From a virus: a stretch of DNA of 25,069 nucleotides. Positions 1 to 25,069 of this stretch are shown here, in pieces (the first letter of the stretch is position 1; every line of letters starts with the position of its first letter). Both the position numbers and the translations under genes were made by a program. The DNA lies in IMG/VR virus record IMGVR_UViG_3300030109_001363, positions 1 through 25,069 of that record; one strand, 5' to 3'. The notes under the pieces were generated by a model. The model was not told the origin of the DNA and did no database searches. It was given only the letters and a program-made list of their open reading frames with translations.

Positions 1-148
1 AGTAGCTAAGAATAGATATGGTAGCACCAACTCTTGCGAGGTTGGGTATCATGGTAATAGTTGTTTGGTTACTAATTCAGAAGCTGAGGCAGTATCATTA
101 GCAAGAGAAAGAGGAGACGATGTAGGTGGTACACCTAAACCTTTTTAA
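1..148 (+). CDS. C-terminal end of an unrecognised plus-strand protein (partial)
   Basis: Reading frame 2 of the plus strand is open from the left edge to a TAA at 146-148 and encodes 48 residues ending in GGTPKPF. There is no ATG in frame, so the start must lie outside the window. The peptide has mixed composition (two Cys, a GYHGNSC stretch, an acidic helix-like EAEAVSLARERGDD stretch), which looks like real protein rather than AT-rich noise. It is the only plus-strand gene supported here and converges tail to tail with the late operon: its TAA and the TAA of the minus-strand gene at 145 lie in the same TTAA. No terminator hairpin separates them. I do not recognise the family. By position it may be the last gene of an early or replication module, but that is inference. 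Confidence 0.55.
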   Translation, partial: VAKNRYGSTNSCEVGYHGNSCLVTNSEAEAVSLARERGDDVGGTPKPF

Positions 149-3100
149 ACTTGACGTTTCTTTTTTGCTTTCTGCATTTTTCTTTTTACTATTGCTTTGT
201 AATCTATATCTGTTACAAGTATAGGATATAATGGATACGAACTATTCCAATTTCTCATATCTTCTAAAGCGTCTTGATACGCTTCTGGAGTACCTGCTTT
301 TATAACAGAATCTATAATAGCTGATTTTCTTCTTCCTCTTAAAAACTCTATTCTACTTTGAGTCATTCCACCTGTTTCTATTCTTTTAGCTACATCTTTA
401 AGTAGAGGGCTACCTGTCATTCTTAATGCCCTAGAAGGAACTCTTTTTATAAAGTCTCCTTGATAGTTTTTATAGTCTCTTTCTAATGCTTCTATAAATT
501 TAAATAGTTCGCTTATATCTGACATAAAAGGAGGAGAAGCAAAGAACGCTAATGCTCCTGACATACTCCTACCTTCTTCTAATCCAGCCATTAGAAAATC
601 TCCTAAAAACCCAAATGAACCTATAGCGGCTACGTTTTCTACTATTTCACTTGCATCTGCTTCAAAAAATGTAGCAGGGTCATAAGCCTTTTCTCCAGAT
701 GCTAGTTGCTTCATAAGCTCTTTTGCTTTTATAGCAACTGCTCCTGTAGCCATACCACCTGCGGCTAGTCTGAGTAGTGGCATGAAATTACCGTGAGCCA
801 AATCAAACTTTAAAGTATCTGTTATAAAATTATATTGTCTTAATCCAAATGACTTAAACTGAAGAAAAGGTTTCATCATTGGCCTATTAAGTACTAGTGG
901 GTCTGCTAAAATATCTTTTTGTAGCTGAGTTTTAACTGCAAATTTACCTATTGCATTTATAACAGTAGAGTCAGGTAACTTACCTTGTTTTATTTGAGCA
1001 GGGTCTATTCCCATTTTATTTAATGTAGAGTTAGCCCATTTTCTAGAACCCATTCTTCCTAATCCAAATCCTCTTTTACCAACAGATACAGCTACCAAGT
1101 CGTCTATTAAAACTCTAGCAGATGCGGCGGCTAATATGTTATTAATAGAGTTAATTCTATTAAACTGAGAAATATCAGTTAACCTACCTACTACTTTTTT
1201 AGATATATCACTTTGTTGAGACAAGCCCATCATTTCATTTATGTATTTATATAAGTTACCACCAGAAGAATCAACTTGTTTTCTAAAGTCTTTATCTGTC
1301 ATATACTTATACGTGCCTTTAGTAAACCTCCAATACCCAGCAGATAAAGCAGAAGATATTGCAAACTGAGATAAGTTCATAGCTGTTGCTGTACCTAATG
1401 CAATTTTAGTAGAAGTTTCCCACTCCATAACTTTTTGCATAAAGTCTTTTATTCCGGGATTAAGATTGTATTGTTTGTTATATCCTATCGTTCCCATTAC
1501 ATGATTATGCAATTCCCTCATAATAGGTAAATCATTAACGTTTGCCTGTTTTAATAAGTTTTCATAAATCTCACCTTTCTTTCCAAAGTTATTTACCTCT
1601 GCAGAACGTCTTGCAACATTAGATGAGTATATACCTAGTAATTTTCTTATATCTCTTTCGTAAAATTTTGATTTTAATTTAAAAGTTCTTTGACTTTCTA
1701 AGTTACCATCTCTCTTAAACACTTCTCCATATGAAAGCCTACCCATAAGAGCCATAGCTTTAAATTGACTAATTGGCTCTGCTTTGTTTTGTTGTAAAAC
1801 TTGACTAAGTATATCGCTATGCATTTCTCTAGTCTCTGATGATAATGATGGCATAGCTTTTTTAATAATTCTATTTAAAAACCTTGCTTCTCCGGGTCTA
1901 TCTTTTGCAAAACTTTCTGGGTTATTCATAGCTTGTATAATTAAATCTATATAATCACTCTTTAAATCTTTTACTAGCATTTCTTCTTTACGCCTAGGAG
2001 ATTCTTTAGAAATTAAATCAGATATCTTATATATATCAGCAAAAACTTTTTCAGCAACTTTCTGTTGAAGTATAGTAGGTATATAATTTTCTATATAACC
2101 GGGCTTAACTCCAGATTCTCTTGCCCTATTAAATAAAAAATTTGAAATTTGCCTATACCCCGTTGTTTCTGGTGTATTTATACCTTGTTCTACTGCATCA
2201 GAAAGCAATGTCCAGTAATTTTTAGATACCTCAGATTTGCTTAGATTCATAGCTTTTGACAAGCTTGCAATTTGTTTACCTGTTGGTTTTTCTGCATTTA
2301 AACCAACACTAGACATTAAGTCGTAAGTTTCTGACAAAGTTCTTCTTTGGTCTACTACAAACTTATCAACCTTGGCAACATACATTCTTCTAACAGGGCT
2401 AACAGTACCTTGATTCTTAGCAGGTCTAAAAACATCTAGTAATTTATTAGCTGACTCTGGTAACATATCATCTAAAAATATACTAAACCTAGTTTTTTGC
2501 ATTGGAACTCCATTTTTTTCTAAGCTTTCCAATGTTTTCTTTGTGTATTTTTCTACTGTAAGCTTATCTCTAAGGTCTATAAGTTCTTTACTACTAAGGT
2601 CTGAGTCTTTTCTAGGCAATTTTTCCTTACCGTTAGAAACTCTCTGTAATCCTCTGTTCGTTTCTTTTTGCTCAGTTGAGTGACCTAACTCTTTTTCTAA
2701 TTGCAAGACTTCTTTTATTCTCTGGTTTTTTAATTCTCTAGAAGGTATATTTACATTTTCTTTTTTTCTGTAATTTTCGTTAAAAATCTTTTTATCTCTT
2801 ACTACAACTTCATTAGTATCTAAAAACTTTAATTGAATTTTGTCTTTGTCAAAACTTAAAATTTTTACTTCTCTTTTTCCTTTTCTGTCTGTGTATATAT
2901 TATCATATAGCTCATTAGCAAAACTTTTCCTACCTGTTATTTCAGCTTCTTTAGTAATGTCAAAACCCTCTGGAACAGTTTGATACCTAATTTCTTGTTT
3001 AGTTGCATCCTTTCTAAATTCATTAAGTTTTTTAAATCCTGTAGTAGCTACTTTATTTACACCCTTAATACCTAGTATCATACCTCCTGCATGAATCCAA

Positions 3101-3870
3101 TCTTCAGGAGTAGGAGTTCTTCCTTCTAATGCAGGTGCGGCTATACCAAATTGAGTTGTTTCTGTTAGTGTTCTACCTATTACACCTACGCCTTTTTGTG
3201 TTAAGAAAGCATTGGTAGCTCCAGTCATCCCACCTAATACAGCTCCTTTAGCTCCAGCTTTTACTACTTTACCCGGAGATATAGTACCGTCTGATATATA
3301 TTCATTTAAGGCTTCACCAGCTCCAGAATATAAACTTAATGCCCCTGCTCCAGCACCACTAGATGATGCCATTTGTTGAGTAAATGCACTAGCTTTTAAT
3401 GCGGCTTTATTTGCTACATTTTTAGATACTCTGTTTTGTAATAATTTTTTAAGTATAAATTTTTTAGCTAATCCTTTAGCCGCTACACCACCAACACCAC
3501 CACCTATAATTGTAGTAGCAAGGTCTAAAGGCTGAAAGAATGAGGCTACTCCTGCGGCTACATCTGCAACGATTCCGGGATGATAGTTCTCTAGATTATG
3601 AACTTGCTTTTTATTAGTAGCTATAGCTTCAGCCATACCCTGTATAGAACGGTTGTACCCATCTTTCCAAATATTGCCTAGCGTATCTGTTATTCCACTT
3701 TCGTCTTTAGGTTTATATTCTGTATTTTCTATGTTTAATTTATATTGAGGAAATCTTTTTACAATAGCTCTATAGGCTGAGTCGTCATCCATAGAGTTGT
3801 AAGAAGGGTCTGCAGATCTGAAGTCGTTGACCAATTCTTCCTTGGTCATATTTGGATTAAACTGTGCCAT
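145..3870 (-). CDS. Very large internal virion / DNA-ejection protein candidate
   Basis: A 1241-residue protein, the last gene of the minus-strand operon. Residues 1-60 are charged and contain an AYRAIVKRFPQYK stretch. Residues about 99-135 form a Gly/Ala-rich hydrophobic segment, and a second Gly/Ala-rich stretch lies near residues 170-230. The middle is Lys/Glu-rich and helical. The last third mixes amphipathic helices with another hydrophobic patch (LRLAAGGMATGAVAIKA) and ends in a basic tail. The size, hydrophobic segments and place at the end of the virion operon after the nozzle gene match the position of T7 gp16-like ejection proteins. The C-terminal part also resembles the 'large polyvalent protein' regions of marine phage proteins. 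Neither similarity could be tested. I see no transglycosylase signature. Its ATG overlaps the upstream stop in TAATG and has no good ribosome-binding site, so it probably depends on translational coupling. Confidence 0.7.
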   Translation of the reverse strand: MAQFNPNMTKEELVNDFRSADPSYNSMDDDSAYRAIVKRFPQYKLNIENTEYKPKDESGITDTLGNIWKDGYNRSIQGMAEAIATNKKQVHNLENYHPGIVADVAAGVASFFQPLDLATTIIGGGVGGVAAKGLAKKFILKKLLQNRVSKNVANKAALKASAFTQQMASSSGAGAGALSLYSGAGEALNEYISDGTISPGKVVKAGAKGAVLGGMTGATNAFLTQKGVGVIGRTLTETTQFGIAAPALEGRTPTPEDWIHAGGMILGIKGVNKVATTGFKKLNEFRKDATKQEIRYQTVPEGFDITKEAEITGRKSFANELYDNIYTDRKGKREVKILSFDKDKIQLKFLDTNEVVVRDKKIFNENYRKKENVNIPSRELKNQRIKEVLQLEKELGHSTEQKETNRGLQRVSNGKEKLPRKDSDLSSKELIDLRDKLTVEKYTKKTLESLEKNGVPMQKTRFSIFLDDMLPESANKLLDVFRPAKNQGTVSPVRRMYVAKVDKFVVDQRRTLSETYDLMSSVGLNAEKPTGKQIASLSKAMNLSKSEVSKNYWTLLSDAVEQGINTPETTGYRQISNFLFNRARESGVKPGYIENYIPTILQQKVAEKVFADIYKISDLISKESPRRKEEMLVKDLKSDYIDLIIQAMNNPESFAKDRPGEARFLNRIIKKAMPSLSSETREMHSDILSQVLQQNKAEPISQFKAMALMGRLSYGEVFKRDGNLESQRTFKLKSKFYERDIRKLLGIYSSNVARRSAEVNNFGKKGEIYENLLKQANVNDLPIMRELHNHVMGTIGYNKQYNLNPGIKDFMQKVMEWETSTKIALGTATAMNLSQFAISSALSAGYWRFTKGTYKYMTDKDFRKQVDSSGGNLYKYINEMMGLSQQSDISKKVVGRLTDISQFNRINSINNILAAASARVLIDDLVAVSVGKRGFGLGRMGSRKWANSTLNKMGIDPAQIKQGKLPDSTVINAIGKFAVKTQLQKDILADPLVLNRPMMKPFLQFKSFGLRQYNFITDTLKFDLAHGNFMPLLRLAAGGMATGAVAIKAKELMKQLASGEKAYDPATFFEADASEIVENVAAIGSFGFLGDFLMAGLEEGRSMSGALAFFASPPFMSDISELFKFIEALERDYKNYQGDFIKRVPSRALRMTGSPLLKDVAKRIETGGMTQSRIEFLRGRRKSAIIDSVIKAGTPEAYQDALEDMRNWNSSYPLYPILVTDIDYKAIVKRKMQKAKKKRQV

Positions 3871-5450
3871 TAATTAGCAAAGATTTGCGGTTGTCTATTC
3901 ATTTCTTGATACATACGTATTAATCTAGCAAGTTCGTTTCTACTCATTGGTGCTCCAGTAATAGGAACGTTTTCAAAATATCTTGGGTCTATAGAACTAG
4001 CACCTTCAGAACTGTCGTATATTTTAGAAAAATCATTTACAATAGATTCTCTCAATTTAGCTATTTTTTTATTAATTGAATTTCTTTTCTTTGTATTTTT
4101 TATATTAGTCTTTCCTAATCTTTTTTCTTGGTAATCTAATTTTTTTAATCTTCCTCCAAAATCTGTAAGAAAACGTTCTCTTTTTTTTGTTGGTCTTTGT
4201 CCTTGAGAACTAGTCCCACTTGCTAATTTTTGTAAAGATTCTTTAACAGTTTCTCTAGGTCGTGCTTCAGCAATATTTAATCCAGAAAGAAAAGCAGGTA
4301 CACCAAGGTCTTCCCTATCTTCTTGTGATAAATTTTCTGGAACTGTAGCTAATTTATAAGCAGACTCGTCATCTGGAAACTCTCCATCAACAGCAACTTC
4401 TCCATCATCTTTTGCATTTTCTTGTGCTATTTGTAAAGCTGGTTCAGCTATCTCATCATCCTCTGCAAATAATATACCGTAATCCGCAGGGCTGTCAGGA
4501 CTAAATAAATTATCCATAGATGGCTGTGCTATAGTTTCAGCAGGTTCTAATGGAGACAGAAAATCAGTTTGCTGTGCTTCTCGTTGCCCATAAGCATCAA
4601 TATAATCTACTTGTTCAGGCTCAGATATACCTAGTATATCTTCTATACCCTTTTGGTATTTATCAATATTTGCTTTTTGTTCTTCTATTTCACTTGTTAT
4701 CTGTGCAGATGCCCCAAAAGTGTTTTGTTGAGTTTCTAAATCTGTAATTCTTTTTGAAGTACTTCCTATTAATTGTGTGTTATATTTTATAATTCCTTGC
4801 TGTTGAGGGGTTAAATCACCTTCAACCTTATTAAGGTATAGCTGAGACAAGTGACTAGCATATAGCTTAGGGTCACTTAAAACATCTAAGGCTTGCGATT
4901 CTGACATAGTGTTTTCTGGATATCTATTATTATAATCATTCATTCTTTGTATTATTGTACTATACTGAGATTTAGCCTTATCTATGTTTTTTACCATTTG
5001 ATTTCTAACAATAGTTCTAACCTTAGGGTCTTCTATATCTTGTGTGTAAAATTCAATAGGAGTGCTTGTTATGTCTTTTAAGCTCATTCCAGTTAAACTG
5101 TTTTGAATAGATTCCTGAGCAATCGCTTTATTATTAGCTGATTGATTTGCTTCAAATGTAGCTACATCTCTTTCTTCCTTAGCATCTCTTAATCTATTAT
5201 CAAGAGTTTGTTGCTTAATAGAATCATTGTATATTTCTTCGTTTCTAAATTGCTGTCTTTGGTTTAATTTTAACCTAGCATCAGCACGTTCATTATCCTT
5301 GACCAACTGTTGCTTTCTTGCATCAGCTTCTTCTTTTCTTAATTGATACTCGGGACTAGCGTATTTAGCTACTTCTTCAAAAAATAAATCTACTCCACTT
5401 TTAGGTGTTTGTATATTTATAGAAGGTCTATTTAATAATCTTATTGCCAT
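3870..5450 (-). CDS. Coiled-coil structural protein, probable internal virion protein
   Basis: A 526-residue hydrophilic protein. After a short N-terminus (MAIRLLNRPSINIQTPKSG), residues about 30-110 are a long Glu/Lys/Arg/Gln-rich helix predicted by eye to be coiled coil. Residues about 230-275 (ITDLETQQNTF onward) are also coiled-coil-like. An acidic, probably disordered stretch follows (about 280-370), then a basic region around 415-460 rich in KKR and TNIKNTKKR. There is no signal peptide or obvious membrane span. A clear ribosome-binding site (AGGAGATATAA before ATG) supports the start. It lies between two other large virion-type genes and its stop overlaps the next start in TAATG. Position and composition suggest a T7 gp15-like internal protein, but I recognise no family, so the role is inferred from context. 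Confidence 0.6.
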   Translation of the reverse strand: MAIRLLNRPSINIQTPKSGVDLFFEEVAKYASPEYQLRKEEADARKQQLVKDNERADARLKLNQRQQFRNEEIYNDSIKQQTLDNRLRDAKEERDVATFEANQSANNKAIAQESIQNSLTGMSLKDITSTPIEFYTQDIEDPKVRTIVRNQMVKNIDKAKSQYSTIIQRMNDYNNRYPENTMSESQALDVLSDPKLYASHLSQLYLNKVEGDLTPQQQGIIKYNTQLIGSTSKRITDLETQQNTFGASAQITSEIEEQKANIDKYQKGIEDILGISEPEQVDYIDAYGQREAQQTDFLSPLEPAETIAQPSMDNLFSPDSPADYGILFAEDDEIAEPALQIAQENAKDDGEVAVDGEFPDDESAYKLATVPENLSQEDREDLGVPAFLSGLNIAEARPRETVKESLQKLASGTSSQGQRPTKKRERFLTDFGGRLKKLDYQEKRLGKTNIKNTKKRNSINKKIAKLRESIVNDFSKIYDSSEGASSIDPRYFENVPITGAPMSRNELARLIRMYQEMNRQPQIFAN

Positions 5451-5467
5451 TTATATCTCCTTATATG

Positions 5468-6724
5468 TTATGGGCCAGATATTCCTGTACTGCTTGAGCC
5501 TGTTCCTTCACCTCCTGTTCCCGGTGGCGGTGCATCACCTCCATATTGGACTGGGCCTGTCCACCTAGTACCATCCCATTGCCAATGGTTTCCATCTGTT
5601 CCTTTCATAATAGTACCTACTGCCATTTGAGATTGCTGGCTTTCATCGCCACTAGGAGTTGTGCCACCACTAGGGTCAGTTGTTGGGGAACCTTCTGGGC
5701 CAAATGGATTTGAATAATCTGAAGAATTGTCCCCATAATAAGTTTCAGTTCCACCTACAGACCTTAGTCTTTCTAATTCCCCTAAAGCATCTTGTATAAA
5801 AGATTCTCTTGTACTCCTTATATCTTCAAACATACCTCTTTTAGCATCTCTTCCAGCCGCCGAATATCCTTTATCAGCAATACTTCTTGCTGTATCTACA
5901 GCAGAAGTTCTTATGCCAGCACCAGCAAAATTACCACCAAGTTCTTGAGAGCTTTTTACTGCGGCTCCTAAAGCTTGAGTGCCAGATTGCCTAGCATCTG
6001 AAACATTAGACATATATTTATCAAAAGTTGTAGCTTCTCTTGAAGGGTCATAAGAATAGGCGGCTTCAAAAGCCTGTTGATTTTCAGCATCTGGCATTAT
6101 TCCAAGCATGCTATAAATGTCTTCTGTGGTTGGAGCCTCTGTTGTTTGTGTTCCATATTGCACAGAACCTCCATCATAATAATTCTTAGGAACTGCCATA
6201 GCATCTGCAGTACCTTCATAATATCTTTTAGATATAACATCTAAAGCTTTTAATGCGTCTCCAACGTCAGCTTTTCCCGAGTCTTGCAATTTATCCAACA
6301 TAATTCTTTGATTAATTCCAAATGGATAATTACCTTCTTCACTAAGAGACTGTACGAGGTTATTAAGGTCATCAAAGTAGTTTCTACTTCGAGCTAATTC
6401 ATCTACAACACCTAGTGAGTATTGATTTTTTCTATTTCGCATATCCATAATAGGTTTGATTTGACCGCCTTGATTCATCATAGCAGAGTCTCTAGTCATA
6501 TCAGTATTTCTTTGAGTACTTAATGTGTTTAATGCAAGTAGTTCATCTATAGACGAATGACCATGAGCACCTTTAGGCACTAAACCACCACCCATATATC
6601 CTAATCTGTCTGCGTTATTTATCATATCTAATGTACCCTTTCCAAGTTTATCTACAGCTTCTTTACGGACAACATATTCTCCGCTCTTAAGCATAACTGG
6701 GCCTATATTATCTGATTGCGCCAT
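5468..6724 (-). CDS. GEYVVRKEA-motif structural protein with Gly-rich tail
   Basis: A 418-residue protein. Residues 11-28 (MLKSGEYVVRKEAVDKLG) match a 'GE[FY]V[IV]..EA...G' motif that recurs in phage tape-measure and internal virion proteins, followed by YMGGGLVPKG. Short Gly-Gly peptides recur (NQGGQIKP, YDGGSVQYG, QYGGDAPPP), as in the next upstream gene. Residues about 230-320 are Ala/Ser/Arg-rich and helical. The C-terminus is a low-complexity Gly/Ser/Thr/Pro region with an aromatic HWQWDGTRWTG segment. The start is supported by AAGGAG nine bases upstream and by TAATG overlap with the preceding stop. No enzyme motif is visible. It is probably a virion protein of the tail/ejection apparatus, by neighbourhood and motif; the exact role is unknown. 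Confidence 0.6.
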   Translation of the reverse strand: MAQSDNIGPVMLKSGEYVVRKEAVDKLGKGTLDMINNADRLGYMGGGLVPKGAHGHSSIDELLALNTLSTQRNTDMTRDSAMMNQGGQIKPIMDMRNRKNQYSLGVVDELARSRNYFDDLNNLVQSLSEEGNYPFGINQRIMLDKLQDSGKADVGDALKALDVISKRYYEGTADAMAVPKNYYDGGSVQYGTQTTEAPTTEDIYSMLGIMPDAENQQAFEAAYSYDPSREATTFDKYMSNVSDARQSGTQALGAAVKSSQELGGNFAGAGIRTSAVDTARSIADKGYSAAGRDAKRGMFEDIRSTRESFIQDALGELERLRSVGGTETYYGDNSSDYSNPFGPEGSPTTDPSGGTTPSGDESQQSQMAVGTIMKGTDGNHWQWDGTRWTGPVQYGGDAPPPGTGGEGTGSSSTGISGP

Positions 6725-8388
6725 TATACAATTCTCCTTTTAAAAGGCATCATACCGAGTAATCCTCCTCCAGCGTATTCTTTTTTCTTTTTAGCCATTC
6801 CACCATACATATAATTATCCATCATTCCACCTCCCATATAATTGTTCATCATTCCACCTTGTCCATATCCTTGCATATAACGAGGAAGATTTTCAGGGTC
6901 TGCGAGCATTTCTTGCAAAGACATCATTCCTCCTTCTGAGTCAGGCAAACCAACATCTATAAAATCTTGCACTTGAGGTGGAATAGGAATGTCTCTTTTA
7001 GAGCTAACTCCACCTTCGTAATTAAATTCTGGCATAGGTTGGTTAACAATAGAATCAGCAGTAAGAGCATCACCCATCATGTCCTCAGGAGACATTTCTT
7101 CATAAGCTGTTTGTCTTCTTCTTTGAGGAGAAATCATTGAAAGTAACCTTGATAGCTTGCTTACTTCTCCACCTTCTTGCATATAGCCCATACGGTTTCT
7201 AACTTCTTTAGGCAACTTCATTAAACCCTTATTGCCTTCTGGAGCTTGTTTTAATTGACCTCCTTCTGCATAGTTACGCATCATACCGCCTCCCATAGCG
7301 CCACTAGCAAGTTGAGTTGTATATGGATTACCTTCAAACATAAAACTATCTAAGCCACTTCTTCTTGCTTGATCAAAGGCTTGACCAAAAATAGAAAGTT
7401 CGTTAGGGTCTTGCGTTGGAAGGTTTACCCCAGAACCGGGAGCAAATCCAGATTCACCCGGTAACGGCATTCGGCCTTGGTTTAACAGTCCCTCAAGGGA
7501 GCCTCCTAAAGACGGAGGAGGTGCACTTGGTAAATTAAAATCTGTAAATGCTCCTTCTGGAGAATCAAGAAATGACTCCTGCATTACATCGCTTAAATCT
7601 CTTAAGGAAGGCCCTCCAAAATCTTCAAAATTTTCTACTGCTGAAGGTGCTTCAGATATTCCAAGTCTCACTCCACTTGCTCCTCCTCCGGGCCTATCTA
7701 ATCCACCAGACTGCTCAAATGCTTTATTAAAACCTTCTACATCTGCTTTAGGTATTGCCTCCTTAGTTAACGCTCCATCAGCTCCCCTAACCATAACAGA
7801 TTTATCTCCACCTGCAAGTCTTGCACCAGCTTTAAGCTTACCAACTCTCATTATTTCTCCACCAAGTGCACTAGCGGCTGTACCAGCGCCTCTACCTAAA
7901 GCCCTACCTATTAAACCTTCTCCTTTTAATAGACCTTTTCCGCTACCTAATTTTTCACCTTCTTCTTCTATTCCTTTTAATTCCGTAAAATCTTTATCAA
8001 ACAAGCCTGTTGAGGATTTTGTAATATCACCAGCGTCGTATACTTTTCCAGCTATAGCTTCACCTATACCAGAACCTATTGCTGAACCAGCACCTTTTGC
8101 TAAGACAGGAAGAAGAGCTAGGCTTGCTCCACCTGTTGCAGGGGCTAATAATCCAGCCGCCGCTGTACCAAGAAACCCACCAACTTTTCCAAATAAAGCT
8201 CTCTTGCCTTGTTCTTTTTCTACTTTTTCAGCTTGCTTCCTAAAATCTTCTTGAGCTTGATCTACTTTTGTATTTAACCCAATGCCATATCTTAGTCTAG
8301 ATATTCCGGGTATGTAACCACCAGTTTGATAACCCATAGGCCTCATATAGCCACCACCTAAGTATTGTTTCATCGTATTATACTTCAT
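6724..8388 (-). CDS. Gly-rich hydrophobic virion protein with repeated GG-M/Y peptides
   Basis: A 554-residue protein when started at the ATG at 8388, which has GAGGATAAT directly before it. The frame is open up to 8439, but that longer start would overlap the previous gene and I see no reason for it. The N-terminus carries YLGGGYM and YQTGGYIPG. A Gly/Ala-rich hydrophobic region (within FLGTAAAGLLAPATGG onward, about residues 50-115) could insert into membranes. The C-terminal third has many short GG peptides (YAEGGQLK, YMQEGGEV, YGQGGMMNNYMGGGMM, YAGGGLLGMM) and ends in a basic KRRIV. The same peptide style occurs in the downstream gene. Placement among internal virion-type genes suggests a structural or ejected protein. 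No recognised enzyme fold is visible. Confidence 0.6.
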   Translation of the reverse strand: MKYNTMKQYLGGGYMRPMGYQTGGYIPGISRLRYGIGLNTKVDQAQEDFRKQAEKVEKEQGKRALFGKVGGFLGTAAAGLLAPATGGASLALLPVLAKGAGSAIGSGIGEAIAGKVYDAGDITKSSTGLFDKDFTELKGIEEEGEKLGSGKGLLKGEGLIGRALGRGAGTAASALGGEIMRVGKLKAGARLAGGDKSVMVRGADGALTKEAIPKADVEGFNKAFEQSGGLDRPGGGASGVRLGISEAPSAVENFEDFGGPSLRDLSDVMQESFLDSPEGAFTDFNLPSAPPPSLGGSLEGLLNQGRMPLPGESGFAPGSGVNLPTQDPNELSIFGQAFDQARRSGLDSFMFEGNPYTTQLASGAMGGGMMRNYAEGGQLKQAPEGNKGLMKLPKEVRNRMGYMQEGGEVSKLSRLLSMISPQRRRQTAYEEMSPEDMMGDALTADSIVNQPMPEFNYEGGVSSKRDIPIPPQVQDFIDVGLPDSEGGMMSLQEMLADPENLPRYMQGYGQGGMMNNYMGGGMMDNYMYGGMAKKKKEYAGGGLLGMMPFKRRIV

Positions 8389-8396
8389 ATTATCCT

Positions 8397-9062
8397 CTAT
8401 ATTGTTACCTCTACACGCCAAACAGATGTAATCCACCAATCTGTATCACCAGAAGGGTCAGCACTAGCAGTAACGCTAATACCACATTTCATACCAGCAT
8501 CTACAACTGGTAGCGCATTAAAGTCTGTTTTTTTTAATGTAAACGTAGTGCTACTTGCTATGTTATCTGTATAATCAGCGTTTGCCAAAGCATCGTTTGT
8601 CGTGTCATTGTCTTGTTTGTAAATTTTAAATCTTAAATCAGCGGTTGTTGAACTTAGTGTTTCACATCTAAACATTATTTTTTCTAATGACATTCTATAA
8701 GGCGCTAAAAAAGCAGTAGTGGCATTATTCATATCTGATTGCTCTCCTGTTCCTTGCCAAGGTAAAAACACTTCACTAGTATTAATGTCATCTGTCATAT
8801 TATGTTTAAAATAACGATAATCTATAAATTTTTTTGTATACTCTAACTCACTTGTTGTTAGCTTTCTGTCTATAACTTGATTACCTTGTCTAGTCATGTA
8901 ATTTTTAAACTCTATGCCTTTATGTTTTCTATAAACAGCTAGATTACCATTTTCTATAGATACAAAAGTACCTCCTTCTTGCAAAGAAGATGAAGGTGCT
9001 CCTGTAGAAAAAGACTGAGAGCCTTCAGTAGAATTATTTAACCTTCTAATATCTCTAGACAT
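8397..9062 (-). CDS. Beta-rich structural/appendage protein
   Basis: A 221-residue protein. The N-terminal 40 residues are Ser/Gly-rich, then GGTFVSIENGNLAVYRK resembles segments common near the N-terminus of phage appendage proteins. Residues about 75-115 are polar and helical. From about 118 (FLAPYRMSLEKIMFRCETL) to the end, alternating hydrophobic/polar residues suggest a beta-sandwich. There is no membrane span or signal peptide. It begins at the one-base TAATG overlap with the nozzle gene and ends nine bases before the next start. It is probably a virion surface or tail-tip component, by composition and position; the family is not identified. Confidence 0.55.
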   Translation of the reverse strand: MSRDIRRLNNSTEGSQSFSTGAPSSSLQEGGTFVSIENGNLAVYRKHKGIEFKNYMTRQGNQVIDRKLTTSELEYTKKFIDYRYFKHNMTDDINTSEVFLPWQGTGEQSDMNNATTAFLAPYRMSLEKIMFRCETLSSTTADLRFKIYKQDNDTTNDALANADYTDNIASSTTFTLKKTDFNALPVVDAGMKCGISVTASADPSGDTDWWITSVWRVEVTI

Positions 9063-11869
9063 TACCCAGCCACCGCATCTTTAATGCCTAACAATCTATA
9101 TTGTATTTGCATATCGTTTATAAAAAGCTTTGTTTCTGTATCCCAACCATTAACACCTTCATTTACATCTATTTTAAAGGCTATACTTTGACACGATACA
9201 GGAGCAGAAGGAGCAAAGACAGCTATTCTATATCTATTATTGGCTTGGATAAAAGAACCTGTGCTTAATGGATTCCAAGAACCACTTTGATTTACTTGAT
9301 AGTATATACTAGAAGAGGCAACTGCAGTACTAGCAGTATGTTGATAATGAATAAATAACTTGTAAAACTTTTTAATTAATGAAGGTTTACCAAAATCAAA
9401 ATCTGGAGTTTCTACTGTAAAAGTTTTATGAGTATGAGGTTCTATGTTGTAATTTGTTCCAATAACTCCATTGGCTCCTTCTCCACCTAAATCAGTAGAC
9501 TGGACATCGTATAAAGTTATTAATCTTCCAAGGCTATCATTTATAAAATTAGTAAGCTTAGGAACAAAACTAGCTCCATTAGTTACACTATCGTTAAAAG
9601 AATTTGGAGCTATGTCTTCTGCGTATGTAAAAGCACTAGTTCTTATATCATATATATATGCATGCCTAGCCTCATCTACATCTTGCAATATAATAACTTG
9701 ATTAGATTCTCCAATATATCCAGTAGAAATTTGTTTCCCACTTGAAAAAGTAGCCCAAGTAGTATCATCAATCTTACCATCGTTTACTCTTCTTGTATTT
9801 GTTCCATTATAATAATAAACACCATTAGAGTTCGCCCAAACAATTCCAAACTCCCCTTTACAAACAGAGTAAGGGTACTTAACACCAGCAGAATAAACAG
9901 TATCCTCTATAAACCAGTTAGCTGGGGAAGGAGAAGATACATTAATAACCTGCATAGTTCTTTGTTTAAATGCTAAAATTCTATCAGCAAAAGATTCTAA
10001 CTTGACATAGTTTTCAGCATCACCTTTAGAAGCTTCTATAAAGTTTAGATTAGGAAAAGTATCATACCTACCTATCTCACTATACATTATTCTGTCACCA
10101 AAACTACTAAACTCTGTTACTCCGTCTATTGAGCCAGACCCACCTTCATCATATTTTACATTGCCTACAAAAGCTCTTCTATTTGCTATTACTGCTGTTG
10201 AATAACTTGCTCCTAATTGACCAAAAGAAATTTGTTTTGTTGATTGAGAAAAACCATTTAAACTTGCATAGGTATCTAAGTTAGGAGCTTCTAATTCCAT
10301 CACCCAATAAGTAGTCGCCCTATTAGCTTGAGTTGTATTTGTTGGAGTTGTTATTCTAAAATGATGAGAACCAGTAGTTCCAACAGTACTACTATCTTGA
10401 ACCCATTGATTATAGTCTCCTAACAAAGAAGTCCTTGCTCCGTCTTTTATGCTTATATCTACTAATAAAGACCAATCGTCACTAGAGCCATCTTCTCTTG
10501 TGTATATTCTTCCTCCAGATATTCTATTAGCATATCTTGTACTAGCAGAACCTATTGTTTGATTAGCATACACATTTACCTGAAGTTTCTTAAGACCGTC
10601 AAGTGCTTTTGTGCTAGAAAACTTGTATAATAAAGACTCTTGATTTCCATCGTAAATAAATGTGCTTGCAAATTCATATGTTTTATTTTCCCATAAACCC
10701 GGATCAGAGCTTTCCGTAACTGCAAGAGACCAGCCTTTACCATCAACCGTAGCAAATTCATTGCTACTATCTAGGCTTGATATTAAATTACCGCTACTAG
10801 GCTTTGCCAAATCATTGTCTTCTGCATATAAACCAGATGGCACAGAGTAGCTTATAAAATTATCTATCTCACTAGACACATTTCCTTCAACGGCAAAAAA
10901 CATATCTCTCTTAATATATCCATACCATTTAGGTTTAGATGTATTTAACCTATTTCCATCAGCAATTCTAGTGGCTCCGTTTACAGAATAAAAAACCCAA
11001 TTTGGAAAACTTGTGCTTGTTGATATAGTTTCTAAGTTTACAACGTCAGTTGAAATACTACCGCTTTTAAATACATCAATCTTATTATCATCAGTATTCC
11101 CTAGTAATAATGCAACATCATCTTGCACACCAATTCTTTTGAAAGTAACTGTAGTCCCTGCTTCTATAGCTTCATGGGCTAAATTTTCTTCTATTCTCAT
11201 AAGCAAAGCATTGGATGTGCTCTTTACTGTTATAGCGTCTCCGTTGTAGTTTGCTATAAAATCTGCATTGCCAGAAGAAACAAAAGTTTGGCTAACTCCC
11301 AAAACAGTAAATGTTCCATTATTGCTAGATGTACCACTAACCACTATTTTAATTGGAAAGCTAGAACCTGAAATGTCATTTAAAAAACTATTATTAGCAT
11401 GGGTAAGTAGCCCTGTGCTAGCCCCTATTGCAATCCAACTAGAAACAGGATTTGTTAATTGAGTATTTGGTTGTGTGTCAGACCTTGCTAAAAATCCGAT
11501 ATAATAATTTGAAGAAGTACCGTCATCAGAACCTAGTGCATTTCCTCCACTCCCAAGTATAACATTACCACTAGGAGATATACCAGTTAAGCTAAACCCA
11601 GCAACCGCAGTTTCGTCATCATACTCAAAGTAATGCAGTCCATATCCGGGGTTAACAGAAGCTGTAAATCTACCAACGTTACTTCCACCAAGCTCTAAGC
11701 CATCTCCATCAGCTAACTCATCAAATTTTCCACGAGGTTTTAATTCACCACGATTAGATATATCAAAATTAACTATATTAGGAGACTCTCCAACTGCCAA
11801 GTCTCTACGATTTTTAACATCGTTAATTCCTTGAGCAAAGCTATTTATATTTAACAAGTTTTTAGGCAT
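9062..11869 (-). CDS. Tail nozzle / stabilisation-type protein (T7 gp12 or P22 gp10-like)
   Basis: A 935-residue, mostly beta protein. The N-terminus (NINSFAQGINDVKNRRDLAVGESPNIVN, here residues 7-34, quoted only in part: GESPNIVNFDIS then GELKPRG) has the arrangement seen in podoviral nozzle/stabilisation proteins, which begin with 'G.....R.....GE....N....G....R.G'. Residues about 600-760 hold repeated blades with a FADRILAFKQRTMQVIN segment and VWANSNGVYYYNG, typical of the beta-propeller part of those proteins. The C-terminal region is a beta-sandwich-like segment rich in Ser/Ala/Tyr. In podoviruses this protein closes the end of the short tail. It follows the endolysin gene directly (ATG immediately after the stop) and leads the block of probable internal virion proteins. 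The assignment rests on motif style and order, not on a search. Confidence 0.65.
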   Translation of the reverse strand: MPKNLLNINSFAQGINDVKNRRDLAVGESPNIVNFDISNRGELKPRGKFDELADGDGLELGGSNVGRFTASVNPGYGLHYFEYDDETAVAGFSLTGISPSGNVILGSGGNALGSDDGTSSNYYIGFLARSDTQPNTQLTNPVSSWIAIGASTGLLTHANNSFLNDISGSSFPIKIVVSGTSSNNGTFTVLGVSQTFVSSGNADFIANYNGDAITVKSTSNALLMRIEENLAHEAIEAGTTVTFKRIGVQDDVALLLGNTDDNKIDVFKSGSISTDVVNLETISTSTSFPNWVFYSVNGATRIADGNRLNTSKPKWYGYIKRDMFFAVEGNVSSEIDNFISYSVPSGLYAEDNDLAKPSSGNLISSLDSSNEFATVDGKGWSLAVTESSDPGLWENKTYEFASTFIYDGNQESLLYKFSSTKALDGLKKLQVNVYANQTIGSASTRYANRISGGRIYTREDGSSDDWSLLVDISIKDGARTSLLGDYNQWVQDSSTVGTTGSHHFRITTPTNTTQANRATTYWVMELEAPNLDTYASLNGFSQSTKQISFGQLGASYSTAVIANRRAFVGNVKYDEGGSGSIDGVTEFSSFGDRIMYSEIGRYDTFPNLNFIEASKGDAENYVKLESFADRILAFKQRTMQVINVSSPSPANWFIEDTVYSAGVKYPYSVCKGEFGIVWANSNGVYYYNGTNTRRVNDGKIDDTTWATFSSGKQISTGYIGESNQVIILQDVDEARHAYIYDIRTSAFTYAEDIAPNSFNDSVTNGASFVPKLTNFINDSLGRLITLYDVQSTDLGGEGANGVIGTNYNIEPHTHKTFTVETPDFDFGKPSLIKKFYKLFIHYQHTASTAVASSSIYYQVNQSGSWNPLSTGSFIQANNRYRIAVFAPSAPVSCQSIAFKIDVNEGVNGWDTETKLFINDMQIQYRLLGIKDAVAG

Positions 11870-12250
11870 TTAATCTCTTATTTCTATATGAACTAAATCA
11901 TCAAATCCATTATCTTTAACATCTCCATCGCTATCCCAGTCTCCACCCCAACGAACTTTCAAGCCTAATTGATGAGCAATGCCTCTTACCATACCACCCA
12001 TATAGTGAAATCCGTCTCTGTTTTCCCAGTCTATTGGATAAGGAGATAAGTCTACTGCTTTGCCTTCCATATGCTTAGAGTACTTTACTTTAGTAGCGCC
12101 TTGCTTTAATAGCTTTTCTTGTCTTTCTTTGCTTCTTAAACCTTCTATAATAGTAACATCCATAATTTTTATTAATTCATCTAAAACAGATATCAACCTA
12201 TGGTCTACACCTTTTAATCTTTCTTTACTTTTCCTACCAAACTTATACAT
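11870..12250 (-). CDS. Endolysin, M15-family peptidase (L-Ala-D-Glu/D-Ala-D-Ala endopeptidase type)
   Basis: A 126-residue soluble enzyme expected to cut peptidoglycan cross-bridge peptides during lysis. The zinc-site signature is visible: S58-K-H60-M-E-G-K-A-V-D67 (the S.H..G.A.D motif) and, near the C-terminus, a LVHIEI segment with H121 and E123, which supply the third zinc ligand and the catalytic acid in this family. Upstream EGLRSKERQEKLLKQG is the usual helix of phage VanY-like endolysins. There is no signal peptide or separate cell-wall-binding domain, as expected for a compact Gram-negative phage enzyme. The frame is open to 12313, but the ATG at 12250 follows a GAAGAAGA stretch and starts one base after the stop of the preceding small gene, so I prefer it. 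It is the last gene of the small-gene cassette. Confidence 0.88.
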   Translation of the reverse strand: MYKFGRKSKERLKGVDHRLISVLDELIKIMDVTIIEGLRSKERQEKLLKQGATKVKYSKHMEGKAVDLSPYPIDWENRDGFHYMGGMVRGIAHQLGLKVRWGGDWDSDGDVKDNGFDDLVHIEIRD

Positions 12251-12251
12251 A

Positions 12252-12416
12252 CTATCTTCTTCTTTTCTTAGCTGTCTTAGCGGCTTTTTTAAAAGCGCCT
12301 GCTTTAGGAGCACCTTTAGCGCCTTTTTTTCTCATTTTTTCACCACTACCAGCTTTAATTCTTTTACGTTTAGCGTGTATGTTTGCGTATAAACCTTTCT
12401 TTTTTTTCTTAGCCAT
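12252..12416 (-). CDS. Small lysine-rich basic protein (54 aa)
   Basis: A 54-codon gene from ATG at 12416 to TAG at 12254-12252. The product starts MAKKKKKGLYANIHAKRKRI and continues with AGSGEKMRKKGAKGAPKAG, ending in KKRRR. Nearly half the residues are Lys or Arg and there are no acidic clusters. Peptides with the same 'KKKGL.ANIHAKR.RI..GSGE.MR..G..GAP' design recur in marine phages, from memory and not checked. The start overlaps the upstream stop by one base (TAATG) and is preceded by AGGTAAGTA. The endolysin starts one base after its stop. The function is unknown; nucleic-acid or lipid binding are possibilities suggested only by charge. Confidence 0.7.
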   Translation of the reverse strand: MAKKKKKGLYANIHAKRKRIKAGSGEKMRKKGAKGAPKAGAFKKAAKTAKKRRR

Positions 12417-12595
12417 TACTTACCTACTTTTTTCATTGCTATTTTATGAGATTGAGTAAATGTTTTACCATTTTTTATAGATGTAACCATTGCTCTTATA
12501 TGTTTAGCTGTATGATGCTTTGAATGTTTTTTCATAGCATTAGCTTGCCTAGTAGTTAAAGAAGAAACTGAAACACCTTTTACTTTTTTAACCAT
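12416..12595 (-). CDS. Small basic His/Lys-rich protein (59 aa)
   Basis: A 59-codon gene from ATG at 12595 to TAA at 12418-12416. The product begins MVKKVKGVSVSSLTTRQANA and contains KKHSKHHTAKHIRAM, then GKTFTQSHKIAMKKVGK at the end. It is compact, basic and His-rich, with regular helices. The pattern 'L..RQ...M..H..HHT..H......M..G.TF...H..AM..VGK' is one I associate with small proteins of marine and cyanobacterial phages (not checked here). It is packed between two other small basic genes, starts one base after the preceding stop and shares a TAATG with the next gene. No function is known; with its neighbours it may be a virion-associated or DNA-binding accessory. Confidence 0.72.
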   Translation of the reverse strand: MVKKVKGVSVSSLTTRQANAMKKHSKHHTAKHIRAMVTSIKNGKTFTQSHKIAMKKVGK

Positions 12596-12596
12596 A

Positions 12597-12905
12597 TTAT
12601 TTACACTTCCACCTTCTACGAGCTTGTCTTATTCTAGAATTTGGATTGTTTCTAGTTTTAGCAGAGCTTCGTTTTAATTGACCTAAAGACCTAGCACAAT
12701 AAGATTTTCTTCTTTTTGCGGCTTTACTTCCTTTCTTAACTTTTCCTGTAACTGCTGTTTTTAACTTAGAACCGGGATTAGCTCTTCTATGAGCCTTCAC
12801 TCCCTTCTTAGTCATTCCAGCTCCAGACTTAGTAGGTCTGTAGTTACCACCTTTACCAGTAGTTCTTCTAATTGCCTTTTGTCTTCTTTTTGTCTTAGTA
12901 GGCAT
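12597..12905 (-). CDS. Basic Cys-containing small protein, DUF6321-like
   Basis: A 102-residue, strongly basic protein. After a KTKRRQKAIRRTTGKGG leader it carries GAGMTKKGVKAHRRANPG and then AVTGKVKKGSKAAKRRKSYC, an SR-rich linker, and a terminal RRRWKCK. The order 'G.G.T.KG....R..NPGS.L.TAVT......GSKAAKRRKS[FY]CAR ... W.C' is the hallmark I recall for phage DUF6321 proteins; this is from memory and was not searched. The conserved Cys residues could bind metal or form a disulfide. The ATG overlaps the previous stop in TAATG with AAGGATAAG before it. It sits in the lysis-proximal small-gene cluster; the biochemical role is unknown. Confidence 0.75.
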   Translation of the reverse strand: MPTKTKRRQKAIRRTTGKGGNYRPTKSGAGMTKKGVKAHRRANPGSKLKTAVTGKVKKGSKAAKRRKSYCARSLGQLKRSSAKTRNNPNSRIRQARRRWKCK

Positions 12906-13132
12906 TACTTATCCTTAAAAACACCTGCTAGTAAATCAGTAACAACATCCATCATTTCTTCAAAAAACTTTTGTTCTTTTTCTTCTTTAACAAAAGGTAT
13001 ATTAATTTTTTCATTCATCTTTGTTGCTAGCATATCAGAAAATTCATCAGACTCTAGATGACCCATAGCTTCTAATTTCATCTTTTCTGCTTGCTCCTCA
13101 GCTAACTTAACTAACATTGATTTTATATTCAT
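12905..13132 (-). CDS. Small acidic helical protein (75 aa)
   Basis: A 75-residue protein, helical and acidic in its middle, with an EEQAEKMKLEAMGHLESDEF helix, then NEKINIPFVKEEKEQ and a hydrophobic/amphipathic helix MMDVVTDLLAGVFKDK at the C-terminus. There is no signal peptide; the C-terminal helix could associate with membranes. The start is well supported by AAGGA six bases before ATG. It overlaps both neighbours by one base. It is the only clearly acidic member of the small-gene run and lies between the membrane proteins and the basic proteins. I do not know its function. Confidence 0.7.
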   Translation of the reverse strand: MNIKSMLVKLAEEQAEKMKLEAMGHLESDEFSDMLATKMNEKINIPFVKEEKEQKFFEEMMDVVTDLLAGVFKDK

Positions 13133-13275
13133 TATAATTCCTTTATGTTTTTTATTTTGTATGCTAAATAAACAATAGTCATAATCCCTATAACTAATTG
13201 TAGTAATAAATTTATGTTAGCTAAATGGATGCCATAGTTAGCAAACGATAAAGCTGAAACTTTTAGGCTATCCAT
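13132..13275 (-). CDS. Small single-span membrane protein (47 aa), holin-like candidate
   Basis: A 47-codon gene from ATG at 13275 to TAA at 13134-13132. The product begins MDSLKVSALSFANYGIHLAN and has one strongly hydrophobic segment from about residue 20 to 38 (INLLLQLVIGIMTIVYLAYK), then a short basic tail KIKNIKEL. This is the size and layout of a one-span phage membrane protein. It sits inside the cassette that ends in the endolysin, so a holin or holin-regulating role is plausible but unproven. AGGGGAAATC precedes the start, and stop/start overlaps of one base link it to both neighbours, which is good evidence that it is translated. Confidence 0.72.
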   Translation of the reverse strand: MDSLKVSALSFANYGIHLANINLLLQLVIGIMTIVYLAYKIKNIKEL

Positions 13276-13610
13276 TAATGATTTCCCCTGCCATTAATTC
13301 TTCCAGACATATAACTAATTTTATCAGATAAGTCATCTACTTCCTTCATTAAGGCTTCATGCCTTCTATTTCTCTCATTAGATTGAGATTCTGAATCTCT
13401 TTGTATTCTGTCTAATAATTTAAGAAGTATGCTTTCAACATTTGCATTAGTGCCTTCTGCTTTTGCTAAGTCTACAGACATTTTATCTAGGGCTTCGTTT
13501 TGAGAAGCTTGAGACTTAATTAAATTTGTTATCATAAATCCAAAAAGTAAAGATATTACCCCTGTTGCGCCAAGTGTTCCGTATGCTTCTAGTAGTGTTG
13601 CCGTATCCAC
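13275..13610 (-). CDS. Membrane-anchored coiled-coil protein, holin/i-spanin-like candidate
   Basis: A 111-residue protein with GTG start. A short N-terminus (MDTATLLEAYG) is followed by one hydrophobic segment, about residues 12-30 (LGATGVISLLFGFMITNLI). The rest is a long charged helix (KMSVDLAKAEG; LLDRIQRDSES; EVDDLSDKISYM), ending in RINGRGNH. One N-terminal span with an extended coiled coil is the shape of i-spanins and of some one-span holins. GGAG lies nine bases before the GTG, and the GTG overlaps the preceding TAG as TAGTG. The gene lies between another one-span coiled-coil protein and a 47-residue membrane protein. Function within lysis is inferred from context only. Confidence 0.72.
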   Translation of the reverse strand: MDTATLLEAYGTLGATGVISLLFGFMITNLIKSQASQNEALDKMSVDLAKAEGTNANVESILLKLLDRIQRDSESQSNERNRRHEALMKEVDDLSDKISYMSGRINGRGNH

Positions 13611-13936
13611 TATTTCTTTCTCCGCTTGTTTTTACCCCATGATAGAGGATTAATGTTAAATTCTTTTTCATAAAAAGCTACTTTTTCTGCCAACTCTTGT
13701 CGCTCAATCCGTTCCTCCACGATATGTTTATCAAGTAAGCTCCCAATTTGTTCAGTTTGAGTAGTAACGCTATTTTCAAGTCGTCTAATCCTTGCTTCAA
13801 TTTGCCAATAACCATACACCAACATACCGATAAGAACTGCAATTTGACCAAGCCACTTAAGGTTAATGCTAACAATAGCATTGTCATCAAGAACAGTAGC
13901 ACGGTAACTTCTTGCGGTATCTGGCTTTTCACTCAC
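13610..13936 (-). CDS. Single-span membrane protein with coiled coil, spanin/holin-like candidate
   Basis: A 108-residue protein when started at GTG 13936. An upstream in-frame ATG at 13957 would add seven residues but has no clear ribosome-binding site. The GTG has GAGG four bases before it and overlaps the lipoprotein stop as GTGA, so I prefer it. Residues 1-27 are polar, 28-46 form a membrane span (WLGQIAVLIGMLVYGYWQI), and the remainder is a charged helix (IEARIRRLENSV, then KHIVEERIERQELAEKVAFYEKEF) with a basic KNKRRKK end. The shape fits an inner-membrane coiled-coil lysis protein. Whether it pairs with the neighbouring lipoprotein is untested. Confidence 0.72.
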   Translation of the reverse strand: MSEKPDTARSYRATVLDDNAIVSINLKWLGQIAVLIGMLVYGYWQIEARIRRLENSVTTQTEQIGSLLDKHIVEERIERQELAEKVAFYEKEFNINPLSWGKNKRRKK

Positions 13937-14166
13937 TTTACCTCGACTTCTTCCCATCTTTCATGCTTATAACACCAAGTGCTATAATCGCCGATAGAGC
14001 CATGAAACCAATGAACGACTGAATCAGCATCTATTATTTCTGTGAAAACTGTGTTTGTAACTGTATCTTGAGGTGTTAGAGGTACTCCTGCTACTATCCA
14101 ACCCTGACTTCCGCAACTCTGCATTGTAATGATACCTAACAGGAATATCATAGCTCGTATTAACAA
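13933..14166 (-). CDS. Small lipoprotein candidate, possible o-spanin-like
   Basis: A 77-residue protein started at TTG 14166, translated MLIRAMIFLLGIITMQSCGS. It has a short basic/hydrophobic signal and a Cys at residue 18 in an imperfect lipobox-like context (TMQSC). Processing there would leave about 60 residues. TTG is chosen because GGAG lies nine bases before it; the next in-frame start, ATG at 14151, is too far from that site. The stop overlaps the GTG of the next gene. A lipoprotein upstream of one-span coiled-coil proteins and an endolysin recalls an outer-membrane spanin, but the mature part is not proline-rich, so this is only a candidate. A 61-codon frame starting at ATG 14209 overlaps most of it; I consider that one less likely. 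Confidence 0.55.
   Translation of the reverse strand: MLIRAMIFLLGIITMQSCGSQGWIVAGVPLTPQDTVTNTVFTEIIDADSVVHWFHGSIGDYSTWCYKHERWEEVEVK
13941..13944 (-). promoter_or_regulatory. Ribosome-binding site deciding the GTG start at 13936
   Basis: On the minus strand GAGG is followed by TAAA and then GTG. The ATG at 13957 has only a weak GAAAG before it. This site lies in the last codons of the lipoprotein gene and, together with the GTGA overlap, indicates coupled translation. Confidence 0.5.
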
Positions 14167-14175
14167 CTTTAAAAT

Positions 14176-14179
14176 CTCC
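14176..14179 (-). promoter_or_regulatory. Ribosome-binding site deciding the TTG start at 14166
   Basis: On the minus strand GGAG is followed by nine bases (ATTTTAAAG) and then TTG. It is the only strong ribosome-binding site near the beginning of the lipoprotein frame and supports the non-ATG start. Confidence 0.5.
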
Positions 14180-14205
14180 GTTTTTTAATTTTATTATTTG
14201 ACTAT

Positions 14206-14343
14206 TCATTTTATTCTTAACACCTTCTTTTTAATCCAGTTTAGAATTTTTCTTAAGAAACTAGTTTTCTTAATATTTTTATTTCTATTGCTAAGTCTCC
14301 TTTGCAATCTTTTATTTCTTCTTATCCTCTGTAAGCTATGCAT
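14206..14343 (-). CDS. Possible small basic protein (45 aa)
   Basis: A 45-codon frame from ATG 14343 to TGA 14208-14206. The product starts MHSLQRIRRNKRLQRRLSNR and ends NWIKKKVLRIK, very rich in Lys, Arg and Asn. It fills a stretch of about 110 bases that otherwise holds no gene, and overlaps the end of the preceding gene by 22 bases. No good ribosome-binding site precedes the ATG; an AAGGAG lies inside the frame but is not followed by a standard start. In AT-rich DNA, basic Lys/Asn-rich translations occur by chance, so this is a cautious call. Its TGA overlaps the ATG of a 61-codon frame (ATGA at 14209), a junction type used elsewhere in this operon. Confidence 0.35.
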   Translation of the reverse strand: MHSLQRIRRNKRLQRRLSNRNKNIKKTSFLRKILNWIKKKVLRIK

Positions 14344-14636
14344 ACTGCGGTAGAGTCTGTGTGGTTTATTATGCCACTAAAGTTACCATATAATATCTCT
14401 CCGGGAATCAAGCTAAAAAAAGAGCCTATATCATCCCCTATATTAGAAGTTACTTTTAATTTTAAAAATTCTGTTGTTCCCTCTGTATCTTTACCTAATG
14501 CCTGTATAGCAATCCAAGAACCTGTTTCTGGGTTTATTGTATTTGTGTTATGCTCTGCTATTACATCAAAACCATTCTGACCTATTAGTAAGTTAGAAGC
14601 TTCTTTTGCTGTATATTTATATAATCCTGTTACCAT
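14322..14636 (-). CDS. Small beta-rich structural protein (104 aa)
   Basis: A 104-residue protein with alternating hydrophobic/polar segments and no membrane span. After YKYTAKEASNLLIGQNGFDV it has a GSWIAIQALGKDTEG segment and a C-terminal SLIPGEILYGNFSGI then STAVCIAYRG. The PGE...YG.FSGI signature is similar in layout to PGDVWWGRFAG near the end of the protein at 20194-20679, suggesting a common beta-sandwich type. AGGAC precedes the ATG. Such proteins in phage virion operons are often decoration or fibre-associated parts. Its location after the fibre gene and before the lysis cassette fits an accessory virion protein. The family is not identified. Confidence 0.62.
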   Translation of the reverse strand: MVTGLYKYTAKEASNLLIGQNGFDVIAEHNTNTINPETGSWIAIQALGKDTEGTTEFLKLKVTSNIGDDIGSFFSLIPGEILYGNFSGIINHTDSTAVCIAYRG

Positions 14637-14647
14637 TTAATTGTCCT

Positions 14648-14941
14648 TTATATTACCATCCACCAAGCAATACCAGTCTCTACAACTATATCAGCCATAG
14701 TATTGTATGCCCATGCTTTTTTAGTACCATATGTTTCTTCGTCTCCTTCAATAAGCCACTCAACAATTTCCCATAATACACCAATAATAAATACGCCCAT
14801 TACACACCAGAAATCTGTCCAACTTAACCATTGAAATATCTTACATAAAAAGGCTCCAGCCGCTAAATGATATGCTGTCCAACCATCTAATTGCCCTGTA
14901 TTGTATTGCCACGAAACTAATGTTGCTAAAGGGTTTTTCAT
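14648..14941 (-). CDS. Multi-span small membrane protein (97 aa)
   Basis: A 97-residue protein rich in Trp and hydrophobic residues. About three membrane segments can be seen: around residues 18-36 (DGWTAYHLAAGAFLCKIF), 43-64 (FWCVMGVFIIGVLWEIVEWL) and 80-97 (AYNTMADIVVETGIAWWMV). An acidic EGDEETYG loop lies between the second and third. The pattern of HLAAGAF..., GVLWEIVEW and a NTMADIVVE segment is like small VanZ/DUF-type membrane proteins found in phages. It starts in an ATGA overlap with the preceding gene. As a small polytopic protein upstream of the lysis genes it might be a holin, but the Trp-rich, acidic character makes me cautious. Confidence 0.68.
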   Translation of the reverse strand: MKNPLATLVSWQYNTGQLDGWTAYHLAAGAFLCKIFQWLSWTDFWCVMGVFIIGVLWEIVEWLIEGDEETYGTKKAWAYNTMADIVVETGIAWWMVI

Positions 14942-15228
14942 AATTCTGTTGCTACTCCATCTACTAATTTATGTTTTCCAATAATAATTCTTCCATGACT
15001 GTCGCTATGTTTTTTATCACATTCCTTAACATACTCTTCTTCTATTACTTTAAAACTATTGCTCTTCTTTACTATTTCGCCATCAACATCTAAAAAATAA
15101 TTATATGCTGAAGGATAAGTCAAGGTCTCAATAGTACCATCTTTATAAGTCTTCTTTCTAGTAACCCCTTTAGTCGTATTCCTATGAATCCTAATCCTAT
15201 GACCTTGACTACACCTTCTGATAATCAT
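14938..15228 (-). CDS. Unrecognised basic small protein (96 aa)
   Basis: A 96-residue protein that I do not recognise. The first 30 residues are very basic (IIRRCSQGHRIRIHRNTTKG), followed by a beta-hairpin-like KKTYKDGTIETLTYP, a YNYFLDVDGEIVKK segment, and a Lys/His/Asp-rich end with GRIIIGKHKLVDG. There is no membrane span or signal peptide. The two Cys (residues 6 and about 70) are not in a zinc-ribbon arrangement. The ATG overlaps the upstream stop as ATGA and the stop overlaps the next ATG in the same way, so translation is likely coupled on both sides. Function is unknown. Confidence 0.6.
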   Translation of the reverse strand: MIIRRCSQGHRIRIHRNTTKGVTRKKTYKDGTIETLTYPSAYNYFLDVDGEIVKKSNSFKVIEEEYVKECDKKHSDSHGRIIIGKHKLVDGVATEL

Positions 15229-15458
15229 GCTTCTACTTCAACCTCTTCAGCTTCAGTATTTAATGACTTTCTAAGCATATTAATAAATGCTTCTTTACCA
15301 ACTTGCAACTGATCAGCCATAAACTGATTAGTATTTTGTTTGTTCTGTAAGTCATTAATATGATTTACCATTGCTTTTTGCTCATCAGTCATATCTTCGA
15401 TAATGTACTCTTTATCATCTAGGGTTAAGACTGGCTTTTCTTTTTCTTTTTTAGCCAT
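15225..15458 (-). CDS. Small acidic helical protein, DUF6447-like
   Basis: A 77-residue protein starting MAKKEKEKPVLTLDDKEYII, then EDMTDEQKAMVNHINDLQ, a Gln/Asn-rich helix and an acidic AEEVEVEA end. The layout (a short beta turn 'L..D.KEY...D.......' then a helix of about 40 residues with 'A...HI.DL') resembles the small DUF6447-type proteins often placed next to phage fibre genes; this is from memory and not checked. AGGAGT precedes the fibre-proximal start at 15458. It follows the fibre by a short gap and overlaps the next gene as ATGA. A fibre-assembly chaperone role is possible from position but not shown. Confidence 0.65.
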   Translation of the reverse strand: MAKKEKEKPVLTLDDKEYIIEDMTDEQKAMVNHINDLQNKQNTNQFMADQLQVGKEAFINMLRKSLNTEAEEVEVEA

Positions 15459-15479
15459 GTTAGACTCCTTGTTAGTTAA

Positions 15480-18400
15480 TTATTTCTTTTCTAATGCTTC
15501 TACTTTTGCTGTTAATTCTTGTACTGCTTTTACTAAATGGGCTACGATGCCTGTTACATTAATTGCTTTTCCATTTACACTAGTTTTAGCATCGTAATCT
15601 TCTCCAGATACATCATTTGGTAATATTTTTTCTATTTCTTGAGCAATAAACCCGCTATTACTACCCTTGCCTTCATCTTTCCAATCAAAAGAAACAGGAT
15701 TCAATTTGCTTACAACTCCAATCCCGTCTGCCAAAGTTTGAACATTCTCTTTGAAAGCTATGTCAGAAGAGTCAACAAGGTCGCCTGTAACAGTTGAATC
15801 TGAGGGATTAATCGTTAGATAAGGAGTTGTTCCAATAGCATCATCGTTACCACCTATAATCAAAGCATCATTAGCGTGGCTATTGTCAATCCCCATTGCG
15901 TAGCCTTTGACCCCTGTTAATAAAAATGCAATTCCAGCGTCCCCGCTACCGTCTTGCTCGACCTTTAATTGAGCATCGTCTACAGATGTATCTTCTTTAA
16001 TGTGAACAGGAACAGTTGGGCTTGGTTGTCCAATTGCTAAACCATTAGCATATACTGTAGCACCACTATCTTGCGCCATATAAACAGCGGATACAGTTGC
16101 ATTACCAAGTGTGACGGAATTATCTGCTACCGCTACAGTTGTTCTTCCTATTGCTGTTCTGTTAATTGCACCTGAAGCTCCAGCAGTTGCTTCGCTTCCT
16201 ATAATAGTATTAGCCTGACCATCTGTAACATCATTGCTTCCAGAATTACCAGCTTTATATCCCACGAAAACATTGTTTCCTCCAGTACTATTATCTTTTC
16301 CAGCTTCAAAGCCTACTCCGACACAAGTTCCAACAGTTAAATCAGCAAGAGCAGTATATCCAACTGCAACAGCCCCATCAGTTGTAAGGTCAGCATTTCC
16401 ACAAGCTCCAGCACCTACTAAAGTATGTTTATGAGAATCAACTGTGGCATCTCCAGTAGCGTAGCCTACCATTACCGAGTTCCACCCTGTAGTAATTGAT
16501 TGCCCACTATCACTACCGACTAAAGTATTGTATTGAGATGAAGTAATCGCTAAACCACTATTTTTTCCAACGGCTGTATTATCAGTTCCTGTTGTGACAC
16601 CACTACCCATAGCCTGTCTACCGATTGCAGTATTGTTATTTGCTGTCGTGGAGTTTCTCATAGCACTTGTACCAACAGCAGTATTTTCCGCACCTGTCGT
16701 AATATTTTCTGCACATAAAGCACCAACAGCCACATTAGAACCACCAGTTTGTAAATCAAATAATGCTTGGTGTCCTATTGCAGTAGTATAATTTGCTCCT
16801 GTTGTAGTACTTGCATTACCTTTAAAAGCGGCATAGCCAACAGAGGTACTATATGAAATTGCCCGATTAGCTGGAATATCTCTCATAGACTCCGAACCAA
16901 CGGCAACAGAGTATGCTACTGTTGTAGGCGTAAACATTGATTGAAATCCCATAGATACGTTTGCTAAGCCAGTTGTAAGACCTTGTGATGCTCCAGTACC
17001 TACTGATACATTCTGAGTGCCTGTGGTGCTATCTTTTAGTGAGTTAAATCCTACGCCAACATTTGAACTACCAGTTGTAACGCTATTCATAGACGAATAA
17101 CCAACTGCTGTATTATACGAATGGCTATTGCCACTAACACCAAATCCAGCACCTGTTCCAAGAAGTGTATTATATTGTCCTGTCACATTGTAAAATCCAG
17201 TTTCTATACCAATGCCTACATTGCCAGTTGTTGTGTTGTCAGAACTAGTATTTTGAGAACTTAAAGCGGCAAAACCAATAGCGATTGACCTATCACCTAC
17301 ATCCTCAGCACCTAATGCTCTTGAACCAATAGCAACACTTCTTGTGGCTATCGTCATTGCATCACCAGCTTCAGAACCGATGACTACATTCTTTTCTCCT
17401 GTATTTATCAATTTACCGCTATCATGTCCAATCAAAACATTTTCATCACCATTGGTAGTAAGTGCATTACCAGCCAATTCACCAAATACAGTATTGTCCG
17501 CACCACCATCATTATTACCAAGCGAAATTCTAGAATTAATATCAAGAACCATATTCGTAGTAAATGAAATACTTGCATCTGCACTACCACTTGCAACAGT
17601 TTGAAAATTGTGAGTACCGCCTACTTGTCTGTAAACACTTGCTTCATCTGTTACAATATGTGCTTGCGCTCCACTACTGTTAATATAAACATTATTACCA
17701 AGCCACGTTGAGCCACCAGCAGACTGAGCCGATGTAGCCATAACATTAGCTAATCCACCAATTTGTAAATTTATAACACTTGAATGACTTGTTTCAGGCG
17801 TAACTCCGATACCAACATTTCCAGCATTATTAATAATCATTCTTTCCGTACCAGTTCGAGTTGTGCTATCACCAGCAGTCCAAAAGTTTATTTCTTCTAC
17901 TGCATTATGCTGAGAATTACCACCACCAATACTGACTTTATTCGTAGATGAATTACTAAATCCTTGCATCATCATAAAGCCTTCAGTCTCAGTACCTGAG
18001 TCATACTGACTATGTGTTATTACTGCATTTTTATTTGTATCATCTGCTATTGTGTTTGTTATGTTAATTGTTCTATCACCTAAAATGTCCATTTTAGCTA
18101 CTGGTGAGCTAGTTCCAACACCAATATCGCCACCTGATTTAATAACCATTGCAGTATTATCTGCTACTGTAGCATTATTGCCATCGGTAGCTGAATCATT
18201 TAGAAAGTATAAATCACCAATTCCATTAGTACCTGTATCTCTAAATACGATACCAGCTTTTTTATTTTCATCTGCTGTACCTGAAGCAACTTTAAAAAAC
18301 AATGATGCATCGCTTCCTGAGTCTGCGGCTGATTGAATTACAATAGATGAATCAGTAGCGTGTGAAACAAGTAATGTTCCAGCAGTTGGGTCAGTAGAAC

Positions 18401-19001
18401 CTATAGCAACTTTTCCAGCTCCATCTATCGTCATAGCGTGAATTGTAGTGCCTAATGTTCTAACTCTAAAATTTATATCTGCTCCAGCTCCATCAAATAT
18501 ATTATCAATATAAGCAGTACCAGCATTTGTGTCTGACCATATATCAAGACCTTGAGTATTATTATCATTGCGAAGAGATAAAACTGCATCTTCACCTGAC
18601 GTAGAATTAGTAATCTGCAATCCACTAATATTAGTTGTTGAACCATCTGGTTTTACAGCAAAAGGCGTATTTGTTTCAATACCTATTGTGTTGTCAGATT
18701 TAAAATACATTTGAGTAGCACTTGCACCATCATTATATAATTTTAAATAGCTATCATCGTGTGGTTGTAAAAATCTCCATTTATTTGTGCCACTTCTCAT
18801 AAAAGCAAGTGTTGTTGCAGAACCACTTGATATTGTAGGGTTAAGTCTTAAAGTATCAGATATTTCAAGATTACCATTAATTATTTCATCGTAGTTACCA
18901 GCTCCATCTCCATTAACTGTTAAATCTCCTTCAATAGTAATATCTCCAGATATTGTACCACCAGAGGATATTGAATTTGCTGTTGTTGTTATAAAAGCCA
19001 T
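15480..19001 (-). CDS. Tail fibre with S74-type intramolecular chaperone
   Basis: An 1173-residue receptor-binding fibre candidate. Residues 1-60 are a Gly/Thr/Ile repeat leader. VGIGT..P-like motifs occur near residues 197-205, 292-300, 395-403 and 991-997, as in many S74 fibres. Residues about 501-970 are a run of short repeats, each with a core like NTAVG..AM, resembling the YadA/Hia 'head' beta-roll, so the shaft or head is probably a trimeric beta-roll. From residue 1078 (SSDIAFKENV...) the C-terminus is a peptidase-S74 / intramolecular chaperone domain with SGFIAQEIEKILP and a final helix AVQELTAKVEALEKK. This family cleaves itself with a Ser-Lys dyad after trimerisation; the SSD and KEN at 1078-1086 are in the expected place. 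A GGGGGA ribosome-binding site precedes the start. Confidence 0.9.
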   Translation of the reverse strand: MAFITTTANSISSGGTISGDITIEGDLTVNGDGAGNYDEIINGNLEISDTLRLNPTISSGSATTLAFMRSGTNKWRFLQPHDDSYLKLYNDGASATQMYFKSDNTIGIETNTPFAVKPDGSTTNISGLQITNSTSGEDAVLSLRNDNNTQGLDIWSDTNAGTAYIDNIFDGAGADINFRVRTLGTTIHAMTIDGAGKVAIGSTDPTAGTLLVSHATDSSIVIQSAADSGSDASLFFKVASGTADENKKAGIVFRDTGTNGIGDLYFLNDSATDGNNATVADNTAMVIKSGGDIGVGTSSPVAKMDILGDRTINITNTIADDTNKNAVITHSQYDSGTETEGFMMMQGFSNSSTNKVSIGGGNSQHNAVEEINFWTAGDSTTRTGTERMIINNAGNVGIGVTPETSHSSVINLQIGGLANVMATSAQSAGGSTWLGNNVYINSSGAQAHIVTDEASVYRQVGGTHNFQTVASGSADASISFTTNMVLDINSRISLGNNDGGADNTVFGELAGNALTTNGDENVLIGHDSGKLINTGEKNVVIGSEAGDAMTIATRSVAIGSRALGAEDVGDRSIAIGFAALSSQNTSSDNTTTGNVGIGIETGFYNVTGQYNTLLGTGAGFGVSGNSHSYNTAVGYSSMNSVTTGSSNVGVGFNSLKDSTTGTQNVSVGTGASQGLTTGLANVSMGFQSMFTPTTVAYSVAVGSESMRDIPANRAISYSTSVGYAAFKGNASTTTGANYTTAIGHQALFDLQTGGSNVAVGALCAENITTGAENTAVGTSAMRNSTTANNNTAIGRQAMGSGVTTGTDNTAVGKNSGLAITSSQYNTLVGSDSGQSITTGWNSVMVGYATGDATVDSHKHTLVGAGACGNADLTTDGAVAVGYTALADLTVGTCVGVGFEAGKDNSTGGNNVFVGYKAGNSGSNDVTDGQANTIIGSEATAGASGAINRTAIGRTTVAVADNSVTLGNATVSAVYMAQDSGATVYANGLAIGQPSPTVPVHIKEDTSVDDAQLKVEQDGSGDAGIAFLLTGVKGYAMGIDNSHANDALIIGGNDDAIGTTPYLTINPSDSTVTGDLVDSSDIAFKENVQTLADGIGVVSKLNPVSFDWKDEGKGSNSGFIAQEIEKILPNDVSGEDYDAKTSVNGKAINVTGIVAHLVKAVQELTAKVEALEKK
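16092..17501 (-). repeat. Array of degenerate beta-roll repeats in the tail fibre
   Basis: Residues about 501-970 of the fibre contain, by eye, 27 copies of a motif of the form [N/S]-[T/V]-x-[V/I/L]-G-x-x-[A/S], at spacings of roughly 14-22 residues (for example NTAVGTSAM, NTAIGRQAM, NVSMGFQSM, SVAIGSRAL). The repeats are conserved in protein but divergent in DNA, so this is old repetition and not a recent expansion. Confidence 0.85.
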
Positions 19002-19009
19002 ATATCCCC

Positions 19010-19345
19010 CTAAGCTAGAATAACTCTAACTGAAGCGTCAGAACTACCCTTTCTTTCCATAATTAAATGAACACCATTACCTAATCCGCTAGGGACTTTT
19101 AATGTATAAATTGTATCTCCACCCTTTAAATATAAATCATTAGATGTATTTATATCCGAGTCTGTTCCTGTAGTATTAAATGTAAAATAAAAATCATTAT
19201 CAGACATTAAATGAACTTGATGATATCCTGTAACATCAACAGCTACTCCATCAGCATCTGCAGTCACAACAGATTGAACTTGCCAGTCACCAGCAGATTC
19301 AATAGCTAAAGACTCATGTGCTCTGAATTTTTGTAGATTTGCCAT
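19010..19345 (-). CDS. Small beta-rich structural protein (111 aa)
   Basis: A 111-residue protein with no membrane span. It alternates short beta-like segments: residues 1-20 (MANLQKFRAHESLAIESAGD), WQVQSVVTADADGVAV, GYHQVHLMS, a DNDFYFTFN segment, and LYLKGGDTIYTLKVP followed by VHLIMERKG and VRVILA. GGDTIYTLKVP is the layout of small phage beta-sandwich proteins. AGGAG precedes the start. It sits directly between a hairpin-containing gap and the fibre gene. A role as fibre-base, decoration or attachment part of the tail is plausible but not established. Confidence 0.6.
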   Translation of the reverse strand: MANLQKFRAHESLAIESAGDWQVQSVVTADADGVAVDVTGYHQVHLMSDNDFYFTFNTTGTDSDINTSNDLYLKGGDTIYTLKVPSGLGNGVHLIMERKGSSDASVRVILA

Positions 19346-19364
19346 AGTATTCTCCTATTTCTTA

Positions 19365-19384
19365 TCTCAGCCTGCGAGGCGAGA
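19365..19384 (-). other. GC-rich hairpin in the gap before the 111-aa protein
   Basis: On the minus strand, TCTC-GCCT, loop CGC, then AGGC-(T)-GAGA forms an 8-bp stem with one bulged T (19365-19384). A weaker outer inverted repeat (ATCTCAG at 19397-19403 against CTGAGAT at 19364-19370) could enclose it. No run of T follows on either strand, so it is not a standard intrinsic terminator. It lies in the 61-base gap before the start at 19345 and could be an RNA-processing or stability structure. Confidence 0.5.
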
Positions 19385-19406
19385 ATGTCTCCTTATCTGA
19401 GATTAT

Positions 19407-19838
19407 TTAAACTAAATTTGGTACTTTAACAACACGGCTACCGCCAGTCTTGTCCTTCTTTCTTACTCCGTATCTTTGTACGGCTTCTTTAAATTTTTTC
19501 TCATGGTTCATACCCAAAGTCATAGCTATTTGACTTAAATTTGGGTCTGGTAAATTACCAGCTTTATCCATATATAAACATTTTTTTACATAATCAACAA
19601 CAGCTAGCTCTAAGGCATTGTCTATATCTAGACTATCTGTAATAGCTGAAACACTATTTGGTTCAGCGTAGTAATGTATTAATATCCCATCTGTAACAGC
19701 TTCAGATATAGCTTTCCATTTTTTTCTATCTGAAGTTCTATTTGATCCAGATGAATCCACCTTAGTTATTAAACCAAGCTTATCTCCTTCTATAAAATAC
19801 ATTGCTTGATTTTCTGGGTATTTAATGCTACTTGCCAT
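19407..19838 (-). CDS. Probable head-tail connector/adaptor-region protein (143 aa)
   Basis: A 143-residue mixed alpha/beta protein beginning MASSIKYPENQAMYFIEGDK. A HYYAEPNSVSAITDSLDID stretch is followed by an ALELAVVDYVKKCLYMDKAG helix and a NHEKKFKEAVQRYG helix, then a basic end. A 'YY..P..v....D.L.ID......L..YV.....' pattern occurs in phage adaptor-like proteins, but the match is loose and from memory. It lies between another candidate adaptor and the fibre block. Weak ribosome-binding sequence precedes its ATG, two bases after the previous stop. The role is inferred mostly from order in the operon. Confidence 0.5.
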   Translation of the reverse strand: MASSIKYPENQAMYFIEGDKLGLITKVDSSGSNRTSDRKKWKAISEAVTDGILIHYYAEPNSVSAITDSLDIDNALELAVVDYVKKCLYMDKAGNLPDPNLSQIAMTLGMNHEKKFKEAVQRYGVRKKDKTGGSRVVKVPNLV

Positions 19839-19840
19839 AA

Positions 19841-20191
19841 TTAATCCGGTACGTTTAAGTTAGATTCACTTGTTATATCAGCTAATAATAAATTTTTATC
19901 AACTAATCTAGGTATCTGTATATAGTCACCATCGTCATCCATTAGGTATACTCTTATAACTTGATTAGCTTCTAGTCTATTACCACTAGAATCAGATGCT
20001 CCATCAGCTAAATTGTAATACATTCTGTCAGCAACTGTTGATATCTTAGCATGGACTATTTTTACTTTATGAGTACCTATTTCAACAAGAGCGTCATTAA
20101 TTAAATTAATAATATATTTTTCAGGTGCATCTGGAAATATTTGACGCACCCTACTAATTAACTTCTTAACTGTTATAGAATGAACAGCCAT
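19841..20191 (-). CDS. Probable connector/adaptor-region protein (116 aa)
   Basis: A 116-residue protein. The N-terminal half is helical (ISRVRQIFPDAPEKYIINLIN then DALVEIGTHK), and the second half is beta-like with YYNLADGASDSSGNRLEAN, VIRVYLMDDDGDYIQIP and a polar end. 'LINDALVEIG' resembles the opening helix of phage adaptor proteins, and a 'Y.L..g......V..V...d......' strand set often follows in that family. The start is two bases after the preceding stop, and the gene is followed after two bases by the 143-aa gene. The pair could make up the adaptor, or one could be a neck protein; neither is shown. Confidence 0.5.
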   Translation of the reverse strand: MAVHSITVKKLISRVRQIFPDAPEKYIINLINDALVEIGTHKVKIVHAKISTVADRMYYNLADGASDSSGNRLEANQVIRVYLMDDDGDYIQIPRLVDKNLLLADITSESNLNVPD

Positions 20192-20193
20192 TA

Positions 20194-20679
20194 TTAAGCA
20201 TCATCCAAAACAGCATATACTAGCACTTTAATATCGTTACTAGCCGCTATGCCTGTTAAATCACCTATGTCAGCAGTTCCTGCAAACCTACCCCACCACA
20301 CATCTCCGGGTTCTAAAACTATGTTTCCAGTTGCGTTTGCGGCGGCTACACCGTGAGTAAAATTAATAAATAAATTATCTGTTGAAACTGTTGTTCCGTC
20401 ACTTCTAAAACCGGAATGCTTAATAACAATAAACTCTAAATTATCACTAGCATGAGTTCTCGTTGGACTTGTGCTTCCAGCAGAACCTTGCAAGTAACCT
20501 ATATCAGCTATTATAAGAGCTTCACTTGAGTTATCTATGTCGTTTGCATAAGAAATCCATTTAGAATCATCTCCTGCCATATCATTTAAATCGTAAACTA
20601 TTGTACCGCCTACAGATATTTTCATATCATCTGGTAATACATTAGCTGAAACACTTACGGTTGCCTTATTAGCCGCCAT
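20194..20679 (-). CDS. Beta-rich structural protein (161 aa), possible decoration or tail part
   Basis: A 161-residue protein with many short beta segments: KISVGGTIVYDLNDMAG, YANDIDNSSEALIIADIGYL, LEFIVIKHSG, DNLFINFTHG, VLEPGDVWWGRFAGT and KVLVYAVLDDA. A strong GGAGG precedes the start. The end is alike in layout to the 104-aa protein at 14322-14636 (PG[ED]-x-x-x-x-G-x-F-x-G, then an acyl-rich last strand), so both may be one fold type. It sits between the 636-aa coiled-coil protein and the adaptor-like pair. It is likely virion-associated; no specific function can be read. Confidence 0.6.
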   Translation of the reverse strand: MAANKATVSVSANVLPDDMKISVGGTIVYDLNDMAGDDSKWISYANDIDNSSEALIIADIGYLQGSAGSTSPTRTHASDNLEFIVIKHSGFRSDGTTVSTDNLFINFTHGVAAANATGNIVLEPGDVWWGRFAGTADIGDLTGIAASNDIKVLVYAVLDDA

Positions 20680-20680
20680 G

Positions 20681-22591
20681 TTATCCTCCTTGTCCTATTA
20701 ATATTTGTAAGCCTTTGTCATAATCAGCTTGTAGTTTTGCCTGCTGTCTTTCATACCAAGTATATTCCATTTGCTTATTTTGCAAATTTGATTGATATTG
20801 CTGAACTTGCTCATTCACTATAGATGAATACTTGTTTAATTCAGCAGAAAATTTAGCAACTATGTCGTCATTATTTGACACAATAGCTTCCATAGTTTTT
20901 GCTTTGTTTTGTATATCTAAAGCTTGGTCTTGAGACTTATTAAATTTATCCATTTCTGTTGTTTGCGAAGCTTCTTGCCTTGCATCTTCAGCATCTATTC
21001 TTGCTTGCTCAAGAGCTTTTTGAGCATCAGTATTATGTTTTGCTAAAACAGCTTGTATACTAGATTGATATCTAGCATTTTCTTTATTATACTCATTTAA
21101 TTCATTTTGTATATCTATTGAATATTGCTGTAAAGAATCAGATTCAGTTTTAGACCAAGATTGAAACACTTGACCTACTTCAAAATTATATCTCTCTACT
21201 TTCTTTGAATACTCTTGTATTTCTTTATTTACTTCAGCTTGATAAGTTTGCAACTCATTAGAGTATTTTTGCATCTTACTATTGTTATCAGAAATTAACT
21301 TTTCCATTGCTTTAGATTTATTAGCTAAGTCTAAAACTTGGTCTTGCTGTTTGTTAAATTTGTCTATATCTGTAGTTTGCTGAGATTCTTGTCTTAATTC
21401 TTGAGCAGAAGCATTTAAGTTAGCAATCTCAACTTGCAAATCATGATTAGCTTTTTCAGAAGCTTCTCTAAATTCAATTTGATACCTTGCGTTTTCTTTG
21501 TTAAATTTATTTTGTTCGTTTTGTATATTTGAACTATACTCAGATAATTGAGATTGTAATTCAGTTATTTTTACTTGAGCAAGTTCAATATCTTCATTTG
21601 TATCTAAATGAGTATTTACTTGTTCAAAATCTAAATTAACAGTTGGTTTTATAAACTCAGGTGCATGAGATGAAACATCAGTTATATTAGGAGCGTATGC
21701 AGTAGCAGATGTAATCGCTTGAGCACTTGCATCACTATTTGAAGCATCTGTATAGTCTATTGTATTAATAGCTGGAACAACTGGTACGTTTGCACTAATA
21801 GAAAATGTTCCGGGGTCATTGTCTCCAAATGGATTTTTATTACTATTATCCTCGTAAAAAGTTTTAAAATTAACTCTAGTAGTTAAAGATGGTTTAGTAT
21901 ACGTTGGAACGTTCCCACTTGTATCTGCTACAGAAACAGTTCCTACAGTTATAGCCCCAACTGCTTGAGCTGAAGCACTTTCATTAGAAGCTGTGGTATA
22001 AGACACAGTACCTAATGAAGGAACTTCAGGAGCAACTGCTGTAATATCCAATGCACTTGTATCTAATGTTTTACTTCCTAGTTTATTTTGCAATGATTTT
22101 ACAGAGGCATATAAAGGAACCAAGTACTCTACGTCATCTGGAAATCTAGCTATTGCGCTATCACTATAAGCAACAGATGGATATGCCATTGTTTGAACTT
22201 GAGCATTATTTGAATTAGTTGGTTCAGGTATAACGCTTAATAAATTATTATTTATATAATATACTGGGTCAGTAGCTGTAGCCGCATTCATATCATCAGA
22301 ATCACTTGCTCTACCACTCATATTTGAAGCTATCATTCTACATGGCTGATTAATAGTTCCATCATCTCTAGTAACGGTAAATATTTCAGAGCCACCTATT
22401 GTTAAATTCGTACTACTTCCATTTAAAGAAGTAGACGTAGTAAATAAAAGTTTTTTAGAAAGTGGTAATGTATTTAAAATTTCCTTAGCACCATCTGTAA
22501 GAAATTGAGTTAATTCAGTTTGATTAGGAGCACTACTTCCATCTATAGATAAACTTGTTAAGCCTTCTACTTGTGCTTCAAACGTAGCCAT
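20681..22591 (-). CDS. Head-tail or tail-associated protein with duplicated coiled-coil modules
   Basis: A 636-residue protein. The N-terminal 170 residues are mixed alpha/beta (LTQFLTDGAKEILNTLP; KKLLFTTSTSLNG; PDDVEYLVPLYASVKSLQN), a layout common in marine phage connector-type proteins. Residues 188-245 and 270-324 form a duplicated beta-like block (both contain 'AS-N-x-x-ASAQA'). Residues 352-489 and 490-627 are an ungapped tandem duplication of a 138-residue Gln/Glu/Asn-rich coiled coil, each holding NKENARYQ and DKFNK-x-QDQ-x-LD. The protein probably forms a long helical, oligomeric rod attached to the N-terminal domain. Its ATG overlaps the preceding stop (TAATG). It is likely a virion protein near the head-tail junction; exact role unknown. 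Confidence 0.65.
   Translation of the reverse strand: MATFEAQVEGLTSLSIDGSSAPNQTELTQFLTDGAKEILNTLPLSKKLLFTTSTSLNGSSTNLTIGGSEIFTVTRDDGTINQPCRMIASNMSGRASDSDDMNAATATDPVYYINNNLLSVIPEPTNSNNAQVQTMAYPSVAYSDSAIARFPDDVEYLVPLYASVKSLQNKLGSKTLDTSALDITAVAPEVPSLGTVSYTTASNESASAQAVGAITVGTVSVADTSGNVPTYTKPSLTTRVNFKTFYEDNSNKNPFGDNDPGTFSISANVPVVPAINTIDYTDASNSDASAQAITSATAYAPNITDVSSHAPEFIKPTVNLDFEQVNTHLDTNEDIELAQVKITELQSQLSEYSSNIQNEQNKFNKENARYQIEFREASEKANHDLQVEIANLNASAQELRQESQQTTDIDKFNKQQDQVLDLANKSKAMEKLISDNNSKMQKYSNELQTYQAEVNKEIQEYSKKVERYNFEVGQVFQSWSKTESDSLQQYSIDIQNELNEYNKENARYQSSIQAVLAKHNTDAQKALEQARIDAEDARQEASQTTEMDKFNKSQDQALDIQNKAKTMEAIVSNNDDIVAKFSAELNKYSSIVNEQVQQYQSNLQNKQMEYTWYERQQAKLQADYDKGLQILIGQGG
20711..21538 (-). 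repeat. Tandem duplication of 138 codons inside the 636-aa gene
   Basis: Two copies, at 21125-21538 and 20711-21124, align residue by residue without a gap. Conserved segments include QN-x-x-NKENARYQ, QTT-x-x-DKFNK, DQ-x-LD and the asparagine-rich NN region. The copies have diverged at DNA level, so it is not a recent duplication. Confidence 0.85.
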
Positions 22592-22836
22592 TAGTTAGCC
22601 CCTGCTTGTTTAATTCTTTTTTGCCAGATTTTATTCTGTCTCTCTTTTTTCTCTTTATTGACTTGATTGATATGGGCATCCATGCTTATTGAAGAAAACT
22701 CCATATCGGTTCTTTTACCAGCTTCACTCATCATAAATAAATTTGTAGTATATGAAGCTTCAGATGCCTTACTTCCACAGGCTCTGCAGTAAAACCATTT
22801 TTCAGGGTTTGGTGTTTCACAATGTATACAATTCAT
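22591..22836 (-). CDS. Small zinc-ribbon protein (81 aa)
   Basis: An 81-residue protein with two Cys-x-x-Cys pairs: C3-I-H-C6 and C17-R-A-C20, with the second followed by GSKAS. This is a zinc-ribbon knuckle layout, and the rest is a charged helix ending in KERQNKIWQKRIKQAGAN. AAGGA precedes the ATG. It lies between the capsid-decoration gene (after a hairpin) and the long coiled-coil gene, and its stop overlaps the next start in TAATG. Zinc binding is well supported by the motif. The target, whether nucleic acid, portal-side DNA or a regulatory partner, cannot be told from sequence. Confidence 0.8.
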   Translation of the reverse strand: MNCIHCETPNPEKWFYCRACGSKASEASYTTNLFMMSEAGKRTDMEFSSISMDAHINQVNKEKKERQNKIWQKRIKQAGAN

Positions 22837-22855
22837 ATTATTCCTTTTTAGATTC

Positions 22856-22883
22856 GGGGGCTATCCTTTATACGATAACCCCC
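22856..22883 (-). other. Strong GC-rich hairpin after the capsid genes
   Basis: On the minus strand GGGGGTTATC, an eight-base loop GTATAAAG, then GATAGCCCCC forms a 10-bp stem (one G-U pair). It is the most GC-rich patch in an AT-rich gap of 82 bases. The stem is followed by GAATCTAAAAAGGAAT and not by a T run, so it does not look like a standard intrinsic terminator; the same is true read on the plus strand. It may be a terminator of another kind, an RNase processing site or a stabilising structure that sets the dose of capsid mRNA against the genes that follow. Confidence 0.6.
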
Positions 22884-22918
22884 ACAGTTCTAATTACTGT
22901 TAACTTTATTTATTTAGT

Positions 22919-23353
22919 TTATGATGTTGTAAAACCGTCATTAATAGCAGACATACCTGAAGCTACATATTCACCATTGGTAAACATAATATCTAGGTAA
23001 TCGCCTTTTTGAGACGCCGCTTCTACAAGAATGTTAGATACTTGAGTACCTGCAGTTGAGTTACCAACATCACCACCACCATCAAAAGCAACCAAGCTTA
23101 TGATAGCGCTACCTGCCGCAATAGTAATGTCTGCAGTTGGAGTTTCTTCTTCTACAATAAACTTGTAGTAGATTCCCTCTTCTGCAGAAGATGCGGTTGG
23201 AAGTGTAATTGAGTAAGCTCCACCAGCAGAATCAAGCATAAAAACCTTACCACTATCACCATTACCTAGCGTTCTAGCGGCTGTGATTTTTTCTATTTTT
23301 TTCTTAAGACCGGAAACTCCACTATTTTCTTCTAAGTGACTTGCTCTAGCCAT
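22919..23353 (-). CDS. Probable head decoration protein (144 aa)
   Basis: A 144-residue beta-rich protein. After a polar helix (MARASHLEENSGVSGLKKKI), AARTLGNGDSGKVFMLDSAG and AYSITLPTASSAEEG are followed by YYKFIVEEETPTADITIAAG, a layout I associate with small phage head-decoration or structural proteins. The middle is VGNSTAGTQVSNILV and the end YVASGMSAINDG. AGGAGTTTAATC precedes its start, with the ribosome-binding site in the last codons of the capsid gene, two bases after the stop. Position directly after the major capsid protein strongly favours a head-associated role. The family cannot be named with certainty. Confidence 0.65.
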   Translation of the reverse strand: MARASHLEENSGVSGLKKKIEKITAARTLGNGDSGKVFMLDSAGGAYSITLPTASSAEEGIYYKFIVEEETPTADITIAAGSAIISLVAFDGGGDVGNSTAGTQVSNILVEAASQKGDYLDIMFTNGEYVASGMSAINDGFTTS

Positions 23354-23355
23354 GA

Positions 23356-24687
23356 TTAAACTCCTTCTAAGTTAAGTAGATAATGAGTTTCTGGTAAAGA
23401 TACTTCTAAACCAGCTTCAGTAAGAATCATATCCTTACGAAGGTCTTCATCAGCAGACTGAACGTTAGTCATTACTTGAGTATCACGATTCACACCGTTA
23501 CCTACTAATGGTCTGTAAGATACATGATCTAGGTCTACCATCATTAGGTATCCAGAAGAGAACCCTCTAAATAAAGGTTCTTTAACCATGTTCATTGTTC
23601 CATGAATAGTTTCTACGGATAGAACTTTGTGACCAAATCTACCATCTTTTTGACTTATATCATAACGCATTGGGGTATTGCCATAACCAACAGATGCGTC
23701 TATAAATAAACCATCTCCTAGTTTGTTAAAGAAAGTCAATACAGGTAAACTGGCTAGCGCTAGCTTACTGTCAGTTCCTCCACGAGCAGGGTCATATACA
23801 ACTTCGAAATCAGAAAGAATTCTGTCATATGTTAGTTCTGTCGCAGTTGAACTACGAAAGTAAGGAGCACCAGAGCTATAAGTTAATGCCGCATCGTTTA
23901 CTACTGCTGTTCCGTTTTTTACAACGTGACCAGCTATACCTTCAGTATATTGAATACCTCCAGTACTTGCACGCTGACCAAAAAGCATAGCACGCTCAAT
24001 GTCTATTTTATGCTCACGAAGTTTTAAGTTCCATACTCTTTGGAACTCATCTGCATACCCACGATAACGTGTTGCACGAGCTGTGTTAGACATCTCACAA
24101 GCTGTTTTAAATATTTGGGTAAACCCAAAGTCATTATCTAGCTCTTCAGAAAATACGTCTGGAGCACCAGTACCTTCAGCAAATGAAGTACCAATTACTT
24201 GGCATTTTGCATTGTCAGCACCAGTTTCAGCTCCATCAACGGCTGAGATTGTTTTACCTTGAAAAGTTGAAGTAGAACCAGCATCAACTGGTGAACTTTC
24301 AACTCTTACTATTATTGTTTCAGGGGCATTGTTTTCTGTATAATCTACAGCAAAAACCATACCCTTAACCAGCCAATCAACTGACGCACCGTCAGCAGTA
24401 TCAACTGTATAAGTTAAAGAAGAACCAGCCGCAGGAATTGAATGAGAACCAGCGAGTAAAAACCCTCTGTCTGTCATTGAAACCTTTGTTCTGTCTTCTA
24501 AGAATCGGAATTGTGGGTCGTCTGTAGGGACTTTAGCTACCTTTGAAAGGTACACGAAGAATGGAGATTCCTCTGGAGCTAAGTCAGCCACACGATCTGA
24601 AAAGTTAAACAGTCTTCTAGTATGATAACCAGAAGCGGCTGAACCCGGATCGCCAACTTTCACAATACCTTGATTGTAAGTGGACAT
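23356..24687 (-). CDS. Major capsid protein
   Basis: A 443-residue protein. The N-terminus (MSTYNQGIVKVGDPGSAASG) leads to YHTRRLFNFSDRVADLAPEE and FFVYLSKVAKVPTDDPQF, then a beta-rich middle (FEGKTISAVDGAET-like and DVFSEELDND), a long helix (RVWNLKLREHKIDIERAMLFGQ) and a C-terminal beta domain ending in SLPETHYLLNLEGV. The helix in front of a 'FGQR' segment followed by Gly-rich turns is typical of the HK97 fold spine in marine phage capsid proteins, and the length (about 440) fits. AAGGAGT precedes the ATG. It follows a scaffold-like gene and precedes a decoration-like gene, the usual head operon order. Family subtype (for example SU10-like) is not tested. Confidence 0.85.
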   Translation of the reverse strand: MSTYNQGIVKVGDPGSAASGYHTRRLFNFSDRVADLAPEESPFFVYLSKVAKVPTDDPQFRFLEDRTKVSMTDRGFLLAGSHSIPAAGSSLTYTVDTADGASVDWLVKGMVFAVDYTENNAPETIIVRVESSPVDAGSTSTFQGKTISAVDGAETGADNAKCQVIGTSFAEGTGAPDVFSEELDNDFGFTQIFKTACEMSNTARATRYRGYADEFQRVWNLKLREHKIDIERAMLFGQRASTGGIQYTEGIAGHVVKNGTAVVNDAALTYSSGAPYFRSSTATELTYDRILSDFEVVYDPARGGTDSKLALASLPVLTFFNKLGDGLFIDASVGYGNTPMRYDISQKDGRFGHKVLSVETIHGTMNMVKEPLFRGFSSGYLMMVDLDHVSYRPLVGNGVNRDTQVMTNVQSADEDLRKDMILTEAGLEVSLPETHYLLNLEGV

Positions 24688-24703
24688 TTAAGACTCCTTA
24701 GAG

Positions 24704-25069
24704 TTATATTGATTTGTTTCTTGAAGCACCCATAACCCCAGTCCAGACATCATCTAATTCATTTGGTTTTTCAGGAGCCGCACCTTGCACTATTCCTGCA
24801 GTTGGTGCTATGTTCTTTGTTCTTTGAACAGCTTCTAAATTCTGAGAAACCCTTTCTTCTCCACCTTTATGACGTCTATATACATCTACTAACAATTCCA
24901 AAGGAAGTTCTTCTCTTGGTGTTGTTGCAAACTGTATAAAGTCATCTGCCATCTTAGGGTCATCAAAACCATATTTATTAGTTAAGTCTTGCTTGAGATT
25001 ATTGACTGCCATTTGCTGTTGTAAACCACTAAATTGCTGTTGAACAGCTTCGTTTACAAGAGCCTTTTC
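24704..25069 (-). CDS. C-terminal part of a probable scaffolding protein (partial)
   Basis: The frame is open from the right edge to its stop at 24704, giving 121 residues. An ATG at 25012 is in frame, but the 19 codons before it (EKALVNEAVQQQFSGLQQQ) read straight on from the window edge and look like the same helix, so the gene is probably longer. The rest has Asp/Glu-rich helices (DPKMADDFIQFATTPREELP) and LELLVDVYRRHKGGEERV, then a polar tail with APEKPNELDDVWTGVMG. Coiled-coil, hydrophilic, and directly upstream of the major capsid gene: this is the usual place and type of a scaffold. No protease motif is visible in the part present. Confidence 0.65.
   Translation of the reverse strand, partial: EKALVNEAVQQQFSGLQQQMAVNNLKQDLTNKYGFDDPKMADDFIQFATTPREELPLELLVDVYRRHKGGEERVSQNLEAVQRTKNIAPTAGIVQGAAPEKPNELDDVWTGVMGASRNKSI

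Follow-up and report, generated by a model that had tools for sequence, protein, structure and literature searches.

What do very small, very basic proteins do among the lysis genes of a phage? The question is raised by a stretch of 25,069 nt (positions 1 to 25,069 of IMG/VR virus record IMGVR_UViG_3300030109_001363, hereafter the window), in which a sequence-only reading had singled out five genes of 47, 75, 102, 59 and 54 codons just before the endolysin gene. All five are indeed present, on the minus strand, and we call them P5 to P1. The answer that we favour, and to which we give about an even chance of being right, is that the three basic proteins P3, P2 and P1 are late, DNA-associated and exchangeable proteins of the phage head, encoded by genes that have lodged in the lysis cassette.

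Organization of the locus and coding constraint

The order of transcription on the minus strand is P8, P7, P6, P5, P4, P3, P2, P1 and endolysin (Table 1). Within the run, the count of three very basic products and one acidic product is correct (net charges from P5 to P1: +2, -6, +37, +15 and +23). So is the remark that most junctions read TAATG: if those that flank the run are counted with those inside it, four of six are such one-base overlaps (13275, 13132, 12905 and 12416), the remaining two being one-base gaps (12596 and 12251), and some purine-rich sequence lies upstream of every start. As further one-base overlaps recur across the window (22591, 9062, 6724 and 3870), they are ordinary here and reflect a compact genome, which rules them out as a special feature of the five-gene run.

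Table 1. Genes of the lysis cassette in order of transcription; dN/dS values are medians against IMG/VR homologues.
Feature	Position in window	Strand	Evidence
P8, 77 aa, lipoprotein-like N-terminus, TTG start	13933..14166	-	upstream edge of conserved backbone; syntenic relatives
P7, 115 aa, predicted membrane span + coiled coil	13610..13957	-	phrog_20984 E 2.2e-6; Rz-like E 0.0056; syntenic relatives
P6, 111 aa, predicted N-terminal membrane span + coiled coil, GTG start	13275..13610	-	weak Rz-like spanin match E 0.026; syntenic relatives
P5, 47 aa, one predicted membrane span, candidate holin	13132..13275	-	family alignment; dN/dS 0.17; weak PHROG holin matches
P4, 75 aa, acidic (net -6)	12905..13132	-	family kept beside P5 or directly before endolysin; dN/dS 0.10
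P3, 102 aa, net +37, DUF6321 family	12597..12905	-	PF19846 match; dN/dS 0.09; model pLDDT 86.8
P2, 59 aa, net +15, predicted as three helices, with five invariant histidines	12416..12595	-	model pLDDT 94.8; dN/dS 0.24
P1, 54 aa, net +23, GLYANIHAKR family	12252..12416	-	phrog_16028 E 2.2e-24; dN/dS 0.10
Endolysin, peptidase M15 family, downstream edge of slot	11870..12250	-	PF13539; phrog_465

The five frames are confirmed as real genes under purifying selection, more than chance frames. Third-position changes are in excess across all five in comparison with IMG/VR homologues, and median dN/dS runs from 0.09 for P3 to 0.24 for P2, against 0.07 for the endolysin, values that are to be taken as indicative, since choosing homologues for their protein similarity biases dN downwards and dS has reached saturation in some comparisons.

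Judged by its proteins, the phage belongs to a lineage distant from isolates, with no close one among them. The best isolate matches of its SU10-type capsid protein (window 23356-24687) are 26-27% identical to it, the protein's full-length isolate relatives lie at 22-27% identity, and several large neighbours of the capsid gene gave no PHROG match. A 1173-aa protein (15480-19001), with a Peptidase_S74 intramolecular chaperone domain at its end and short repeated motifs in its middle, is probably a tail fibre.

An exchangeable slot in the lysis backbone

The conserved backbone consists of P5 to P8 and the endolysin (PF13539, 26.2 bits with a cut-off of 25; phrog_465, E 1.7e-37), with variable content between P5 and the endolysin. 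P5 is a candidate holin: in its family, one of 16 relatives matches a PHROG holin at E 0.045 and another at E 0.15, both weakly, with no Pfam holin match, and tblastn of the 47-aa protein gave no match in isolate phages. P4 belongs to a conserved acidic family without a name. At 13933-14166, the conserved lipoprotein-like P8, with its TTG start, lies beside two membrane/coiled-coil proteins, a possible spanin pair.

It had been supposed that only lysis genes are expected at this place. Among the five, this is true of the lysis-like 47-aa gene, but the genes are not one group, and we rejected their treatment as a single unit: P5 and P4 are part of the lysis backbone, apart from the basic set, and P3 to P1 occupy an exchanged slot.

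Scans of IMG/VR gave 91 loci with the endolysin and parts of the backbone, 89 of which were scored. In these syntenic loci the slot contains DUF6321, the family of P3, 26 times and YNKPKR, another basic family, 47 times, and never both, where 13.7 co-occurrences are expected by chance. The same exclusion is seen in 47 distinct loci (DUF6321 in 13, YNKPKR in 22, both in none against 6.1 expected), with a hypergeometric probability of 3.7e-5 for lineages that are not fully independent. Slots that bear P1 also hold DUF6321 or YNKPKR in 19 cases out of 19, and those that bear P2 in 33 out of 34. P4 is the sole scored family in 12 of the 89 slots. Neither DUF6321 nor YNKPKR is found in 16 of them, and thus the basic set is not essential at this place. 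Homology between the two families is undetectable by hhalign (probability 0.12%), and an RRxSFxAR-like stretch is common to both. We infer from this pattern that one family may functionally replace the other. In relatives (L096) the same slot is filled by DUF5824, which has no detectable homology to DUF6321; small basic phage proteins matching DUF5824 are encoded at L096:5685-5993 and L086:4314-4556.

Families and predicted structures of the three basic proteins

P3 matches PF19846 (DUF6321) with 41.7 bits (curated cut-off 28.5) over model positions 6-72 of 72. Its family has an invariant R72 and W99 and a nearly invariant C70 and C101, and when 73 diverse relatives are compared, C-terminal domains of long cyanophage-type proteins among them, each of these four residues is kept in 90% or more. 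Pelagiphage HTVC100P has a relative at 91% identity, and many IMG/VR contigs carry relatives at 81-97% identity. P1 aligns to positions 2-49 of 50 of its PHROG profile, shares 14 invariant residues across 45 sequences and has relatives in roseophages as well as in cyanophages and pelagiphages of the T7-like kind. P2 matches phrog_31838 (E 4.9e-7, profile positions 3-51 of 51) and its family is seen in more than 140 IMG/VR stretches; the histidines that are invariant in 49 sequences (H24, H27, H28, H32 and H50) could form a metal site. The earlier impression that the families are conserved in marine phages is thereby borne out, with relatives in pelagi-, cyano- and roseophages and in many IMG/VR contigs.

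By themselves, the predicted structures of P2 and P3 do not show function. The best fold matches of the P2 model were VIA (Z 4.5) and the Noc DNA-binding domain (Z 4.1), neither significant; the P3 model found no match in the PDB, and its significant matches in a viral structure library are DUF6321 proteins wherever these are named. No fold match indicated DNA binding, and a sequence search of solved structures returned insignificant matches only. None of the five proteins matched a PADLOC defence model at E <=0.1, and nothing on DUF6321 or the family motifs was found in the collection of papers searched.

Pairing of the modules in other phages

The basic families keep each other's company well beyond this slot. 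Of 79 IMG/VR loci with P1, fetched independently of the slot set, 65 have a second basic module no more than 600 bp away and in the same orientation (DUF6321 in 47, YNKPKR in 18, the P2 family in 2), and one has it further off within the fetched stretch. P2 has another basic module equally close by in 65 of 80 loci (YNKPKR 48, DUF6321 16, DUF5824 13, P1 6), and stand-alone DUF6321 has a gene of the PSAYA module close by in 44 of 80. Genes for DUF6321 and P1 adjoin each other in S-TIP37, P-SCSP1u, S-CBP4 and HTVC031P, and CRP-5 holds YNKPKR and P1 within a single short run. HTVC010P, like HTVC100P and HTVC031P, bears modules in their stand-alone form. In S-CBP4 the DUF6321 frame (L450:3216-3488), between hli and the GLYANIHAKR gene gp26, was missed by the deposited annotation.

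The commonest matches among the nearest large neighbours of P1, counted without a random-position control, are terminase, portal, head assembly, scaffold, head-tail adaptor and capsid. For stand-alone DUF6321, a family of no known role and a ferredoxin-annotated one are commonest, followed by portal, capsid and terminase; in 12 of 81 cases the closest large gene belongs to the ferredoxin-annotated phrog_3704 (L001:1381-2067 and similar loci).

Fused relatives and their reported presence in virions

In other phages the same modules are strung together within one protein. S-CAM4 gp151 (141 aa), whose gene lies between terS and terL, consists of P1 and DUF6321; DUF6321 and PSAYA share a single ORF in 63 of 80 loci of the T4-like type. 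HTVC027P has a PSAYA-like gp49, a DUF5872-like gp50 and a DUF6321 gp52 as near-adjacent separate genes, and S-SCSM1_29 (517 aa) has PSAYA, DUF5872-like and DUF6321 fused. Three sequences went into each of the PSAYA and DUF5872-like profiles, the former including S-CREM2 gp160 and not S-SCSM1_29, the latter S-SCSM1_29 and not gp160, so that the DUF5872-like match of S-SCSM1_29 holds by construction; gp160 matches the DUF5872-like profile at 5.8e-18. HTVC027P gp50 matches DUF5872 itself weakly, a family that has also been recorded in a giant virus of algae (PMC12085832).

Some fused or module-bearing proteins have been reported from virions. In purified S-CREM2 virions, ORF137 (108049-109521) was detected with 4 peptides (4.1% coverage) and ORF160 with 7 (PMC10665884 Table 3). 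The first product, gp137, has DUF6321 at its C-terminal end and the second, gp160, PSAYA and a DUF5872-like stretch. The DUF6321 protein S-SCSM1_29 (SSCSM1_29) is annotated as 'virion protein' by its authors, whose mass spectrometry of the virion covered 45 proteins (PMC9602691). We found no other module-bearing protein in S-SCSM1 or in S-CREM2 scanned outside stretches 1-3499 and 43001-56999, so all three such proteins are reported in virions, for which the product of probabilities is about 0.009 given backgrounds of 52/219 and 45/282, a result that is supportive but weak and not conclusive because large proteins are easier to detect. The virion proteome of P-SS2 is uninformative, since the 100 kb scanned of this phage contain no module.

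The virion-detected S-CREM2 proteins gp6, gp13, gp14, gp136 and gp154 (L365, L366) share an N-terminal M-k-x-F-x-x-F-L-x-E, which resembles the T4 capsid-targeting sequence; the proteins with this motif include a SAM hydrolase and a kinase. By inspection, the starts of our three basic proteins (MPTKTKRR, MVKKVKGV and MAKKKKKG) are unlike it. A 485-aa protein at L241:2822-4279 with a GLYANIHAKR module towards its C-terminus begins with MKSFKQLRESE, which resembles the capsid-targeting start.

That the families have no known role is correct by their names alone (DUF6321, phrog_16028 and phrog_31838), but the fused relatives point to a virion or head role, which was absent from the options offered from the sequence. 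Of those options, DNA binding would agree with the charge of the basic proteins, membrane activity fits the 47-aa gene only and not the basic three, and host takeover found no support. A related possibility is that the basic proteins are late host-directed factors that bind host DNA, RNA or ribosomes and never enter particles, the fused relatives being carry-over. We consider it unlikely. Like many host-directed factors, the proteins are very basic, small, accessory and swapped among relatives, and the peptide count of S-CREM2 gp137 is low; yet all three module-bearing proteins of the two proteomes are reported in virions, and head and packaging genes are the commonest identified large neighbours elsewhere.

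Neighbouring packaging and head genes

DUF6321 proteins are encoded between terS and terL in four phages (P-HM1, S-CREM2, S-CAM4 and S-SCSM1); in S-SM1 the gene directly follows terS, and in T7-like phages the small forms adjoin scaffold and capsid genes. The annotation of P-SSP7 shows no 54-aa-type small gene between scaffold and capsid, and PMC13002823 contains no proteome of this phage; we found no mention of the small proteins in the P-SCSP1u cryo-EM paper. Positions beside terminase, scaffold and capsid genes would also suit factors for DNA packaging or head assembly that work alongside the terminase, portal or scaffold and are not part of the mature particle. Gene position alone cannot tell packaging from a virion role, and two large forms are reported from purified virions; we hold this explanation to be rather improbable. 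Least likely, and by our estimate very improbable, are cationic lysis accessories acting on membrane or wall with holin and endolysin, as might be suggested by the place of the genes, after the 47-aa membrane protein and before the endolysin, and by that of the 59-aa family near the lysozyme gene in HTVC111P: the DUF6321 and 54-aa families lie in head and packaging regions of T7-like and T4-like phages, relatives whose slot is empty or filled by other modules retain backbone and endolysin, and the predicted proteins are basic, not hydrophobic.

A proposed role in the head

We return to the DNA-associated head proteins proposed at the outset, a reading that builds on constraint, slot exchange, close pairing, fusion, the head or packaging context elsewhere, the published detection of three fused or module-bearing proteins in virions, and the high net charge. 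Since the families are swapped and are strung into proteins found in virions, those of this locus are probably head proteins associated with DNA, and not lysis proteins. Counterpoints are that in this phage the basic genes adjoin lysis genes, not head genes, that S-CREM2 gp137 was detected by 4 peptides, and that according to the S-SCSM1 authors highly expressed proteins can persist in CsCl preparations. The three genes would probably be expressed late, as swappable modules between the candidate holin and the endolysin. By analogy with the fused forms, we infer that the stand-alone proteins are also present in virions. They would bind the genome, already packaged or about to be packaged, help to condense it in the head, presumably acting together, and may exit the capsid with it and so be ejected into the host. 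P2 would share this role by its association with P3 and P1.

More tentatively, and with more doubt than conviction, we envision a common vocabulary of marine phages, made up of basic mini-domains that can replace one another and seem unrelated (DUF6321, YNKPKR, GLYANIHAKR, the histidine-rich 59-aa family, DUF5824, DUF5872-like and PSAYA). Arranged as tandem mini-genes or beaded into one protein, they would be packaged along with the genome, to condense it or to be injected with it. The families are mostly annotated as 'hypothetical protein' or left unannotated, and they are spread over pelagi-, roseo- and cyanophages, which are among the most abundant viruses of the sea. If they are packaged and DNA-associated, genome-associated proteins that can be swapped as a set would be a feature of many marine phages. 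That the modules occur both as stand-alone genes and in fused virion proteins offers a direct, testable route to function.

Comparison with known systems

The internal head proteins of T4 and other small basic head proteins of phages are small, basic, late and plausibly associated with DNA in the capsid. P1 to P3 gave no sequence match to such proteins and show no T4-like N-terminal capsid-targeting motif. DUF5824 and DUF5872 are basic modules of the same kind that are not among the five genes here. Closer in content are the adjacent mini-genes of T7-like cyano- and pelagiphages, S-TIP37 gp28-gp29, P-SCSP1u gp16-gp17 and HTVC031P gp29-gp30, which pair DUF6321 with GLYANIHAKR, both families as here; these pairs sit between scaffold or hli and capsid, or between capsid and tail-tube, with no 59-aa family between them. 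The DUF6321 proteins of T4-like cyanophages (T4-GC119: P-HM1 PHM1_110 and S-SM1 SSM1_115; S-CREM2 gp137 and S-SCSM1_29) carry the same PF19846 as P3, and their genes lie among late structural genes. In these examples DUF6321 is the C-terminal domain of a protein of 233-517 aa, often together with other basic modules, whereas here it forms a stand-alone 102-aa protein encoded within a lysis cassette.
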